Source: Acidobacteriota bacterium (lineage in GTDB: Bacteria; Acidobacteriota; Blastocatellia; RBC074). From it: 64,000 nucleotides of DNA. The stretch lies in NCBI GenBank assembly GCA_016196035.1, contig JACPYM010000095.1, forward strand, positions 62,001 to 126,000, in the 5' to 3' direction. Positions 1 to 64,000 of this stretch are shown piece after piece. Positions within the stretch are counted from its first letter, which is position 1. Every line of letters begins with the position of its first letter. The notes under the pieces were generated by a model. It was not told the origin of the DNA, did no database searches, and worked only from the letters and a program-made list of their open reading frames with translations. The position numbers were made by a program, and so were the translations under genes.

Positions 1-1
1 C

Positions 2-790
2 TTCGCCTTCGTCAGCGGCGACACGGCGGCGCAGCAAGAGCAACTCACGTGGGCCGGCGGCAAACCGGATGAATATCAGGCCGTGTACTGGCAAGCGCAG
101 CAGGCAACCTTCTTAGGCGCGTGGCGCGAATCGCAGGAACTGGCGCGCCGCGCCACCGCACTGGCCGTCCGTCACGACGCGCCAGAGGCCGGGGCGCAGT
201 ACTTGGCAGATGCCGCTTTGCACGCGGCAGTGCTCGGACAAGCCGTGCAGGTCGCTGGCCTGGCGGACGCCGCGCTGAGACTCGTCCGCAACAAGTACGT
301 GCTGGTGCGCGCCGCCTTGGCCCTCGCGCTCGCAGGCCAAGCAGTGCAGGCACAACTACTGGTGCGCGAACTGGAGCAGCAATACCCCAAAGACACATTC
401 GTCACCCAGCTCTGGCTGCCGACGATCAACGCCACGTTCGCTTTGCAGAAAGGCGAAACGCAGACGGCCATTCAACTGTTGGCAGCGGCGCAACGTTATG
501 AACTCGCCGGAGAATTCTGGCCGCAAACGATGCGCGCGCAGGCGTACCTGAAGCTCAAGCAAGGCGCGCAAGCCGCTGCCGCCTACCAACAGATACTCGA
601 CCAGCGCGGGCAGGCGCCGCTGTCGGCCCTCTATCCGCGCGCCACCCTCGGACTGGCGCGGGCAGCAGCGTTGCAAGGCGCTGCGGCAAAGAGTCGCCGG
701 GCGTATCAGGATTTCCTGACACTGTGGAAAGAGGCGGATGCGGCTTTGCCCGTGCTGATTGAAGCGCAGCGAGAATTGGCGCAACGTTGA
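2..790 (+). CDS. C-terminal part of kinase-associated TPR protein (partial, 5' end outside window)
   Basis: The frame is open from the first bases of the window to the TGA at 788-790, so the gene begins upstream and about 262 residues are visible. The sequence is alanine-rich and helical, with repeated 34-residue-like units (AWRESQELARRA, QAVQAQLLVRELEQQ, TAIQLLAAAQRYELA, AAAAYQQILDQRG) and the ending KSRRAYQDFLTLWKEAD. From family knowledge this matches the TPR tail of acidobacterial eukaryotic-type Ser/Thr protein kinases or winged-helix regulators. The kinase or DNA-binding part is not in the window, so the catalytic assignment is inference. The TPR tail probably serves protein-protein contacts. 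An inverted-repeat element starts 17 bp after the stop. Confidence 0.75.
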   Translation, partial: FAFVSGDTAAQQEQLTWAGGKPDEYQAVYWQAQQATFLGAWRESQELARRATALAVRHDAPEAGAQYLADAALHAAVLGQAVQVAGLADAALRLVRNKYVLVRAALALALAGQAVQAQLLVRELEQQYPKDTFVTQLWLPTINATFALQKGETQTAIQLLAAAQRYELAGEFWPQTMRAQAYLKLKQGAQAAAAYQQILDQRGQAPLSALYPRATLGLARAAALQGAAAKSRRAYQDFLTLWKEADAALPVLIEAQRELAQR

Positions 791-807
791 GCCAAGTGTT
801 GGGGGTT

Positions 808-987
808 AGATCGGTTTTCACTTCGGTGTATGGCAAAAGCCGCGTAAGCGGGACAGTACCGCGCGCGTGAGCAAGCGGCGCTTCGGCGTTGCGCCAGTCC
901 AGCCGTGCTTGACGCGCCGCTTGCTCACGCGCGCGGTACTGTCCCGGCGCGGCGCGCCTACCGTACACGCAAATGAAAACCGATCTA
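808..987. repeat. R1 inverted-repeat element, copy A
   Basis: A 180-bp element with perfect 14-bp terminal inverted repeats (TAGATCGGTTTTCA and its complement) and long imperfect arms meeting around a short centre. The arms carry the core GCGCGCGTGAGCAAGCGG once in each orientation. The same architecture recurs at 33052, 43537, 57308 and 59661. It has no coding capacity, so it looks like a MITE-like or REP-like dispersed element. Its RNA would fold into a long hairpin in either direction. Confidence 0.85.
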
Positions 988-1467
988 GGTGTGCACACGT
1001 GGACGCCGCCACAGCCCCAGCGCGAGCAACGCCGTCAAGCCGCCGCTCATATCCAATAAACTGTCGTAAAGCGAACCTGTCCGATGGGCGGTGAAGGTCT
1101 GATGCCATTCGTCCAGCAATGCCCAGACCGCGATGATGACGAATGCCTGTGCGGCCCAGCGCCATTGCCACTTGAGAGGCGAACCCGCCCAAAAAGCCCG
1201 AAACCACAAGAGCGCGAGAAAGCCGTATTCAGTGAAATGCGCTGTCTTGCGCACGAGAAAATGAACCGTCTCGTATTGGCTGTCGGTAATGGCAGGGAAG
1301 ACCAGGTGCAGCAACCAGGCGAGCCGCGAACCCGTGTTGTCAGCAGAGAAGGCGTCGGTCGAAAACCCGAACATCGCGGCCATCCAGAGCAGGGGCGGGA
1401 GCCAGTAAACGCTGGTGGCTGGGGGCTGGTGGCTGGGGGCTGCTGCTTTGGACTGTAGTTGGTTCAT
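985..1467 (-). CDS. VanZ-like membrane protein
   Basis: A predicted 160-residue protein with four hydrophobic segments: WLPPLLWMAAMFGFST, the segment around LAWLLHLVF, ALLWFRAFWAG/AFVIIAVWALL, and GGLTALLALGLW. It has the VanZ-family signature region VRKTAHFTEYGFLALL and later LLDEWHQTFTAHRTGSLYDSLLD. VanZ-like proteins are small membrane proteins, some linked to glycopeptide resistance; their biochemical role is not settled. I chose ATG at 1465-1467. A GTG at 1504-1506 would add 13 residues, but it lies inside a repeat hairpin. The gene follows atpG in the same direction, where atpD would be expected. A heptamer repeat (1412-1442) is read through within the N-terminal codons. Its C-terminal end overlaps the terminal bases of repeat copy A. 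Confidence 0.8.
   Translation of the reverse strand: MNQLQSKAAAPSHQPPATSVYWLPPLLWMAAMFGFSTDAFSADNTGSRLAWLLHLVFPAITDSQYETVHFLVRKTAHFTEYGFLALLWFRAFWAGSPLKWQWRWAAQAFVIIAVWALLDEWHQTFTAHRTGSLYDSLLDMSGGLTALLALGLWRRPRVHT
1412..1442. repeat. Heptamer tandem repeat (CTGGTGG/CTGGGGG)
   Basis: Four alternating 7-bp units inside the 5' end of the VanZ-like gene on the opposite strand. The period is not a multiple of three, yet the reading frame stays open. It belongs to the window-wide set of 7-bp repeats. Confidence 0.8.
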
Positions 1468-1481
1468 CGGTCGGTCTAAAA

Positions 1482-1553
1482 GGCGATTGCGGAATTTCAC
1501 GAGCACTTAGGGTGCTGCAAAATTCCGCAATCCGCAATCCACAATCCGCAATC
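1482..1553. repeat. Hairpin with heptamer arm (CCGCAAT) after atpG
   Basis: GATTGCGGAATTT at the left pairs with AAATTCCGCAATC at the right around a smaller GCACTTAGGGTGC palindrome. The right arm continues as about four 7-bp units (CCGCAAT, with one CCACAAT). It ends two bases before the atpG stop codon, so it may serve as a 3' processing or termination structure for the atp transcript. That role is inference, as there is no T-tract. Confidence 0.75.
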
Positions 1554-1554
1554 G

Positions 1555-2439
1555 TTACAGCGCTTCAGCGCCGCTGACCACTTCAATGATTTCGCGCGTG
1601 ATGGCGGCCTGGCGCACGCGGTTCATGTTCAGCGTGAGCCGGTCAATCACTTCGCTGGCGTTCTTGGATGCCGAATCCATCGCGGTCATGCGCGAACCCA
1701 TTTCAGAGGCTACTGATTCGAGCAACGCTTGGTAAATGCGATTCTCGATCAGTTTGGGCAGAAGCACTTCAAAAATCTCCGCCGGTTTCTGTTCGTAAAG
1801 GTAATCGCCACCGGCTTCCGTCGGTTCATTTTCTGGCAGTTGGCCGATGGGCAGTAACTGGACGAGTGAGGGTTTTTGCACGAGCGCCGATTTGAATTCG
1901 CCGAAGAGTAGATAAATTTTGTCTACCGGCTGCGCTTCGTTGGTGAAATCGGCGATGAGTTGCTGGCCGATGTTGATGGCGTCCGTCGCCGTGACTTTGC
2001 CGGAGCCGGTGATGCCGATGTGTGAGCGGCGAATCGTGACGTTGCGGCGATGGAAAAAATCATTGCCCTTGCGTCCGATCAAAACCAGTTCAACCTGATC
2101 GTGCGTATGCTGCCGCAGAAATTCGCTGGCCGCTTTGATGAGGTTGGTGTTGAAGCCGCCGCACAACCCTTTGTCCGCCGTCACCAACGCCAGAATGATG
2201 CGCTCGCTGGCGGGCGTCTCAGCATCGGGGTTGGCCAGCAACGGGTGCTTGAAATCGGAAGCGCGCCGGGCTAGATCACCCAGAATCTGCGTCATCTTCC
2301 TGGTGTAGGGGCGCGCCGCTTGCACGCGCTCCTGGGCGCGGCGCAAACGGGCCGCCGCGACCATCTTCATCGCCTTGGTGATCTGTTGGGTGCTTTTGAC
2401 GGCGCGCAACCGGCGCCGCAGGTCTTGTATGCTAGGCAT
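1555..2439 (-). CDS. atpG: ATP synthase F1 gamma subunit
   Basis: A 294-residue protein, normal length for the family. It forms the central rotor shaft of F1, coupling proton flow through Fo to ATP synthesis on the beta subunits. The N-terminus MPSIQDLRRRLRAVKSTQQI and the motif ITKAMKMVAAARLRRAQ are diagnostic, as is the C-terminal helix ASEVIDRLTLNMNRVRQAAIT. I start at ATG 2437-2439; the frame runs 20 codons further upstream, but that stretch is translated repeat sequence. It lies downstream of atpA in the order b, b, delta, alpha, gamma. The expected next genes, beta and epsilon, are missing. Confidence 0.97.
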   Translation of the reverse strand: MPSIQDLRRRLRAVKSTQQITKAMKMVAAARLRRAQERVQAARPYTRKMTQILGDLARRASDFKHPLLANPDAETPASERIILALVTADKGLCGGFNTNLIKAASEFLRQHTHDQVELVLIGRKGNDFFHRRNVTIRRSHIGITGSGKVTATDAINIGQQLIADFTNEAQPVDKIYLLFGEFKSALVQKPSLVQLLPIGQLPENEPTEAGGDYLYEQKPAEIFEVLLPKLIENRIYQALLESVASEMGSRMTAMDSASKNASEVIDRLTLNMNRVRQAAITREIIEVVSGAEAL

Positions 2440-2444
2440 AGATT

Positions 2445-2542
2445 CAATTGATAGTTGACAGTTGATAATTGATAGTTGGTAACAAGTCACTGCACTCAAT
2501 GCCAGCGCTTAACTGTCAACTGTCAATTATCAACTATCAATT
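2445..2542. repeat. Hairpin with heptamer arms (TTGATAG type) between atpA and atpG
   Basis: The left arm (2445-2478) consists of degenerate 7-bp units (TTGATAG, TTGACAG, TTGATAA, TTGATAG). The right arm (2511-2542) is the inverted counterpart (AACTGTC, AACTGTC, AATTATC, AACTATC). About 30 bp separate them. It fills almost the whole atpA-atpG spacer, so the co-transcript would carry a strong hairpin here. Confidence 0.85.
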
Positions 2543-2547
2543 AGGTT

Positions 2548-4167
<1,620 letters not shown>

Positions 4168-4168
<1 letters not shown>

Positions 4169-4707
4169 TACTGCATGAGGCGCGCTTTCATTTGCGCCAA
4201 CTGGTTCTTGATCGAACCGTCATAAATCTTGCTGCCGATGCGTGTGACGACGCCCCCGATGATGTCCGGGTCGGTCTTATAGTGCAGCCGCACGTCTTTG
4301 CCCGTGAGGGCCTTCAATTTGTCGTGCAAGAGCTTTTGTTCGTCGGCGTTGATGTTGCGCGCCGTGATGATTTCGGCGGTCACGACATTGGTGCGGGCGT
4401 CCAATTCTTTTTCGAGCGCTTGAACCATTGGCATCAGTTGATGCAGCCGATTGTTGGCCAACAGCAATTGCAGGAAGTTCTGCACGGTCTGGCGCGCTTT
4501 CAGCCGCGCGATCAGTTCGTTCAACACCGCGCGCTTGCGCTCCGGGGCAACGACCGGGCTGGCGAAAACCTCGCGCAATTGCGCGTGGCCTTCGATCATC
4601 GCGGCGAACTGTTTCAACTCGGCGGCGACTTCGGTGACCTCGCGCCGCTCGACGATGACATCGGCGAGGGCGCGGGCGTAGCGATTGGCGATGGTGGCAA
4701 CACTCAT
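4168..4707 (-). CDS. atpH: ATP synthase F1 delta subunit
   Basis: A 179-residue protein, normal for the OSCP/delta family, which forms part of the peripheral stalk joining F1 alpha to the b subunits. Family features are the N-terminal [13 protein letters not shown], the central [18 protein letters not shown], and the C-terminal [21 protein letters not shown]. It sits between atpF and atpA in the normal order. A perfect six-copy heptamer array occupies the spacer just upstream of its start. Confidence 0.96.
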
Positions 4708-4711
4708 AAAA

Positions 4712-4753
4712 AGTAGTCAGTAGTCAGTAGTCAGTAGTCAGTAGTCAGTAGTC
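4712..4753. repeat. Perfect heptamer array, six copies of AGTAGTC
   Basis: Exactly 42 bp, six identical 7-bp units, in the spacer between atpF and atpH. It starts four bases upstream of the atpH start codon, so it occupies the place where an atpH ribosome-binding site would be expected. Copy-number change here could affect atpH translation; that is inference. Confidence 0.92.
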
Positions 4754-4759
4754 GCTCTA

Positions 4760-5311
4760 CTAGCTCACTTTGCTTAGCTCCTCGCTGACGCGCTGTAGGA
4801 GCCTGGCGTCGTCTTGGGGCGTCAATTCGCGGCGGATCATTTGTTCGGCGAGTTCGACGGCTTTATCGGCGGTGAATTCACGTAACTGGACGAGGGCGGC
4901 TTGTTTCGCGCCTTCGATTTCGCGGTTAGCGGTAGTGCGCAGCTTTTCGGCGTCAGCCCTGGCTTCGGCCTGCAAGCGTTCACGTTCGGCCAGTGCTTCA
5001 CGTTCGGCTTGGGCGCGAATCTCGGTGACCTCTGCGTCCAACTTGCTGAGGCGCGCATTCAATTCGTTGAGTTTCGCGGTGGCTTCGGCCTTTTCGTTCG
5101 CGGCGCGGTCGAGCGTGGCACGCACGGTGGCGAGTCGCTCGGCAAAGAATTCGCGCGCTGGCTTGCGCACCAGCAGGTATAGCACAGTCAAAAAGACAGC
5201 GAGATTGACAGCTTTGGGAATGGCGGGATGCAGCCCTTCGGCCAGCAAAACCGGCGGTGCAAACAGGACGGGCGTGAAGATCAAGGAACGTAGTTGCGTG
5301 ATGCTTTTCAT
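4760..5311 (-). CDS. atpF: ATP synthase Fo b-type subunit (second copy)
   Basis: A 183-residue protein. A hydrophobic N-terminal segment (AIPKAVNLAVFLTVLYLLV) is followed by RKPAREFFAERLATVRATLD and a long charged coiled coil rich in A, E and R to the C-terminus, the plan of a membrane-anchored peripheral-stalk subunit. An extra N-terminal hydrophobic stretch (LIFTPVLFAPPVLLAEG) looks like a signal peptide or additional anchor. The preceding gene encodes a second b-type protein, so the pair probably forms a b/b' heterodimer as in cyanobacteria. Which is b and which b' cannot be decided here. Confidence 0.9.
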   Translation of the reverse strand: MKSITQLRSLIFTPVLFAPPVLLAEGLHPAIPKAVNLAVFLTVLYLLVRKPAREFFAERLATVRATLDRAANEKAEATAKLNELNARLSKLDAEVTEIRAQAEREALAERERLQAEARADAEKLRTTANREIEGAKQAALVQLREFTADKAVELAEQMIRRELTPQDDARLLQRVSEELSKVS

Positions 5312-5346
5312 TGCAGGCGTTAAGTCTCCTGTTCTCCTTTACAGGC

Positions 5347-5844
5347 TTACCCGACCGGGCGTTTTAGTATTTGGGAAGAAATCGTCGCGGCCATTGTGTG
5401 TGCTTCGTTTTCCAATGTCTGGCGCGCGCCAGCAACCTGTTGCGTGATGTCGTCTTTGGCGGCGTTGAATTGCGCGGCGGTTTCCTGCTTCACTTGATCC
5501 AACAATTGCTGGCGTGCGGTCAAGGCTTCCTTGCGTTGGCTTTCGAGTTCCTGATAAGCCGCGGCGCGCGCTTGCCGAATCTGTTGCTCGTAATGGTCGA
5601 GTTTTTCGTCGAATTGCCTGAGCAGTTGTTTGGCCTCGTTCAACCGTCCAGCCCCCAAACTCTCGCGCTCATCCAGCACCTGATTGAGCGGCACGAACAG
5701 CGTTCGGTTGAGAAGGAAAATCAACAGGAGAATGCTAATAAAGATAAACAGGAACGAGCCATCAATACTGATGACACTTCCTTCCAGCAGTAAGATTAAT
5801 GCAGGGTACACCGCGTGACTCTCCTCAAGGATGATAAGTTCCAC
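5347..5844 (-). CDS. ATP synthase Fo b-type subunit (first copy, b or b')
   Basis: A 165-residue protein. A strongly hydrophobic segment near residues 30-50 ([17 protein letters not shown]) is followed by [16 protein letters not shown] and a coiled coil, ending [26 protein letters not shown] resembles the membrane-proximal part of b/b' subunits. The longest form starts at GTG 5842-5844; a GTG eleven codons later has a better upstream GAGGAG, so the start is uncertain. It is the first gene of this ATP synthase block, and the spacer to the next divides it from the second b subunit by 35 bp. Confidence 0.88.
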
Positions 5845-5892
5845 AGCACAGACACAAATAGCGCAAAATGCAGGTTAAAATTTAAGTCAGGA

Positions 5893-5922
5893 TAAGTAGC
5901 ACATGGTTTCACAAAGTGTCAA
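5893..5922 (-). promoter_or_regulatory. Candidate promoter of the atp block
   Basis: A perfect -35 hexamer TTGACA (5917-5922, minus strand) is followed 17-18 bases later by a poor -10 (CTACTT or TACTTA). It lies about 50-80 bp upstream of the first b-subunit start, in the only sizeable spacer before the block. Support is limited to the -35 box and position. Confidence 0.3.
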
Positions 5923-6047
5923 CTTATGCCTCTGGGAAACTCATTGCGATAGCAAAGAAAGCTCTGGGACCGGCTCTTGTCAGCCCCTGCGCCGACTCGA
6001 AATACAACTGCACAAGAGAAGGGGCGCCGTTTACTGCCTTGCTCGTG

Positions 6048-8474
6048 TTAGCGAAAGCCGATCCGCACGATATTCGCTTGTTTGCCATCCACTGTCAGCA
6101 CGACCTCCACCTCACCCCGCGCGGCCAGTTGCTGCGGCAGCAGCAAATTGGCCTGATCCAGTCCGGCCAGACTGCCTTGCGCGCCGGCAAAGTTAAGCGG
6201 CACGCTGATGCCTCCGACGGTGGCGGTGACGTTGTTGAGCGCCGCCCTGAAGCGAAAGCCTGTGCCATAGAGCAATAAGTAAAGCTGTTCGGCGGGCGGC
6301 CCGAATTCGAGTGGGATCGGCACAAAGCGCTGCGTCGCGGCATCCAGGCGCGCGACCGGTTCGAATTGAAACGCGCCGGAGGGCTGTATGCGCAACACCT
6401 GCGCCGCCGCCACGCCGCTGCCGTTCGCATTCGCCGTGAAAACACCCGGCGCCACCGTAGCGATTTGAATGACTTCCTGCGCGACGTTATTTGGGTTGCT
6501 GTCGTTCGCGATCTTTACCGTGGCAGGGCCGAGCGCCGTTCCGGCAGGCAGCAGATAATTGACTTGATTGGCGGACACGAAGAAAAGCTGGGCGAGACGT
6601 TCAACCCCCAGGCTGTCAGTGACGCGGACGGCCGTGCCCGCCAGCGTTGTCGGCAAAGGCAGGTTCGTTGCGGCCTGGCTCGTGGTTGCCAGATTGATTC
6701 CGAAGGCGGCCACGATTTCTTCGCGCGCGAACTGATCGTGCAGATAACTGGCCGCCGAAACGTTGGCGAGAGGCCGAGCGATCAGGATCGTGACTTCGGC
6801 TGAAGTGGACGACCCGTAGTTGGTATCGCCCGCGTATGCCGCCGTCAATTTGTGTGTGCCCGCCGTCAGTGTGGAAGTGGTGAAGGTCGCCACTCCGCTC
6901 GCATTCAAAGTGCCTTGGCCTAACGAGGTCGCGCCGTCCAGAAACATCACCGCGCCCGTAGGCGCGCCCGCGCCCGTGGCCGTGACCTTGGCGGCCAGCG
7001 TGATTGCCTGACCCACTAGATAAGGCTCCGCCGAGATCATCAGTTGCGTGGCGGAGTTGAGTTTGCCGACGGTCAGGTTAAAGGGCGAATTTGTGGAAGC
7101 GCCGCAATTGTCCGTCGCCGTAACCGTGACCACATACGCTCCACCCGGCGCGGCGTTATTGATCGAAACAACACCGGTGCTGGCGTTCACTGAAACCGTG
7201 CCGGTGAATCCAGCAGAGATAGCTGCCGTGACACTGGCGACGGTGTTGTTGTCAGCGGGCGCGGCGCTGGGCGTGATGGTGACGGATTGGCCTAAGTTGA
7301 CGGTCGTCGTGGGATACGGGCCAAGTGTGGGCGCGGAGTTGGCCGTGACATTGATGGTCAAATTGGCCGTCGCCGTGCCGCCCGCCGCATCGGTTACGGT
7401 CAAGATCACTGTTTGCGCCCCGGCAGTAGCGTTGCAGCCCGCTGTCACCGTTGCGGTGATCGTGCCATTGGTATTATTGATGTTGCTAATTGCGAGGCCC
7501 GTCGGAACTGTCGTCGCCGTCACGCTTAAATTCGCTACAGGCGTTTCTAAATCATTGACGGTGGCAATGGTGGCAGCAGCGCCCGGGTTGCCTTGTTGGC
7601 GGGTGAGCGCCGCCCCCGCCGTAATCGTCGGCGGCGTATTTTGCACTGGGCATTTGCCCACGCTATCCGACTGGAAGATCGCCAGAATTTCCGCAGCGGT
7701 GAGCGCGCGGTTGTACAGGCTGACCTCGTCAATGCGCCCGTTAAAGCGTTCGTTCGGCAAGCGGCTGAGCACGTCTTCAGAACGCGAGCCGATTTTCAGC
7801 GGGCCAGCCGACGGCGTGATGTCGCCGCTCAAACCCGCCACGCTGCGCGTCAGCACGCCGTTGATATAAGCGTTGGCCACCGCGCCGTCATACGTGACAG
7901 CCACATGCGTCCAGGTATTCAAGGGCACCGCCCCGCCGCCATTCACCCAGAAAGAATAATCGTTGGGCAAGCCGTTCACGCCGCGCAACGCGAAGGCAAA
8001 GTTGCCGATGGGAATTGAGCCGGCGGGCAGGCTCGGCCCGCGAATGCCGATTTCGTATTGGTATCCGTCATAGGGTTCGGAATCTTTATTGACGATGATG
8101 TCTACGGAACCATCCACCAGCGTCGGGTAAACCCAGGTTTCAATCGTCAGCCGCGCCGGATTCAAAGCCGGTGCGTTGGGAACGCTGACTTCGCCGGTGC
8201 CGTTGAAATCGAACGCCTGCATGACCTTGCCGGTGGTGAAGCCGACGCCGGTTTTTACCGTGCCGTGATTCGTGCCGATGGAATCCAGTCCATTGCCTTC
8301 GCCGCGATACCAGGCGACCAACCCATTGGGGCGCGGCGCGCAATTCGTTTGAACGACAGGTTGACTGGCGGCGGCCAACCAGGTGTAGGCCATGAGCAAG
8401 GCGGGACAGAGCAGCACGAAAACGAGGCGAACGCCGGAGACAAACCGAAAGGGATTGCGTGTGCGAGTGTGCAT
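6048..8474 (-). CDS. Secreted LamG / cadherin-like / Ig protein with Solibacter-type C-terminal domain
   Basis: An 808-residue protein with a signal peptide (hydrophobic VRLVFVLLCPALLMAYTWLA). Visible modules: a LamG/concanavalin-like domain at about 45-275 (GLVAWYRGEGNG, FNGRIDEVSLYNRALTAAEI), cadherin-like segments at about 278-485 (NTPPTITAGAALTRQQG, VTATDNCGAS), a bacterial Ig repeat at about 485-570 (GAPTGAVMFLDGATSLGQG, LTAAYAGDTNY), and a C-terminal TIGR03437-like domain at about 573-808 (NVSAASY, EEIVAAFGINLA, QVNYLLPAGTALG). The LamG fold usually binds carbohydrate or matrix; the C-terminal domain's role is unknown. It is probably an exported adhesin or enzyme-less scaffold. Its close relative is the next gene at 9013. 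Confidence 0.85.
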   Translation of the reverse strand: MHTRTRNPFRFVSGVRLVFVLLCPALLMAYTWLAAASQPVVQTNCAPRPNGLVAWYRGEGNGLDSIGTNHGTVKTGVGFTTGKVMQAFDFNGTGEVSVPNAPALNPARLTIETWVYPTLVDGSVDIIVNKDSEPYDGYQYEIGIRGPSLPAGSIPIGNFAFALRGVNGLPNDYSFWVNGGGAVPLNTWTHVAVTYDGAVANAYINGVLTRSVAGLSGDITPSAGPLKIGSRSEDVLSRLPNERFNGRIDEVSLYNRALTAAEILAIFQSDSVGKCPVQNTPPTITAGAALTRQQGNPGAAATIATVNDLETPVANLSVTATTVPTGLAISNINNTNGTITATVTAGCNATAGAQTVILTVTDAAGGTATANLTINVTANSAPTLGPYPTTTVNLGQSVTITPSAAPADNNTVASVTAAISAGFTGTVSVNASTGVVSINNAAPGGAYVVTVTATDNCGASTNSPFNLTVGKLNSATQLMISAEPYLVGQAITLAAKVTATGAGAPTGAVMFLDGATSLGQGTLNASGVATFTTSTLTAGTHKLTAAYAGDTNYGSSTSAEVTILIARPLANVSAASYLHDQFAREEIVAAFGINLATTSQAATNLPLPTTLAGTAVRVTDSLGVERLAQLFFVSANQVNYLLPAGTALGPATVKIANDSNPNNVAQEVIQIATVAPGVFTANANGSGVAAAQVLRIQPSGAFQFEPVARLDAATQRFVPIPLEFGPPAEQLYLLLYGTGFRFRAALNNVTATVGGISVPLNFAGAQGSLAGLDQANLLLPQQLAARGEVEVVLTVDGKQANIVRIGFR

Positions 8475-9012
8475 AACGGTACGACCTCCAAGAAACTTCG
8501 CTTGCCAAGCATTGGCAGGGACAACGAAAGTTTTTGTGAGCCGCCAACGCTACGGGCGGCGGGTTTTTGTTCCAGGACGAAAATGCTGTCTGGGTGAAAC
8601 GTCTCGGCTGTCGGGAAAGCGGGCAGCCGCATGGAGATAAAAACTTGGCCAAGACGGCCAACTTTCGCTCATTGCGGCCTGGGGAAAGAACGATTCGGCG
8701 ACGACGGATACTACTGAGCAGTGTCTGGGCTGTCAATTAACAACATCGCCCCGTGCAAAAGCGCCAGGGCTTATGCAAAGTCGCCAGCGCGAGCGCTCGA
8801 ACGGTTTGACTGACTCCCGATTCCCGGTTCCTGATGCCTGGCAAACTGAAAATACCGGCTGATTTTTAATTTGTCAGGCAGCAGGAGTCAGGAATCGGGA
8901 GTCAGTCAAAGGTCTTTGGCGGATGTTTTGAGGACTTTGTAAAAGCCCTAGACGAAATAGGCCGAAACAATCACCAAAAACTTTCCCTGTGTTCTGACTG
9001 TTCTGAAACTCT
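8475..9012. other. 538-bp intergenic region with a heptamer hairpin
   Basis: No convincing gene is seen in any frame. It holds the presumed promoter and leader of the LamG gene at 6048-8474 (minus strand), a small GC-rich palindrome at about 8551-8573, and the hairpin at 8806-8909. I compared the leader by eye with common riboswitch classes and found no match. Confidence 0.6.
8806..8909. repeat. Hairpin with heptamer arms (GACTCCC/GATTCCC type)
   Basis: The left arm reads GACTCCC, GATTCCC, GGTTCCT, GATGCCT. The right arm is the inverted set (GGCAGCA, GGAGTCA, GGAATCG, GGAGTCA). The arms are about 35 bp each with an AT-rich centre containing AATACCGGCTGATTTTTAATTT. It lies between two convergently read-through secreted-protein genes on the minus strand. 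Confidence 0.85.
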
Positions 9013-12000
9013 TCACTTGAGTTGTATACGCACCGGATTCACCGCCTTGCCATCCACATTCAAATTGACCTCGCTTTCGCCCGCTCCCGCCAACGTGCGC
9101 GGGAGGCGCAGGTTAGCTTGATCCACGCCAATCTGCCCGGGTGCTGCGCCGACAAAAACGACTTCGGCAATCGCGCTGCCGATGGATGCCGCCGCCGGGA
9201 TGTCGGGGTTGCGACCGCGCCAGCCCGTGCCGAACAGAATCAGGAAGACCTGTTCATTCGCCGCGCCCACATCAATCGGCACGGCGACGAATTTGCTGGT
9301 GGCCGTATCGAAGCGCACCGCCGCTTCGAAGCGTTGTGTGCCATCCGCCAGCACGCGCAAGACCTGTGCGGCAGGCAAGCCGCGCCCGCTGCTATCGGCG
9401 GTGAAGAGGCCCGGATTGGTTGGCGCAATTTGCACACGCGCCAGCGAAGTGACGCCATCGCCGCCAATGATCGTGATCGTTGCCTGACCGGCGGCCAAGC
9501 CGCGCGGCAAGACGTAATTGACTTGCGCTGGCGAAACGAAAAAGAGCGGCGCGAGGCTTTCAACGCCCGCGCTGTCGCGGACGCGCACCAGCGTGCCGCC
9601 CAATACCGTGGGCAGCGGCAAGGTCAATGCTTCGGCGCGCGTCGTCGCCAACCGTGTGCCAAACGCGGCCACGATCTGTTCAGGCGCGAGCGTGGCGCCG
9701 CGATAGCTGGCCGCCGAAACATTGGTCACGGCATAAGCAATGCTTAAGCCCAGCGGCGCGGCCTGCGCGCCTAGAAAGAGATTGTCGCCGCTGTATGTCG
9801 CCGTCAGCGTGTGCGTGCCGCCTTCGCCGAAGGTCACGCGCAAGTGCGCCGCGCCCGTGCTATCCGCCGCCACCGTGCCCAAGGTGGTTGTCCCGTCAAA
9901 GAACGTCACCTGTCCGCTGGGCGGCGTCGCCAGCGGTGTGTTGGCCGTAATCGTCGCGCTCAAATCAACGGCTTGCCCCTGCACATAGGGCGCGCCGCTT
10001 GCCGTGAGTGTGACCACGGTGGCCAAGCGGTTCACGGTGAAATTGAAACTGGTCGTCGTCGTCGCGCCGCAATTATCCGTCGCCGTCAGCGTCGCCGTGT
10101 AGCTGCCTGCGGGCCGTGCGTTGCTGAGCGTGACGATACCGGTGGCGGGATTGACGCTGACCGAACCAGTGTATGCGCCCGGCACCAGCGCGACGACGCT
10201 GGCGAGCGCGCCATTGTCCATCGGCGCCGCCGTGGGGGTGACTTCCGCCGAACCGCCCGCCAGCAAAGGCGGCGGCGCAACATACGCGCCCAACACGGGC
10301 GGCGTGTTCGCGGTGACGTTGACGCTGAAAGTCGCCGTGCTGCTCAATTCGCCATCGCTGACGCGCAGCGTGACCTGATTCGCGCCCAGTGCTACATCGC
10401 AAGCCACCGCGACCGTGCCGGTGATCGTGCCGTTCGTGTTCGTCAGTTTGCTGAAGCTCAAGCCTTCGGGCGCATTGGCCACCGTCACGGTCAAATCGCC
10501 CGCGGCTGATTCGGTGTCAGTCACAGTCCCCAGCAGCGCGAGCACGCCGCTCGTGCCGCGTTGTTGCGTCAGCGCCGCGCCCGGCGTCAGCGTCGGATTT
10601 GTGTTGACGAACATGGGGCATTTGCCCGCCGTGCCCGAGTTGTAAATCGCCAGCAGTTCCTGTTCGCTCAACGCGCGGTTGTACAAACTGAGTTCGTCAA
10701 TCAGCCCGTTGAAACGATTGACGGGCAATTGACTGATCAACGTGTCTGAACGCGAACCCAGCTTCAGCGGCCCCGTCGAAGTGATCAGGTTGCCGCTCAA
10801 GCCCGGCAAGGTGCGCGCCACACGGCCATTCAAATAACTCTTGATTGTTGCGCCATCGAAGCTGAGCGCCACGTGCGTCCAGGCATTCAGCGGCACCGTA
10901 CCGCCGCCGTTGATGAAGCCGCCGAATTCATTAGGCAGGCCGTTGAGGCCGTTCAGCGCAAAGACCAGCGTGCCCGCCGGAATCGTGCCGCCCGTGCCCG
11001 CGATGCCCCATTCGTAATGATAGGTCGTGTAAGGCTGGTCTTCTTTGTTCAGGATGAATTCGACCGCGCCATCCAGCAGCGTCGGATAGACCCAGCCTTC
11101 AAAGGTGAATTGCTGGAAGTTCAAGGCGGGCGAATGCGGGACGACCAGTTCGCTGCTGCCGTTAAAGCTGAGCGCCTGTCCGACGCGCCCGGGGGCAAAG
11201 GCGAGGCCGTTCACGCCCGCGCCGTTGTTGGCGTTTTGATTGTCGGCGGCGTTGTTTTCGCCGCGATACCAACTGACCAGGCCGGGCCGCGTATTCACAC
11301 AGGCCGGGGCATTCACCGTCAGCGTGAAGCTTTGCGTCACCGCCGCGTTGCAATTGTCGCGTGCCGTCACGGTGATCGTATGCGCGCCAACCGGCGCCGC
11401 ATTCGTGATCGTCACTGCGCCCGTCACCGGATTGGTGTTGAGCGTGCCTGTGAAACCCGCCGAAGCCGTCGCCGTGACGGCGCTGATGGCCGTGTTGTCG
11501 CTGGGCGGTTGCGCCGGCAAGACGACCGTGCCCGCGCCCGTCGTCGCCGTCGCGTTGGGATAGGCGCCCAGCGCCGGCGGCGTGTTGGCCGTCACATTGA
11601 TCGTCACACTGGCCGTGGCCGACAGTCCGCCGGGATCGGTCACCAACAACATCGCCGTTAATGGACTCGCCGCCGCATTGCACGCCGCTCCAACCGAAGC
11701 GCTAAGCGTGCCGCGACTATTGGTCAAATTCGTGATGTTCAATCCGGCGGCGGCATTCAGCAGAAAGACTTGCAAATTGCTGTTGGCCGTTTGCGCATCG
11801 CTGACCGTCGCCAGCACATCGTTGCTGGCGGGCGCGCCCTGTTGCCGCGTCAACGCGCTGCTCGGCGTAATCGTGGGCGGCGTATTGAGCGGCGGCGCGC
11901 TGCACGTGTTGCGCAAAAACGCGACGTTGCTTTCGGCGGCATTGGCCGTCACGACATCGGGCCGTCCGTCGCCGCTCACATCCGCGCTGCTGATAGCAAC

Positions 12001-13065
12001 GGCGCGTCCGCCCAGGCCGAAGCGCGTCTCATTGCCGAATTGCGCGGCATCATTGCCGAGGCGGATTTCGGCTTCGAGGTTGGCCGTGCCGATGACCAGG
12101 TCAGTCTTGCCGTCGCTGTTGAAATCGCCCGTCGCCACGCTCAAGGGGCTGGCCGTCGCGCCGAAGTTTTGCGCTTGCAGGAAGACGCCCGCGCCGCTGT
12201 TGAGTTGCACCGACACGCGGTTGTTGTTGCTGTTCGTGATGACCAGATCGAGCGCGCCATCGCTGTTGAAATCGCCCCCGGCCATGTCCGTCCCGCTGTC
12301 TACGCCGACGGTGTAACTCACCGGCGCGGCGAACGCGCCCGTGCCCGTATTGAGCAACACCGCAAAGCCCTCGTTGCCCTGATTCAACACCGCCAGATCG
12401 GTTTTGCCGTCGCCGTTGAGATCGCCGCTGACCAGCGCCACGATGCGCGTGCCCACGGTATAGGTCGCGGGTGTGCCGAAGCCGCCGCCGCCATTGCCGA
12501 ACGTCACCGAAACCACACCCGCATTTGTATTCGTGCCCGCTGCCACGTCCAGCCTGCCATCGCCATTGAAATCGCCTGTGACAATCACCGGAGCCGCGCC
12601 CGCCGCCGCCACGGGCAGGGCTGACGAAAAACTACCTCCACCGTTATTCAAAAACAGCAGCGGCACACCGGCTTCGCTGCCCACGACCAAATCCAGCCGT
12701 TGATCGCCGTTGAAATCGCCCGCCGCCAAATCGGTCAGCGTCCCGCTCGCCGTGAAATTGCCTGCACTGAAGCCGCCTTGGCCATCATTGAAAAGCAAGG
12801 TGACGCGGCTGTCGCGATTGGCGACCGCCACATCCAACCGGCCATCCAGATTGAAATCACCCGCGACCACGGCTTGCGGATTTGCGCCGCCATTCAACGG
12901 CGCCACGGCGGCAAAGCTCGGCGCAGCGCATCCGCTTTGCACAGCGTGCGTCGCGCGCGCGCGCGTGAAGGCGCCCAGCAAAGCGATTGACAACAAGCAA
13001 ACTGATAAACCGAAACGGTGAGGCAGGCACTTTGGGGATCGGGATGGATTCATCATGTGAGTCAT
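9013..13065 (-). CDS. Large secreted FG-GAP / LamG / cadherin-like protein with Solibacter-type C-terminal domain
   Basis: A 1350-residue protein with a signal peptide (HRFGLSVCLLSIALLGAFTRARA). Domain order: seven or so FG-GAP/VCBS repeats at about 45-380 (recurrent GDFNxDGxxDLVV calcium-binding turns), cadherin-like segments at 395-590, a LamG domain at 592-815, a further cadherin-like pair at 815-1015, one Ig repeat at 1018-1108 (GQVTFFDGTTTLGTV), and a TIGR03437-like domain at 1112-1350. I start at the first of three clustered ATGs (13063-13065); the frame extends 53 codons further but precedes the signal peptide. The LamG-to-C-terminus part parallels the 6048-8474 protein, implying duplication with an added propeller. 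It probably acts at the cell surface; its substrate is unknown. Confidence 0.85.
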   Translation of the reverse strand: MTHMMNPSRSPKCLPHRFGLSVCLLSIALLGAFTRARATHAVQSGCAAPSFAAVAPLNGGANPQAVVAGDFNLDGRLDVAVANRDSRVTLLFNDGQGGFSAGNFTASGTLTDLAAGDFNGDQRLDLVVGSEAGVPLLFLNNGGGSFSSALPVAAAGAAPVIVTGDFNGDGRLDVAAGTNTNAGVVSVTFGNGGGGFGTPATYTVGTRIVALVSGDLNGDGKTDLAVLNQGNEGFAVLLNTGTGAFAAPVSYTVGVDSGTDMAGGDFNSDGALDLVITNSNNNRVSVQLNSGAGVFLQAQNFGATASPLSVATGDFNSDGKTDLVIGTANLEAEIRLGNDAAQFGNETRFGLGGRAVAISSADVSGDGRPDVVTANAAESNVAFLRNTCSAPPLNTPPTITPSSALTRQQGAPASNDVLATVSDAQTANSNLQVFLLNAAAGLNITNLTNSRGTLSASVGAACNAAASPLTAMLLVTDPGGLSATASVTINVTANTPPALGAYPNATATTGAGTVVLPAQPPSDNTAISAVTATASAGFTGTLNTNPVTGAVTITNAAPVGAHTITVTARDNCNAAVTQSFTLTVNAPACVNTRPGLVSWYRGENNAADNQNANNGAGVNGLAFAPGRVGQALSFNGSSELVVPHSPALNFQQFTFEGWVYPTLLDGAVEFILNKEDQPYTTYHYEWGIAGTGGTIPAGTLVFALNGLNGLPNEFGGFINGGGTVPLNAWTHVALSFDGATIKSYLNGRVARTLPGLSGNLITSTGPLKLGSRSDTLISQLPVNRFNGLIDELSLYNRALSEQELLAIYNSGTAGKCPMFVNTNPTLTPGAALTQQRGTSGVLALLGTVTDTESAAGDLTVTVANAPEGLSFSKLTNTNGTITGTVAVACDVALGANQVTLRVSDGELSSTATFSVNVTANTPPVLGAYVAPPPLLAGGSAEVTPTAAPMDNGALASVVALVPGAYTGSVSVNPATGIVTLSNARPAGSYTATLTATDNCGATTTTSFNFTVNRLATVVTLTASGAPYVQGQAVDLSATITANTPLATPPSGQVTFFDGTTTLGTVAADSTGAAHLRVTFGEGGTHTLTATYSGDNLFLGAQAAPLGLSIAYAVTNVSAASYRGATLAPEQIVAAFGTRLATTRAEALTLPLPTVLGGTLVRVRDSAGVESLAPLFFVSPAQVNYVLPRGLAAGQATITIIGGDGVTSLARVQIAPTNPGLFTADSSGRGLPAAQVLRVLADGTQRFEAAVRFDTATSKFVAVPIDVGAANEQVFLILFGTGWRGRNPDIPAAASIGSAIAEVVFVGAAPGQIGVDQANLRLPRTLAGAGESEVNLNVDGKAVNPVRIQLK

Positions 13066-13481
13066 TTGCTCCGCTGCGTCGCCTCTGAAATCGGCCACGC
13101 AGCAACGCGCCAAGGCCGCGCGTGGAATGTCTTGCAACAGGGAAGCCCCGCGAAAAGAAATGCTATTTGTGGGGTGTAAAACCGCTGCCTGGTTGGGCGG
13201 AAGGGATACTAATGAGGGCGGCACAGGCTGTCAATTACGAGACATCTGAACGAACCTCGGCAGCGCAAATTGAGCAGCCGGAGAACCGTAACGGAGCCTG
13301 CTGTCAGGACACTTTTGCCAAAAGGCCACTTTTGGCACGAAAGGCGTAGCGCAACCTGCCGAGGTTGCGTGGTTTCATCAGTATTGCAATGCGGAAGCGG
13401 CGCAACCTCGGCAGGTTGCGCTACGCAGGCCTCGCAGTTCAGGTCTGCCAAACAAACGTTTTTGAGAAGTGCTCTACTCTG
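13066..13481. other. 416-bp intergenic region containing an R2 repeat
   Basis: Holds the leader of the FG-GAP gene (minus strand) and, further left in transcription order, the R2 palindrome at 13344-13426. I see no supported gene. The short plus-strand frames are repeat-derived. Confidence 0.6.
13344..13426. repeat. R2 inverted-repeat element, copy 1
   Basis: Terminal 26-bp arms match perfectly in inverted orientation (GCGTAGCGCAACCTGCCGAG and onward). The arms themselves contain the palindrome GCAACCTGCCGAGGTTGC. The centre is about 30 bp. Related copies are at 30507-30616 and 50837-51010. Confidence 0.85.
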
Positions 13482-15863
13482 CTAACGCACGCCTTGCGCG
13501 GGCACCGGCACATCACCGCTTTGGCCCTGGTTTTGGATTAGGAACGAGCCATTCGAACTGCGCTTGACGAACCACGTACCGCTCCGCCGCCAGACCGCAA
13601 TATCCGCCTTGCCATCGCCGTCATATCTGAGCGTCAATGTATACGCCCGCGCGCCCTGACAGCCATTCGCGTCAGTCGCCCGCACATTGAAAGTGAATGT
13701 TCCCAGCGCAAAGGCCGCGCCCGTCAACACGCCAGCCGGCGAAAGGCTCAGCCCGGCAGGCAAGGCGCCCGTGCTAATGGCGAAACTGTATGGCCCCGTG
13801 CCGCCCGTGGCGCTGAAATTCTGGGTGTATGGCAACCCGAAATACCGGGGTGCGAGCGTGGCTGGATTGACGGTGACGGCGGGGCAAGTAATGGTCAACG
13901 TGTAGGCGCGCGCACCCGTGCAATTGTTGGCGTCGGTGGCCGTGACCGTAAAATTGAAATTGCCGGCCAGCGTGGGCAAGCCCGTCAACGCGCCGCTCGC
14001 CGCCAGCGTCAATCCGTTGGGCGCCGCGCCGCTCGTGACGGTGAATTGATAGGGCGCCGTGCCGCCCGTCGCGCTCAATGTCTGGCTATACGCCGTTCAG
14101 CAGCCCGCCTTGTGCCAGCGATATTTCAGGTGGAAGCGTGCCGCCAGACAAAGAGAATTGATACGGCCCGGTGCCGCCGCTGGCCGTGACGGTTTGATTG
14201 TAGGAAGTGCCAATCACTCCATTGGGCAAGGTGGCCGGCGTGAGCGTCACGGTGGGGCAGGCGGGACAAACGAAGACGTAGGCTGAGCCTTGATTCATGT
14301 TCGCGCCGATGTCGTCTTGCTCGGCGCCGACCACCACGGTATCGCCGCTGACAACGACTCAGACGCCGAAGAAATCAAAGGCCGCGCCATCGTTGGCCGT
14401 GAGTTTCTGTTGGAACATCCAGGCCGTGCCGCTGCGGGTGAAGACGTAGGCCGAACCTTGATCGGCATTCGCACTGATGTTGTCATCACTGGCCCCGGCG
14501 ACGAAGGTGTTGCCGCTGAGCGCCACCGCGACGCCGAAATGATCGCCGGTCGCGCCGTCGCTGGCGGTGAGTTTCTGTTGTTGCGACCAGCTTGTGCCGC
14601 TGCGGGTGAAAACGTAAACCGAATCCTGATCAATGTCGTCGAAAGGCGCGCCAACGACCAACGTATCGCCGCTCAGCGCGAAGGCAAAGCCGAATTGATC
14701 GCTCGTCGCGCCGTCCACTGCCGCCAACTTGGCCTGAAACGTCCAGACCGTGTCGCTGCGCACAAACACATAGACCGAGGCTTGATTCGCGCCCGACCCA
14801 TCGTCAAAGGGCGCGCCCACCACCGCCGTGTTGCCATCCAACGCCACCGAGTCTCCGAACGCATCATTCGCCGCCGCATCCGGCGCGCTCAGCTTGGCCT
14901 GCTGCGAAAAGATCGGATCAATCATCAGCGGATAGACCGCGCCGGCATCGTCCACCAGCAAAGCGAGGGTGTCGGCTTGCGCTTCGAGCCACGCTGGTAA
15001 CGCGCGGCCTTGGGCGTCGTAGGCCGCGAGATGGTCATAGGCGAGCGACTGCCCGCTCGCCGCATGCGTGAAGCGCGCGGCTTGGCCGTCGGCGCGCATG
15101 CTGACTTGCCAGCCTGCGTTGACGGTCAGCGCCAGGCGAATTTGCGAGGACGAATTTGCACTTTGCGCGGGCGGCGGCGGCTGGTTGAGCGTGAAGCCGT
15201 GCTCAAGTCCCTCCGCGCCGTTGACGAACCATTCCGTGAACTGGCTGTCGCGCGTGATGGTCAGGGTTTGCAGGTCGCCGCTCACCACGCCCGCGCCGAC
15301 CTGACGCGAGGCGTCGCCATAGCCGATGCCTCGCAAGCTCAGGCTGACCGGCGGCGCGTCTTTCACGGCCCCTTGGTTGAGTGAAATGCTCGCGCCTTCT
15401 TCGGTGACGTAAGCGTCATAACCCGCCGCCCGATTCGGTGCGTGCTAGGCCGCGCGGCCCAGCGGCGTGTGGTTGGCATAACTCACGCCGAGCCGGGCCT
15501 GCCGCATGGCCGCCTGCAATGATCCGTATTGGCCCGCCCGTTTCAATTGATCGAGCGCCGCCGTGCCCGTCAAGGTTGTGGTGGATAGATTAGACCTTAT
15601 CGGGATTAAGCTGCGGACTAACCACGGGGAACATGGGGGGCACGGGGCAATCGAGCAAAATACGTGCGGAAGAAGAGTTACGATTTGCTGGTTCGTTTAT
15701 GCTTTCCCCTCATCCCCGTGTTCCCCGTGGTTAATTTCTATTCCCGATAATGTCTATTGGTTGAGGCAATTGGTGGCGCAGGCCGCGCGGTGCGCAGCCA
15801 CAGTCCACACCACAAGCACGCCGCAATCAGCGCAAAATGACGCAGGTGTTGATACGATTTCAT
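13482..15863 (-). pseudogene. Decayed secreted FG-GAP / He_PIG protein gene with MITE insertion, two nonsense codons and a frameshift
   Basis: ATG 15861-15863 follows GAGGAG and opens a signal peptide (LRHFALIAACLWCGLWL). At codon 37 the frame is broken by a 164-bp palindromic insertion (15592-15755). Removing it plus one ATT target copy restores the frame into LSTTTLTGTAALDQLKRAG. Downstream lie an in-frame TAG (15445-15447), then an N-terminal domain and FG-GAP-like repeats (GDTLVVGAPFDD, GDHFGVAVALSGNT), an in-frame TGA (14359-14361), and He_PIG-type repeats (GLPPEISL-like, SATGGTAPYQF). A frameshift at about 14080-14090 joins two repeat units, followed by a final FG-GAP-like DGDGKADIAVWRRSGTWF. 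Four independent lesions make a functional product unlikely. It is third in a minus-strand row after the pseudopilin and Kelch genes. Confidence 0.85.
15592..15755. mobile_element. MITE-like palindromic element inserted in the pseudogene
   Basis: A 164-bp element whose ends, AGACCTTATCGGGATTAA at the left and its imperfect complement at the right, extend into inverted arms of about 45 bp containing AACCACGGGGAACA. It is flanked by a direct ATT duplication (15589-15591 and 15756-15758). It has no coding capacity. The precise frame restoration on removal, given under the pseudogene, shows it inserted into a pre-existing gene. Confidence 0.85.
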
Positions 15864-15917
15864 GGCAGTTTCTCCTCGGTTGACGTGCTTGGTGGAAGTC
15901 AATCAGCGAAACCCGAT

Positions 15918-17729
15918 TCAGCGCACATTGATGCGCACCGTATTCGTGGCGCGGCCATCCACCGTCAGCACGACATCTATTTCGCCACGCCCCGACAAGG
16001 AACGCGGCACACGCACGTTGACTTGATCCAACCCGGCTAAGCCTTCAACTGCGCCCGCGAAAAGGACTTCGTTGGCCGTGCCGCCGAGGCTGGCGCTGCT
16101 TGTGCGCTGCGCACGGATGCCTGTCCCGTAAAGCACCAAAAAGACCTGATCGCTGGCAGGGCCGAGATCAATCGGTACGGCGGCAAAACGTCCGTTTTCC
16201 AAGCGCGCGACCGCTTCGTAGCTTTGCGAACCATCGCCGCGCACGCGCAAGGCAACGGCGGCGGCTACGCCTTGCCCGTTGGCATTGGCGGCGAATAAAC
16301 CCGGCGCGGTACTGGCGATTTCAATGACGCCTGAAGCGCCGCTGCTGACGGTGAGGTAAGTCGTGCCGGGCGCAGTGTTGGCGGGAAGGAGGAAATTGAT
16401 TTGGTTGGGTGCGACAAAAAAGAGCGGCGCAGGGCGTTCAACACCAACGCTGTCCCGCACGCGCACACTGACACCGGCGAGTTCGGTTGGCAACGGCGTT
16501 GAAGAAGCCGCTTGCACGCTCGCCGCCAGGTTTGCGCCAAACGCTGCGACGATGGATTCAGGCGCACCGCCCACTGTGAAACTGGCTGCCGAGACGCTGG
16601 CGATGGTTGATGTGCCGCTGTCGAAGAGTTCTGCGCTGGCGAGGGGCGTGATTAACCCGCTGCCGGTGAAAAGACCGCCGCCCGCCACCAGCACTTTGCC
16701 GTTCGGCAACAGGGTCGCCGTGTGGTGGTCGCGCGCCTGATTGAGGTCTGCGCTGCCCGTCCAGCTTGCAGTGGCGGGGTCATAAAGCGCAGCGCTCTTG
16801 AGCGATATGTTGTTCGTGCCCTGGCCGCCGGCGATCAGCACCTTGCCGTTTGGCAACAAGGTCGCGGTATGCCAGCCGCGCGCCGTAGCGAGATTGCCGC
16901 TAACAGTCCATTGGCCGGTCGCGGGATCGTAAAGCTCCGTCTCAGCCACATCCGGCGGCCTACCGCCGCTGACCAGCACTTTGCCGTTCGGCAGCAAGGT
17001 CGCCGCGTGTGTCGTGCGGACTGCTGACAGCGCACCGGTGGGCGTCCAGGTATTGGTGGCCGGGTTGTAAAGCTCGCAGTTCCTGGTGGAGCCGCTGGTG
17101 TTGAGGCCCGCCACCAGCAGCGCCCTGCCATTGGGCAATAACGAAAGCGTGGCAAACCCGTGTTCATCGTTGAGCGTGCCAGCGGGACTCCATTGGCCTG
17201 TGGTGAGGTCATAAACTTCGGCGTTCCGGTTAAAGGTCGCGCCGGGCTGTGTGAGGCCCGCCGCCACCAGCACCTTCCCATTCTGCAAGAGCACGGCGAG
17301 CGGGTTTTGCCGCCCTGTGCTCATTTCACCGCTGAGCGACCACATTCCAGTTTGCGGATCGTAAAGTTCGGTGCTGGTTAATGAACGCACTGGACTCGTG
17401 GTGACCCCGCCCACCACGAGGACTTTTCCATTGAGCAGTTTGACGGCGGTGTGATCTGTGCGCGCAATGTTCAGATTGCCGGTCAGGCTCCAGGTTCCCG
17501 TAGCCGGATCATAAAGCTCCGCGCTGCCTGTGAGCGCTGCGCCGCTGACACTGCCGCCCACAACCAGCACCTTGCCATTGAGCAGGACGGTGGCTGTGTG
17601 CCGTGTACGCGCAGTGATGAGCGCGCCAGTTGCGCTCCACCCCGCCGTTTGTGCTGCCGTCGCCGCCGGTTGGCCCGGCGGCACTACCATACAAGCCAGC
17701 AAGAACAATGCACAGAATTTAGCTTTCAT
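15918..17729 (-). CDS. Secreted Kelch-repeat protein with Solibacter-type C-terminal domain
   Basis: A 603-residue protein with signal peptide MKAKFCALFLLACMVVPPG. About seven Kelch-like blades span 28-370, each with the pattern RxxHTATLLPNGKVLVxGG followed by AELYDPATGxW (for example ARTRHTATVLLNGKVLVVGG). A TIGR03437-like domain follows (SVSAASFTVGGAPESIVAAF, QINFLLPANTAPGTTYL). A single seven-blade propeller of galactose-oxidase/Kelch type is likely, but no copper-site residues could be identified, so an oxidase role is not claimed. ATG 17727-17729 is used; upstream codons are not signal-like. It starts 60 bp after the pseudopilin stop and may share its transcript. Confidence 0.87.
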   Translation of the reverse strand: MKAKFCALFLLACMVVPPGQPAATAAQTAGWSATGALITARTRHTATVLLNGKVLVVGGSVSGAALTGSAELYDPATGTWSLTGNLNIARTDHTAVKLLNGKVLVVGGVTTSPVRSLTSTELYDPQTGMWSLSGEMSTGRQNPLAVLLQNGKVLVAAGLTQPGATFNRNAEVYDLTTGQWSPAGTLNDEHGFATLSLLPNGRALLVAGLNTSGSTRNCELYNPATNTWTPTGALSAVRTTHAATLLPNGKVLVSGGRPPDVAETELYDPATGQWTVSGNLATARGWHTATLLPNGKVLIAGGQGTNNISLKSAALYDPATASWTGSADLNQARDHHTATLLPNGKVLVAGGGLFTGSGLITPLASAELFDSGTSTIASVSAASFTVGGAPESIVAAFGANLAASVQAASSTPLPTELAGVSVRVRDSVGVERPAPLFFVAPNQINFLLPANTAPGTTYLTVSSGASGVIEIASTAPGLFAANANGQGVAAAVALRVRGDGSQSYEAVARLENGRFAAVPIDLGPASDQVFLVLYGTGIRAQRTSSASLGGTANEVLFAGAVEGLAGLDQVNVRVPRSLSGRGEIDVVLTVDGRATNTVRINVR

Positions 17730-17789
17730 TGATTGTCCAACCTTTCTACTTGGAGTTTGGCGGGTGAGCGTGGTTTGGGCCACGGGTTG

Positions 17790-18896
17790 TTACAAGGTTC
17801 TCGAAAGCGTGCTCAGGGTGAGCGCGCGTTTGCGCGTGAGGGTCTTGCCCGCTTGTGCCTCCAATTCGTTGCGGTAGGCATTGAGCAGATTTTGTTGAGT
17901 CTGCGTGTCACCGCGCGCGGCGGCGGCTTCGGCGGCGCTGAGCTTAACGCATAAAGAATTCGCCACGCCGCCGCGCGTGCTGACATAGAGCTTGGTCAGA
18001 TTGCACAAGCCACCATAGCTGAACAGCAGCGCCACCGGATCGCCCTGCAAGTCAGTCAACTCGACGCCGATACGGGCGTTCATCTGTGGGCTGAACTCAT
18101 CGAATTTCATCTCCTGGGCGACGCCGTTAAGGAATGCGCCCAGCGGACTGGCAGGGTTTTGGTCGTAGTTGCGAATTTCGGCCAGCGTTACGGTTTGATC
18201 GTCCCCGGCGAGTTGATTGAAAAGTGTCGGGAGCGTCGCAGGCGAACTCGCGTAATTGCGGATGAGGCCCAGGCTCTCAACGTTCAAGTTCAGCAAGTCG
18301 CTGACGGCCTCAGCCCCGCGCGCGAGAATGTTGTCAAACATGCGTTTTCGGCCCGCCTCGGCGCCCGGCGTCTGCGCACTGGTAATCTGACCCGTTTGAT
18401 CGAGCAGCAAGGTTTCCGCGCCGGTGATACCGGGGAAGGTTGGCTCGGCCTCGATACGCCATTGAGTCGCGTTCGCCACCAGTACGGCGTAGTTGTAGCC
18501 TTCGGTGTGGCCTGCGGCGAGCGCCGGATCAAGCGGGCAAGCATCGAAGGCGGTCGTACAAAAGGTGGCAAGCTGGCCCAAGCCCGGTGGAAAGCTGCCA
18601 GCAACCGCTCGATACGCCGCGCCGACTTGTCCCAGTTTTGCCAGATTATTGGCGGCCTGCGATCTAGCCGCCGCCTCGCGTACCTTCTGCACCGCCGGAA
18701 GCAGCATCCCGATGAGGACGGCGATGATGGCGATGACGACGAGCAATTCGATCAGGGTGAAACCCGACTCCCGCTGGCGCGTCCGCTCGACGGTGCGCTC
18801 TGTGGGTTGGTTAAAGACTGCGGGAGGCAGAACGTAACCACGCTTCGCTGCGTTCTGGTCTGTTGCCACTTGGCTGCGATGCTGCTGCTTGTTCAT
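17790..18896 (-). CDS. Type II/IV pseudopilin-like protein with long leader
   Basis: A 368-residue protein with a prepilin cleavage motif [22 protein letters not shown] at residues 43-62, followed by [22 protein letters not shown], typical of type II secretion or type IV pilus pseudopilins. The leader before the cleaved glycine is about 44 residues, much longer than usual. The start ATG is well supported by TAGGAGGAATCTG, so the leader is probably real. The C-terminal domain of about 300 residues is not recognised. It contains cysteines spaced like two disulfides (CTTAFDAC). It is first in a minus-strand row with the Kelch gene. Assembly into a fibre would need a prepilin peptidase encoded elsewhere. 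Confidence 0.85.
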
Positions 18897-19030
18897 CAGA
18901 TTCCTCCTAAATTTTCCTTTTCGCTTTCCACAGGTTGCCTAGGCACACGTGTCCCACGGCCAACGCCTTGCTCCGCCCAGCTTGCGCTTTTGTTGATCTT
19001 CGGTTACTGACTGCGTGTCAGTCGTGACAT

Positions 19031-19124
19031 CTCCCCTACACAACGATAAGACGACGTGGGCGGGCGCTTCCTCTCACGTTCAAATCAAGATTTTGTGTAG
19101 GGGATTTTGCGTAGGGGATTTTGC
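19031..19124. promoter_or_regulatory. Inverted and direct repeats in the leader of the sigma factor gene
   Basis: Two exact tandem copies of GTAGGGGATTTTGC (19097-19110 and 19111-19124) end two bases before the sigma gene ATG. The second copy contains the AGGGG that would act as ribosome-binding site. TTGTGTAGGGGA at 19093 is the inverse of CTCCCCTACACAA at 19031-19043. The arrangement could be an operator or an RNA switch that hides the ribosome-binding site. No factor is known; this is inference. Confidence 0.5.
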
Positions 19125-19126
19125 GT

Positions 19127-19717
19127 ATGGAACTGAAAGCGGCGCCTTCCGCGGAAAAGCGGTTCGAGCAGATCGTGCGTGACTATGGCCGTTTTCTGCG
19201 GCAGACGATCATCCGCGTTTGCCCGAAGGATGTGGGGCTGCAATACGATGAAATCGAACAGGAGGCGCGCTTGCGGCTGTGGCGCGCGCTCGAAAGTGAG
19301 AGGGAAATCCACGACCTGTCGTCTTATCTTTATCGCATCGCGGTGACGACGACGCTGGACGCCATTAAAAGCGTCAAGCGCAAACGCGAAGAACAGATGG
19401 TGCTGGCGGAAGACGACAACGAGAATGGCCGCAAAGAGAGCAACAGTGTCCCGCACGTGTTGTTGGCCGATTCCAAACAAGCGCCCGATCAGGCCGTCGA
19501 GCGCCAACAATTGGTCAACAAGGTCAAAGAAGCCCTGAACCAACTGCCGGACAATCGCCGCACGGCGGTCGGGCTGCATCTGGAAGGGCTAACCACGCAG
19601 GAAATCGCCGACCTGCTCGGCTGGAGCGAACCCAAAGCACGCAACCTGGTCTATCGCGGACTCGGCGACGTGCGCGCGTACTTGCAGGAAGCAGGAGTCG
19701 AATATGCAACTCAGTGA
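19127..19717 (+). CDS. ECF-type RNA polymerase sigma factor
   Basis: A 196-residue protein. The region-2 helices show IEQEARLRLWRALESE and SSYLYRIAVTTTLDAIK; region 4 is LNQLPDNRRTAVGLHLEGLT followed by TQEIADLLGWSEPKARNLVYRGL, a helix-turn-helix for -35 recognition. Length and layout fit extracytoplasmic-function sigma-70 factors. It directs RNA polymerase to a small regulon, probably including its own operon. ATG at 19127 is preferred to a TTG at 19121. The anti-sigma gene starts 14 bases before this stop in another frame, indicating translational coupling. Confidence 0.93.
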   Translation: MELKAAPSAEKRFEQIVRDYGRFLRQTIIRVCPKDVGLQYDEIEQEARLRLWRALESEREIHDLSSYLYRIAVTTTLDAIKSVKRKREEQMVLAEDDNENGRKESNSVPHVLLADSKQAPDQAVERQQLVNKVKEALNQLPDNRRTAVGLHLEGLTTQEIADLLGWSEPKARNLVYRGLGDVRAYLQEAGVEYATQ

Positions 19718-20630
19718 TGAGGCTCTGAAAAACCTCTGGCAAACCGAAACCGCGCGTGGGACGAACCGCCGCGAGTGCCTCTCGTCTGAAACGTTGCTGC
19801 GCGCGGGGGCGCATGAATTGCGCGCGCCTGAAGCCGAACGTATCGCTGCGCATCTGGCTGCTTGCGCCGATTGCGCCGAGGAATACCGAATCGCGCTCGC
19901 CGTTCACGACTGGGCCGCTGAAACCGCCACGCGGCACACCGCGCCCGCCGTTCACCTGAAGGCGCCACCGTCGTGGTGGGGCCGTCTCTTGGCGCTGTTC
20001 AATCCGCTGACGGCGACACTGACGGCGGTGTTGTTGCTCGTCAGTCTGGTGCTCGGCGCGGCTTGGCTGTCATTTCGCCGCCAGAACCAAACCCTTACCG
20101 CGCAAGTTCAACAGCAACGCGAAGAATTGACTGAAGCCGCCGCGCTCAAGGCGCAACTCGCCGAATTGCAACGCCAGCAGGCCGAACGCCCTGCCACCAC
20201 TGAGCAGGCAGGCGGGCAGGCAACCTTACAAGCCGAACTCGCGCGGCTGAAGCAGGAACTTGCCCAGGGCGCGCAGCCGCAACTGGACGTGCCGCAATTC
20301 GATCTCGATCCCGCCCCCGCCACGCGCGGCGCTGGCGGCGGTAACGCCACCAGCGCCACGCTTACTGTGCCCGCCGCCGCCACAGTCTTCACGCTCAACT
20401 TGCCGGGCGCGGGCAGCCAGCCTTTCCCGCAGTACCTGATCGAATTGCAAAACGCGCAAACCAGCCAGGTCGTGTGGAGCACGCGGCGCAACCGCGATGG
20501 CGAGACTACGTTTACCTTGACGCTCGCGAAACGCGGCTTGGCCGCCGGGCGCTATCGCATCCGCGTTTACGGCGTGCAGGGCCGGCAAAAGACGCGCGTG
20601 CAAGAGTACGCCGTGCAGGTGAAGTACTGA
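19704..20630 (+). CDS. Anti-sigma factor with zinc-binding motif, TM segment and coiled coil
   Basis: A 308-residue protein. The N-terminal zinc-binding anti-sigma motif is AHLAACADCAEEYR (HxxxCxxC, near residues 51-58). One transmembrane helix lies near residues 110-130 (TAVLLLVSLVLGAAWL), then a Q/E/L-rich coiled coil to about 195, and an outer domain of beta type (TVFTLNLPGAG to RVQEYAVQVKY). It probably binds and restrains the sigma factor encoded just upstream, with the outer domain sensing an envelope signal. The 14-base overlap with the sigma gene fits a matched pair. The CHAT gene downstream could be part of the same pathway. Confidence 0.88.
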   Translation: MQLSDEALKNLWQTETARGTNRRECLSSETLLRAGAHELRAPEAERIAAHLAACADCAEEYRIALAVHDWAAETATRHTAPAVHLKAPPSWWGRLLALFNPLTATLTAVLLLVSLVLGAAWLSFRRQNQTLTAQVQQQREELTEAAALKAQLAELQRQQAERPATTEQAGGQATLQAELARLKQELAQGAQPQLDVPQFDLDPAPATRGAGGGNATSATLTVPAAATVFTLNLPGAGSQPFPQYLIELQNAQTSQVVWSTRRNRDGETTFTLTLAKRGLAAGRYRIRVYGVQGRQKTRVQEYAVQVKY

Positions 20631-20986
20631 TGCGATGCCGGCGGAAACGCCGGGAAGCTAGCGCGGTTTTCAGTTCAATGCCGGAGGAAGCGCCGCCGTG
20701 GGTGGGACAAGCTGGCATCCCAAATCCACGGTTAAGCAGTTGAAATCACAGTTTCGACCAATAGCAGCGGGCTTTTTTGTCAGCCTGGCTATTCACCCAG
20801 GGAGTGAAATTGCGCCGCCGTACAGCAGACTGCCAGTCTGCTGTAGACGCGGCCAGTGGGCTATTCGCCGAGACTACAGCAGACTGGCAGTCTGCTGTAC
20901 GGTTTTAGCCGTGGATTCAGGATGGCATCTTGTCCCACGCTCAATCCTCCACGCATTTGCGGCAAGCCAATGAAAGGAAGAAGTGT
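20631..20986. other. 356-bp spacer between anti-sigma and CHAT genes filled by nested palindromes
   Basis: Apart from the nested element at 20698-20942, only a short GC-rich stretch and the CHAT ribosome-binding site (GAAAGGAAG, about seven bases before the ATG) are seen. No gene is supported. Confidence 0.6.
20698..20942. repeat. Nested palindromic element (outer arms plus inner palindrome)
   Basis: The outer arms at 20698-20733 (GTGGGTGGGACAAGCTGGCA onward) and 20908-20942 are inverted copies, and both contain CCACGG and GGACAAG-type blocks. Inside lies a second inverted pair at 20819-20902, with arms of the type TACAGCAGACTGCCAGTCTG. This looks like one MITE-like unit carrying another. 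Confidence 0.75.
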
Positions 20987-23900
20987 ATGAACAAGCCCCG
21001 CGCCAATCCATTGCTACTGGCCGGCTGGATGTTTTGCCTGTGCGCCGCCGCTGTCGGGCAACAACAAGACAATACGCTCCTCTTGCCAGCGTCGCCGGTC
21101 GAACGCGAAATCGCGGGCGGACAAGCTCATCACTATCAAATCACGCTGCTGACCGGGCAAAGCCTGAAGCTCAAAGCCGAACAACAGGGCAGCGATGTTA
21201 TCCTGACGCTGTTCAGCCCGGAAGGGCAGCAGCTTGCCGAAGCAAACCTGCCGAATGGAACCAGGGGGTTGGAATGGCTGCTCTGGTTGCCGCAACGCAA
21301 TGGCGCTTACCAACTCAAAGTCACGTCAAACGACAAAGGCGCAACGGCGGGCCGTTATGTCCTCAGCGCCGAAGTCGCGCCAGCCGATGAAAAAAACGTG
21401 CTGGCGATTCAAAAATTTAACGAGGGGATGCAGTTGCGCAAAACCGGTCAGCGTGAATCATTCCCGCAGGCGTTGCGCAGCTTCGCCGAAGCCCTGACGG
21501 CTTGGCGCGCCGCCGGTGATCGTGGGCTGGAGGCCAGTACCTTGCAGCAACTCGGCGGGGTCAGCGGACGCGCCGGCAATCATCAACAAGCCCTCGACTA
21601 TTACCAACAGGCCCTGGCGCTTTTCCGCGCGCTGGAACTGAAACCGGAACAGGCGGAGGTGCTGAGTAACATCGCCGACAGATATGCAGCGTTGGCGGAG
21701 CTGCCGAGCGCGCTGGAATACTACCAACGGGCGCTGGCGCTCCGGGAATTTCTCGCGCCGCTCAATGTGGGCATTCTGTTGGATAACCTCGGCCAGGTGT
21801 ATGCCAATCAGGGCGATTATCGAAAGGCGCTGGCCGCGCATCAACAGGCGCTGGCGCTGTTTCAGGAACTGGGCGCGCGGAAAGACGAACTGGTGACGTT
21901 GCCGCGGATTGCCAGAGTGCAACGGCTGTTGGGAGACTATGCCCAGGCGCTGGCTTGGCTGAATCGGGGGCTGGCACTCAGCCGGGAACTGAAAGCGCCG
22001 GTCGAGGAATCATTCAACTTGCAACAGCTCGGACAGCTTTACGCCGTCTCCGGCGACCAAGCGCGCGGGGTCGAATATCTGGAACGCGCGGCAGCGGTTT
22101 GCCGCGCCGAAAAAAGCCGCTCGTGCGAGATGAATGCGGTGAATCAGTTGGGGCAGCTTTACAAAGACCAGGGCGCGTCTGACAAAGCGCTGACCGCGTT
22201 CAATGAAGTGCTCGCTTACTTTGGCGAGCTTGGCAGCCGGGTTTCTGAAGCCGTCACCAAAGGACACCTCGGCGACATTTTGGCAGCGCAAGGCGAGTAC
22301 CCACAGGCGTTGTCCTATCAGAACCAGGCCCTCGCTACTTTACGAACTGTTGGGGCGCGCCAGGCGCTGGTCGTGCGGCTCATTCGGACGGCGGAAACTT
22401 ACCGGAACGCCGGGCAGCCCGAAAAGGCCAAAGAGTTACTGACAGAAGCGGCCACCGCTAATCAGGACATTGGGAGCCGGAGTGATGAGGCGCAGATTTT
22501 CCGCGCGCTGTCTGCACTCGCGCGCGATGAAGGCCAACTGCAACCGGCGCGCGAACTGATCGAAAAATCGTTGCTGGCGATTGAGCGCCAGCGGACCGGC
22601 GCGCTTACGCCAGCGTTGCGCGCCACCTTCGGCGTGTTCCTGCACCGTTACTATCAGGACTACGTCGAAATTTTGATGGCTTTGCACGCGCAGTCGCCAA
22701 CAGCAGGCTATGCCGCGCTGGCGCTGGGCGCGCATGAACGTGTCCGGGCGCGCAGTCTGCTGGATTTGCTGAGCGAAGCGCGCGTGGAGTTGCGGACGGG
22801 CGTTGAGCCGGCGTTGCTGGAAAAAGAACGCTTGTTGCAGGAACAGGTGAACGCCCGCGAAACGTTGCGCCGCCAGTTGTTGGAAAATCAACGGACTGCC
22901 GCACGCGCCAAGGCGTATGAGCCGGAAATCAGCGACCTGCTCACTCAACTCCAAACCGTCGAAACGCAAATTCGCGCGGCAAGCCCGCGCTTTGCCGCGC
23001 TGACGCAACCCGCCCCGCTCACGCCCGCCGCTCTTCAGCAGCGCGTGCTGGATGACGACACGTTGCTGCTCGAATACGCGCTCAGCCCCCAACGCAGTTA
23101 TTTGTGGGCGGTGACGACGCAGGAACTGCACAGTTTCGTTTTGCCCGACGTGGGCGTGATCGAAGCCGCCGCGCGCCGCTGGCTCGACCTCTTGCCGAAA
23201 GGCACGCAGCGCAAATATCAGCGCGAAACCGAACTCGCCGCCGCCGAACTGAGCCGCTTGATCCTCGCGCCCGCCGCCGCGCATTTGCATAAAAAACGGC
23301 TGGTGATCGTGGCGGATGGGCTGTTGCAATACGTGCCGTTCGCCGCCTTGCCGGTTGTCGGTAGTCAGTTGCCGGTTGTCGGTAAAAACTTAGTTCCTAA
23401 CCGACAACCGACAACCGCTAACCGGCAAACCTTGCTTGCCCGCCACGAACTCGTCAGCTTGCCCTCGGCTTCGGCGCTGGCGGTGTTGCGCAACGAAATC
23501 AACGGGCGTCCGGCGGCCGCCAAACAACTCGCCGTCTTTGCCGATCCCGTTTTTCAAGCCGGCGATGCGCGCGTGCAACTGGCCAAGACCACGGCGCCCG
23601 GCACCACAAAGATGACGGAAAGCGCAAAAGATTTGGCCGCGCAAGCGCTGACGCGCGCCGCCGCCGAGGCGGGCCTGACAAGCTTCGCGCGGCTGCCTTT
23701 CGCGCGTCAGGAGGCTGAAACCATCGCCAAGTTGCTGCCGCCGGCGCAGCAGTTGAAAGCGCTGGATTTCACGGCCAGCCGCCAAACCGCGCTGACCGGC
23801 CAACTCAATCAATACCGCCGCCTGCATTTCGCCACGCACGGCCTGCTCAACAGCCAGCATCCGGAATTGTCGGGCATCGTGCTCTCGCTGGTGGATGAGG

Positions 23901-24262
23901 CGGGTCAGGCACAGGACGGGTTTTTGCGCCTGAGCGATTTGTACAACCTCAAGCTCAATGCCGACCTGGTCGTGCTCTCGGCCTGCCAAACGGCGCTGGG
24001 CAAAGACGTGCGCGGCGAAGGCCTGGTTGGGCTGACGCGCGGCTTTATGTTCGCCGGCGCGGCGCGCGTCGTGGCGAGTTTGTGGAACGTCAACGATGCC
24101 GCGACCGCCGCACTGATGCAGCATTTTTACCGCGCCATGCTGATCGAAAAGCTGACCCCCGCCGCCGCCTTGCGCGCCGCCCAACTGGCGCTGGCGCGCG
24201 ACCCGCGCTGGGCCGCGCCGTATTACTGGTCGGGCTTCGTGTTGCAGGGGGAATGGAAATGA
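20987..24262 (+). CDS. CHAT-domain (caspase-like) protease with TPR array
   Basis: A 1091-residue protein. Signal peptide (LLLAGWMFCLCAAAVG), then a beta-rich domain to about 130 resembling a pre-peptidase domain (QAHHYQITLLTGQSLKLKAE), a TPR array from about 140 to 530 (recurrent ALDYYQQALALFRAL and NLGQVYANQGDYRKAL patterns), a linker helix region, and a C-terminal CHAT domain. The catalytic pair is visible: His951 in LHFATHG and Cys1000 in LSACQT, followed by GEGLVGLTRGFMFAGAARVVASLW. CHAT proteins are cysteine peptidases of the caspase clan, used in regulated proteolysis or cell death. A heptamer hairpin is read through near residues 788-815. The start has GGAAG six bases upstream. Confidence 0.93.
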   Translation: MNKPRANPLLLAGWMFCLCAAAVGQQQDNTLLLPASPVEREIAGGQAHHYQITLLTGQSLKLKAEQQGSDVILTLFSPEGQQLAEANLPNGTRGLEWLLWLPQRNGAYQLKVTSNDKGATAGRYVLSAEVAPADEKNVLAIQKFNEGMQLRKTGQRESFPQALRSFAEALTAWRAAGDRGLEASTLQQLGGVSGRAGNHQQALDYYQQALALFRALELKPEQAEVLSNIADRYAALAELPSALEYYQRALALREFLAPLNVGILLDNLGQVYANQGDYRKALAAHQQALALFQELGARKDELVTLPRIARVQRLLGDYAQALAWLNRGLALSRELKAPVEESFNLQQLGQLYAVSGDQARGVEYLERAAAVCRAEKSRSCEMNAVNQLGQLYKDQGASDKALTAFNEVLAYFGELGSRVSEAVTKGHLGDILAAQGEYPQALSYQNQALATLRTVGARQALVVRLIRTAETYRNAGQPEKAKELLTEAATANQDIGSRSDEAQIFRALSALARDEGQLQPARELIEKSLLAIERQRTGALTPALRATFGVFLHRYYQDYVEILMALHAQSPTAGYAALALGAHERVRARSLLDLLSEARVELRTGVEPALLEKERLLQEQVNARETLRRQLLENQRTAARAKAYEPEISDLLTQLQTVETQIRAASPRFAALTQPAPLTPAALQQRVLDDDTLLLEYALSPQRSYLWAVTTQELHSFVLPDVGVIEAAARRWLDLLPKGTQRKYQRETELAAAELSRLILAPAAAHLHKKRLVIVADGLLQYVPFAALPVVGSQLPVVGKNLVPNRQPTTANRQTLLARHELVSLPSASALAVLRNEINGRPAAAKQLAVFADPVFQAGDARVQLAKTTAPGTTKMTESAKDLAAQALTRAAAEAGLTSFARLPFARQEAETIAKLLPPAQQLKALDFTASRQTALTGQLNQYRRLHFATHGLLNSQHPELSGIVLSLVDEAGQAQDGFLRLSDLYNLKLNADLVVLSACQTALGKDVRGEGLVGLTRGFMFAGAARVVASLWNVNDAATAALMQHFYRAMLIEKLTPAAALRAAQLALARDPRWAAPYYWSGFVLQGEWK
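23349..23431. repeat. Heptamer-armed hairpin inside the CHAT gene
   Basis: The left arm has 7-bp units TTGCCGG, TTGTCGG, TAGTCAG and TTGCCGG, TTGTCGG; the right arm has the inverted AACCGAC, AACCGAC, AACCGCT, AACCGGC. It lies in frame and encodes a low-complexity V/G/N/R/Q segment between the TPR-to-CHAT linker and the CHAT domain. It is a repeat insertion tolerated by the protein. Confidence 0.85.
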
Positions 24263-24291
24263 CGTGACTATAGAGAACAGGACTTACGCAG

Positions 24292-24386
24292 AAATTTGCC
24301 ACAGAGGCACAGAGGCACTGAGCAAGACCAGGAATTTCTCCCATAAACGAAAAAGCTCTGTGACTCCGTGCCTCTGTGGCAAATTT
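24292..24386. repeat. Palindrome with AAATTTGCCACAGAGGCAC arms
   Basis: Arms of 19 bp at both ends match in inverted orientation, and the left one is followed by a second AGAGGCAC. It is placed 30 bp after the CHAT stop codon, so it may act as an end-of-transcript structure. Confidence 0.8.
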
Positions 24387-24393
24387 GGTTCAT

Positions 24394-24482
24394 GGTACGG
24401 AACCGGGAGCGTGAGCGACCGGGTGCTGCTGCGCCGGTCTTACGCGGAGTAACCCAGTCGCTCACGCTCCCGGTTCCGTGCC
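24394..24482. repeat. Palindrome with GTACGGAACCGGGAGCGTGAGC arms in the CHAT-sorbosone dehydrogenase spacer
   Basis: Inverted arms of about 26 bp differ at one base and surround a GC-rich loop of about 37 bp. The arm contains GCGTGAGC, also found in the core of the R1 elements. It lies directly beside the previous palindrome in the convergent spacer of two genes (CHAT ends, the sorbosone dehydrogenase gene ends). Confidence 0.8.
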
Positions 24483-24556
24483 AGCGTATTCGCCAGCAGC
24501 CATTCGCGATCAATCATTGTTCGACAAACGGAGCGGCCTCTTTTCCACCACCTTGA

Positions 24557-26413
24557 TTACCTGATATTGACCCGCACCGTATTCGCTACCTGTCCATCAA
24601 CCGTCAACACCACGTCAACATCGCCGCGCCCGATCAATGAACGCGGGATGCTGAGATTGGCTTGATCCACGCCGATCAATGAGCCTTGCGCGCCCGCGAA
24701 AGTGACGGGCGCATTCGTGCCGCCGATGGTGGCCGTGGCGCTGGATAGCGCGCCGCTGAAACGGAAGCCCGTGCCAAAGACCACGAGAAAAACCGGCTCT
24801 GAGCCTAATCCGACATCAATCGGAATGGCTTCGTACTGATTGGTCGCCGGATTGAAGCGCGCAATCGGCTCGACGGTTTGCCCGCGCAACACGACCGCGG
24901 CGGGTAGGCCGCGCCCGCTAGCGTTGAGCGCAAAGATGGCGGGCGAGACTTTGGCGATGGTGATGTCTTGCGCCGACACCACGCCCTGGCCGCTGGTGAT
25001 TGTCACGCGCGCCTGACCCAAAGCGGTGCCGGCGGGAATTTGATAGTTGACCTGCGTGGGCGAAACGAAAAACTGCGGCGCGAGGCGTTCAACGCCTGTG
25101 GCATCGCGCACGCTGACGCGCGTTTCCAGCATCGCCGTCGGCAGTGGTGTGGTGGCCGCTGATTGCGTGCCCGTCGCCAGCCCCGTGCCAAACGCCGCCA
25201 CGATGGATTCGGGCGCGAGGCTCGCGCCGCGATAACTGGCGGCGGAAACATTGACCAGCGCGCGCGGCGCGGCATTGACCAGCCGGTAAATCGTGCCCGC
25301 GCCCGCCACAACATACAGTTCGCCCGCTTCGTCTTCGCCAAACGAAGTGATGCCCAGGTTGGTGTCGAACAGCGTCCGCACCGCGCCGTTCTCGCGCAGG
25401 TAGAGCGTGCCGAAACAATAGTCGCCGAAAAGATAGGCACCCGGCGTCAAGGTGAGCGCCGCCCCGCGATAAACATAGCCGCCCGTCACCGAACCCGCGC
25501 AGTTCGAACCGACGTGCGGGTAGTCATAAAGCGGCGGCGTGAATTTCGCATCCGTGCAGGAACCCGGCCCCAGATTCGTGCAGCGCGTGCCTTCCAACAC
25601 CCGCCAGCCGTAGTTGCCGCCCAGCTTGATGAGGTCTATCTCTTCGCGCGCATCCTGCCCGACATCGCCCGCATACAGTTCGCCCGTCAACCGGTCGAAC
25701 GAAAAGCGCCAGGGATTGCGCATACCCACGGCATAGATTTCATCGCGGCCCGGCGTCGGGCCGAAAAAGGGATTGCTGGAGGGCGACGAATAAGGCGTCG
25801 CGCCGTTGGGCGTATTCACATCAATGCGCAAAATTTTGCCGAGCAGTTCTTCGACGTTTTGCGCGCGATTGCCGGGGTCGTTGGCGCTGCCGCCATCACC
25901 CATGCCGATGTACAAAAAACCATCCGGGCCGAAATCCAGCATGCCGCCGTTGTGGTTTTGGAAGGGTTGCGGAATGGTCAGCAGAATCGTCTCCGCCGTG
26001 TCGGCCATGTTCGGATTGCTGGCCGACGCCTTGTATTCGGCGATCACTGTCGCACCGTCAGTTTGCCGCGTGTAATTGACGAAAAAACGGCGGTTGCTGC
26101 TGAACTGCGGATGAAAGGCCAAGCCCAGCAAACCGCGTTCGCCGCCGGAAAGGACTTTGGCCGTGATGTCCAAAAAGACCGCCGCTGTCGTCGCGCCCGG
26201 TTGCCGCACGCGAATGCGTCCGGCTTGTTCGAGAATAAAGAGCCGGTTCGTCTGGTCATGCGCGCTGGTGATGAAAACCGGCGCGGCCAAGCCCGTTAAA
26301 AACGGTTCGAGTTGCAGCACACTGTTGGTTTGGGCGCGGCTGCGCTCAATGGGCCAATAGCACAGGACAAGGCAACACAGTAGCAATCCGATTCGGTTTA
26401 ACAACGTGGTCAT
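24557..26413 (-). CDS. Secreted glucose/sorbosone dehydrogenase-like protein with Solibacter-type C-terminal domain
   Basis: A 618-residue protein. Signal peptide (LLNRIGLLLCCLVLCYWP), then a six-bladed PQQ-type propeller at about 35-380 with family motifs RLFILEQAGRIRV, GERGLLGLAFHPQF, FQNHNGGMLDFGPDGFLYIG, GNYGWRVLEG and GGYVYRGAAL, then a TIGR03437-like domain at about 384-618. Such proteins oxidise sugars or related aldoses outside the cytoplasm with pyrroloquinoline quinone. The histidine in NHNGG, expected near the cofactor, is present. ATG 26411-26413 is supported by AGGAGG five bases upstream; the longer frame (to 26527) reads through repeat sequence. Substrate not predictable. Confidence 0.9.
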   Translation of the reverse strand: MTTLLNRIGLLLCCLVLCYWPIERSRAQTNSVLQLEPFLTGLAAPVFITSAHDQTNRLFILEQAGRIRVRQPGATTAAVFLDITAKVLSGGERGLLGLAFHPQFSSNRRFFVNYTRQTDGATVIAEYKASASNPNMADTAETILLTIPQPFQNHNGGMLDFGPDGFLYIGMGDGGSANDPGNRAQNVEELLGKILRIDVNTPNGATPYSSPSSNPFFGPTPGRDEIYAVGMRNPWRFSFDRLTGELYAGDVGQDAREEIDLIKLGGNYGWRVLEGTRCTNLGPGSCTDAKFTPPLYDYPHVGSNCAGSVTGGYVYRGAALTLTPGAYLFGDYCFGTLYLRENGAVRTLFDTNLGITSFGEDEAGELYVVAGAGTIYRLVNAAPRALVNVSAASYRGASLAPESIVAAFGTGLATGTQSAATTPLPTAMLETRVSVRDATGVERLAPQFFVSPTQVNYQIPAGTALGQARVTITSGQGVVSAQDITIAKVSPAIFALNASGRGLPAAVVLRGQTVEPIARFNPATNQYEAIPIDVGLGSEPVFLVVFGTGFRFSGALSSATATIGGTNAPVTFAGAQGSLIGVDQANLSIPRSLIGRGDVDVVLTVDGQVANTVRVNIR

Positions 26414-26475
26414 TCCACCCTCCTGAGAAAAAGACTTTGTAGCAATAAATTGAGGGAGGTGATCTATGAGGAGAG

Positions 26476-26573
26476 AGAGGTTACGGAACAGACGGAATGA
26501 ACGGAACAGACGGAAGTGATTCAACACAGGCAGTTTCGTCTGTTCCGTTATTTCTGTTTATTCCGTAATCTCG
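26476..26573. repeat. Inverted repeat with 9-bp periodic arms upstream of the sorbosone dehydrogenase gene
   Basis: The left arm contains ACGGAACAG/ACGGAATGA units in 9-bp steps. The right arm (CTGTTCCGTT onward) is the inverse, ending TTCCGTAATCTC against GAGGTTACGGAA. It is unlike the 7-bp arms elsewhere in the window. Confidence 0.7.
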
Positions 26574-26623
26574 CCTTATCTCACTTCTTTGAGCTACTCC
26601 CAAAGACCTTAGTTGGGGGATGC

Positions 26624-29600
26624 TCACTTGATATGCACGCGCACGGGATTGGCTGTCCGGCCATCCACGGTCAAGACAACATCGCTTTCCCCCTGTCCCG
26701 CCAAAGTACGCGGCAACCGCAAATTGACTTGATCCAGGCCAGCCAGACTGCCTTGATTCCCTGCAAAAACAACTTCCAGCGGCGCGCCGCCTAATGTTGC
26801 GGTGACCGCCGCCAGCGCGCTGCGTCCGCGCATGCCGCTGCCGTATAGCACCAGGAAAACCTCTTCGCCCGCTTGGGAGAACTCAAAGGGCACGGCGACG
26901 AATTGACCGGTCGCCGTGTCGAAGCGGGCCGCCGGTTCAAAGCGTTGCGTGTCGTTGAGCACACGCAGGAATTGTGCCGCCGCCAGCCCGCGCCCATTCG
27001 CCGCCGCCGCAAAGAGGCCCGGGGCGACGGCATTGACGCGCAGCAAGCCGCTAATCGTCGTGCCCGCACTGCTGCGAATGCTGACGGTCGCCGCGCCGGC
27101 GGCCACACCAGCGGGCAACAGGAAATTGATTTGCGTCGGCGAAACGAAAAAGAGCGGCGCACTGTGTTGCACGTTTGTGCGGTCGGTGATGGTCACGGTT
27201 GTGCCGCCCAATGAAACCGGCAACGGCACGCTCGTCGCGGTGGCGTTCGCGCTCGCCAAGGCTGTGCCAAACGCGGCCACGACGGAATTGGGCGCGAGCG
27301 TCGCGCCGCCGCTGAAACTGGCGGCGGAAAGAAACGCGGGCGCTGTGCCGCCCAGCGTGCCGGTGTGGTTGACGGTCGTCAGCGCCTGCTGTGTCAGTGC
27401 AAAAAAGCTGTCAATGGTCACCGTGGCACGCACGGCTAATTCGTCAGAGAACGTGAACGCCAGCGTCTCGCTGTCCGCGCCGCCGTGCGGCACAAAGCGC
27501 AAATTCAAAAGCGTATTCGCGCCGCCCGGCATACGCTGGCCTGCCGCGAGCATGAACACGACGCCCAGCTTGCCCGGCTGCGTGTCGTTGCCGAAGACTT
27601 CGGCGTTGCCGAAGACGTCCGCCTTGACCGCCTCCAGAAAGGTCAAGCGCGCGCTGTCGTAATGGAGCGTGAAGCTGAGCGCCGTCTCAAGGCCGCCCGC
27701 GTTGAGATTCACCGTCAAGGCGCCGATTTGGCCGCGCGTGAAAGCGCCGCCGCTGAGGGTGAGCGGGCCGCTGGGTTGCGTTTGCCATTCTGCGCTTGCG
27801 CTCTCTTCATTCTCGCTTGGCGTTGCGGTGGGGCCGCCTGCTTCAGCCAAAACGCCGATGCCGTTGGCGTAATGCTGGGCTTGCACGACGTCAGTTAGGT
27901 CGAAACGTCCATCGCCACGCGTCTGGCTGGGCGCGCAATCGGCGCGTTGGAATTCCGCGCCTGTCAGCGCATCCAGCTTCAAGGCAAAGCGCGCCATCTG
28001 CCGCACGTCGCTGGCTTCAACAGCGCCGTCGCCGCCGAGGCGCGGCCAGACATCGCCCTCGAAGCGCGTGGCGCTGGGATAGATGGTGAAGGGAAACACT
28101 TGCGAAGGGCTGCCCAATGGCGGCGGGTTGTTGACGGTCAGCAGAATCATTTTTGCTTGCGCAACATCAGCAGCGCTGATTTCCGCGCGCAATTGGGTTG
28201 AATTCACGTATGACACCGGCCGCTCCACGCCATTCCACGTCAGCGTGGCGTTGCTCAGCATGTTGCCGCCGTTGATCGTCAGCGTGAATGCGCCGCGCCC
28301 CGCCACGACTGCGCTCGGAATCAAATTGTTGATGGTGGGACGCAGCGTCAAATCCAGCACGTAATTGTTCGTGCCGTTGCAACCGTTGGCGTCGGTTGCT
28401 TTGATCGTGAAGGGAAAAACGCCGCCAGAGATGGGAAAGCCTCCGAGTTGCCCATCGCTGCTAAAGGTCATGCCATAGGGCAACATCCCCAGTAAGCTGA
28501 AAGTATAAGGCGCTACGCCGCCGCTCGCCGTAAACCTCCCGCCTGTCGGTACGTTGCCCCCGTTTGGATTGACCGTGATCGTGGGACAGCCGACCACGTA
28601 TCGTTGCGTGCCATCGCAACCATTCACGGCCACGGCTTTGATGGTGAAGGGATATGTGCCGCCTTGCGTTGGCGTGCCCGCGAGTAAACCGGCGCTTGAC
28701 AAGCTCAGGCCCGGCGGCAGCGTGCCGCTCGCCACGCTGAACAGGTATGGCGTCGTGCTGCCGCTGGCGCTGAGTTGCTGGCTGTACGCCGTGCCCACGA
28801 CCGGTTCGCGCAAGGTTTCCGGTTTGAGCGTGACTGTGCCGCATTCGATTTTGACCGCGTAACTATGCGTCACCGCGCAACCATTCGCATCGGTCACTTT
28901 GACCGCGAACGTATAGCTGCCGAGTTGCGTGGGTGTGCCGGACAAGTAACCGGGACTCTCGGTCGAAAAACTCAAACCCGGCGGCAATGCGCCGCTTTGC
29001 AGCGTGAAGGTGTAAGGCCAAAGCCCGCCGCGCGCTTCGAGACTTTGCCCGTAAAACTGGCCTTCGCGTCCGTCAATCAAATTAGGCGGATTGAGCGTAA
29101 GCGCCTTACAACTTTGATCGAGCGTGTATGCGCGCGCGCCGACGCAACCGGCGAGGTCGGTGGCTTTGACGGTGAAGGTGAACGTGCCGTTCGCAGTCGG
29201 CGTGCCTGAAAGATAACCGTCTTCGCTCAAGGTCAAGCCGGGCGGCAACGTGCCGCTCGCCACACTGAATTTGACCGGAAATACCGCATTCTCGGCGCGC
29301 AGCAATTCACCATACGCTGAACCTCTATAAGCATTGGCGAGCAGCGCGGGCAGGATGTTGAGCGTCGCGCACACCACGTTGATTGTGAACGTCGTGCTGG
29401 TTGTCGCGCCGCAATCATCCGTCGCCGTCACGCGAATCGGGTAGCTGCCCAGGGGATATGCCGTGGTCACAAAGATCACGCCTGTGTTGGGATTGATGCT
29501 GAGTGGGTATTCGAGTTGCACGCTACCAATCAAGTTGGCGGTCATACTGACAATGGCGCTGTCGTCGCGTGGTGGTTGCGAAGGAACAATTCCGGTATTG

Positions 29601-30442
29601 CGCGCAACCTGGATCGTCGTGTTTGGATACGCCCCCAACACCGGCGGCGTATTGGCATTGACCTGCACCGTCACGGGCGCAGACGTGCTGCCGTTGAAAT
29701 CGGCGTTGCCCGCATAAGTCGCCGTCAATGTGTGCGCGCCTGCTGCGGGCACGTTCAATTTGCAACTGCCGGTCGAACTGCTCAACGTGCTCGTGCAACT
29801 GTTCATGCCATCCGTCACCACCACTGTGCCCGTGCGCGGCGCGCCGCCCAGGCCCGCGTTGTTGACGGCGAAGCTGATCATCACCGGCGCGCAATTCAAC
29901 GCCGGATTTGGGCTGACGCTGGTAATCACCGTTTGCGTATTCTGTTTGAGCACCGTTGTTGCATCGCTCGCCACATTGTTGCTCGTGTTCGTTTCACCCG
30001 GCGTGCCGACGTTCGCAATGTTCGTGATGCTGTTCGTTCCGGCGGGTGTGCTGAGGCCGACGGTGACGCTCAATTGCAACATTGGCAAACTCGCGCCCGC
30101 CGCCAGCGGCCCGGCGTGCGTGCACGTCACGCTAGTCGCGCCCGCGCACGTCCAGCCCGCGCCGAAGCCGTTCGACAAGCCCAGATTGAAGGGCAAGTTA
30201 TCCGTCACCGTGATCGGCCCCGTCGCCGGCCCGGCATTCGCCGCGTTGCTGACGGTGATGTCGTAGCGGCCCATGAAGCCGATGGGGAAATCGCTCGCGT
30301 GCGTTTTGCGGATGGTCAGATCGGGGGGCGGTTGCGGTTGGGCGAAACCGGGGCTCAGGTTGAAGAGCAGTAGCAATGCAAGCACGGCGCTCAGGGCCAC
30401 GGCAGGCCAGAGATGGAAAGCGTTTTGTCGCAGATGCCACAT
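26624..30442 (-). CDS. Large secreted modular protein: DUF11-like, He_PIG, dockerin-like, cohesin-like, Solibacter-type C-terminal domain
   Basis: A 1272-residue protein. Signal peptide (LWPAVALSAVLALLLLFNLS), then a DUF11-like repeat at about 33-160 (DLTIRKTHASDFPIGFMGRY), an Ig repeat (TLTATYAGNADFNGS), a cadherin-like segment, about five He_PIG repeats (SGTLPPGLTLSEDGYLSGTP type) to about 680, an IPT/TIG-like segment (INGGNMLSNATLTWNG), a dockerin-like pair of calcium loops at about 790-865 (GGDGAVEASDV, RGDGRFDLTDV), a cohesin-like domain at about 894-1014 (ALSFTLHYDSARLTFLEAV), and a TIGR03437-like domain at about 1037-1272. AAGGAA lies five bases before the start. Probably a surface or matrix scaffold; the cohesin/dockerin pair is discussed as a finding. 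Confidence 0.87.
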   Translation of the reverse strand: MWHLRQNAFHLWPAVALSAVLALLLLFNLSPGFAQPQPPPDLTIRKTHASDFPIGFMGRYDITVSNAANAGPATGPITVTDNLPFNLGLSNGFGAGWTCAGATSVTCTHAGPLAAGASLPMLQLSVTVGLSTPAGTNSITNIANVGTPGETNTSNNVASDATTVLKQNTQTVITSVSPNPALNCAPVMISFAVNNAGLGGAPRTGTVVVTDGMNSCTSTLSSSTGSCKLNVPAAGAHTLTATYAGNADFNGSTSAPVTVQVNANTPPVLGAYPNTTIQVARNTGIVPSQPPRDDSAIVSMTANLIGSVQLEYPLSINPNTGVIFVTTAYPLGSYPIRVTATDDCGATTSTTFTINVVCATLNILPALLANAYRGSAYGELLRAENAVFPVKFSVASGTLPPGLTLSEDGYLSGTPTANGTFTFTVKATDLAGCVGARAYTLDQSCKALTLNPPNLIDGREGQFYGQSLEARGGLWPYTFTLQSGALPPGLSFSTESPGYLSGTPTQLGSYTFAVKVTDANGCAVTHSYAVKIECGTVTLKPETLREPVVGTAYSQQLSASGSTTPYLFSVASGTLPPGLSLSSAGLLAGTPTQGGTYPFTIKAVAVNGCDGTQRYVVGCPTITVNPNGGNVPTGGRFTASGGVAPYTFSLLGMLPYGMTFSSDGQLGGFPISGGVFPFTIKATDANGCNGTNNYVLDLTLRPTINNLIPSAVVAGRGAFTLTINGGNMLSNATLTWNGVERPVSYVNSTQLRAEISAADVAQAKMILLTVNNPPPLGSPSQVFPFTIYPSATRFEGDVWPRLGGDGAVEASDVRQMARFALKLDALTGAEFQRADCAPSQTRGDGRFDLTDVVQAQHYANGIGVLAEAGGPTATPSENEESASAEWQTQPSGPLTLSGGAFTRGQIGALTVNLNAGGLETALSFTLHYDSARLTFLEAVKADVFGNAEVFGNDTQPGKLGVVFMLAAGQRMPGGANTLLNLRFVPHGGADSETLAFTFSDELAVRATVTIDSFFALTQQALTTVNHTGTLGGTAPAFLSAASFSGGATLAPNSVVAAFGTALASANATATSVPLPVSLGGTTVTITDRTNVQHSAPLFFVSPTQINFLLPAGVAAGAATVSIRSSAGTTISGLLRVNAVAPGLFAAAANGRGLAAAQFLRVLNDTQRFEPAARFDTATGQFVAVPFEFSQAGEEVFLVLYGSGMRGRSALAAVTATLGGAPLEVVFAGNQGSLAGLDQVNLRLPRTLAGQGESDVVLTVDGRTANPVRVHIK

Positions 30443-30506
30443 GGAATTTCCTTGGGGGAAGATTTATTCGTTGGGGGCAGGGGCAAAGAGCGAACTTTGC
30501 TGTCTG

Positions 30507-30616
30507 AGTAGTGCAACCCGCCGAGGTTGTGTGGCTTCATTAACTACAACCCTGATTCAATGTGCAACCAAGGCTCGATTGATGAAGCAGCGCAACCTCG
30601 GCGGGTTGCGCTACGC
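30507..30616. repeat. R2 inverted-repeat element, copy 2
   Basis: GCAACCCGCCGAGGTTG at the left end is matched by its inverse GCAACCTCGGCGGGTTGC at the right, next to GCTACGC as in copy 1. It lies in the spacer between selB (ends at 30679) and the preceding large secreted gene's start. Confidence 0.8.
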
Positions 30617-30678
30617 CATCCGCGCAATTCAGCAATAGCGAACGGGCACTTCTCAACCTGTCCAAAGAGCCGCCGCAA

Positions 30679-32610
30679 TCAAAGAATCTCGCGCGCCTCG
30701 CCGACGCGCCGCGTCACGCGCAACCGGTCGAGGTGTTCGAGTAACGGGATCGCGTATTTGCGTGAGATACCGGTCAGGTCTTTGAACGCGCCGACTTCCA
30801 GTTTGGGGCCGTGTTGGGCTTTGTGTTGTTGCAGCAGCGGGCGCAATCCTTCGAGCGCTGTGCGGTGAAAGAGCAGATCGCTGACGCGCACCAGTTCGCC
30901 GCTGTTGATCAGCATCTGGGCGAAACGTTGCGCGCGGGCGTTGTCAATGCCGTGTTGCGGCCCCAGTGCTGACAACGCCTGCGCAATGGCTTGTTCCAGC
31001 GCGAGCGGTTGCAGCGCGGCGTCGGCGTAAAGTTTGGCGAGGTGATCTTTGGCGGCTTGCTCTTCGGCTGTGAGCGCGACCTTGTGCGAGGCGAGGCGCA
31101 GCAAGTCTTTTTCGGCGGCGACCTCGTTGCGTTCGGCCAGTTGGGTGATGACGGCGCGGAAGATGTCGGCGTGCGTATGGGCGAAGAGCTTTTCGCGCAA
31201 CTCTTCGCGGCCCATCCCGGCGGCGAGCGGCGTCTTTTGGTGGAACTCTTTCAGCGTCGCGCGCACCTGTTTCGCCAACTCTTCAAACGGCGTTTTGGCA
31301 AGCAGGCGCAATGGCGTGCTGGCGATGGTGAGCAGGCGTTTGCTCTTCGTCCATTTGTCCGCTGCTTGTTTGATGACCGCATCAGGCGCGCCTGAACGCG
31401 CGGCTAGCTCGGCGTAATCAAGCCCGGCTTCGCCCGCCAGTTCGACCAACAACGCCAGCCGTTCAGGCGCATCGGCAATCGTCAACGCCGCGAGTTGTGC
31501 GACGACTTTGGCTTTGGCGCGCGCGCGATGTTTGTGGGGCAGCGCGTCAACGACCGTGCCGCCGCCGATGGTGACGGTGGGCGAATAGCTGCGCGCGATG
31601 AAATGATCGGTGGGCAGCGCGAGCACCGGCGCTTCCAAACGCAATTGGGCAAAGCCCGCCGCGCCGGGGGCGAGTTCGGTGGCTTCGAGCAACACGACGC
31701 GCGCCAACGCTTCGGCTGTGCCGATGTGCAGGTGTATGCGCGCGCGCGAACGCAACGGGCGCGGCGCGGTTTTGAGCAGTTGCAAACGCACATCCAGCAA
31801 TTGCGTGGCGCGCAAACGGCCCGCGGGCGCGAGCGTTTGGCCGCGCGCGACGGCGTCGAGGTCAATGCCTTGCAGATTGATGGCCGTGCGTTCGCCGGCG
31901 AAAGCTTCGTGCGTGCCTTTGCCGTGCACTTGTAAGCCGCGAGTCTTGGCGCGCAGCGTATTCGATGGATAAACCTCCAACTCATCGCCCGTCTTGATCT
32001 GTCCGGCGACGAGCGTGCCAGTGACGACGGTGCCGAAGCCTTTGATCGTAAAGACGCGGTCAATCGGCAAACGCGCCACTGCGGCCTTGTCGCGTTCGGT
32101 AACTTGTTTCGCCAGCTCGGCCAGCGTCTTTTTCAACTGCTCAATGCCCGCGCCGGTTTTGGAACTGACGCGCAGGATGGGCGCATCGGCGAGAAACGAG
32201 TCGGCGACATATTCGCTGACTTCGGCCTCGACCAGTTCGGCGAATTCATCATCCACCATGTCGCACTTGGTGATGACGATCAGGCCGGCTTTGATTTCGA
32301 GCAGGCGGCAGATGTCGAAATGTTCGCGCGTTTGCGGCATCAGACTCTCGTCTGCCGCGACGACCAGCATCACCAAATCGAGACCGTGCGCCCCCGCGAG
32401 CATGTTTTTGACGAAGCGTTCGTGACCCGGCACGTCTACAAAACCGAAGTGCACATCGCCCACGGTCAGGTCGGCAAAGCCAATATCAATCGTGATGCCG
32501 CGCTCTTTTTCCTCTTTGAGACGGTCGGCATCCACGCCCGTCAGGGCTTTGACGAGCGCGGTCTTGCCGTGGTCGATGTGTCCGGCGGTGCCGACGATGA
32601 TACGTTTCAT
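30679..32610 (-). CDS. selB: Selenocysteine-specific translation elongation factor SelB
   Basis: A 643-residue protein, normal size for SelB. The GTPase domain has [35 protein letters not shown] and VITKCDMVD in the expected order, and the N-terminus GHIDHGKT with [12 protein letters not shown] separates SelB from EF-Tu. Domains II and III follow, then four winged-helix modules (from about residue 390) that bind the SECIS element of selenoprotein mRNAs. It delivers selenocysteyl-tRNA to the ribosome at UGA codons. selA, selD and tRNA-Sec are not in the window. A small gene ends 14 bp upstream and is probably co-transcribed. Confidence 0.96.
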
Positions 32611-32624
32611 TTGGGATCTAATGG

Positions 32625-33032
32625 TTACTGTGTTTGGGGTTTATCAGATTGTTGCATCACTTGCTTGAGCATTTCTGAAGTGCTTTTTATTTTTTCACCT
32701 TTGGCAATATATCGCTCCCAAAATGGAGGAATGTGATAACGATACTTTTCCAAAGACTTTTGAATCTTATATAGGTTTTTTCCATTTGCTATGAGTGGTT
32801 TTGTGTATTGGCAAGGATTGGTCGTGACGCTTTTCTCTTCATTGTTTGTTATTGGTGACTGAATGTTGGCTTTGGCGACTATCTTTTCGTCTCTTTGAAT
32901 GCTGCGCAGTTTGTAATGCTTGCCGGGTGTTGGTTCAGATTGATTGGCGCGATGCACTGGTTGCTGCGTGGGAATTCCCATCGCTGAGCACATCGCTAGT
33001 GCAATGGCTAATGTGATGTGCAGGGTGGTCAT
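32625..33032 (-). CDS. Small AT-rich secreted protein of unknown function
   Basis: A 135-residue protein with signal peptide ([17 protein letters not shown]), then a lysine-, glutamine- and serine-rich mature part with no recognised domain. The start is well supported: GAGGTGA five bases before the ATG. The sequence is clearly more AT-rich than its neighbours, suggesting recent arrival or relaxed constraint. It stops 14 bp before selB on the same strand. I do not recognise a family. The mature part has one cysteine, so no structural disulfide is expected. Confidence 0.7.
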
Positions 33033-33051
33033 AGTTCACCTCGTTTGGCTT

Positions 33052-33232
33052 AGATCGGTTTTCACTTCGGTGTAGGGTAAAAGCCGCGCAACAGGACGGT
33101 ACCGCGCGCGTCAGCAAGCGGCGCGTCAAGTCTGGCGGACTGGAGTAGTGGCGCAGGCTCCGCTTGCTGACACGCGCGGTACTGTCCCGGCGTTACGCGC
33201 CCTTACCGTACACGCAATTGAAATCCGACCTA
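33052..33232. repeat. R1 inverted-repeat element, copy B
   Basis: 181 bp, beginning TAGATCGGTTTTCA with a decayed right end (GAAATCCGACCTA). Arms contain GGTACCGCGCGCGTCAGCAAG and its inverse. The centre (GTCAAGTCTGGCGGACTGG) matches the centre of copy E, in the opposite sense to copies A, C and D. Confidence 0.85.
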
Positions 33233-33422
33233 GGTTTGAAAAAGATTCAGTTGAATTGCCATTAACATCGCGTTGGAAAGATGTTTGTTTACAAAGTCAC
33301 GCTACACGCTGCCCAAAATCTTTTCAAGCCGCTTGAAGATCAATCGGGCATCGTCAACAATACGGCATCCCCTATAAGGCAAAACATACTGATTCGATTC
33401 TCAACGAGTTGAGCAACGACGA
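33233..33422. other. Spacer before the TamB-Omp85 gene with a possible coding relic
   Basis: One frame starts at an ATG at about 33280 and encodes 44 codons (MFVYKVTLHAAQNLFKP). In a shifted frame it continues as GHRQQYGIPYKAKHTDSILNE to a TGA overlapping the second ATG of the TamB gene. The two frames could be one small gene broken by a frameshift. I see no better explanation. Confidence 0.35.
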
Positions 33423-36400
33423 ATGGAATTGCAATCCGGGATGAACACACCAACAGAATCGAACAAGAAAAAATGGCCCCGGCGTTTGCTGGGTTTGAGT
33501 TTGGGATTGCTGCTGTTAGTAGGCGCGCTCGGCATTGCCGCCTGGTATTACCTGCGTTCCGACAGGTTTAATCGTTATGTCGCCGACAAGATCGAACAGG
33601 GCGCGCGTGATTACGGCTTGCGCGTCAAAGTCGGCGGCTTTGATTACACCTGGTCGGTCAAGACGGCGCGGTTGCGCGACCTCGAAATCGTCAATCAACA
33701 AACGGGGCAGCGCATCGCCACGATCAAACAGGCCGTGCTCGGCACCGAAATCCCCGACCTCTTTGCGCTGACCTTGCAACGCAATGTCATTCTGAAAGAC
33801 CTGCAACTCAGCGGCGTTGAACTGCACGTTGACATTGACGCGCAAGGCCGCCACAACTTTGAAGGTGTGCGCCAGCCGGAAACGAGGTCCGAGAACATCA
33901 AAGTGGATTCGTCGCAGTTGCGCATTGCGCTGCGCGACAGCCAGTTCAGCTACAACGACCAGAAACACCTGTACACCACCACGCTTGAGGGATTGCAGGC
34001 GCGCGTTGAGCCTGTTGCCACAACACCCAATCTCCAATCTCCAATCTCAAATTTCAAAGCGCAGATCACTTCCAACGGCGGCAGCATTAGTTATGAAGCG
34101 CGCGCGGCCAGGCTAAATGAATTGACCGCAACGGCGACGCTCAACGCCTCTGGCGCGCAAATCGAAAGCCTGCAAGTCAACTCGCAACTCGGCGCAGTGA
34201 AAGCCAGCGGCAAGCTCGAAGAGTGGAAGGACTTGCGCTATGCCTTTGATGTCGAAACGCGCGCCGATTTGCACGAGGCGTTGCGTGTCTTTGCGCCTGC
34301 GGTTGATTGGAAAGGCGCGGTCAATGCCAAGGGCCAGATCGCAGGCACGACCGGCGACGCGGCGCGCTTTGCGTTCAAGGGCAATGCCGACATGCCCGAC
34401 TTGCTGGTCGCGCCCGCCCGCTTGCGCAATGTGACGGCGAGTGGCGTCAACCTCAGCGTGCAAAACAGCGCGGCGCATTACACCGCCGACCGCGTGCGTG
34501 CCGAAACCGTCCTGGCCGATGTGGTCAAACTCGGCAACATGGCGACGACCGGCGTCAAAGGCGAATTCAAAGACAAACGCACGGCGCTGACCGCGCAAAC
34601 CGCCACTGCCGCGCGCCTCGAATGGCCCGACGGAGAGGCGCATGACGGCGTGTTGCGCAACGTCAATTTCAATCTCAAAGAGCGCCGCTTCACCGTGGAC
34701 GGCGCGGCCAGCATCGCGGGTGGCCGCGCCCACAGCATCGAATTCGGCCCCGCGACGGCGCAGGCCGAAGCCGACAACGACATCGTGACGCTCAATAACA
34801 TCAACGCCAGCGCGTTGGGCGGCACGGCGACAGCGGAAGCGACCGTTGCCTTAACCCGTAACGGCCTGACGCGCATCAAGGGCAATTTCGCCGGTCTGCC
34901 GACGAGCAATTTGCTGGCGCTCTCAACCGTCAAAGCCGAGCAGGTGCCCGTCAGCGGCACGGTCAAGGGCGACGCCGACATCAGTTTCGTCAACAGCGCG
35001 CCGCAAAAATTGAGTGGCACAATTCGCGCCAACTTCGACGGCAAAGGCGCCGCGAGCATGGACGCGCTGGCTGTCAACGGCACTGTGCTGGTGCAAGCCG
35101 ACAATGGCGTCTTCAACCTGCAACAGGCGCAATTCAACACCGATGTGACCAAACTGAATGCCAGCGGGCGCCTGGCTGTGGAGAGCAACTCCGATTTGGC
35201 GGTGGCGGTCACCACGACTGATGCCAGTCAATTGTTGACGATTGCCAAAGCCTTTCCTGACGCCGCGCAATTCATCAAAGACTATGAACCGCTATTGACC
35301 GGCGACCTGCAATTCAACGGGCGCATTACGGGCAAGCTGGATGCGTCTGTCATCGAAGGCGATCTCAACGCCAGCAGCGTCGGCATGCGCGATGCCTTGC
35401 TGGGCGTGCTGACCGGCAAGCTGTATCTGGGGCCAAACGAATTGCGCTTCCAAAACGGCTTGCTCAGCGCGTCGAATGGCGGTTCGCTGAAATTCGATTT
35501 GGCGACACCCTTGGATGCGCTGGGCAATAACAACAGCGGCAAACTCGACGCGGTCATTGACAAGCTTGAACTCGAAGCCATTTTGGCCGCCGTGGGCGCG
35601 CCCTCGGCCATGCAATTCGTCGCGGGCAATGTCAGCGGCGAGGCGCATCTGACCGGCTTGCCCAAAGCGATGCAGGGTAGCGGGCACATCAATCTGATTG
35701 ACGGCAAGATTGGCAATCAAGCGGCGGAACTGGCCCAGGTTGATTTCAAGCTCGACGGCCAAAAGGTCTTGCTTGAAAAACTGGAAGCGCGCCTGTTGCA
35801 AAGCGGCCTCGTGGCGCGCGGCGAACTCGACCTGGAAAAGAAAACCTACCAACTCAGCGGCGCGGCCAAACAGATTGCGCTCGACCGGCTGGCCGAAGCC
35901 TTTGAATTGACCCAGGCGGAAGTCAAAGGCGCGGCGGACGCCACCTTCAACGTCAGCGGCTCATTCGACCGCGTCGAAGATTTGCGCGTTGAACTCAGCG
36001 CGCAGGCCGCCAACGTCAACGTCAATGGGCGCGACAGCGGCGAATTGAAGCTGACCGCGCGCACTGATCCCAGTGGACGCATTGACGCCGAATTGATGAC
36101 GGGCTTGTTTGTCGCGGCGGGCGGCCAGCCGCAACTGGTCAAAGCCAGCTTCGACGTGCGCAAGGATGGTCGCCCCGTCGTGATCGAGAGCGCTGTGCGC
36201 GACCTAGACCTGGTGGCGGTGCTCAACACTTTTGCGCCCGATCTGGCTTCGTCATTCAAGGGCAAATTCAACGGCAAGCTGCGCATCGCCGGGCCGACGG
36301 TCAACGCCAGCGGCGAAGCGACCGCCGATCTGTTGCGCGGCGGCGTGACCTTTGACGCGATTGAGTTGCAGGTGCAGGGCAATCCGGTCACGGTGCAAAC

Positions 36401-39400
36401 GCCGCTGGTCGTCGCGCTGGAAGGGCCGCAACTGCGCATCACGCCGACCAAACTGACCGGGCAGGGCATTGACCTGAGCCTCGGCGGCGAACTCGGCTTG
36501 CAGGACACGGGCCGCATGGCCTTCGCCTTGAACGGGCAGGTGACGCTGGCGAATCTGCCGCCGGTCAGCCCTGAGTTGCGCTTGGATGGCGTGGTGACGA
36601 TCAACAACGCGCGTATCAGCGGCACCTTTGCCGAGCCGAGTTTGAGTGGCGAAATCCTGCTCGACCGCATCGGCATCTTTTCGCCTGACGCCCCGGCTGC
36701 TGTCGAGGAAGGGCGTGGGCGCATTGTGCTTAGCGGCGATAAAGCGACGCTCGAAAGTTTCAAGGCGCGCATCAACGAGGGCGCGCTCGATGTCAACGGC
36801 GCGCTGACCTTCGCCCAACTGCGGCCCAAAGAATGGAATTACACGCTCAAGGCCACCAACGTTGACATCATTTATGCCGAAGTGCGCGCGACCGTGAACG
36901 GCACGCTCAATCTGGCGGGCACGCCCGAAGGCCAATTGCTGAGCGGGCGCGCCGATGTGAGCGATGCCGAATACACCGGCCAGATTGATCTGGATGGCTT
37001 GGTCGCCGGGCGCAACATCGCGCCGGGCTTGAGCCGTTTTAGCGCGCCGGGCATCGGGCGGCGCAACCCTGGCTTGCCGCCGATCAATTTGAATGTGCGC
37101 GTCGAAGCGCGCGATTCGGTCGTCATCCGCGACAAAGAGATCAATACCGTCGGTTCGGCGCTGCTGACCTTGAGCGGGCCGCTGACCGATCCTTCGATGG
37201 CGGGGCGCGTTTCCGCCGATGGCGGGACGGTGCGCTTTCGCGGCCAGCGTTACGAAGTCACGACGGCGACGCTTGATCTGTTGGGCGGCGGCGCGACGCC
37301 CGTGCTCAACCTGCGCGCCGAAGGCACGACCAGCGGTTATCGCGTGACCATCGGTTTTGTCGGGCCGGTGGATCAGCTCGATCTGACGCTGGCGTCTGAA
37401 CCCACGCTGACGCGCGATGAAATCCTGACGCTGATTGCGACGGGACGCACGGAAAATCGTTCGATTGCAGGCGGCGGCAGCGGCAGTCTGCTTTATAGCG
37501 GCGTGGATGCGGCGGCGTCGTTGTTCTCCTCCGGCTTGACCAAAGATTTAGAACGGCAACTGGGCATCATTGGCATCAACCGTTTCCAGATTGATCCGGT
37601 CTTCCGGCCCAACACCAACCCGGCGGCGCGCGCGACCATCGGCGGCCAGTTGGCGCGCAGCCTCTATTACAGCTTCGCCACCGATCTCGCCTCCGAAGGC
37701 GACCGCACGGCGCTGGTCGAATACACGTTCTCAAATACGTTCTCGACGATTGCGACTTATACGCAGGGCGGCACGGCGTCACGTGGCATTAATGCCAACA
37801 ACGATTTCGCCCTGGAAATTCGCGGGCGCAAACGCTTCTCGCTGGGGTTCAAGCCCGATACGCCGACGCTGGCGAATACCGACCCGAACGCCAATGCCAA
37901 CGCGACCCCGCCACCTGCTGTACGGCCCAAATTGCCGCTGGCCAATGTCGCCGTGACGCCGCTGACCGGCGTGTCGCTGAGCCAGCGCACCTTGCGCGAA
38001 TTGCTGCCGGTGATGACGCAGGGTTTCAGCCGTTCGCTGGCGCGCCTGGGCGAACGGCGCTTGCTGAATTACCTGCAAGAGAAGGGCTACTTTTTTGCCG
38101 ACGTCAAAGCGCGTTGTGAACCTGTCAGTTGCGGCGGCGATGGCTTGCAACTGTTTTACGATGTCGAGGCGGGCGAACGTTACCGGCTCAGCGATGTGCG
38201 GTTTGAAGGCGTGACGGCTTCAAAGGTGGACGACATCGCCGCCGAATTGCAGTCGCAACCGGCCAATCTGTTGGCGAGCGTGCCGTTCGTCCGCAACCTG
38301 CCGCTGGTGGGCAGCTTGAAACGCGGCCTGACCAGCAATGAATTGATCCGTGGCGATGTCGAGACGCTCCGGCGCGTCTTGCTGGATCGCGGCTTCCGCG
38401 ACGCGCGCGTCACGTCGCGTTACGCCGTCACCGAAGAGAATGGTTTGGTGCTGGTCTTCAACGTCGAAGAAGGCCCGCAATCGCGCGTGGCCGATGTGAT
38501 CATCAAAGGCAACACGCTGATGACCGACGGCGATGTGCTTTTCACGGTGCCCATTGGCACGGACGACATCTTCTCGTTGACGCAGGCGGCGGCGGGCACG
38601 CAGCGCATCAAACAGCTTTACGCCCAGCAGGGCTATCTGGAAGCGAACGCCGAACTGGAAGTGATCGAACTGGCCCCGGATCGCGTGCGGCTGCAATACA
38701 ACGTCACCGAAGGCACGCAGGCGCTCGTCTCCGAAGTTGAAGTCACCGGCACGACCAAAACCAAACTCAACTGGGTGCGCCGCTACTACGATTTCAAAAC
38801 CGGCCAGGTGCTGACGCCGCAGCAGATTCGCAACACACAACGCGATCTTTACGCCACGGGCGCGTTCCGCGAAGTCGGCTTGCGCAGCGAATTGCTCGAC
38901 CCCGTCACGGGCGCGCACCGCATCACACTGAATCTGACCGAAGCCAAACCGCTGCTGTTTGTTTATGGCGCGGGTTATTCGACCGACGACGGCGCGCGCG
39001 GCCTGATCGAACTGACCAACAACAACATCGCCGGCACGATGGATGCGCTGACCTTGCGGTTGCGCGCCAGCCGCCGCGAACAATTCTCGCAATTGCTCTT
39101 TACCGATCTGCGGCCCTTCGGCATGAAGCTGCCGACGACGGTTTCGGTCTTTTACAATCGCAACGGCGACTTGCGCCCATCCACCCGGCGGCGCGAGCAA
39201 CTGGCCGATGGCACGGTGCAGGATGTGCCGGATGTTGCTTCGTTCGGCCTGCAACGTTTTGCTTTTTTTGTGCAAACCGAGCGCCGGCTGAATCAGCGAA
39301 CTTCGCTGCGCTTCCGCTATAACTTCGAGCGCGCCAACCTGTTCAACTTCGAGCAGAACTTCCCTGAGACGGAAGTGACGCGCAATGAACGCGCGGTGCG

Positions 39401-40112
39401 CTTGGGCATCGCGTCCGTCGGCATTACGCGCGACACCCGCGACAATTTGTTGTTGCCGACCAAGGGCCAACTGTTCAGCGCCGATCACCAACTGGCCACG
39501 ACGTTGCTAGGCGGCAACGAATCGTACAACAAGTTTTTCATCAATTATCAACGCTTCCACACGCTCGCGCGCGAGACGCCCGTGCTCAAGGATTCGACGC
39601 TGGCGGTGGCGGCGCGTCTGGGCGTGGCGTCAGTGTTCAAAGCTGCCGACCGCAACGGCGACGGTGTCATCAGTCTGTCAGAGCAACGCTTGCCGATCAG
39701 CGAGCGGTTCTTTTCGGGCGGCGCGACGACCTTGCGCGGGTTCAAATTCGAGACCGCCGGGCCGCAAGGCATTTTGGAACCGCGTCCGGGCACGCGTGAT
39801 TTGCCAACGCTGGTGCCGTTGGGCGGCGATGCCGAAGTGCTCTTCAATTTTGAACTGCGCTACCCGTTGACGCAGCGGCTGCGGCTGGTGCCGTTTTATG
39901 ATGTCGGCAACGTGTTCTATCAGGTCAAGGATATAAACTGGGCGCGCATGACAAACACGATAGGCGTCGGGTTGCATTTCAATACGCCGCTGGGGCCGAT
40001 TGGGGTGGATTACGGCTTCCTGCTTGACCCGCCATCGTTCGTCACGGCGTCCGGTGCTATACTGCGGCAACCACGCGGAGCAATCCATATTCGATTCGGA
40101 CAAACATTCTAG
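33423..40112 (+). CDS. TamB-Omp85 (TamA/BamA-like) fusion protein
   Basis: A 2229-residue protein. An inner-membrane anchor (RRLLGLSLGLLLLVGALGIAAWYYL, residues 20-43) is followed by a long AsmA/TamB-like repetitive beta region; the DUF490 domain ends near 1470 (LTLASEPTLTRDEILTLIATG). A Pro/Asn-rich linker (about 1475-1510) leads to about four POTRA-like domains to about 1840 (YRLSDVRFEG, VADVIIKGNTLM, VSEVEVTGTTKTK), then a 16-strand-type barrel at 1843-2229. The barrel holds the loop-6 motif LRGF near 2106 and ends in IHIRFGQTF, a terminal aromatic as in OMPs. From family knowledge TamB and TamA form an export and lipid-transport bridge; here both are in one chain. Start could instead be ATG 33441, which overlaps an upstream TGA. 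Confidence 0.93.
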   Translation: MELQSGMNTPTESNKKKWPRRLLGLSLGLLLLVGALGIAAWYYLRSDRFNRYVADKIEQGARDYGLRVKVGGFDYTWSVKTARLRDLEIVNQQTGQRIATIKQAVLGTEIPDLFALTLQRNVILKDLQLSGVELHVDIDAQGRHNFEGVRQPETRSENIKVDSSQLRIALRDSQFSYNDQKHLYTTTLEGLQARVEPVATTPNLQSPISNFKAQITSNGGSISYEARAARLNELTATATLNASGAQIESLQVNSQLGAVKASGKLEEWKDLRYAFDVETRADLHEALRVFAPAVDWKGAVNAKGQIAGTTGDAARFAFKGNADMPDLLVAPARLRNVTASGVNLSVQNSAAHYTADRVRAETVLADVVKLGNMATTGVKGEFKDKRTALTAQTATAARLEWPDGEAHDGVLRNVNFNLKERRFTVDGAASIAGGRAHSIEFGPATAQAEADNDIVTLNNINASALGGTATAEATVALTRNGLTRIKGNFAGLPTSNLLALSTVKAEQVPVSGTVKGDADISFVNSAPQKLSGTIRANFDGKGAASMDALAVNGTVLVQADNGVFNLQQAQFNTDVTKLNASGRLAVESNSDLAVAVTTTDASQLLTIAKAFPDAAQFIKDYEPLLTGDLQFNGRITGKLDASVIEGDLNASSVGMRDALLGVLTGKLYLGPNELRFQNGLLSASNGGSLKFDLATPLDALGNNNSGKLDAVIDKLELEAILAAVGAPSAMQFVAGNVSGEAHLTGLPKAMQGSGHINLIDGKIGNQAAELAQVDFKLDGQKVLLEKLEARLLQSGLVARGELDLEKKTYQLSGAAKQIALDRLAEAFELTQAEVKGAADATFNVSGSFDRVEDLRVELSAQAANVNVNGRDSGELKLTARTDPSGRIDAELMTGLFVAAGGQPQLVKASFDVRKDGRPVVIESAVRDLDLVAVLNTFAPDLASSFKGKFNGKLRIAGPTVNASGEATADLLRGGVTFDAIELQVQGNPVTVQTPLVVALEGPQLRITPTKLTGQGIDLSLGGELGLQDTGRMAFALNGQVTLANLPPVSPELRLDGVVTINNARISGTFAEPSLSGEILLDRIGIFSPDAPAAVEEGRGRIVLSGDKATLESFKARINEGALDVNGALTFAQLRPKEWNYTLKATNVDIIYAEVRATVNGTLNLAGTPEGQLLSGRADVSDAEYTGQIDLDGLVAGRNIAPGLSRFSAPGIGRRNPGLPPINLNVRVEARDSVVIRDKEINTVGSALLTLSGPLTDPSMAGRVSADGGTVRFRGQRYEVTTATLDLLGGGATPVLNLRAEGTTSGYRVTIGFVGPVDQLDLTLASEPTLTRDEILTLIATGRTENRSIAGGGSGSLLYSGVDAAASLFSSGLTKDLERQLGIIGINRFQIDPVFRPNTNPAARATIGGQLARSLYYSFATDLASEGDRTALVEYTFSNTFSTIATYTQGGTASRGINANNDFALEIRGRKRFSLGFKPDTPTLANTDPNANANATPPPAVRPKLPLANVAVTPLTGVSLSQRTLRELLPVMTQGFSRSLARLGERRLLNYLQEKGYFFADVKARCEPVSCGGDGLQLFYDVEAGERYRLSDVRFEGVTASKVDDIAAELQSQPANLLASVPFVRNLPLVGSLKRGLTSNELIRGDVETLRRVLLDRGFRDARVTSRYAVTEENGLVLVFNVEEGPQSRVADVIIKGNTLMTDGDVLFTVPIGTDDIFSLTQAAAGTQRIKQLYAQQGYLEANAELEVIELAPDRVRLQYNVTEGTQALVSEVEVTGTTKTKLNWVRRYYDFKTGQVLTPQQIRNTQRDLYATGAFREVGLRSELLDPVTGAHRITLNLTEAKPLLFVYGAGYSTDDGARGLIELTNNNIAGTMDALTLRLRASRREQFSQLLFTDLRPFGMKLPTTVSVFYNRNGDLRPSTRRREQLADGTVQDVPDVASFGLQRFAFFVQTERRLNQRTSLRFRYNFERANLFNFEQNFPETEVTRNERAVRLGIASVGITRDTRDNLLLPTKGQLFSADHQLATTLLGGNESYNKFFINYQRFHTLARETPVLKDSTLAVAARLGVASVFKAADRNGDGVISLSEQRLPISERFFSGGATTLRGFKFETAGPQGILEPRPGTRDLPTLVPLGGDAEVLFNFELRYPLTQRLRLVPFYDVGNVFYQVKDINWARMTNTIGVGLHFNTPLGPIGVDYGFLLDPPSFVTASGAILRQPRGAIHIRFGQTF
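34028..34057. repeat. Heptamer run (CAATCTC) inside the TamB region
   Basis: Three CAATCTC units followed by degenerate AAATTTC, in frame near residues 203-212 of the TamB-Omp85 protein. No inverted partner is evident nearby. Confidence 0.7.
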
Positions 40113-40150
40113 CGCTCCGGCTTGGCTCCGACTTGGAGGAGGTAGGAAAG

Positions 40151-40501
40151 ATGGATGTGATGTTTTCTCCCGAAATAGAGAAAAAAGTCATGGCGACAGC
40201 GGCCCGGCAAGGCCTCGCCCCAGATGCCTATGTGCGTGAAGTAGTGCAAAAAGAATTGGCTGCTGTAAGCGTACCAACAGACCATGACGATGACTATGAT
40301 CCGCAAGCGTTGATGCGGGCCGTCGCCGCCCTCAGCCAGCGCACGCCCGCGCAACTCGAAGCTGCGCAGGCCAGAGCCATCCGCGAGTTCAAGCCAAAAA
40401 TTGAATTGCCCGCAGATGTTTCCCCGCTCGAAGTGCTGCCAGTCATTCGCGGCAACGAAACCGACGCGGAGGTCTGGCAAGCGTTGCGGGAGTTGAGTTG
40501 A
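40151..40501 (+). CDS. Putative VapB-like antitoxin
   Basis: A 116-residue protein. A short helical N-terminus (MDVMFSPEIEKKVMATAARQ, then APDAYVREVVQKEL) could be a ribbon-helix-helix DNA-binding or dimer unit, with an acidic, proline-rich tail. Its stop overlaps the start of a PIN-domain toxin gene in TGATG. ATG 40151 follows AGGAGGT by about eight bases. VapB-type partners bind their toxin through the C-terminal tail and repress the operon. Direct sequence recognition is weak; the identity rests mostly on position. Confidence 0.7.
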   Translation: MDVMFSPEIEKKVMATAARQGLAPDAYVREVVQKELAAVSVPTDHDDDYDPQALMRAVAALSQRTPAQLEAAQARAIREFKPKIELPADVSPLEVLPVIRGNETDAEVWQALRELS

Positions 40502-40938
40502 TGGCGACGCTCTTTTTGTTCGACACGAACCTGCTGGTACATCTGGTGCGCGGCGATGCGATGGGTGAAGAAATCAAAGCCGAGTACGCGCCTTTTACAC
40601 GCGACCCCAAGCCGCTGATTTGCGTGGTGACGGATGGGGAATTGCGCTCCCTGGCATTACAATTTGGTTGGGGCGCACCCAAGCTGAACCAAATGGAATT
40701 TGTGCTGGGCTGTTTTGGCCGTGTTCCCATCGAACTGAGAGACGTTTTGGAAACCTATGCCGCGCTGGATGCCCATTCGAAATCGCAGGGCATCAAGATG
40801 GGCAAAAATGATTTATGGATTGCGGCGGCGGCCTACATCACCGGCACCAGGCTGGTAACGACGGATGATGATTTTGACCATCTCAATCCGACGCTGTTGT
40901 TGGTTGAACGGCGGCTGTATCGCCAAGTCAAATCATAG
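40501..40938 (+). CDS. PIN-domain toxin (VapC-like ribonuclease)
   Basis: A 145-residue protein. The first acidic residue lies in FLFDTNLLVHLVRGD; the central glutamate lies in VVTDGELRSLALQFGW, and the late acidic residues in MGKNDLWIAAAAYITGTRLVTTDDDFDHL. This is the PIN-domain pattern of metal-dependent RNases (three to four acids). VapC toxins cleave tRNA or rRNA and are held inactive by their antitoxin. The start overlaps the antitoxin stop (TGATG), which favours translational coupling. RNA target not predictable. Confidence 0.88.
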   Translation: MATLFLFDTNLLVHLVRGDAMGEEIKAEYAPFTRDPKPLICVVTDGELRSLALQFGWGAPKLNQMEFVLGCFGRVPIELRDVLETYAALDAHSKSQGIKMGKNDLWIAAAAYITGTRLVTTDDDFDHLNPTLLLVERRLYRQVKS

Positions 40939-40997
40939 CTGCGGCCCCTGGTGTATACCGGGTGAGCGTCCATTCCAATTAACGATAGGAGAGCGTA

Positions 40998-41588
40998 ATG
41001 ACTAAGTTTTGCAATCAATGCGGAGCCGAGGTCGCCGAAGCGCAGAAGTTTTGCAATAAGTGCGGCACCCGGTTGTTGCCGACGACGCCCACCGAACCGC
41101 CGCCGGGGTATCAAGCCCAGGGCAGTGCGCCGCCGCAGTCGTCGCCACAGGCTACGTATCAATCGCCCCCGCCGCCCGCTTCTGCGGCCCAAATGCCATA
41201 TCAAGCCGGTTATATGTCGCCTGCGCAACAGCAGTACGGCAATCCGGCAGGTGGCTTAGGGCTGACCTCGAATATCATCGGCGCGTTGTGTTATTTGGTC
41301 TCGCCCATCACGGCGATCATCTTCCTGGTCATTGATCCGTACAACAAAGACCGGTTCGTGCGCTTTCATGCGTGGCAATCCATCTTTTATGCCGTAGCCT
41401 GGGTGGCGTTAAAAATTGCGCTCGGCATCCTCTATTTCATCCTGCCGAATTTTCTGGTGGGCATGATGAGCGGCATCGTCGGGCTGGGCTTTTTCATCGG
41501 CTGGATTTGGCTGATGATTCAGGCCTATCAAAACAAACGCGAGAAATTGCCGGTCATCGGCGATCTGGCCGAACAACAGGCGCGCTGA
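40998..41588 (+). CDS. Zinc-ribbon membrane protein (DUF4870/Tic20-like)
   Basis: A 196-residue protein. An N-terminal zinc ribbon with four cysteines (CNQCG and FCNKCG, C5/C8/C19/C22) is followed by a Pro/Gln/Tyr-rich linker to about 85 and then three hydrophobic segments (IIGALCYLVSPITAIIFLVI, FYAVAWVALKIALGILYFIL, GIVGLGFFIGWIWLMIQAY). HAWQSIFY between the segments is typical of DUF4870/Tic20-like membrane proteins. Function unknown. AGGAGAG lies before the start (40988-40994). Confidence 0.85.
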   Translation: MTKFCNQCGAEVAEAQKFCNKCGTRLLPTTPTEPPPGYQAQGSAPPQSSPQATYQSPPPPASAAQMPYQAGYMSPAQQQYGNPAGGLGLTSNIIGALCYLVSPITAIIFLVIDPYNKDRFVRFHAWQSIFYAVAWVALKIALGILYFILPNFLVGMMSGIVGLGFFIGWIWLMIQAYQNKREKLPVIGDLAEQQAR

Positions 41589-41620
41589 GGTTGGCAGGCG
41601 CGGTTTCAAAGTTGGTTGTT

Positions 41621-42115
41621 ATGTGGCGGAAAGCTGTAATCCTGAGTTGGTTGATGCTCTTGGCGCCGCTGGCGGTGTGGCCGCAAAGCGACGCGCCCAA
41701 ATTACCGGAGGCGCTGAGCGAAACCGAGAGCCGCACGATCCTGAAAGAGCAGGGCGTCAAGGCGCACGTCGAAGCCGCGTTGCGGCTGGCGGAAAGCAAA
41801 CTGGCCGAGGCGCAAAAGATCGTGCAGGCCGGCGGGTATGAACTCGCCGTCAAAAACTTGAATTTGTATGCCGCGCTGGTGAGTTACGGCGATGCTTACG
41901 CGCGCCGCCTGCCCGACCCCGAAATCAAAGAGCGCAACAAATGTTTGAAGGTGATCGAACAAAGCATCTTCAAACAACAACGCCCCTTTGAAGCCACGCG
42001 CCGCGAGTTGCCGTTCAACCTGCGCGAAGAGACCGACCCGCTGGTCGAAACGCTCAAACGCATCCGCCTGCGGGCGATTGACGATGTGTTGGGCGGTGGG
42101 AAGATGATTAAGTAG
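41621..42115 (+). CDS. Small secreted protein of unknown function
   Basis: A 164-residue protein. Signal peptide (AVILSWLMLLAPLAVWPQ), then a helical, charged mature part (EALRLAESKLAEAQKIVQAG, LKVIEQSIFKQQRPFEATRR, DDVLGGGKMIK). It contains no obvious catalytic motif. ATG at 41621 is the only start that exposes the signal peptide; no strong ribosome-binding site is visible. It begins 32 bp after the zinc-ribbon gene and may be in the same transcript. I do not recognise a family. Confidence 0.75.
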   Translation: MWRKAVILSWLMLLAPLAVWPQSDAPKLPEALSETESRTILKEQGVKAHVEAALRLAESKLAEAQKIVQAGGYELAVKNLNLYAALVSYGDAYARRLPDPEIKERNKCLKVIEQSIFKQQRPFEATRRELPFNLREETDPLVETLKRIRLRAIDDVLGGGKMIK

Positions 42116-42256
42116 GGGCTGGAGACTAGGGACTAGGGACTAGGGACTAGGGACTAGCGCTTTGTCTAAAGATTTGGTGTTTCCTGTGCTCTCAACTTAC
42201 GCACATCGAAAATGATATGTGTTGACGCTAGCCCCCTAGCCCCTAGCCCTTAACCC
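42113..42256. repeat. Heptamer-armed hairpin (CTAGGGA) before corA
   Basis: The left arm at 42126-42158 has four or five ACTAGGG units. The right arm at 42226-42256 has the inverse (CCCTAGC, CCCTAGC, CCTTAAC). About 65 bp lie between. It has the same heptamer as the atpH-atpA spacer. Confidence 0.85.
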
Positions 42257-42264
42257 CTTCTCCC

Positions 42265-43233
42265 ATGCTCAAAACCCTCGTTCTCAATCGCCGCACCAAA
42301 GTCATCCAGCCCGTCAGCGACCCCGAGGAAATCAGTGATCTGTGCGCCGAACACGAGAACGTTCTTTGGGTGGACGTGAGCGACCCGACCGGCAGTGATT
42401 TCGACGACCTTGCCAAAGAATTCGGCTTTCACCCGCTGGCCATTGAGGATTGCCGCTTTCCGCATCAGCGCCCCAAAGTCGAAGAGTATCCCGGTTATTA
42501 CTTCGTCGTGTTGTATGAAGCCGAGTTGAATGAAAGCGGCCAGCTCGAGTTGCGCGAATTGAATTTGTTCCTGGGCGCCAACTATCTCGTGACCGTGCAC
42601 AGTCAGCCCGTGCGCGCCATCGCGCAGGCTGAAAAACTCTGGCGGCACTGGCTGGACATCGCCGAGCAGGGCACTGGCTTGCTGACCTATTTGCTGCTGG
42701 ACGCCATCGTGGACGAATACATGGCCTTGCTCGACCAGCAGGCCGACCGCATCGAGGACATCGAAGAGACGATCTTCGGCGAATTCCAGCCCGAGGCTTT
42801 GCAGGAAATTTTCCGGCTCAAAAAACAGTTGCTCTATCTGCGGCGCAGCGTGGCCCCGTTGCGCGAGGTGTTCAATACGCTGCTACGGCGTGAACAGGCG
42901 CTCTTTGCGCGCGAGACGCTGGTTTACTTTCAGGATGTCTTTGATCATCTGGTGCGCGTGACTGAAATGATTGATACGTTGCGCGACACGCTGAGCGCGG
43001 CGGTCGAGGCGTATCTGTCGGTGTCGGGCCATCGCATGAATATGATCATGAAACGGCTGACTTCGATCTCGACGATTCTGATGTCGGTCACGCTGATCGC
43101 CGGTATATACGGGATGAATTTTTCGTTTATGCCTGAGTTGGGCTGGCGTTATGGCTACGTCGGCGCGCTGGCGGTCATGCTGTTGCTGGCGCTGGTGCTG
43201 TACGTTTACTTCCGCAAAATCAAATGGCTGTGA
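42265..43233 (+). CDS. corA: CorA-family magnesium/cobalt transporter
   Basis: A 322-residue protein, normal length. An acidic N-terminal domain ([19 protein letters not shown]) and a long helical stalk are followed by two C-terminal TM helices. The selectivity motif [10 protein letters not shown] lies at the end of the first. The family pumps Mg2+ and Co2+ passively through a pentameric channel. ATG 42265 is the first codon of the frame after the heptamer hairpin. The stop overlaps the next small ORF by 10 bases. Confidence 0.96.
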
Positions 43234-43520
43234 AAAAAGGCGGCGCAAAAAACAAACGGCGGTTGGCGCCTGCGGTGCGTGCCAAGACCCAGCGGCTACG
43301 TGCACAGCGCGCCGCTTCACCGCAGGCGCCGCACGCTGATCCCGCAACGGCGGGGCCGCGCAAGCCAGGCTCTGCTTTCCCCTTTGCCGACGAGGTGGTC
43401 GCTGACACGGCCGGTGAGCAACAGAGCAAATTGCCTTCGGTGATGTTGGTGATCACGATCTTGGCCGTGCTCTACCTTGGGTTTCTGACTTGGCAGGTCG
43501 CGCAGATGCCAGCGCGCTAA
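43224..43520 (+). CDS. Small basic protein with C-terminal membrane segment
   Basis: A 98-residue protein starting inside the last codons of corA. A strongly basic N-terminus ([18 protein letters not shown]) is followed by an Ala/Pro-rich middle and a single C-terminal hydrophobic helix ([21 protein letters not shown]). The TM helix and 10-base overlap with corA support a real gene. Function unknown. Confidence 0.6.
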
Positions 43521-43858
43521 GGCTTGGTTCAAAAACTAGATCGGTTCTCACTTCAGTTGACGGGAAAAGAGCCGCGCCGCGAGACGGTACCGCGCGCGTG
43601 AGCAAGCGGAGCCTGTGCGATTCGGCCAAGGGCGTCAGCTTGACGCGCCGCTTGCGCACGCGCGCGGTACCGTCCCGGTGTTCCGTAAACGCAACTGCAA
43701 GCCGCTTTAAGTTGTTCATTGTTCATTGCCCGACAGCGACTTCCGCAATGACAAATGAACAATGCGACCCAGGCCGCTTGTCAAAACGGCGTGTTGCAAG
43801 CGGCGCTGGTTTGTCGGTGTGCCCCAAAGTCAACCCGTCAAATCAACCTGAGGTTGTG
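43521..43858. other. 338-bp convergent spacer holding R1 copy C and a heptamer hairpin
   Basis: The R1 element at 43537-43710 is followed directly by a small hairpin at 43711-43768 with TTGTTCA-type heptamers and an ACAAATGAACAATG inverse. The last 90 bp before the PD40 regulator's stop show nothing recognisable. Confidence 0.7.
43537..43710. repeat. R1 inverted-repeat element, copy C
   Basis: About 174 bp, from TAGATCGGTTCTCA to GCCGCTTTAA (the right end differs from copies A and E). The arms hold GGTACCGCGCGCGTGAGCAAG and an inverse with GCGCACGC. The centre reads the sense shared with A and D (GCTTGACGCGCCG). Confidence 0.8.
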
Positions 43859-46117
43859 CTAGCGAAATGGCTCCACCCGCATAATGTCGCTATTGGAAGG
43901 ATTCATGCGCACGACGAGCAGATGCCTTAAATCAGGCGCGAGCGAGAACGGCCCGCTGCCCACCGGGGCGAGCGGTTCGGGATATTTGATGATGAGGCGG
44001 TCGGCTTCGCCCGGCGGCGCGTTGAAGCGGTGAAAGTAAATGGCCTGCGCGTCAAAGGAAGTTTTGTCACTGCCGAGGTAGTAAATGCCTGCGGGCGTCA
44101 GCGCCCAACAACTCGTGCAGGCGGGCAGAATGCCATCCACCGCGCGCGCCAATTCACCGGTGTCAGTGCGCGCTTGCCAGAGCACGGTGTCGTTCACATC
44201 GCGCATGAAATAGAGCAGCTTGCCGTCTTGCGCTAAACCGAGTGAGAAACCGCCGGTCTTGACGACTTCGATAGGCGTGCCGCCCGTGACCGGCAGTTTG
44301 AAAATCTGTTTGGTCGTCCCGGCATAAAGCCACGCGCCATCGGGAGCAAAGACTGGATGTACCCCGTTGATACCGAGCGGATGTGTTTCCCAACGTCCCG
44401 GTGTCAGTTCGCGTGTCAGGTAAAGTTCGCCCGACTTGGAATTGTGAAACGCGATTTGGCGGCCATCGGGCGACCAATGGCCGACGGACGGGTAAACCGC
44501 GCTTTGAGTAATCTGCATGGCGTTGTTGCCGTCCGCGTCGCTAACCCATAAATGTTCTTCGCCGTTGCGGTCAGAGCGAAAGCAGATGCGCTGGCCGTCC
44601 GGCGCATATTGCGGCGAGGCATCCTGCGCCGAAGACGCCAGCAAACGTTGCCAGCTTTTTTCCTGCAAATCCAAGCGCCAGATATTGCGATCCTGCTGTT
44701 GCACCGAATAGGCCAGGCGCGGCGCTTTGCGGGCCAGCGAAAGTTCAATCGGGAAGGCACCGAAAATCTCGATGCGCTCCGGGTCTGTGTTGGCTGTCCC
44801 GGCCTTGATATGCAACCGCCAGAGCCGGAATTCGCCGCTGCGATCCGACGCGAAGACGAGGCCACTGCCATCACCCAGCCAGGCATGGCTGCTGATTTGT
44901 TTATTGGCCGCCGTGAGCGGGCGCGCTTCGCCGCCAGTCACGGGGATCAGGTAAAGTTCCTGATGCGCCCGTTGCATGTGCCGTATGAAGGTGATGGCCT
45001 GGCCGTCGGGCGCGAAGCGCGGATCCAAATCGCCGCCGACCATTTCCGTGGGATTGGTCAAGCGCTTCCGTTCGCCCGTCGCCAGGTTGACCAGAAACAG
45101 GCCATTCGGTTTATCGGTCGAGGCCGCATGCGAAACGACCAGCCATTGCCCATCGGGCGACCAATCCAACAGGCGGAATGGCGACCCGTAATTGGGCGGC
45201 GTGAATTGCGTGACCAGGCGTACTGTGGCGACTTCCGCCGCGCTGCGCAAATTCGTGACGAGCACTTCGGTGGCGGCTTTGCCGATGCGCAAATAGGCCA
45301 GCGCCTGGCCGTCGGGCGACCAGACCGGGCTGCTGTAATGGCCGGCGGCTTTGGCGATGGGCAACGCCGTACTGATGCCATCCGTTTGCACCAACAACTC
45401 CGGCGTCTGGCCGTCTTCCTGCTCCCACAAAAACGCGACTTGCTTGCCGTCGGGTGAAAGCGCGGGCTGTGACTCTTTGCCGGGCAAACTGGTCAGCGAT
45501 GTCACGCGAAAGACTGCGGCGGCTTCGCGCGGTTGACGCGGCCAGAAATACCAGGCGAGCAGGAACAAAGCGAAAGGCAGCAACAGCCAGATGCCGCGCA
45601 ATACCAAGGCACGATTTCTTTTGGGAGTTGCAAGCAGGTTGACGGGCGCCGCCGCCAGGGCGGGCGTTCCATTGGCGGGTTGCTCAAGCGCCGTTGCGGG
45701 TAAGAGCGCTTCCCCCGCCACAGGCCCCGCCACAGACTCCGCCACAAACATGGATTTGGCAAAGCTGTGCCCATTGCCAGCGGCTGGCTGTGTTTCATCC
45801 AGTTCAACCGGGCCGACCAAACGATAGCCGCGCCCGGGAAAGGTTTCGATATACGCGGCTGTCCCGCGTTCGGCGGCCAGGGCGCGGCGCACCATCGCAA
45901 TGTTCTGGGTCAGGTTGGCTTCTTCGACGACGCGGTCAGGCCAGATCGCTTTTAACAACTCTTCTTTGGACACGACCTGGCCGGCATTTTCGGTCAACAC
46001 CAACAAGGTCTCGACGGCTTTGCGGGTGATGGTCACGGGCTGACCGTCGCGCAACAACACTTTGGCTGTGGCATCAAGACAAAAGGCGTCAAATCTGTAA
46101 AGTCGGTGTGGATTCAA
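43859..46117 (-). CDS. Winged-helix transcriptional regulator with PD40/TolB-like propeller
   Basis: A 752-residue protein. A CadC-type winged helix lies at about 8-105 (LVLTENAGQVVSKEELLKAI, EEANLTQNIAMVRRAL, YIETFPGRGYRLVGPV). A single TM helix near 175-195 (GIWLLLPFALFLLAWYFW) puts the rest outside. PD40/TolB propeller repeats follow from about 205 to 700 (recurrent SPDGQALAYLRIGK and WSPDGRQIAFHNSKSG patterns). This architecture is common in Acidobacteriota; a membrane-held DNA-binding domain with an outer sensing propeller is the usual reading. Signal and targets are unknown. Confidence 0.93.
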   Translation of the reverse strand: MNPHRLYRFDAFCLDATAKVLLRDGQPVTITRKAVETLLVLTENAGQVVSKEELLKAIWPDRVVEEANLTQNIAMVRRALAAERGTAAYIETFPGRGYRLVGPVELDETQPAAGNGHSFAKSMFVAESVAGPVAGEALLPATALEQPANGTPALAAAPVNLLATPKRNRALVLRGIWLLLPFALFLLAWYFWPRQPREAAAVFRVTSLTSLPGKESQPALSPDGKQVAFLWEQEDGQTPELLVQTDGISTALPIAKAAGHYSSPVWSPDGQALAYLRIGKAATEVLVTNLRSAAEVATVRLVTQFTPPNYGSPFRLLDWSPDGQWLVVSHAASTDKPNGLFLVNLATGERKRLTNPTEMVGGDLDPRFAPDGQAITFIRHMQRAHQELYLIPVTGGEARPLTAANKQISSHAWLGDGSGLVFASDRSGEFRLWRLHIKAGTANTDPERIEIFGAFPIELSLARKAPRLAYSVQQQDRNIWRLDLQEKSWQRLLASSAQDASPQYAPDGQRICFRSDRNGEEHLWVSDADGNNAMQITQSAVYPSVGHWSPDGRQIAFHNSKSGELYLTRELTPGRWETHPLGINGVHPVFAPDGAWLYAGTTKQIFKLPVTGGTPIEVVKTGGFSLGLAQDGKLLYFMRDVNDTVLWQARTDTGELARAVDGILPACTSCWALTPAGIYYLGSDKTSFDAQAIYFHRFNAPPGEADRLIIKYPEPLAPVGSGPFSLAPDLRHLLVVRMNPSNSDIMRVEPFR

Positions 46118-46463
46118 GAGCTTACTCTGCGATTTTAGATTTCTTTGGGAAAGATTTCAGACGCGACTTACGGCTAAAATTCAGCGTCAGCATACTAATG
46201 CCAGCCTGCCAACCCGGCAAGACGGATAGGCAATACCGGATTGTCTGCCAAAAAAGGCGCGGCCAGATGCACGGCTATAGATTTCAAGAAAATGTTTCTT
46301 GCTGTAAATAATTCGAGGCTGGAAAGGGAACCAACGTTCAGAGCTCACGCTTCAGCGTGCCTGCTGGTTGCCATTCACACGCTGAAGCGTGAACTCTGAA
46401 CTCCAGATGTGTATCGGATGTCTGTCAGGCGCCGCTCCCGTAGTGTCACAGTGAGGCTGCGCT
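46118..46463. other. 346-bp spacer with a palindrome, no gene seen
   Basis: Between the ATPase gene (ends at 46464) and the start of the PD40 regulator. AT-richer than its surroundings in the right half, where regulator promoters are expected. It contains the palindrome at 46336-46401 (GTTCAGAGCTCACGCTTCAG onward and its inverse) and nothing else recognisable. Confidence 0.6.
46336..46401. repeat. Palindrome GTTCAGAGCTCACGCTTCAG arms
   Basis: Inverted arms of about 24 bp with one mismatch surround a short loop (CCTGCTGGTTGCCATT). It lies about 60 bp beyond the stop of the TIR-system ATPase gene and could end its transcript. No T-tract follows on either strand, so simple rho-independent termination is not supported. 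Confidence 0.75.
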
Positions 46464-49283
46464 TCAATTTGCTTTTGGGCCTTTTGAGCCAGGCCGGGCG
46501 GGTGTCTTTTGAGAAGGCGCATTTTGTTCGTAGGGCATCTGCTTCAATTCAAGCTGGGGTTCGTAAGCCGCCAGGGTGGGAATCCAAACCTCGAATTTGC
46601 CGCGCGCTTCGTTGGCGTAACGCTCGCCGAGAAAGATCGGTTGCAGGGCCAGCTTGATGCGGTTCTTGAGCAGGACGCGCTGGATTTGCATGCGGATGGT
46701 GTCGGCGGTCTTTTGATCTTCGACATAAAAATAGCGCACATCGCCGACGGTGCGGGCATTCGGGATGGTTTGCACTTTTTCGATCACGAAGCGTTTGCCC
46801 AGGGCTGCGGTAATCGGGGGCGTGAAGCGTTTGGCGTCCTCATCGTTTTGAAAATGTAGGAAGACGCGATTGGTCACAACTGGCGTGACTTCCACCGCAC
46901 CCAGGCGGCGCAATTCCTGCTTGGCAATCTGGCTCTTGTTGGGGTCGAGTGGCAATTCGGCGGACTTGCGGTAATCGGCAACGGCGCGCGCACGGTCGCT
47001 GCGCAATTGGGCGAGTTGGGCGCTGTTGAAATAGGCCTCGCCGTAATCAACTTTGAGTTGAACGGCGCGGTCGAAATCGTTTTGCGCCTGATCGAATTGT
47101 TTGAGTTGCACCCGCGCGCTGCCCCGGCTGTTATACGCCTCGGCCAAGCGCGCATCGCTTTCGATGGCTTTGTTATAACTGGCCTGCGCCGCCTCAAATT
47201 GTTTGAGCGCGACCTGGGCATTGCCCAGGCTGAGATAGACCTGGGCCTGAGCCGAAGCCGTACCCGCACCTTTCGCCAAAGCTTGTTGATAATCGCGGAT
47301 GGCAGCTTCGTAATTGCCCAGTCCTTGCTCGGCGTTCGCGCGCGTGAAATAGGCGGCGGCGAGTTGCGGCGTGGCGTCCAGGGCTTTGCTGGCGAAATCA
47401 ATGGCCGCTTTGTAATCTTCGAGCGCCGCTTTGGCGTCACTGTTTTTCTTGCCGTTTTCGTAATAGCCCTGCGCTTTGAGTTGATTGGACTTGGCCTCTT
47501 CCTCTTTCGTATGGGGCTGCACGGTAGTGCCTGAGTTCGGATCAACAGGCGATGCGGTGCGGGTGCGCAGCAGACTGTAAACGCCGATGAAGCCGAGCAG
47601 CACCACCGCCGCCAATACCAGCAGGCCCCAGCCGATACGGCGCTTGCTAACTGTTTCTGCATACGCCTGCGAGGTGCGCAGTTGGGCTTGCATCTGCTGT
47701 TGCTGCTGCATCTGGGCGGCGCTGATTTGAATGTAATCGCTCTCGGCCTGATTCAGATCGGCGGCGCGTTTGGTTTGCCAGCTTTGCGCAACCTCCAGCA
47801 ACGCGCCGCTCAACAGCGCGCCCTGATCGCGTTGCGTGCGTTCCCAGGCGGCCATGCTGGTACGCAGGAATTGCCGCCAGAACAAAAAGTCGTAATCGTC
47901 TTTGAGCCATTGGCCCAGCCGCGTCCAACCCTTCACGGCTTTTTCGTCGGCGAGTTGCACAGTCGCGTCGTTGCTGCGGGCTTCGCCCGTGATATTGACG
48001 ATGCGGGCGGCAGCCAGCTTCTCGATGATTTGCCGCTCGTCGCCGAATTCATCCAGGCGCAACCGATTGCGTGTGTATTCGCCTTCCTGATTGGGCGGGG
48101 TCAACCGCACCAGGCGTTTCAACACGCGCGCGGCCAGGTCTTGCTCGCTCGGCGCAAAGACGCTGAACGCGATTTCCATGCGATTGTCTACTTCCACCAA
48201 CGGCAAGCGGTCGCCGAAGAGCTTGGCCATCTCCGGTTCCAGTTTGTGCCAGATGGCCTGATTGCTTTCGCCGCGCGCGAGCAGGCCCAGATGCAGCGAA
48301 ATCTTTTTATAGGCATCTTCCAACTCTTCGGCGCGGTCAGTCCGGGATTCTTTGGTTTGATTGGCGCTCTTGATGGCGAGCTTTTCGGCGTAGGCATATT
48401 TGGGCACGTAGGGGATGCGCAATTCCCAAAAATTCGTTTCCAGATTGTGAAAGGGCGCGGGCGTAAACGGATCGAGGTGTTGGCGGAAAAGCTGCTCGAA
48501 GGCATTGCGGTCGGCCAGTTCGCTGATGTCTATGCGCGTCGGCACGATCACCATATCGAGCGGGCGCTGGCGATGCTTGATGATTTCGGGCCGGGTAAAG
48601 GAGCGCGTCATCTCTTCGACGCCGCGCAGGTTTTGCGCATTGGGCACGCAGAACGACACTACGACATCGGCCATCTGCCGCGTGCAGACGCCGCCCATTT
48701 CGGTGACGCCCGTGCGGCTGTCAATCAACACAATGTCAATCCGGTTTTGCGTCAGCAACTGGCGGCGTAACCAATCGAAATAAAGTTCGCCTTGAAAGTC
48801 GGCATAAAAATCCGACCAGTCGAAAGTTTGCACGGCCTGGGCGTAAGCGGAAAACCGATCCTTGGCGCGCAAGCCGGCGGGCAACAGCCACAAGGCTCCC
48901 GCGCGCCCATCCGCAGCACTGCCGAGCGGGTGAATCGGATAGAGCGCCGTTGTGAGCGGCGTTAGATTTTCTTCGAGCATTTGCAGCGCTGCCACTTGCT
49001 CGGCGGACGTATACGCGCCGCTTTCCGCTTTCGGCCAGGGCAGGCGGGAGAACTGGCGTTTATAGGCGACCAGCAGATCAATCAGTCCCAGTTGTGACTG
49101 AATCAGTTCCAGGTTCGCGGCGTCTTCCGTCCGGCTGTAGAAATAGTTTTCCAGCCCCGGCGCTTCCAAATCCCAATCAATCATCACCACGCGCAGCCCC
49201 TGCAAATAAAACCATTCGGCCACGTTGGCAAGCGCCATCGAACGCCCGACGCCGCCTTTGTATGAATAGAAGGTGAAGATCAT
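46464..49283 (-). CDS. KGGVGR-type SIMIBI ATPase with STAND-like winged helix, TM helix and TPR tail
   Basis: A 939-residue protein. The N-terminal domain is MinD/ParA-like: Walker A variant YKGGVGRSMAL (K9, with R14 in place of the usual Lys), then VVMIDWDLEAPGLENY (D36, D38) and IVLIDSRTGVTEMGG. A central segment (about 365-540) resembles the winged helix and helical cap of STAND ATPases (VLKRLVRLTPPNQ, EKLAAARIVNITGEA, FLRTSMAAWERTQRDQGALL). A TM helix near 549-571 (LLVLAAVVLLGFIGVYSLL) is followed by TPRs at about 600-780 and a C-terminal domain with DVRYFYVEDQKTADTI. It starts 131 bp after the TIR gene on the same strand, the space holding a small R1-core palindrome. KGGVGR ATPases are often paired with TIR proteins; the joint role is inference. 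Confidence 0.9.
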   Translation of the reverse strand: MIFTFYSYKGGVGRSMALANVAEWFYLQGLRVVMIDWDLEAPGLENYFYSRTEDAANLELIQSQLGLIDLLVAYKRQFSRLPWPKAESGAYTSAEQVAALQMLEENLTPLTTALYPIHPLGSAADGRAGALWLLPAGLRAKDRFSAYAQAVQTFDWSDFYADFQGELYFDWLRRQLLTQNRIDIVLIDSRTGVTEMGGVCTRQMADVVVSFCVPNAQNLRGVEEMTRSFTRPEIIKHRQRPLDMVIVPTRIDISELADRNAFEQLFRQHLDPFTPAPFHNLETNFWELRIPYVPKYAYAEKLAIKSANQTKESRTDRAEELEDAYKKISLHLGLLARGESNQAIWHKLEPEMAKLFGDRLPLVEVDNRMEIAFSVFAPSEQDLAARVLKRLVRLTPPNQEGEYTRNRLRLDEFGDERQIIEKLAAARIVNITGEARSNDATVQLADEKAVKGWTRLGQWLKDDYDFLFWRQFLRTSMAAWERTQRDQGALLSGALLEVAQSWQTKRAADLNQAESDYIQISAAQMQQQQQMQAQLRTSQAYAETVSKRRIGWGLLVLAAVVLLGFIGVYSLLRTRTASPVDPNSGTTVQPHTKEEEAKSNQLKAQGYYENGKKNSDAKAALEDYKAAIDFASKALDATPQLAAAYFTRANAEQGLGNYEAAIRDYQQALAKGAGTASAQAQVYLSLGNAQVALKQFEAAQASYNKAIESDARLAEAYNSRGSARVQLKQFDQAQNDFDRAVQLKVDYGEAYFNSAQLAQLRSDRARAVADYRKSAELPLDPNKSQIAKQELRRLGAVEVTPVVTNRVFLHFQNDEDAKRFTPPITAALGKRFVIEKVQTIPNARTVGDVRYFYVEDQKTADTIRMQIQRVLLKNRIKLALQPIFLGERYANEARGKFEVWIPTLAAYEPQLELKQMPYEQNAPSQKTPARPGSKGPKAN

Positions 49284-49301
49284 TGTTGTTGCCTTGGGTA
49301 T

Positions 49302-49376
49302 GTGTCAGTAGCCCGCGCGTGAGCAAGGGCTCGACTGGCGCAGAAAAGCCCTTGCTCACGCGCGGCCTACTGACAC
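49302..49376. repeat. Small palindrome with the R1 core (GCGTGAGCAAG)
   Basis: GTGTCAGTAG and its inverse bound a 75-bp hairpin whose arms carry CCGCGCGTGAGCAAGGGC. It shares the core of the R1 elements but has neither the TAGATCGG ends nor their length. It sits in the 131-bp spacer between the TIR and ATPase genes. Confidence 0.8.
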
Positions 49377-49414
49377 CTTTCACGCTGCCGCAAACACAAA
49401 CATTGTGATGCGAG

Positions 49415-50599
49415 TCATTGCTGCAAAAACGGACTGCGCGCCTGCGGTTGTTGCGCCTGGAGCCGGCTGACAAACTGGCCCAGGTTCAAACAGAACAGGC
49501 GTTTGATATTTTGATCGTCGCTCAGATTCAACCCCAAATTTGAATACGAACCGGACGGGAAAATCGGCGGATCGTAGTATTCGTTGATAAATTCCAGCGA
49601 GAAGCTTTGCAGCGTGCGGCACATCTCATCCAACAGCTCAGGGGTTTTGAAAGGTGCCAGCATCATCACGACCACTTTTTCGTTTTTGAAGCACTCGTCC
49701 AGATCGCGCAAGCGTTTGCTGACCAGATTGTGGTAGAGCGACAGCGGATCAATGACCAGTACTGACGGTGTATCCGTCGCCAGCAATTTGGCGCGTTCCT
49801 GATTGACGATATTGCGATCCGTCCAAAACGCGGGATCGAGTGGTTCCAGCCGAAACTGGCGCGGCGTCTGTTTCTGGCGCGCGGCCACGTCCGCCAGCCG
49901 TTGATTGATGGCGTCACACTGGCGGTTCAGAATGTTCTCAATGGATTCCGATCCGCGAAACGGTTTCCAATCCAGGCGGCGCGGGCCATAAAACTGCCGC
50001 AACTCATTGCGATCAGCAATGCCGATCTTGGTTAGCAACTGGCTCAAGGAAGGCAAGTCAGGCAAGTCCTCTTGCAACTTGTCTATTTCGTCGGCAGTCA
50101 CGGCCAGCACCGCCAGCGTGATCGGAATCGCCGGGTCGTCCTTTTTGACGCCCACGGCGATTTCATTGACGATCTTTTGCCACAAGTCTTTGTTCACGTT
50201 TTCAACGCCCGCGCGATAGGCATCGGCGTCTTTCAACTCGGTGATCGCCTGCAAGCCGGTCAACGCCTTGTTTTGCCCTTCCAGCGTGAGCGAGATCAAG
50301 CGGCGTTGCTCGGATTGATCGGGCGGCGCCGAGAGCAGATAGGTGTTGAAGGTCGCGATTTCGAGCGAGACCCAATCTGAACCTTTCGCGTTTTCAGACC
50401 AGAGCACAACCAGATGCCGCGCCTCGCGCAAGGCCATCGCCAACTGCCTGTCCCAGGGTTTGCCCGCCTCTAGATCGCGGTCATCAAAAAAGGTCTTGAT
50501 GCCTTTGGCCTGCAACGACTGGTTGAGCTTCGCCGCCCAGGGCCGATCCAGGCTGCTGTACGAAATAAATATGTCACGCTGAAAATTCGGGTTCGCCAT
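49415..50599 (-). CDS. TIR-domain protein, partner of the KGGVGR ATPase
   Basis: A 394-residue protein. N-terminal TIR domain (residues 7-135): DIFISYSSLDRPWAAKLNQSL, TFFDDRDLEAGKPWDRQL, HLVVLWSENAKGSDWVSLEI. Glu80 in WVSLE occupies the position of the catalytic glutamate in NAD-cleaving TIR domains, so NAD hydrolase activity is possible. The C-terminal two-thirds (to FVSRLQAQ) is a helical/Rossmann-like region with LDWKPFRGSES and VLVIDPLSLYHNL, and is not recognised; it may link to the ATPase or sense a ligand. ATG 50597-50599 follows AGGGA by about nine bases. The next gene in the same direction encodes the KGGVGR ATPase. Confidence 0.88.
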   Translation of the reverse strand: MANPNFQRDIFISYSSLDRPWAAKLNQSLQAKGIKTFFDDRDLEAGKPWDRQLAMALREARHLVVLWSENAKGSDWVSLEIATFNTYLLSAPPDQSEQRRLISLTLEGQNKALTGLQAITELKDADAYRAGVENVNKDLWQKIVNEIAVGVKKDDPAIPITLAVLAVTADEIDKLQEDLPDLPSLSQLLTKIGIADRNELRQFYGPRRLDWKPFRGSESIENILNRQCDAINQRLADVAARQKQTPRQFRLEPLDPAFWTDRNIVNQERAKLLATDTPSVLVIDPLSLYHNLVSKRLRDLDECFKNEKVVVMMLAPFKTPELLDEMCRTLQSFSLEFINEYYDPPIFPSGSYSNLGLNLSDDQNIKRLFCLNLGQFVSRLQAQQPQARSPFLQQ

Positions 50600-51152
50600 A
50601 TTCAAATCCCTTTCCAATTTTTCGTGAGGGAGCTACGGTAGGGCCTGTATTACTGCCTTGGGGCCAATGGCTGGTAAGCTTAAAAACAACTGGCATTATC
50701 TCACCAATGGTCGCGAATGATCGCTGATGGCCTGAATGCAGCGCGAACTTAGCGGAAAAGAGCATTCTTTGCAATGCTTCAATAGACGGGGTGCGCGTCA
50801 AAGTCTTTGCACATTGGCAAGCCGGGCGGCTGTGGTGCGCGTGGCGCAACCTGCCGAGGTTGCGCGGCTTCACCAGTTGCGCATTGAAGGCACGTGGAGC
50901 AATGAATCGCTCTGCTGATAAAGCTGCGCTGCCGAGGTTGCACGGTGTCGCAGCCACGGCCAAGGCTTTACTTGCGACACGGCGCAACCTCGGCAGGTTG
51001 CGCCACGCGCGCTGAAACGTTCGGTTCCGCCCGCGCAAAACTTTGACGCATACCTGGCAGAAGCGAAATTGGGGTCATCATTCGTCGCGTGTTGCGCTAG
51101 AATGCGCGCACCGCTTTCAACCCGACAAACATCAACGTCAACAGGAGCAACC
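50600..51152. other. 553-bp divergent spacer with R2 copy 3
   Basis: Contains the presumed promoters of the TIR gene (minus) and the Gfo/Idh/MocA gene (plus), about 230 bp without recognisable features next to the TIR gene, and R2 copy 3. The plus-strand gene has an AGGAG ribosome-binding site at about 51141. No further gene is supported. Confidence 0.6.
50837..51010. repeat. R2 inverted-repeat element, copy 3 (long form)
   Basis: GCGCGTGGCGCAACCTGCCG at the left end pairs with GGTTGCGCCACGCGC at the right. It is about 174 bp, twice the length of copy 1, because the centre contains an extra partial unit (CTGCCGAGGTTGCACGG at about 50929). Confidence 0.8.
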
Positions 51153-52454
51153 ATGATCGAACGACGAACCATTCTCAAAGGCGCCGGGGCGGCGCTCACC
51201 ACTTCGCTTTTTACCGGGCGCGTCAAAGGCGCGAACGACCGCCTCGCCACTGGGCATATCGGCATCGGCGCGATGGGTTCCAGCAATCTGGGCTTCGCGC
51301 TGCGCTTGCCGGATGTCGAACCGACCGCGGTTTGCGATGTGTATCAACCGCATCTGGACAGAGCCGTCGCCGCCGCCACCAAAGCAGGCAAGACGGTCAA
51401 ACCCATCAAAGACTTTCGCGAAATCCTGGCCGACAAATCCATTGATGCCGTCTGCATTTCGACGCCCGATCACTGGCACGCTTACATGGCCGTCGAAGCC
51501 TGCAAGGCGGGCAAAGATGTTTATGTCGAAAAACCGGCTTCGGTCTATGTCGAAGAAGGGCGCAAGATGGTGCAGGCCGCGCGCAAATATAACCGTGTCG
51601 TGCAGGCAGGCACGATGCAACGTTCCGGCGGCTATTTCCAAAAAGCGGCTGAACTCGTCAAGAGCGGCATGCTCGGCGACGTGACGTTCGTTCACACGTG
51701 GCAAAGCGGAGCCGTCAAAAAACAAGGCTGGGGCAGACCTGCTGACGGGCCAGTGCCTGCGGGTTTGGATTGGGAGATGTGGCTGGGCCCCGCGCCCAAA
51801 GTGCCGTTCAACCTCAACCGCTGGGGCGTAGGCGTCACGACCTTCCCGACCTTCCGTTATTTTTGGGATTACGCGGGCGGCGCGATGACCGATTGGGGCG
51901 TACACCTGATTGACCCCGTGCATCAATGCTTTGGCGAAGCGATGCCGACGACGATTTCGACACAGGGCGGCAAGTTTTATGTAGACGACAACACCGACAC
52001 GCCTGACACGATGGTGGCGACATTCACCTATCCGAAATTCATGCTGACCTATGAAAGCCGCACGGCGAATCCGATGCCGATGTTCGGCGGTCAAGGCGCG
52101 GGCACTTCCATTCACGGGACGGAAGCCACCGTCATCGTCACGCGCGGCGGTTGTTGGCTGGTGCCGAATCGAGGCTCAAAAGTCGAAGCGCAAACTTATG
52201 AGAACGACAATGTGATGCGCGACCTGAACATTCCGCACTGGAAGAACTTCATCGCCTGCATCAAGTCGCGCGAGAAACCGACCAGCGACATCGAAACCTG
52301 TGTGCGCTCTTCAACAACCTGCCTGCTCGCCAACCTCTCGATGCGCCATAAGACCATGCTCGAATGGGACGAAACGAACTGGACGGTCAAGCAGGGTAAC
52401 GTCAGGCCTTTCCTGAAAGCGAAGTATCGTTCGCCGTGGAAGCTGGAAGTTTAA
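51153..52454 (+). CDS. Gfo/Idh/MocA-family oxidoreductase with Tat-like signal
   Basis: A 433-residue protein. The N-terminus MIERRTILKGAGAALTTSLF is a twin-arginine-like export signal. The NAD(P)-binding Rossmann domain follows (GHIGIGAMGSSNLGFALRLP), with DVYVEKPASVYVEEGRKMVQ carrying the family EKP motif, and the GGAMTDWGVHLIDPVHQCFG substrate-domain motif later. The family oxidises or rearranges sugars and related compounds; exported members with the Tat motif are frequent in Acidobacteriota and Planctomycetota. AGGAG lies six bases before ATG 51153. The exact substrate cannot be predicted. Confidence 0.93.
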   Translation: MIERRTILKGAGAALTTSLFTGRVKGANDRLATGHIGIGAMGSSNLGFALRLPDVEPTAVCDVYQPHLDRAVAAATKAGKTVKPIKDFREILADKSIDAVCISTPDHWHAYMAVEACKAGKDVYVEKPASVYVEEGRKMVQAARKYNRVVQAGTMQRSGGYFQKAAELVKSGMLGDVTFVHTWQSGAVKKQGWGRPADGPVPAGLDWEMWLGPAPKVPFNLNRWGVGVTTFPTFRYFWDYAGGAMTDWGVHLIDPVHQCFGEAMPTTISTQGGKFYVDDNTDTPDTMVATFTYPKFMLTYESRTANPMPMFGGQGAGTSIHGTEATVIVTRGGCWLVPNRGSKVEAQTYENDNVMRDLNIPHWKNFIACIKSREKPTSDIETCVRSSTTCLLANLSMRHKTMLEWDETNWTVKQGNVRPFLKAKYRSPWKLEV

Positions 52455-52797
52455 GAGCGCGTATGAAAAGCCCTGAAGGGGCTTAATTCAATCGCCGTGG
52501 GCAACGCCCCCGATAGCGACAGCATTTTTCTCAACCCTGAAAGGGTTGCACGATGAGGGCCGGTACGACCCCTTACAGGGTCGAAATTGGTTCAGTCGCC
52601 TATTGAATTAAGCCCTTTCAGGGCTTCCTGCGGCACTTTTCAGAAATGCTTTGAAGACGGCGAACTCGGCCCGTTCGCTTTGTTGTTTTTTGCGCCTCTG
52701 GCGCAAAGAGAAAAGTTTTGGGTAATGACAAGGTTTTTTAGCGCGACCAAACGGGCTGGCAGGAACTCTGAATGGAAGCTCGGCGCGGCTGTCAGCG
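52455..52797. other. 343-bp convergent spacer with a palindromic element
   Basis: The element at 52469-52625 occupies the left half, starting 15 bp after the oxidoreductase stop. The remaining 170 bp before the WbaP-like gene's stop hold no gene that I can support. Confidence 0.65.
52469..52625. repeat. Palindromic element with AGCCCTGAAGGGGCTTAATT ends
   Basis: Ends of 24 bp match with few differences in inverted orientation (AGCCCTGAAGGGGCTTAATT / inverse AATTAAGCCCTTTCAGGGCT). The interior holds a second palindrome, CAACCCTGAAAGGGTTG. It is placed directly after the stop of the Gfo/Idh/MocA gene and before a convergent gene, as an end-of-gene structure. Confidence 0.85.
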
Positions 52798-54396
52798 TCA
52801 AACCCGCTCGCGCATCCACATGGCAGGCAGCGTCTTCAAGATGATTTTGAGGTCGAGCCAGGGCGACCAGTTTTCAATGTAGAAAATATCCAGTTGCACC
52901 ATTTGTTCGAACGATAATTGATAGCGCCCGCTGACTTGCCACAGCCCGGTTAGACCTGGTTTGACGTCCAAGCGTTTGCGATGCCACGGCTCATAACATT
53001 CCACCTCGTATTGCAGCGGCGGACGCGGCCCCACCAGTGACATTTCGCCTCTGAAGACATTGAGGAATTGCGGCAACTCGTCCAGGCTCGTCCAGCGCAA
53101 CCAGCGCCCGCTGCGGGTGAGTCTGCCTTCACTGATAAACTTATAGTGCGGCTTTTCGCCCGTGCCCAGATTGGCTTCGCCCTGCTTTTTGATCAGCCGG
53201 AACATGTATTCACGATGTTCCGCGTCGGGCTGTTGCGCCTCGTTCATCGAACGGAATTTGTAGAGCAAAAAGATGTGCCCATCCATTCCCACGCGCTCTT
53301 GCCGGTAGAGCAGCGAGCCGTGCGAGTCCAGTTTGATCGCCAGCATAATCAACAGCCACAACGGCGCGGTCAGCAAAAGCACCAATGAACTGATGACCAC
53401 ATCCACCGTGCGTTTCAGAAAGCGCGCGGGGCCGGACAGCGGCTCTTCGAACAAGCGCACCATCGGCACATTGCCGAGTTGTTCGACGTAGGTTTTGCGC
53501 GGAATGCAATTGAGCAGGTTCGGCACAATGCGGAAGTGGATGCGGTTGCCGCGTCCGCATTTCACCATCGTTTCAAACAGTAACTGCGGCGGCACCGCCG
53601 GATCGGTGATCAAGACTTCCTGAATGCGATAGCCGCGAATCAGCCGGTGCATCTCGTCATACCGGCCCAGCGTCGGCCATTGCCGCAACGCCTCGCTCTC
53701 AGGCGGATTGCCATCCACCGTAACCAGCCCGACGACGCGCCGCCCCACACGCGGATCGTGCGCGATCTCATTCACGCACATCTCGGCCACGCCATTCGCG
53801 CCCAAAATCAGAATCGGAATCACATTGCGATGGCGGCGGCGATAGAACGTTTGCAACAGCCGCAGACCCGCGCGATAGCCCAGAAAGGCGACCAGGCTCA
53901 ACAGGTAATACAGCACGAAGACCGAACGCGAATAGGAATAATCGGCATAAGCAAAGCCGCCGCGATAAAAGAAGGCGACCACCGTCACCAGCAGCGCCCC
54001 GATGGAATTGGCTTTGAAGATATTGATGAAATCGTCGCTGTAGGAAAATTCGCCCCGCACCCGATACAGCCCGCGATAGGAAAAGCAGGCGATTTGAATC
54101 AGCGGCACGAAATACAACACGCTCACATAGGGCCAGAATTCATAGTTGAATTGATAGGGCAGCCAGTGCAGCAGCGGGTCTTTAGCTTCGATAAAGACCG
54201 TCTTGTCGGGATGGCGCAACCAGAGCGCCAGCACGAAGAGGGAACTCGCCAGCAGCGCATCAAAAATCGTCACCCCCACCGTGATCAGGTTGATGCTGTG
54301 ATCGCTGAGTGGCAACAAGCGCCACGGCGCACGTGGTTGCACCAATTCCTCCGGGACAGCAATCATTCGATTGGATTCGCGCGGTGAGACAGCCAT
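52798..54396 (-). CDS. Undecaprenyl-phosphate sugar phosphotransferase (WbaP/CpsE-like)
   Basis: A 532-residue protein with several TM helices in the first 180 residues, a CoA-binding-like middle (VIPILILGANGVAEMCVNEI, RVVGLVTVDGN) and a C-terminal bacterial sugar transferase domain (RTVDVVISSLVLLLTAPLWL, YKFRSMNEAQ, GRWLRWTSLDELPQFLNVFR, KPGLTGLWQVSGRYQLSF). It starts lipid-linked glycan assembly for capsule, exopolysaccharide or O-antigen by adding the first sugar phosphate. ATG 54394-54396 is preferred to an upstream TTG; no strong ribosome-binding site. No other glycan cluster genes follow in the window except a GT39-like gene further along. Confidence 0.92.
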   Translation of the reverse strand: MAVSPRESNRMIAVPEELVQPRAPWRLLPLSDHSINLITVGVTIFDALLASSLFVLALWLRHPDKTVFIEAKDPLLHWLPYQFNYEFWPYVSVLYFVPLIQIACFSYRGLYRVRGEFSYSDDFINIFKANSIGALLVTVVAFFYRGGFAYADYSYSRSVFVLYYLLSLVAFLGYRAGLRLLQTFYRRRHRNVIPILILGANGVAEMCVNEIAHDPRVGRRVVGLVTVDGNPPESEALRQWPTLGRYDEMHRLIRGYRIQEVLITDPAVPPQLLFETMVKCGRGNRIHFRIVPNLLNCIPRKTYVEQLGNVPMVRLFEEPLSGPARFLKRTVDVVISSLVLLLTAPLWLLIMLAIKLDSHGSLLYRQERVGMDGHIFLLYKFRSMNEAQQPDAEHREYMFRLIKKQGEANLGTGEKPHYKFISEGRLTRSGRWLRWTSLDELPQFLNVFRGEMSLVGPRPPLQYEVECYEPWHRKRLDVKPGLTGLWQVSGRYQLSFEQMVQLDIFYIENWSPWLDLKIILKTLPAMWMRERV

Positions 54397-54483
54397 GTGC
54401 TTACTACTGGGTTCTACCAACTGGGAAATCGGTTAAGGAACGCAAGTGATGGTATGAGAAACACGCCGGAAAAAGCAAAGGGG

Positions 54484-54620
54484 AGTGGTCAGTGGTCAGT
54501 GGTCAGTGGTCAGTGGTCAGTAGATTGTCGTTGTGCAGTTAAGCAGACCGTCACGAAAACATGACCCAGAAAGAAAACGGAGAATGAATTCACCTACTGA
54601 CTACTGACTACTGACTACTT
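54484..54620. repeat. Heptamer-armed hairpin (AGTGGTC / CTACTGA) overlapping the end of fadD
   Basis: Left arm, five copies of AGTGGTC followed by a degenerate sixth (54484-54521). Right arm, three copies of CTACTGA plus CTACTT (54594-54620), the approximate inverse. The right arm contains the stop codon of the acyl-CoA ligase gene (54615-54617, read on the minus strand). Confidence 0.85.
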
Positions 54621-56261
54621 CTCCTCCCGCAATTCGCGCCGCAGGATTTTGCCGACGGCGCTTTTCGGCAGCGCGTCCCTGAATTCAATGTGTGTGGGTA
54701 GTTTGTATTTGGCGAGCCGTTCGCGGCAGAACGCCTGTAACTCTTCGGCGCTGACGGTCGCGCCGTCTTTGGACACGATGAACGCCTTGACCGCTTCGCC
54801 GCGATATTGATCAGGCACGCCGATGACGGCGCATTCCTTGACCCCGGCGTGCATAAACAACACGTCTTCGATCTCGTTCGGATACACGTTGTAACCGCTG
54901 ACTAAGATCATGTCTTTCTTGCGTTGGACGATATAAAAATAGCCGTCCTCATCCATGCGCGCCACATCGCCGGTATACAGCCAGCCGTCGCGCAAAACGT
55001 CAGCCGTCTCGGCGGGCTTGTTCCAATACCCCTTCATGATTTGCGGCCCGCGAATGCACAATTCGCCCGTTTCGCCCAGGGGAACTTCGGTCGTGCCGTT
55101 TTCCAGATCAACGATCTTCATTTCAGTGTTCGGCACAGGCAAGCCGATGCTGCCGGGTTTGCGGTTGGCGAGCATCGCGGTCGAAGTGCCCAGCGCCGAG
55201 GTTTCGGTCATGCCCCAGCCTTCAAACAAGGCCGCGCCGCTCATCGCTTCAAAACGTTCGATCACTTCGACCGGGCAGGGCGCCGAGCCGCTGTTTAACC
55301 GGCGAATCGCCCCGAGTTTGCTGTGCACCGCTTCGGGGTGATTGAGCAGCGAGATGAACAGCGTCGGCACACCAGGAAAGAAACTCGGTTCGTAGGTGTT
55401 GACCGCCGCCAGCAACATGTTCACGTCATATTTCGGAATCAGGATTTGCAAAGCGCCGGCAAAGGTTCCGTAAACCAGCCCGACGACCAAGCCATAAACG
55501 TGGAAGAAGGGAATCACGAGCAAAAACTTTTCGTGGCCGCGCGTTGTATATTCCCGGCTCCAAACGTGGCACTGCACGCAGGGGGCAAACAGGTTGTAAT
55601 GCGTCAGCATCGCGCCTTTGGGCGTGCCCGTCGTGCCACCGGTGTAAACCAGCGCGGCCACATCTTCTTCGGCATTGATTTCGACGCTGGGCAGCTCCGG
55701 CTTTTCGATCCCCGCAAGCAGGGCCGAAAACGACAGCGTGCCTTCCGGCGCGGCGGGCGCATGGCGCTGATCCTGGCCGTAGGCTTGCACGCTGGTCGTA
55801 ATGATCTGTTCGATGCTGGTGTTCGCCTTGATGCCCAGGCTGATGGGTGACAGCGCGTCCAGCGTAATCATCAAACGCATCCCGGAATCTTTGGCGACGA
55901 GTTCAACCTCGCGCGGCGTATAAATCGGATTGACGTTCGCCACAATCGCGCCCAGCCGCACGATGGCGAAGAAGCTGATGACGTATTGCGGGCAATTGGG
56001 CAGCATGACGCCCACGCGGTCGCCCTTGCGAATGCCCAACCGCGCCAGTGCCGTGGCCAGTTTTTCGGCCTGCGCCTTGATGTCTTTGTAAGTCAGTTGC
56101 GCGCCCAAAAACGCCGTCGCGGGCCGCTCGCCGTAATGGCTGGCGGCGATGTTCAGCGCTTGGTAGACGGACTGGCGCGGATAGCTCAACTCGGCGGGAA
56201 CCCAATAATCATAATGCTTCAACCACGGTTTCTGTGCGTAGGGCGATGGATTGGTGCTCAT
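54615..56261 (-). CDS. Long-chain fatty-acid-CoA ligase (FadD-like)
   Basis: A 548-residue protein of normal size. AMP-binding motifs [35 protein letters not shown] and [20 protein letters not shown] are followed by [20 protein letters not shown] and the C-terminal [14 protein letters not shown] lysine. The enzyme activates fatty acids to acyl-CoA through an adenylate and acts in the cytoplasm or at the membrane. ATG 56259-56261 is chosen over an upstream start because the family normally begins close to the [11 protein letters not shown] region. Substrate chain length not determined. Confidence 0.93.
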
Positions 56262-56412
56262 AGAATTGATCTGTCTCTCGGATTGAACTGGCACAGAACC
56301 GTGAGCGGGAGAGCGGGGATTGGCGCAAGCAGCTTGAACTGTAAGCCAACCCCGCGCGGTTCTGTTTCAAAGCGTGCGTGAGGATACCAGACTCCGGCGC
56401 TTCGTGCGAAGC

Positions 56413-57303
56413 TCATTTGAACCAGCGCAAATAATCCGGCAGAGAATGCAATTGGTCTACGTGATCGGGCGCGGAATTGCCCGCGAAGCCGATCAAGTGA
56501 AACTGGCCCGCGCGCACTTCGCTCAATAGTTGCGTACCCATTGGCCCCCACTTCACCACCGCTCGCCGGTTCAGCCCGAGTTGCGCGAGCAGCCAATCCG
56601 TCGTCTCGGTCGTGCTGGCAAAGGTGCCGGGGAAGATTTCGGAATGCGTGACGATCATTTGCTTGCGGCCCGCCACGGCATCCCGCGCGAATTGCAAAAA
56701 GATTTCCAGCCCAACGGTTTCCAGCTTCGATTCCTGCGGGCCAGGTTTCCCTTCAACGTAGCCCGTGTGCAAGCCGTCAATCAGCAAGACGCGCTCAACG
56801 CGGGCGTAATGCTCCGGCGTTTTCAGAATTTCGCGCACTGCACCGTACCCCGCGCTCCAGGCCGTCAACGTCAGCGGCGCAAACTTGACGCCAGCCTTAT
56901 GTTCAGCTTCATTCAACAAGCGCGTCAGCAATTGCGGATCGCTGAACGGCTTGGCATACGCGCCTGAACCGGAACCGATTTGAATCGAGAGCACCGCCGT
57001 CTTGCCTAAGCGCGCGGCGGCCACTTCAGGCAGCCAAGTGCCCCCGTGAAAGTGTATGAAGAGGGGTGTCTGCGGTTTGAGTGTCAGTTTGGCCGGGATA
57101 AAAAGCGTGCCCAATTCCAGTTTCTCGCGCCGTCCGGCGGGCGTTTCTTGTGGCAACCGCGGATGCGCCCGCGTGTGTTCGACCATCGGCGAAGGGTTTT
57201 GCGCTTGTTGTCCATAGGCCGCCAGCGCCACGCAGAGCGTGAACAAGCTGGTTGTTAGGTTGGTGATAAGACTACGCAAGCGACAGTACTCCGCACGCTT
57301 CAA
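56413..57303 (-). CDS. Secreted alpha/beta-hydrolase-like protein
   Basis: A 296-residue protein with a signal peptide (LITNLTTSLFTLCVALAAYG). FIHFHGGTWLPEVAA resembles the oxyanion strand-turn of alpha/beta hydrolases, TAWSAGYGAVREIL supplies a GxSxG-like nucleophile region (Ser in WSAGYG), and a late His is available in SAPDHVDQLHSLPDYL. Probably an exported esterase or lipase-like enzyme; the oxyanion motif is imperfect, so the fold is likely but catalysis unproven. The frame starts at TTG 57301-57303; TTG at 57277-57279, with GGAG nine bases before it, is a plausible alternative. Confidence 0.72.
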   Translation of the reverse strand: MKRAEYCRLRSLITNLTTSLFTLCVALAAYGQQAQNPSPMVEHTRAHPRLPQETPAGRREKLELGTLFIPAKLTLKPQTPLFIHFHGGTWLPEVAAARLGKTAVLSIQIGSGSGAYAKPFSDPQLLTRLLNEAEHKAGVKFAPLTLTAWSAGYGAVREILKTPEHYARVERVLLIDGLHTGYVEGKPGPQESKLETVGLEIFLQFARDAVAGRKQMIVTHSEIFPGTFASTTETTDWLLAQLGLNRRAVVKWGPMGTQLLSEVRAGQFHLIGFAGNSAPDHVDQLHSLPDYLRWFK

Positions 57304-57307
57304 ATCA

Positions 57308-57486
57308 GGCGTGCGATTTTGCAGTTCAGTGGATGGGAGATGCCGTGCGCTGGGACGGTACCGCGCGCGTGAGCAAGCGGAGACTGCACAGTTGTGCCGG
57401 TGTGCCGTACTTGACGCGCCGTTTGCTCACGCGCGCGGTACCGTCCCGGCGCGCCCTACCGTGCACGCAGTTGAAAACCGCTTTAA
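57308..57486. repeat. R1 inverted-repeat element, copy D
   Basis: About 179 bp; the right end reads AAAACCGCTTTAA rather than TAGATCGG type, and the left end is more diverged. The arms hold GGTACCGCGCGCGTGAGCAA and its inverse. The right terminal bases include the stop codon of the GT39-like gene (57483-57485). The centre has the sense of A and C. Confidence 0.8.
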
Positions 57487-59183
57487 GGTGTTTCCTGCCA
57501 CGGCAACCGCGTGTCGGCGGCGCCGAAGTCGAGCACGCGCAAATCGAGTTCAGGCGTCGTATGCAAGACACGGTAGCGTTTCTCGGCGGGCTTCAGCGGT
57601 TCCTGTTTGTAATAGGAGGTTTGCAACCAGTAGCGCACGCCGAGCCGTTTCCAGAGTTCCCAGTTGCGGGCCGGTTCGAGCGAGCCAATGGTTTTGCGCC
57701 CGGTGTAGAGCGCGACCATGCCGGGATTTTGCGTGGCGATCACCTCATTCGTCGGCAAATTGTCACCGGCCCATTTGATCAAGGCTTCGTTCTCGTCAAA
57801 GATGCGCAGCCACTGCGCGCGGTTGGGGCCGGTGCGGTGAACGGCAACAATGTGCGTCACCGTGCCATACAGATTGAGCGCCAATAGCACAGCCAACACG
57901 CCATACGCGAGCTTCAATGGCGCGAGCCGCAACTGCGCCACCTTCCGCCATACACTCTCACACCCCAGCAACAGGTAATAGGCCATCCACGGTAACAGCG
58001 GCAGCAAAAAGCGGATTGGTGGGAACGGCCAGGCCAGTGTGACCAGCAGCGTCAGCGGGACCGCCAGTTCGGCCAGGGTCAAACGCGCCCGCCACGCCAA
58101 GACGAAGCCCAGACCGGCCAGCAGGCTCAAAAGGTATGACAAGGCCGAAGTAAAGAATGTGCTCTTGAGCCGCCAATCCCCAATCACCAGCGCGCGAAAC
58201 AGCGGATCAACAAACAGCGCCCCTACGTCGTAATCCAAGATGTGCGCGCCATTCTCGAACATCCGTCCGGGAATATCTTCGAGTGAGAGGATGCCCTGAT
58301 TCGGATAGCCCGCGCGGCGATGCCAGAAGGATTCACTGTAGCGGTAAACAATGTAGTTGTTTTGCTCGGCCTTCTGCTCCGGCGTGACGGCATTGCGTCC
58401 CGTATAGAGCATCCACGGTCCAAGCAGGAGCGCCGAAGTGAGCGCGAAGACCGCCAGGGGACGCCACCGGCGCTCTTTGGTCAGATAAAGCACCGTCGCG
58501 AGCAAGACTGCTATTGACGCGGCGCGCGTCAAAAACATCGCCGCGCCCAAGACCGCCGCCGCCCCGGCCCAGCGCAACGCGTCCGCCTCCTGTTTGGCGC
58601 TGACGCACCGTTCAACAGCCAACACCGTCAGCACTTGCCAAAACATAAAGACACACTCCGACATCGTCGTCGAAGTCGCCAAGAAAACCAGCGCCGGATT
58701 CAACACCACCACACTCGCCAGCCCCAGCGCTACCAGCGGAGCCACCACGCGGACGCGCCGGAAATAGACATACACCGCACCGCCCAGGCCGAACATCGCC
58801 AGACAGGAAACTGCCTTGAGGAAAAGCAGGTTTTGTGGAAATTGCGGCACGAGCCGGAACACCAGCGAGAGCAGGAACGGGTAACCGGGCGGATAGAAGG
58901 GCAAAATTCCGGGCGAAGGCGAATTGGTCAGCCGGTAGCCATGCCCCGTCGCCAGCGCCTGACCCAGCAAGACATACCAGGCGTCATCCACGTATACCCC
59001 GACCGTGCGGTCAAGCCGCAGCGCATAGATAAGCAGCACAAACACAACCAGCAAGACGGCATACAGGCGCAATCGGCGCGTGCCTGGGTGGGGTTCAGCG
59101 CCAGTTTCGTCCGCCGTCTGGTGCAACAGCAACGAGGGTGTGAGTAGTTCGACTGGCGGCGGTTTTTGTTTTCGTTTTGCCAT
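57483..59183 (-). CDS. GT39-like membrane glycosyltransferase (ArnT/PMT type)
   Basis: A 566-residue protein with about ten hydrophobic segments. The early outer loop contains YVDDAWYVLLGQALATGHGY (the acidic pair of dolichyl/polyprenyl-phosphate mannosyltransferase-type enzymes), then GILPFYPPGYPFLLSLVFRL and LTRAASIAVLLATVLYLT, and a soluble C-terminal domain (DNLPTNEVIATQNPGMVALY). Such enzymes transfer a sugar from a lipid phosphate donor to an extracytoplasmic acceptor (protein or lipid A). ATG 59181-59183 is preferred to starts 13 to 41 codons upstream. The stop lies in repeat copy D. Confidence 0.82.
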   Translation of the reverse strand: MAKRKQKPPPVELLTPSLLLHQTADETGAEPHPGTRRLRLYAVLLVVFVLLIYALRLDRTVGVYVDDAWYVLLGQALATGHGYRLTNSPSPGILPFYPPGYPFLLSLVFRLVPQFPQNLLFLKAVSCLAMFGLGGAVYVYFRRVRVVAPLVALGLASVVVLNPALVFLATSTTMSECVFMFWQVLTVLAVERCVSAKQEADALRWAGAAAVLGAAMFLTRAASIAVLLATVLYLTKERRWRPLAVFALTSALLLGPWMLYTGRNAVTPEQKAEQNNYIVYRYSESFWHRRAGYPNQGILSLEDIPGRMFENGAHILDYDVGALFVDPLFRALVIGDWRLKSTFFTSALSYLLSLLAGLGFVLAWRARLTLAELAVPLTLLVTLAWPFPPIRFLLPLLPWMAYYLLLGCESVWRKVAQLRLAPLKLAYGVLAVLLALNLYGTVTHIVAVHRTGPNRAQWLRIFDENEALIKWAGDNLPTNEVIATQNPGMVALYTGRKTIGSLEPARNWELWKRLGVRYWLQTSYYKQEPLKPAEKRYRVLHTTPELDLRVLDFGAADTRLPWQETP

Positions 59184-59419
59184 AAGAATCTGCGGCCTGA
59201 ACACGCTTGCCAGATAGACCATGTGCTTCACGCGGACGTTGGTATTGCTGACTTGAGATGCTTCGCTACGGATTGCGCTGAATTGCGGCGCTGGAGCGAG
59301 CGGCATTTTAGCTTGCCGCTACACGTCTGCCAAACTTATCCAAGTAGTAGGTCAAGCGGCAGAGAGGCAAGCCGCAGCGCAACGCAGAGCACGCAGTTCG
59401 ATCCTACAAGCAGTTGAAA

Positions 59420-59542
59420 AGGTAGCGCCACCTGGGTAGCACCGCTGCCCGCGTGCAGACTTGGCAGGCGACGATGTCGGCCAGCGGCTCTGACTTGCTG
59501 CCTGCACGCTGGCAGCGGTGGTGCGTACCCTGGTGGCCTGCG
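59420..59542. repeat. Palindrome with GGTAGCGCCACCTGGGTAGC arms
   Basis: The left arm (59421-59459) is inverted, with several mismatches, in the right arm (59502-59542, CTGCACGCTGGCAGCGGTGG onward). The centre of about 40 bp is GC-rich. One copy seen in the window. Confidence 0.7.
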
Positions 59543-59660
59543 TTTTCCGACTCCTGCTTCTTTCTATTGGGCATTTCGCACTCCCAGCACAATTCGGCCA
59601 GACTCGCCAGGCGCAACTTGTCGGCTTCTGTGACGACGCGTTAGCATGCGTTGTCATTCT

Positions 59661-59845
59661 TTAGAGCAGCTTTCATTTGCGTGTACGGTGGAGCGGCGCA
59701 ATGCTGATACGGTACCGCGCGCGTGAGCAAGCGGTGTGTCAAGTCTGGCGGACTGGTGCAATGGTAAAGCTTCCGCTTGCTCACGCGCGCGGTACCGTAT
59801 CGCTGCGCGGACTTTGGCCCTACACCGAAGCGAAAACCGATCTAA
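59661..59845. repeat. R1 inverted-repeat element, copy E
   Basis: About 185 bp with the right end AAAACCGATCTAA and a diverged left end (TTAGAGCAGCTTTCA). The arms carry GGTACCGCGCGCGTGAGCAA. The centre matches copy B. It ends six bases before the AAGGA that should be the ribosome-binding site of the downstream hydrolase, so the element forms most of its 5' leader. Confidence 0.85.
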
Positions 59846-59863
59846 CAACGAAGGAACCAATTG

Positions 59864-60724
59864 ATGGAACCCATCTCGCATTATTTCTATTCACATCGGC
59901 TCAAACTGCAATTCTGGGACTGGGGCACGGCGGGCAAGCCGACGTTGCTGCTGGTGCACGGCGGCTTGGATCACGCGCGCAACTGGGATTGGGTGGCGCG
60001 TGCCCTGCGCGACGACTTTCACGTCTACGCGCTTGATCTGCGCGGCCACGGCAACAGCGCCCAAGCGCCCGGCGCGCTTTACAGCATCGCCGAACACGTG
60101 CTTGACCTGTCGGCGCTGGCTGACATCATTGACGATTTTCCGCTCTACATCATCGGTCACTCGTTGGGCGGCATCATCACCTTGCATTACGCAGGCATCT
60201 TCCCCGAAAGTGTCAAAAAAGCCGTCGTTATTGAAGGACTCGGCCCGCCGCCGAATCATCGCATTCACAAACCCGCGCCCGAACGTTACCGCGAATGGAT
60301 CGCGGGCGTGCGCAAGACCGAAACGCGCGACCCGCATTCTTATCCCGACTTGCAATCCGCCGTCGCGCGCATGAAAGAAGCCAACCCGCATCTCTCTGAC
60401 GAAGTCGCCCAGCACCTGACCTTGCACGGCACGAATTGGAATTCGGATGGCTCGCTGGTCTGGAAGTTCGACAACTTCGCGCGCGGCTTTCCGCCCTACG
60501 GCACGAACATCGAAGACGCGCGCCAAATCTTCAGCCAGATCACCTGCCCGGTGCTGCTGTTCTGGGGCATGGAAAGCTGGGCCGCCGATCCCAGCACGGA
60601 CGGGCGCGCCAACGTGATCCAAAATCACCGGCTGGTCAAAGTGGCGAACGCCGGGCATTGGGTGCATCACGATCAGTTGGATTTGTTTTTAGCCGAGACG
60701 AAGCAGTTTTTGGCGGAGGCTTGA
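59864..60724 (+). CDS. Alpha/beta-fold hydrolase
   Basis: A 286-residue cytoplasmic protein. Oxyanion turn LLLVHGGLDHARN, nucleophile GHSLGG (Ser100) within LYIIGHSLGGIITLHY, and the late His in VANAGHWVHHDQL, with an acidic residue in the LLFWGMESWAADPS region. Complete catalytic triad in the expected order. Substrate unknown; the family includes esterases, epoxide and ester hydrolases and transferases. ATG 59864 follows AAGGA. It is followed after 39 bp by a DinB-family gene on the same strand. Confidence 0.92.
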   Translation: MEPISHYFYSHRLKLQFWDWGTAGKPTLLLVHGGLDHARNWDWVARALRDDFHVYALDLRGHGNSAQAPGALYSIAEHVLDLSALADIIDDFPLYIIGHSLGGIITLHYAGIFPESVKKAVVIEGLGPPPNHRIHKPAPERYREWIAGVRKTETRDPHSYPDLQSAVARMKEANPHLSDEVAQHLTLHGTNWNSDGSLVWKFDNFARGFPPYGTNIEDARQIFSQITCPVLLFWGMESWAADPSTDGRANVIQNHRLVKVANAGHWVHHDQLDLFLAETKQFLAEA

Positions 60725-60763
60725 ACCGCTGCCATCCCTAACTTTCGATCAGGAGAACGAAGC

Positions 60764-61276
60764 ATGACGCTCAACGACATTCAACATCTCTTCGCCTACA
60801 CCGAATGGGCCAACGCCCTCGCGCTCGACGCGGCGGAACATCTCTCGCCCGCACAACTCACACAAGATCGCCAGATCAGTCACGGCTCGATTCTGGGCAC
60901 GCTCTTGCACATGGCCGGGGCCGAATGGGTCTGGCTCGAACGTTGGCACGGACGTTCGCACATCGGCCCCGATGCCTGGGCGCGCTGGACGGTGGCGCAG
61001 TGCGGCGATGTCGCCAGCTTGCGCGCGCAATGGCAGCAAGTCGCGGCAGAACGCCAAGCCTATCTGGCCGAATTAAACGACGACGCTTTGCCGCGCGAAC
61101 TCGCCTTCAAACGCATTGACGGCAGCGAGCACAGTTTGCCGTTGGGGCAACAAATGCAGCACGTCGTCAATCACGCCACATTGCATCGCGGTCAGGTCGT
61201 CGGGATGATCCGGCAATTGGGCATCACGCCGCCCGCGACCGATTTGCTGTTTTTCCTGCGTAAGCCGCAGCAATGA
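60764..61276 (+). CDS. DinB-family protein
   Basis: A 170-residue protein with the DinB four-helix plan and three metal-binding histidines: His49 in GTLLHMAGAEWVW, His137 and His141 in HVVNHATLHRGQVVGMI. DinB-like proteins include bacillithiol- or mycothiol-dependent enzymes and many of unknown role. AGGAGAAC precedes the ATG by about seven bases. Likely co-transcribed with the hydrolase upstream; the substrate is unknown. Confidence 0.93.
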   Translation: MTLNDIQHLFAYTEWANALALDAAEHLSPAQLTQDRQISHGSILGTLLHMAGAEWVWLERWHGRSHIGPDAWARWTVAQCGDVASLRAQWQQVAAERQAYLAELNDDALPRELAFKRIDGSEHSLPLGQQMQHVVNHATLHRGQVVGMIRQLGITPPATDLLFFLRKPQQ

Positions 61277-61387
61277 CAAACAAAGCGCGCGGCGCGTCTG
61301 GTAAGCGTTCGCCATTGCCTGGAACACGTTTCGTGAAGCGGCGCGTGACCGGGTGTTGTACGACCTGGCCGCCTTCGTCTTGTCGCT

Positions 61388-61410
61388 GCGCGCCACCGCG
61401 CTCTTTTTTT
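61388..61410 (+). terminator. Candidate rho-independent terminator after the DinB gene
   Basis: A GCGCG/CGCGC stem with a CCAC loop is followed by TCTTTTTTT. It lies about 110 bp after the DinB stop on the plus strand and is the clearest terminator-like signal in the window. The stem is short, so strength is uncertain. Confidence 0.5.
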
Positions 61411-61456
61411 GACGACCGCAATGCCGACCGGACGCAAGTTTCAAGTGGTTTATTGG

Positions 61457-62371
61457 CTAGGGGGACCTCTTTAATTGCAAATCGAAACCTTCCATATCTC
61501 CTAGGCTGTCAAGTAGCATCATTGGATTAGGGGCGCGGCCAGTTTCAGCAGCTTCAAACCCAGGTTGTTCCGCTAAAAGATAAAGGCTGGTTATCTTCTT
61601 TGTTACTGGTATTCTAAACGCGACCATGCCTGATGAGTCAGTGTGCTTTATGTAAGCTCCGCCATTCGAGTCCTTTAAGGTTACTTTTGCATTTGATAGT
61701 GGTTCTGAAGTGTCGGCTGCTGCTACACTTGCTGTAACAATCATGTGAATGCCGTCCCACTCAATAGACCGGATGAAGAAACTTAGTGCTAGCATTACAA
61801 GCAGTGCTAATGCGAACTGTCCAACCCCTCTCAGATCAGTCTCAGCTTTTTTTATTGTTGGTATGCCTTTAATTCTAGCTTCGACTTTTACCGGACTTTC
61901 ATAGTTATCTATCAAGGCCTTTAGCTTAATTGTATCCCCTCGGTTGAGTAGCAAGGGCTGAATGACGACTTGATTGGCTTCTATATCTGGTGTTAGCTCT
62001 GTTTTTATGTCTGTTTTTACCTTCAAGTTCTCAGGTTTGCAGTCGAGCACGGTATGCGTCATTAAATTAGCGGATTGTCCAAATGAAATCGTGAGAGGCT
62101 CAGAAAAATCCTTGTCTTCGATTGGATGCCAGCCATGGTTTTTCAATTCCATTACAATCAGGTGTACTCTCTTTACCTGTCTGTCGTCGAAAAGTATCTT
62201 CACTTGATCGTTGTAATCTTGGTTAATGTCAACGACAGCCTCCTCTGAGATTACCCTATATTTGAAGCTTTTCCGCTGTCGCCACCATTGAAAAACGAAT
62301 AAAACAATGGCGGCAATAAGGAAGCTGCCCGCATTGAAAGGCAGCTTGGTGAGTCTCTCTAGCCATTCCAT
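61457..62371 (-). CDS. AT-rich membrane protein with carboxypeptidase-regulatory-like domain
   Basis: A 304-residue protein. An N-terminal TM helix (SFLIAAIVLFVFQWW, about 14-30), a soluble region with beta character (ELKNHGWHPIEDKDFSEPLT, DTIKLKALIDNYESPVKV), a second TM helix near 190-212 (FALALLVMLALSFFIRSI), and a C-terminal domain (AADTSEPLSNAKVTLKDSNG, DSSGMVAFRIPV) resembling carboxypeptidase-regulatory-like beta folds. AAGGAAAATATT lies before ATG 62369-62371; a longer frame overlaps radA on the other strand and is rejected. The gene is much more AT-rich than its neighbours, a possible sign of transfer. Function unknown. Confidence 0.8.
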   Translation of the reverse strand: MEWLERLTKLPFNAGSFLIAAIVLFVFQWWRQRKSFKYRVISEEAVVDINQDYNDQVKILFDDRQVKRVHLIVMELKNHGWHPIEDKDFSEPLTISFGQSANLMTHTVLDCKPENLKVKTDIKTELTPDIEANQVVIQPLLLNRGDTIKLKALIDNYESPVKVEARIKGIPTIKKAETDLRGVGQFALALLVMLALSFFIRSIEWDGIHMIVTASVAAADTSEPLSNAKVTLKDSNGGAYIKHTDSSGMVAFRIPVTKKITSLYLLAEQPGFEAAETGRAPNPMMLLDSLGDMEGFDLQLKRSP

Positions 62372-62602
62372 AATATTTTCCTTTAATTTGGTTCTTGGGG
62401 CGTTTGACAGGTTTGCTGTATCGAAAATTGAGAAGCGGCTGACTGCTTGCACTTCAGAATTGATTATAGCTACTGGCAAGGATAATGAAAGGTTTAGTCT
62501 TGTCTGAATAAAAAACGGCGGGTTTGCAAACAACAACTGGCTCGCCATATACAAAGCAAGAGAAGAGAAAACACTATCCCAGATGCTACAATGCCCGCCA
62601 TT
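62372..62602. other. 231-bp AT-rich divergent promoter region
   Basis: Lies between the membrane-protein gene (minus) and radA (plus) and is more AT-rich than most of the window. No repeats of the R1, R2 or heptamer type and no supported gene are seen. I could not fix exact promoter boxes. Confidence 0.5.
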
Positions 62603-63982
62603 ATGGCAACCAAAGCTCCCAAAACAGTGTATGCGTGTCAGACCTGCGGCTATCAGTCGGCCAAGTGGCTGGGCAAGTGCCCGGATTGCAATTCGTGGAA
62701 TTCGTTTGTCGAAGAACGCGAGCGTGAGACGCCCAAAACAGGCACGCCAGTATCGCGCGGCGGGTTGAAATTGCGCGAGAGCAAGCCCGTCGCCTTCAAC
62801 GCCATCCCCGCGCAGGATGAGGCGCGTGAGGTCACGGGCATCGAAGAGTTCGACCGCGTGCTGGGCGGCGGCATCGTGCCGGGTTCGCTGGTGCTGATCG
62901 GCGGCGAGCCAGGCATCGGCAAGTCTACGTTGCTGTCGCAGGTAGCCGACAAACTCAGCGGAATGTATGGCAGCGTGCTGTACGTTTCGGGCGAAGAGAG
63001 CGAGCGCCAGATCAAGCTGCGCGGCGAACGGCTGGGCATTCATCCTGAGAATCTGTTTTTGCTGTCGGAAACCTCGCTCGACCGCATCTTTGACGAACTC
63101 GAGCGCCTGCAGCCCCAGGCGATCATCATTGATTCCGTCCAGACGGTTTATTCTTCAAAGCTGGAAAGCGCGCCGGGTTCGGTCTCACAGGTGCGCGAGG
63201 TCGCGGGGCAGTTGCTGATGGTGGCGAAGAACTTGACTGTGCCCATCTTCCTGATCGGCCACGTGACCAAAGAGGGCGCGATTGCCGGGCCGAAGGCGTT
63301 GGAACACATCGTGGATACAGTGTTGTATTTTGAGGGCGAGCGGCATCATAACCATCGCCTGTTGCGCGCGGCCAAGAATCGTTTTGGCGCGGCGAATGAG
63401 TTGGGCGTGTTTGAAATGACCAGCAAGGGGTTGATCGGCGTGCCCAACCCTTCGGAAGTGTTTTTGAGCGAGCGCCCGATTGGCGCGTCCGGTTCGGCGG
63501 TGATAGCGGCGATGGAAGGCACGCGGCCCATGCTGGTCGAGATTCAGGCGCTGGTCGCTTCGTCCAAATTCGGCACGGGCCGCCGCACGACGCAGGGCGT
63601 GGAGTTGAATCGCGTGGCGTTGTTGGTCGCAATGCTCGAAAAGCGCGTCGGGATGCAAGTGAGCGGCGATGACATCTTCGTCAACCTGGTCGGCGGCATC
63701 GCGCTCGATGAACCGGCGGTGGATTTGGGCATCGTGGCGGCGGTGGTGTCCAGCTTCCGCAACATCCCGCTCGATGAGCACGCGATTGTGTTTGGCGAAC
63801 TCGGCTTGGCGGGCGAAGTGCGCGCGACCAGCCACGCGCAGTTGCGTTTGCGCGAAGCCATTCGCATGGGCTTCAAGCGCGTGGTGATGCCGAAAAATAA
63901 CTTGAGCGGCCTGGAGCCGGATGACCGCATCGAGATTATTGGGGTGCGGTCGGTGACGGATGCGTTGGATGCGTTGTTTTGA
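62603..63982 (+). CDS. radA: DNA repair protein RadA
   Basis: A 459-residue protein of standard length. A C4 zinc motif (YACQTCGYQ and CPDCNSW) opens the chain, then the RecA-like ATPase core with GGEPGIGKSTLLSQ (Walker A near residues 97-104), IIIDSVQTVYS, the RadA-specific KNRFG motif, and the Lon-protease-like C-terminal domain (VNLVGGIALDEPAVDLGIVA). RadA promotes branch migration of recombination intermediates. The protein is complete within the window. ATG 62603 is preferred over ATG 62591 as it gives the usual N-terminus (MATKAPKTVYACQTCG); neither has a strong ribosome-binding site. Confidence 0.97.
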   Translation: MATKAPKTVYACQTCGYQSAKWLGKCPDCNSWNSFVEERERETPKTGTPVSRGGLKLRESKPVAFNAIPAQDEAREVTGIEEFDRVLGGGIVPGSLVLIGGEPGIGKSTLLSQVADKLSGMYGSVLYVSGEESERQIKLRGERLGIHPENLFLLSETSLDRIFDELERLQPQAIIIDSVQTVYSSKLESAPGSVSQVREVAGQLLMVAKNLTVPIFLIGHVTKEGAIAGPKALEHIVDTVLYFEGERHHNHRLLRAAKNRFGAANELGVFEMTSKGLIGVPNPSEVFLSERPIGASGSAVIAAMEGTRPMLVEIQALVASSKFGTGRRTTQGVELNRVALLVAMLEKRVGMQVSGDDIFVNLVGGIALDEPAVDLGIVAAVVSSFRNIPLDEHAIVFGELGLAGEVRATSHAQLRLREAIRMGFKRVVMPKNNLSGLEPDDRIEIIGVRSVTDALDALF

Positions 63983-64000
63983 AGCGCGTCTTCGCTTGTC

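Follow-up and report, generated by a model that had tools for sequence, protein, structure and literature searches.

In Proteobacteria, the translocation and assembly module (TAM) is made up of two proteins, encoded with tamA before tamB: TamB, which is anchored in the inner membrane and exhibits a beta-taco and an outer-membrane-protein-like C-terminus, and its partner TamA, an Omp85 protein with three POTRA domains and its own signal peptide. In chloroplasts, the TamB-like inner envelope protein TIC236 is bound to the POTRAs of the Omp85 protein TOC75, a pair of two proteins that serves protein import. For E. coli TamAB, cryo-EM has revealed a hybrid barrel that the first strand of TamA forms with the final strand of TamB (PMC12800296), and the system has been linked to phospholipid transport and to outer membrane protein insertion (PMC12800296, PMC11341756). 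The TamB of Borreliella works with a BamA-type Omp85 (PMC11361582), again as two proteins joined non-covalently, and in Bacteroidota TamB has a dedicated TamA-like Omp85, TamL, which is a separate lipoprotein. Tandem tamB and second BamA genes of Acidobacteriota have been described by Heinz et al. 2015 (PMC4494059), who make no mention of fusions in the passages searched. The Omp85 protein of these pairs has a signal peptide and as many as seven POTRAs. Our search of the open-access literature found no papers on natural TamB-Omp85 single chains, although domain databases may list the architecture.

In the stretch of DNA analysed here (the window: 64,000 nucleotides from a soil-type Acidobacteriota bacterium of the class Blastocatellia), both halves are encoded by one gene. 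Its direct relatives are the acidobacterial tandem genes, with which it shares the Omp85 group by tree and from which it differs in that those genes are separate. With the proteobacterial TAM it shares the anchored TamB, its beta-taco and C-terminus and a POTRA-bearing Omp85, whereas here there is one chain, with TamB first, four POTRAs and no second signal peptide. The TIC236-TOC75 pair is a likely analogue.

Domain architecture of the single-chain gene

The gene is one open frame with an ATG start, 2229 codons and zero internal stops, and encodes, from N- to C-terminus, a membrane anchor, a complete TamB, a 33-residue linker, four POTRAs and an Omp85 barrel:

33423..40112, + strand: single-chain TamB-Omp85 gene, 2229 aa (Pfam domains and orthologues)
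33480..33554, + strand: predicted N-terminal inner-membrane signal anchor, aa 20-44 (hydropathy, model helix, alignment)
33618..37400, + strand: TamB beta-taco, aa 66-1326 (structure models, residue alternation)
36756..37793, + strand: Pfam TamB domain PF04357, aa 1112-1457 (E 1.1e-34)
37581..37838, + strand: six outer-membrane-protein-like C-terminal TamB strands, aa 1387-1472 (alignment, model)
37839..37937, + strand: Pro/Asn-rich variable linker without signal peptide, aa 1473-1505 (alignment, model)
37938..39023, + strand: four POTRA domains, aa 1506-1867 (Pfam PF07244, E 1.8e-30; models; fold comparison)
39024..40109, + strand: Omp85 barrel, aa 1868-2229; loop-6 motif FFSGGATTLRGF, last residue Phe (Pfam, fold comparison)

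The initial annotation, made from the letters of the DNA, had described an uninterrupted frame containing an anchor, a TamB region, a Pro/Asn linker, POTRAs and a barrel with an aromatic end, and every part of this list proved correct. The domain search that it had proposed placed TamB, POTRA and Omp85 far above the curated Pfam cut-offs, and AlphaFold2 models (aa 1-1116, pLDDT 82.2, pTM 0.49; aa 1100-2229, pLDDT 75.7, pTM 0.66) displayed the beta-taco, the six C-terminal TamB strands, a disordered linker, the POTRAs and the barrel.

The TamB half begins with one strong hydrophobic segment (aa 20-44), which is also a helix in the structure model and is conserved in 12 orthologues; the orthologue alignment places a conserved Y/W-x-RS motif after it, and no A-x-A type cleavage site was seen there by eye. 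This segment is the predicted inner-membrane signal anchor expected of a TamB. The half is largely beta structure in the models: the beta-taco comprises ~70 predicted strands with alternating hydrophobic residues, and the hydrophobic/polar alternation exceeds that of shuffled strands (z 6.1), which fits a greasy groove. PF04357 membership is clear at 120.8 bits against a curated cut-off of 22.4. Fold similarity of the N-terminal half to the lipid-bridge proteins Vps13 and LPD-3 is weak, and no PDB chain was found to match its profile by sequence. The last strands are outer-membrane-protein-like, as in other TamBs, although here the Phe is followed by the linker and not by the C-terminus: the TamB part ends EIRGRKRF exactly where split TamBs of the class, ending RxRKRF, have their stop, and since the fused chains run on past this same F, TamB has been retained through its last residue.

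The Omp85 half combines POTRAs with a barrel, as is characteristic of the Omp85 superfamily (PF01103 at aa 1868-2205, E 2.9e-42), and the protein ends IRFGQTF. The four POTRAs structurally resemble BamA POTRA 2-5, and the whole half matches the folds of BamA from POTRA 2 on, TamA and Sam50 (Z 20-22; 20-21 for BamA and TamA); the TamAB cryo-EM chains are not among the fold matches listed. By profile it scores best with BamA rather than TamA, in both cases below the equivalog cut-off: 261.1 bits against 297.15 for BamA (TIGR03303), with four POTRAs and not five, and 76.5 bits against 625 for proteobacterial TamA (NF047950), with four POTRAs and not three. It belongs to the acidobacterial "second BamA" group and, by profile, not to proteobacterial TamA. 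Just before the loop-6 motif, the barrel exhibits an EF-hand-like loop, DRNGDGVIS (aa 2070-2087; window 39630-39683), a possible calcium site; similar acidic loops are present in most of the 12 orthologues and are degenerate in three (G427, G009, G307).

Linker and junction of the two halves

The linker (aa 1473-1505, SLGFKPDTPTLANTDPNANANATPPPAVRPKLP, 33 residues) is predicted to be disordered, with a pLDDT of ~32 at its centre. In the alignment of orthologues, a conserved TamB end (E-I/L-RGRxRFSLG) is followed by the linker and then by a conserved POTRA start, LRELLPVMTQGFSRSLARLGERRL; the linker itself varies in both sequence and length (roughly 25-35 residues in Blastocatellia). Split Omp85s carry classical cleavable signal peptides with A-x-A-Q type ends, whereas no comparable hydrophobic segment was found at the junction of the fused proteins; nearly all fused chains are without such a stretch past the anchor, with a few exhibiting moderately hydrophobic stretches elsewhere. 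Against split Omp85s of 973-1149 aa, the alignment of the window's Omp85 half begins only near residue 290-390; this half has therefore lost a signal peptide and some three POTRAs on its N-terminal side, and thus nothing at the junction would be able to start a new Sec export.

The initial annotation had allowed for a missed stop near 37850-37950 and for homologues that are always split. All 162 Blastocatellia-class genomes sampled were scanned: 13 gave a strong match, 11 of which (the window's included) encode both halves in one uninterrupted frame, with the matches in the remaining two (G420, G421) cut by contig ends. One genome (G423) carries two different fused TAM genes (L124, L129), and L037 and G307, being the same gene, were counted once. 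The same in-frame junction in 10 further orthologous genomes disposes of both concerns: covalent coupling of TamB and Omp85 is conserved among relatives, and the fusion is not peculiar to the source organism. Shared synteny with G275 (SelB, the fused gene, a zinc-ribbon protein and CorA) supports orthology. Several split relatives do have just one in-frame stop between the two genes, where one base error could mimic a fusion; however, an assembly or sequencing artefact joining adjacent genes is here a negligible prospect, as the junction recurs in independent genomes at 46-50% identity and loss of a stop alone would not have removed the signal peptide and the roughly three POTRAs that the fused chains lack. 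Third-position GC remains at 0.69-0.81 in the same frame throughout the fused gene, junction included.

The same linker raises the question of whether the product is one precursor that is cut in the periplasm to yield TamB and Omp85 as two ordinary proteins in equal amounts. A variable, Pro/Asn-rich and predicted disordered segment is a typical protease-accessible stretch, and with the last TamB strand ending exactly at the split TamB end, cleavage would release near-normal parts. Nevertheless, 12 linkers share no conserved cleavage motif and exhibit no signal peptidase type site, and in many members of a second group of fusions, found in other classes, the linkers are only ~15-20 residues long (by eye): we regard such processing as unlikely, and infer instead that the chain stays uncleaved.

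Several other genes of the window lie close by. The SelB (selenocysteine elongation factor) gene at 30679-32610 adjoins the fused gene and has 75% identity in G275. Directly downstream lies a PIN-domain protein gene (40498-40938) beside a small unknown ORF (40133-40501); neither was seen at the syntenic place in G275, and together they are a possible toxin-antitoxin insertion. The neighbourhood also holds a TPR-CHAT protein (20930-24262) and an nSTAND1-TPR protein (46464-49283), which belong to signalling or protease-like families.

Distribution and origins of the fusion

Across the phylum, at least 35 of the 159 genomes drawn, from at least 23 families, carry a TamB frame no shorter than 2019 aa, and in all 35 listed genomes both halves were found in one frame at the DNA level; in L070, the end of the Omp85 half continues in a different frame. 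Six further candidates with frames of 2273-2835 aa (G086, G197, G114, G283, G235, G074) were rejected, since their DNA showed two separate genes with either a short gap or one in-frame stop between them. Within the split loci fetched, gene order is tamB then omp85 in 50 of 51, the single omp85-tamB case being L106, and the two genes are sometimes separated by just one in-frame stop codon. In L092, L093, L094 and L095, a single stop codon is all that divides the frame shared by split tamB and omp85; read-through there could yield a longer fusion in which a signal peptide would lie internally. Judged by frame length, none of the TamBs of Nitrospinota (present in 11 of 60 genomes) is fused.

The initial annotation had further proposed that a normal TamA would be unnecessary. 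For the window's own genome (96.9% complete) this holds: the one TamB above cut-off is the fused one, and the other Omp85s are a canonical BamA, encoded in the usual bamA-skp-lpxD-fabZ-lpxA operon, and a 469-aa barrel protein without POTRAs (L119 8163-9572). It may not extend to three relatives (G009, G427, G307), which hold a separate split pair besides the fusion. The co-occurrence of fused and separate TamB in these three and in 15 or so other genomes would fit a fusion that acts as an additional TAM specialised on one substrate, in place of a general one. This is rather improbable, however. In 19 of the 35 listed fusion genomes, among them the single-contig genome G059, and in the window's genome the fused TamB is the only TamB match, the remaining listed genomes having one or two additional ones; nor is any substrate-like gene conserved alongside, the neighbours shared with G275 being SelB, the zinc-ribbon protein and CorA.

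In the Omp85 tree, the window group (window, G275, G009, L037) is nested among split pairs of its own class and is well removed from the fused group that other classes form (26 members). Forcing all fused rows into one group lowers the log-likelihood by 155 units in the AU test for Omp85 (p 9e-52), and, independently, a single origin costs 59 units for the TamB halves (p 4e-4). These tests left out L052, the TamA of E. coli, and the fusions from families f17 and f29. Both E. coli TamA and these fusions sit on long branches, and the fusions may represent further origins. L052, which the first tree showed as a split Omp85, was discarded as evidence of splitting: a contig edge cuts its start, and its TamB part breaks off at a different contig edge. 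To keep to one ancestral fusion, several separate fissions would have to be assumed, with the signal peptide and identical additional POTRAs regained every time, which makes at least two fusions the simpler account. With the trees of both halves rejecting one origin, the fusion appears to have arisen at least twice from tandem tamB-omp85 genes. Comparison with the split pairs shows that a tandem operon became the fusion as the Omp85 half shed its signal peptide and roughly three POTRAs at its N-terminus; in Blastocatellia this happened independently of an older fusion elsewhere in the phylum.

Proposed working of the fused chain

Taken together, the gene probably encodes a complete TAM as one polypeptide spanning both membranes, which by homology should act like E. 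coli TamAB. Sec would insert the uncleaved N-terminal signal anchor into the inner membrane, with the remaining 2180 residues exported, and the TamB beta-taco is predicted by the models to form a long periplasm-crossing groove lined with hydrophobic residues. Homology with E. coli TamAB suggests that the last TamB strands may dock within the chain, on strand 1 of its own Omp85 barrel. The linker would then connect the final TamB strand, at its periplasmic end, with the first POTRA; as it would start at that end of the docked strand, docking in cis is topologically conceivable. The Omp85 half would fold into the outer membrane to give one chain integral to both membranes in a 1:1 ratio, a stoichiometry that is fixed assuming no later cleavage, and we infer that the machine helps to insert outer membrane proteins and/or to pass phospholipids. 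The full combination, an uncleaved chain integral to both membranes with a cis hybrid barrel of the last TamB strand and its own Omp85, evolved convergently at least twice, we consider evenly balanced between right and wrong.

There has been long debate about whether the C-terminus of TamB extends to the Omp85 barrel in the outer membrane, and about the ratio of the two partners. The fused gene offers a fixed-stoichiometry construct for structure and transport assays, and poses a question of topogenesis: the chain would be held in the inner membrane, yet its C-terminal barrel must enter the outer membrane. Above all, a natural single chain that appears to have evolved at least twice would provide direct evolutionary evidence for a one-to-one arrangement with the TamB C-terminus at the barrel.

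What the first reader, a model, noticed from the sequence alone, without database searches (positions are those of the whole stretch)
46464..50599. Two-gene TIR / KGGVGR-ATPase module with a STAND-type winged helix and membrane TPR tail
Seen: a TIR protein with the Glu80 expected for NAD cleavage is followed, on the same strand, by a protein whose MinD-like domain has an Arg in the second Walker A lysine position (KGGVGRS), fused to a STAND-like winged helix, a TM helix and TPRs. Known: TIR proteins act as NADases in bacterial immunity, and STAND winged helices connect sensors to effectors. KGGVGR-variant ATPases are known next to TIR-like FxsC proteins, but no FxsA or FxsB gene is in this window. 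Inference: the ATPase senses a signal at the membrane and releases the TIR activity. A SIMIBI ATPase in place of a STAND ATPase is the unusual point.
Basis: partly seen in the sequence, partly recalled or inferred. Interest (0 to 1): 0.8.

Follow-up and report, generated by a model that had tools for sequence, protein, structure and literature searches.

The report
TIR effector with membrane ATPase switch
An acidobacterium carries two neighbouring genes that look like a suicide-type immune alarm: one makes a TIR enzyme likely to destroy the cell's NAD, the other a membrane-anchored sensor built on an unusual MinD-like ATPase, and the same two-part design recurs with interchangeable parts across many bacteria.

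Summary
P0001 (49415-50599, minus) is a TIR protein; Glu80 falls at the NADase glutamate. P0002 (46464-49283, minus) is a KGGVGR MinD-type ATPase joined to the C-terminal winged-helix part of an nSTAND1 protein, one TM helix, TPRs and an alpha/beta domain.

The pair is not an isolated oddity. In 72 of 77 related loci the gene directly upstream of the KGGxGR ATPase carries the same C-terminal domain as P0001; 4 of the other 5 have a TIR-only gene. That domain is homologous to the FxsC C-terminal domain, and its N-terminal head is exchangeable (TIR, DUF4062, bDLD1, EAD1, EAD7). P0001 itself fails the FxsC cut-offs, and the genome has no FxsB above cut-off.

Many relatives carry a full STAND NTPase behind the KGGxGR ATPase. 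P0002 and four others lack it but keep its winged helix; this form arose at least three times. The closest relative (60% identical in the ATPase) has a TIR-like plus NB-ARC cassette exactly at the join.

Best reading: an NLR-like two-protein conflict switch in which the KGGxGR ATPase can work without STAND. Activity, sensing and phage defence are untested. New variant of a known kind.

The parts
49415..50599 (-). P0001, 394 aa: TIR domain (about residues 8-153) plus FxsC-C-like alpha/beta partner domain (158-383)
50360..50362 (-). Codon of Glu80, putative catalytic glutamate of the TIR
49451..50128 (-). Partner domain of P0001 (residues 158-383), shared with 76 other partners of KGGxGR ATPases
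49302..49376 (.). Intergenic palindrome (30-nt arms), member of a genome-wide repeat family
46464..49283 (-). P0002, 939 aa: SIMIBI KGGVGR ATPase, nSTAND1-type winged helix, TM, TPR, C-terminal alpha/beta domain
48279..49283 (-). SIMIBI domain (residues 1-335), KGGVGRS at residues 9-15
47769..48197 (-). nSTAND1-type winged-helix segment (residues 363-505)
47568..47624 (-). TM helix (residues 554-572)
46905..47507 (-). TPR region (residues 593-793), likely sensor
46581..46871 (-). C-terminal alpha/beta domain (residues 805-901), unassigned

Best explanation
The pair is a two-protein conflict (immune) switch. P0002 sits in the inner membrane: its KGGVGR SIMIBI domain and winged helix face the cytoplasm, its TPR and C-terminal domain lie beyond the TM helix and act as sensor. 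P0001 is the effector: its C-terminal domain docks on the SIMIBI domain and its TIR head is held inactive or unclustered. A signal at the sensor changes the nucleotide state or dimerisation of the SIMIBI domain through the winged helix; this clusters the TIR heads, which cleave NAD+ and stop the cell. Shown by computation: domain content, catalytic Glu, conservation of the pair, shared inheritance of SIMIBI and partner domain, exchangeable heads and sensors, repeated absence of the STAND NTPase. Inferred: direct contact of the two proteins, topology, ATP switching, NAD cleavage, and the trigger (phage or other invader).
For: L065 has both genes, 38% and 60% identical. 72 of 77 loci chosen only by ATPase similarity have the partner domain directly upstream, median gap about 15 nt; 4 of the other 5 have a TIR-only gene. 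SIMIBI and partner-domain distances correlate, r 0.756, largest of 2000 permutations 0.15. In L078, the next branch of the tree, TIR, partner domain and SIMIBI are three separate adjacent genes. Heads are effector or adaptor domains of conflict systems: TIR_2 54, DUF4062 9, EAD7 2, EAD1 2, bDLD1 2 of 73. Sensors vary as in STAND receptors: TPR, WD40, LRR, FGE. Catalytic Glu kept in all but two TIR-type partners. K9, R14, D36, D38, D188, R190, T191 invariant in 34 ATPases. All 9 ATPases of A1 match PADLOC candidate PDC-M28B. Patchy: close P0001 relative in 1 of 396 phylum genomes, the own one, while a flanking gene is in 10 of 11 genomes of the order.
Against: No experiment on this subfamily was found in the held library. 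The locus is not in a recognisable defence island: identified neighbours are CorA, a PD40 regulator, an oxidoreductase and a sugar transferase. Kaur et al. 2020 (PMC7159879) predict MinD/ParA-like domains in conflict systems to be inactive effectors, not switches. TIR domains can be scaffolds. Correlated distances do not by themselves show physical contact.
Confidence: 0.6

Rival explanations
1. The TIR makes a signal molecule (Thoeris-like) or acts as a scaffold, and another protein kills or stops the cell.
For: Distant matches of the TIR to ThsB and Thoeris ThcB4 models; in relatives the TIR is replaced by adaptor domains bDLD1 and EAD, which recruit other proteins.
Against: No second effector identified among the neighbours scanned; best structural matches are plant NADase TIRs; ThcB4 match is 31 bits against a cut-off of 220.
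Confidence: 0.2
2. The KGGVGR domain is not a switch but a dead MinD/ParA mimic that poisons cell division or partition (reading of Kaur et al. 2020 for related domains).
For: PMC7159879 states that the MinD/ParA-like domains of its systems are predicted to be inactive; the P-loop Lys is Arg.
Against: Arg14 and the other site residues are invariant in 34 proteins, unlike a decaying site; the domain is tied to one partner domain and co-varies with it.
Confidence: 0.15
3. An envelope-stress or developmental regulator, not immunity.
For: TM helix and TPR sensor; ordinary chromosomal neighbours.
Against: Exchangeable effector heads, death-like adaptor domains in relatives and patchy occurrence are usual for conflict systems.
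Confidence: 0.15
4. P0002's missing STAND is an assembly error that deleted a cassette.
For: The sister L065 has a cassette exactly at the join; no reads were available.
Against: Four proteins from other genomes, in two other lineages, show the same STAND-less join; the frame is intact.
Confidence: 0.03

Closest known systems
FxsC / KGGVGR ATPase gene pairs (NCBIfam NF040588, TIGR04276, NF047398), mostly Actinomycetota
   Same: TIR-like head plus homologous C-terminal domain directly upstream of a KGGxGR ATPase; 53 of 73 partners match FxsC_Nterm, 48 FxsC_Cterm; C-domains homologous by hhalign, 95.4%, E 1.8e-8
   Different: P0001 is below both FxsC cut-offs; P0002 lies in the other main clade of the ATPase tree; no STAND NTPase in P0002; no FxsB over cut-off in the genome
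MinD/ParA-like domains of conflict systems, Kaur et al. 2020, PMC7159879
   Same: SIMIBI domain of the MinD/ParA family in systems with TIR, AP-ATPase and TPR parts; one mention of an AP-ATPase with an added MinD/ParA-like domain beside peptide-processing genes
   Different: That paper calls the domain an inactive effector; the two-gene pair with a constant partner domain and swapped heads was not in the passages read; no MoxR or vWA gene among the neighbours scanned here
nSTAND1-type and other bacterial STAND (NLR-like) receptors, Kaur et al. 2021, PMC8195603
   Same: Winged-helix segment, TM, TPR/WD40/LRR sensor, TIR effector; that paper notes that other NTPases (KAP, AP-GTPase) can displace the STAND
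   Different: SIMIBI instead of the STAND NTPase; TIR supplied in trans by a partner gene
PADLOC candidate PDC-M28B (PDLC04559, PDLC04560)
   Same: All 9 ATPases of alignment A1 match
   Different: A candidate only; the match is partial and no PDC-M28 model matched the TIR partner
Thoeris and other TIR defence systems
   Same: TIR with the Glu in place, distant matches to ThsB and ThcB4
   Different: No ThsA-like gene identified nearby; the regulator is a SIMIBI protein

Membership tests
KGGVGR-motif variant ATPase (NF047398) | Score over the curated cut-off and KGGxGR motif | tested here: met
   140.7 bits against 90; KGGVGRS at residues 9-15
SIMIBI / MinD-ParA | MinD-like fold | tested here: met
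   MinD 4v02 Z 22.9, rmsd 2.5, 231 aligned
TIR NADase | TIR fold | tested here: met
   TIR_2 E 2e-20; RUN1 7rx1 Z 13.6, 137 aligned
TIR NADase | Catalytic Glu in place | tested here: met
   E80 aligned with Roq1 Glu86; that this Glu is catalytic in Roq1 is own knowledge
TIR NADase | NAD cleavage | not testable with these tools
   needs an enzyme assay
FxsC | FxsC_Nterm and FxsC_Cterm over cut-off | tested here: not met
   16.3 against 130 and 17.9 against 55 bits
FxsC | Homologous C-terminal domain, next to a KGGxGR ATPase | tested here: met
FxsC | FxsB radical SAM gene in the genome | tested here: not met
   best match 55.7 bits against a cut-off of 370; assembly 96.9% complete
STAND NTPase | Complete STAND P-loop NTPase | tested here: not met
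   nSTAND1 matched at 262-378 of 379 only; no Walker A in the STAND position
STAND NTPase | STAND-type winged-helix segment | tested here: met
   nSTAND1 profile 262-378, E 2e-15
MoxR-vWA ternary systems (VMAP, iSTAND) | MoxR ATPase and vWA genes nearby | tested here: inconclusive
   none among the larger ORFs scanned; not every ORF of the window was scanned
Thoeris | ThsA or equivalent effector nearby | tested here: inconclusive
   none identified among the neighbours scanned; ThcB4 31 bits against 220
Anti-phage system | Protects against phage | not testable with these tools
   needs phage challenge

The most novel reading that the evidence does not exclude
KGGxGR SIMIBI proteins and their constant-domain partners form a distinct class of NLR-like immune receptor across bacterial phyla (and perhaps archaea), in which the SIMIBI ATPase, not the STAND NTPase, is the switch. 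The repeated STAND-less forms, P0002 among them, are complete receptors that work from the membrane and fire a TIR in trans.
Probability: 0.35. Interest if true: 0.8.

Novelty: new variant of a known kind. Interest (0 to 1): 0.57.

Why it matters
STAND NTPases are the textbook switch of NLR-like immunity. If a ParA/MinD-type ATPase with an invariant Arg in its P-loop does that job, and does it without a STAND in several lineages, then natural STAND-plus and STAND-minus relatives (L065 and P0002, 60% identical in the ATPase) make it directly testable which NTPase is the switch. The constant partner domain with interchangeable heads also gives a handle for finding effectors: whatever is fused to it is a candidate.

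Tried and rejected
Viral contigs scanned for P0002: no relative. P0001 against plasmids: no match at 1e-5. Literature searches for KGGVGR, FxsC and related terms found no dedicated paper. An empty-site test failed: the flanking genes lie on different contigs in the relatives looked at. Promoter and terminator scans gave no more sites than shuffles. Chance adjacency was rejected because of L065 and the 76 of 77 loci. The idea that P0002's architecture is unique was rejected. High-scoring KGGVGR genes in three other genomes of the phylum (G165, G184, G190) lack the TFYSYKGG context and a TIR partner and were set aside.
Full report
Observation. The two genes lie as described on the minus strand. 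P0001 (394 aa) starts at the ATG at 50599 behind a GGAAAGGGA stretch; P0002 (939 aa) starts at 49283. P0001 has a TIR domain at residues 10-121. P0002 has a KGGVGR ATPase domain (140.7 bits against a cut-off of 90), the last third of the nSTAND1 profile at residues 367-487 with none of its P-loop part, and TPRs. There is one strong TM helix at 554-572 with KRR before it. The model of P0002 (mean pLDDT 84) shows SIMIBI 1-335, winged-helix segment 363-505, a long helix leading into the membrane, TPR 593-793 and a C-terminal alpha/beta domain 805-901; the SIMIBI part matches MinD with Z 22.9. The model of P0001 (mean pLDDT 81) shows the TIR and a second alpha/beta domain at 158-383; the TIR matches the plant RUN1 TIR with Z 13.6. 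Glu80 aligns with the Glu of Roq1's WCLEEL motif.

Relatives. A genome scan with an alignment of the ATPase gave 80 loci chosen only by ATPase similarity. The nearest, L065, has both genes: its TIR protein is 38% identical over nearly the full length and its ATPase domain 60% identical. In 72 of 77 loci with enough upstream sequence, the gene directly upstream carries a domain homologous to the C-terminal half of P0001; four of the other five have a TIR-only gene. The domain was found by iterated HMM; among 7116 ORFs of these loci it occurs practically only in the partners. An independent profile comparison of the P0001-side domain with the FxsC-side domain gave 95.4% probability, E 1.8e-8. 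Distances of SIMIBI and partner domain correlate (r 0.756; best of 2000 permutations 0.15).

Modularity. The head on the partner varies: TIR_2 in 54, DUF4062 in 9, EAD7 in 2, EAD1 in 2, bDLD1 in 2 of 73. In L078 the TIR, the partner domain and the SIMIBI are three adjacent genes. The tail of the ATPase varies too: TPR (L065, L066, L086), WD40 (L082), LRR (L084), FGE domain (L111, and L077 in a split gene). Effector heads and sensor repeats of these kinds are those of bacterial conflict systems (PMC7159879, PMC8195603). The Glu is kept in all TIR-type partners except L091 and L140.

STAND or no STAND. Many relatives have, behind the SIMIBI domain, a full STAND NTPase with a Walker A near residue 525-550, often after a TIR-like domain. 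P0002, L066, L086, L082 and L084 have the SIMIBI joined directly to the winged-helix segment. In L065, sister of P0002 with full support, a TIR-like plus NB-ARC cassette of about 450 residues sits exactly at the join. On a tree of 41 ATPases the STAND-less winged-helix form needs three changes, no bootstrap tree has it as one, and a single clade is rejected (p-AU 1e-48). Whether P0002 lost a cassette or L065 gained one is not settled.

Mechanism. The constant parts of the system are the KGGxGR ATPase and the partner domain; both ends vary. The simplest reading is that these two dock on each other, the ATPase tail senses, and the partner head acts. K9, R14, D36, D38, D188, R190 and T191 are invariant in 34 ATPases, so the Arg looks like a specialised site, not decay. 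Nucleotide-dependent dimerisation as in MinD and ParA (own knowledge) would bring two partner heads together, which fits TIR activation by clustering (own knowledge). Basic residues before the TM helix (P0002, L065, L082) and the need of the ATPase for cytoplasmic ATP put the TPR part outside the cytoplasm. Apart from the conservation and the flanking charges this paragraph is inference.

Known or new. NCBI already names the ATPase domain and the FxsC partner. Kaur et al. 2020 (PMC7159879) mention MinD/ParA-like domains in conflict systems and call them inactive; Kaur et al. 2021 (PMC8195603) note that other NTPases can displace STAND; PADLOC lists related ATPases as candidates. What appears to be added here is the constant partner domain beyond FxsC, the swapped heads, and the repeated STAND-less form. 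P0001 is not FxsC by its cut-offs, and P0002 is not a STAND NTPase. The pair is patchy: none of 395 other sampled genomes of the phylum has a close P0001, nor any of ten others in the order, while a flanking gene is in nine of those ten. So it is an accessory module and a new variant of a known kind.

Limits. The 80 loci are the best matches to P0002, so the 72 of 77 describes this subfamily, not all KGGVGR proteins. E-values of the iterated HMM come from a small database; hhalign is the independent check. No complex was modelled. No activity is shown.

Noticed in passing
window 33423-40112 (+): One 2229-aa ORF carries TamB, POTRA and Omp85 domains in one chain, an apparent TamB-TamA fusion.
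   Followed up: no
window 49302-49376 and 46336-46401: Palindromes stand on both sides of the KGGVGR gene; the first belongs to a family with 25 genome-wide matches against 1 for the control and separates two genes that are nearly always tightly spaced elsewhere.
   Followed up: partly
window 20930-24262 (+): A 1110-aa TPR-CHAT (caspase-like) protein in the same window, 22 kb from the pair.
   Followed up: no
window 30679-32610 (-): A SelB-type selenocysteine elongation factor gene; no tRNA gene was found in the window.
   Followed up: no
L058 (Pseudanabaena plasmid ABRG53a, 87008-100012): KGGTGR ATPase with a second Walker A motif (GDPGQGKT), in a gene row with a SAV_2336-type protein, a caspase-family protein and a beta-propeller protein.
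   Followed up: partly
L078 3292-7526: The same module as separate genes: TIR, partner domain, SIMIBI, TIR, NACHT.
   Followed up: partly
L067 (Methanothrix MAG): An archaeal bin carries a bDLD1-headed partner and a KGGVGR protein with a weak trypsin-like match and TPRs; a binning error is not excluded.
   Followed up: no
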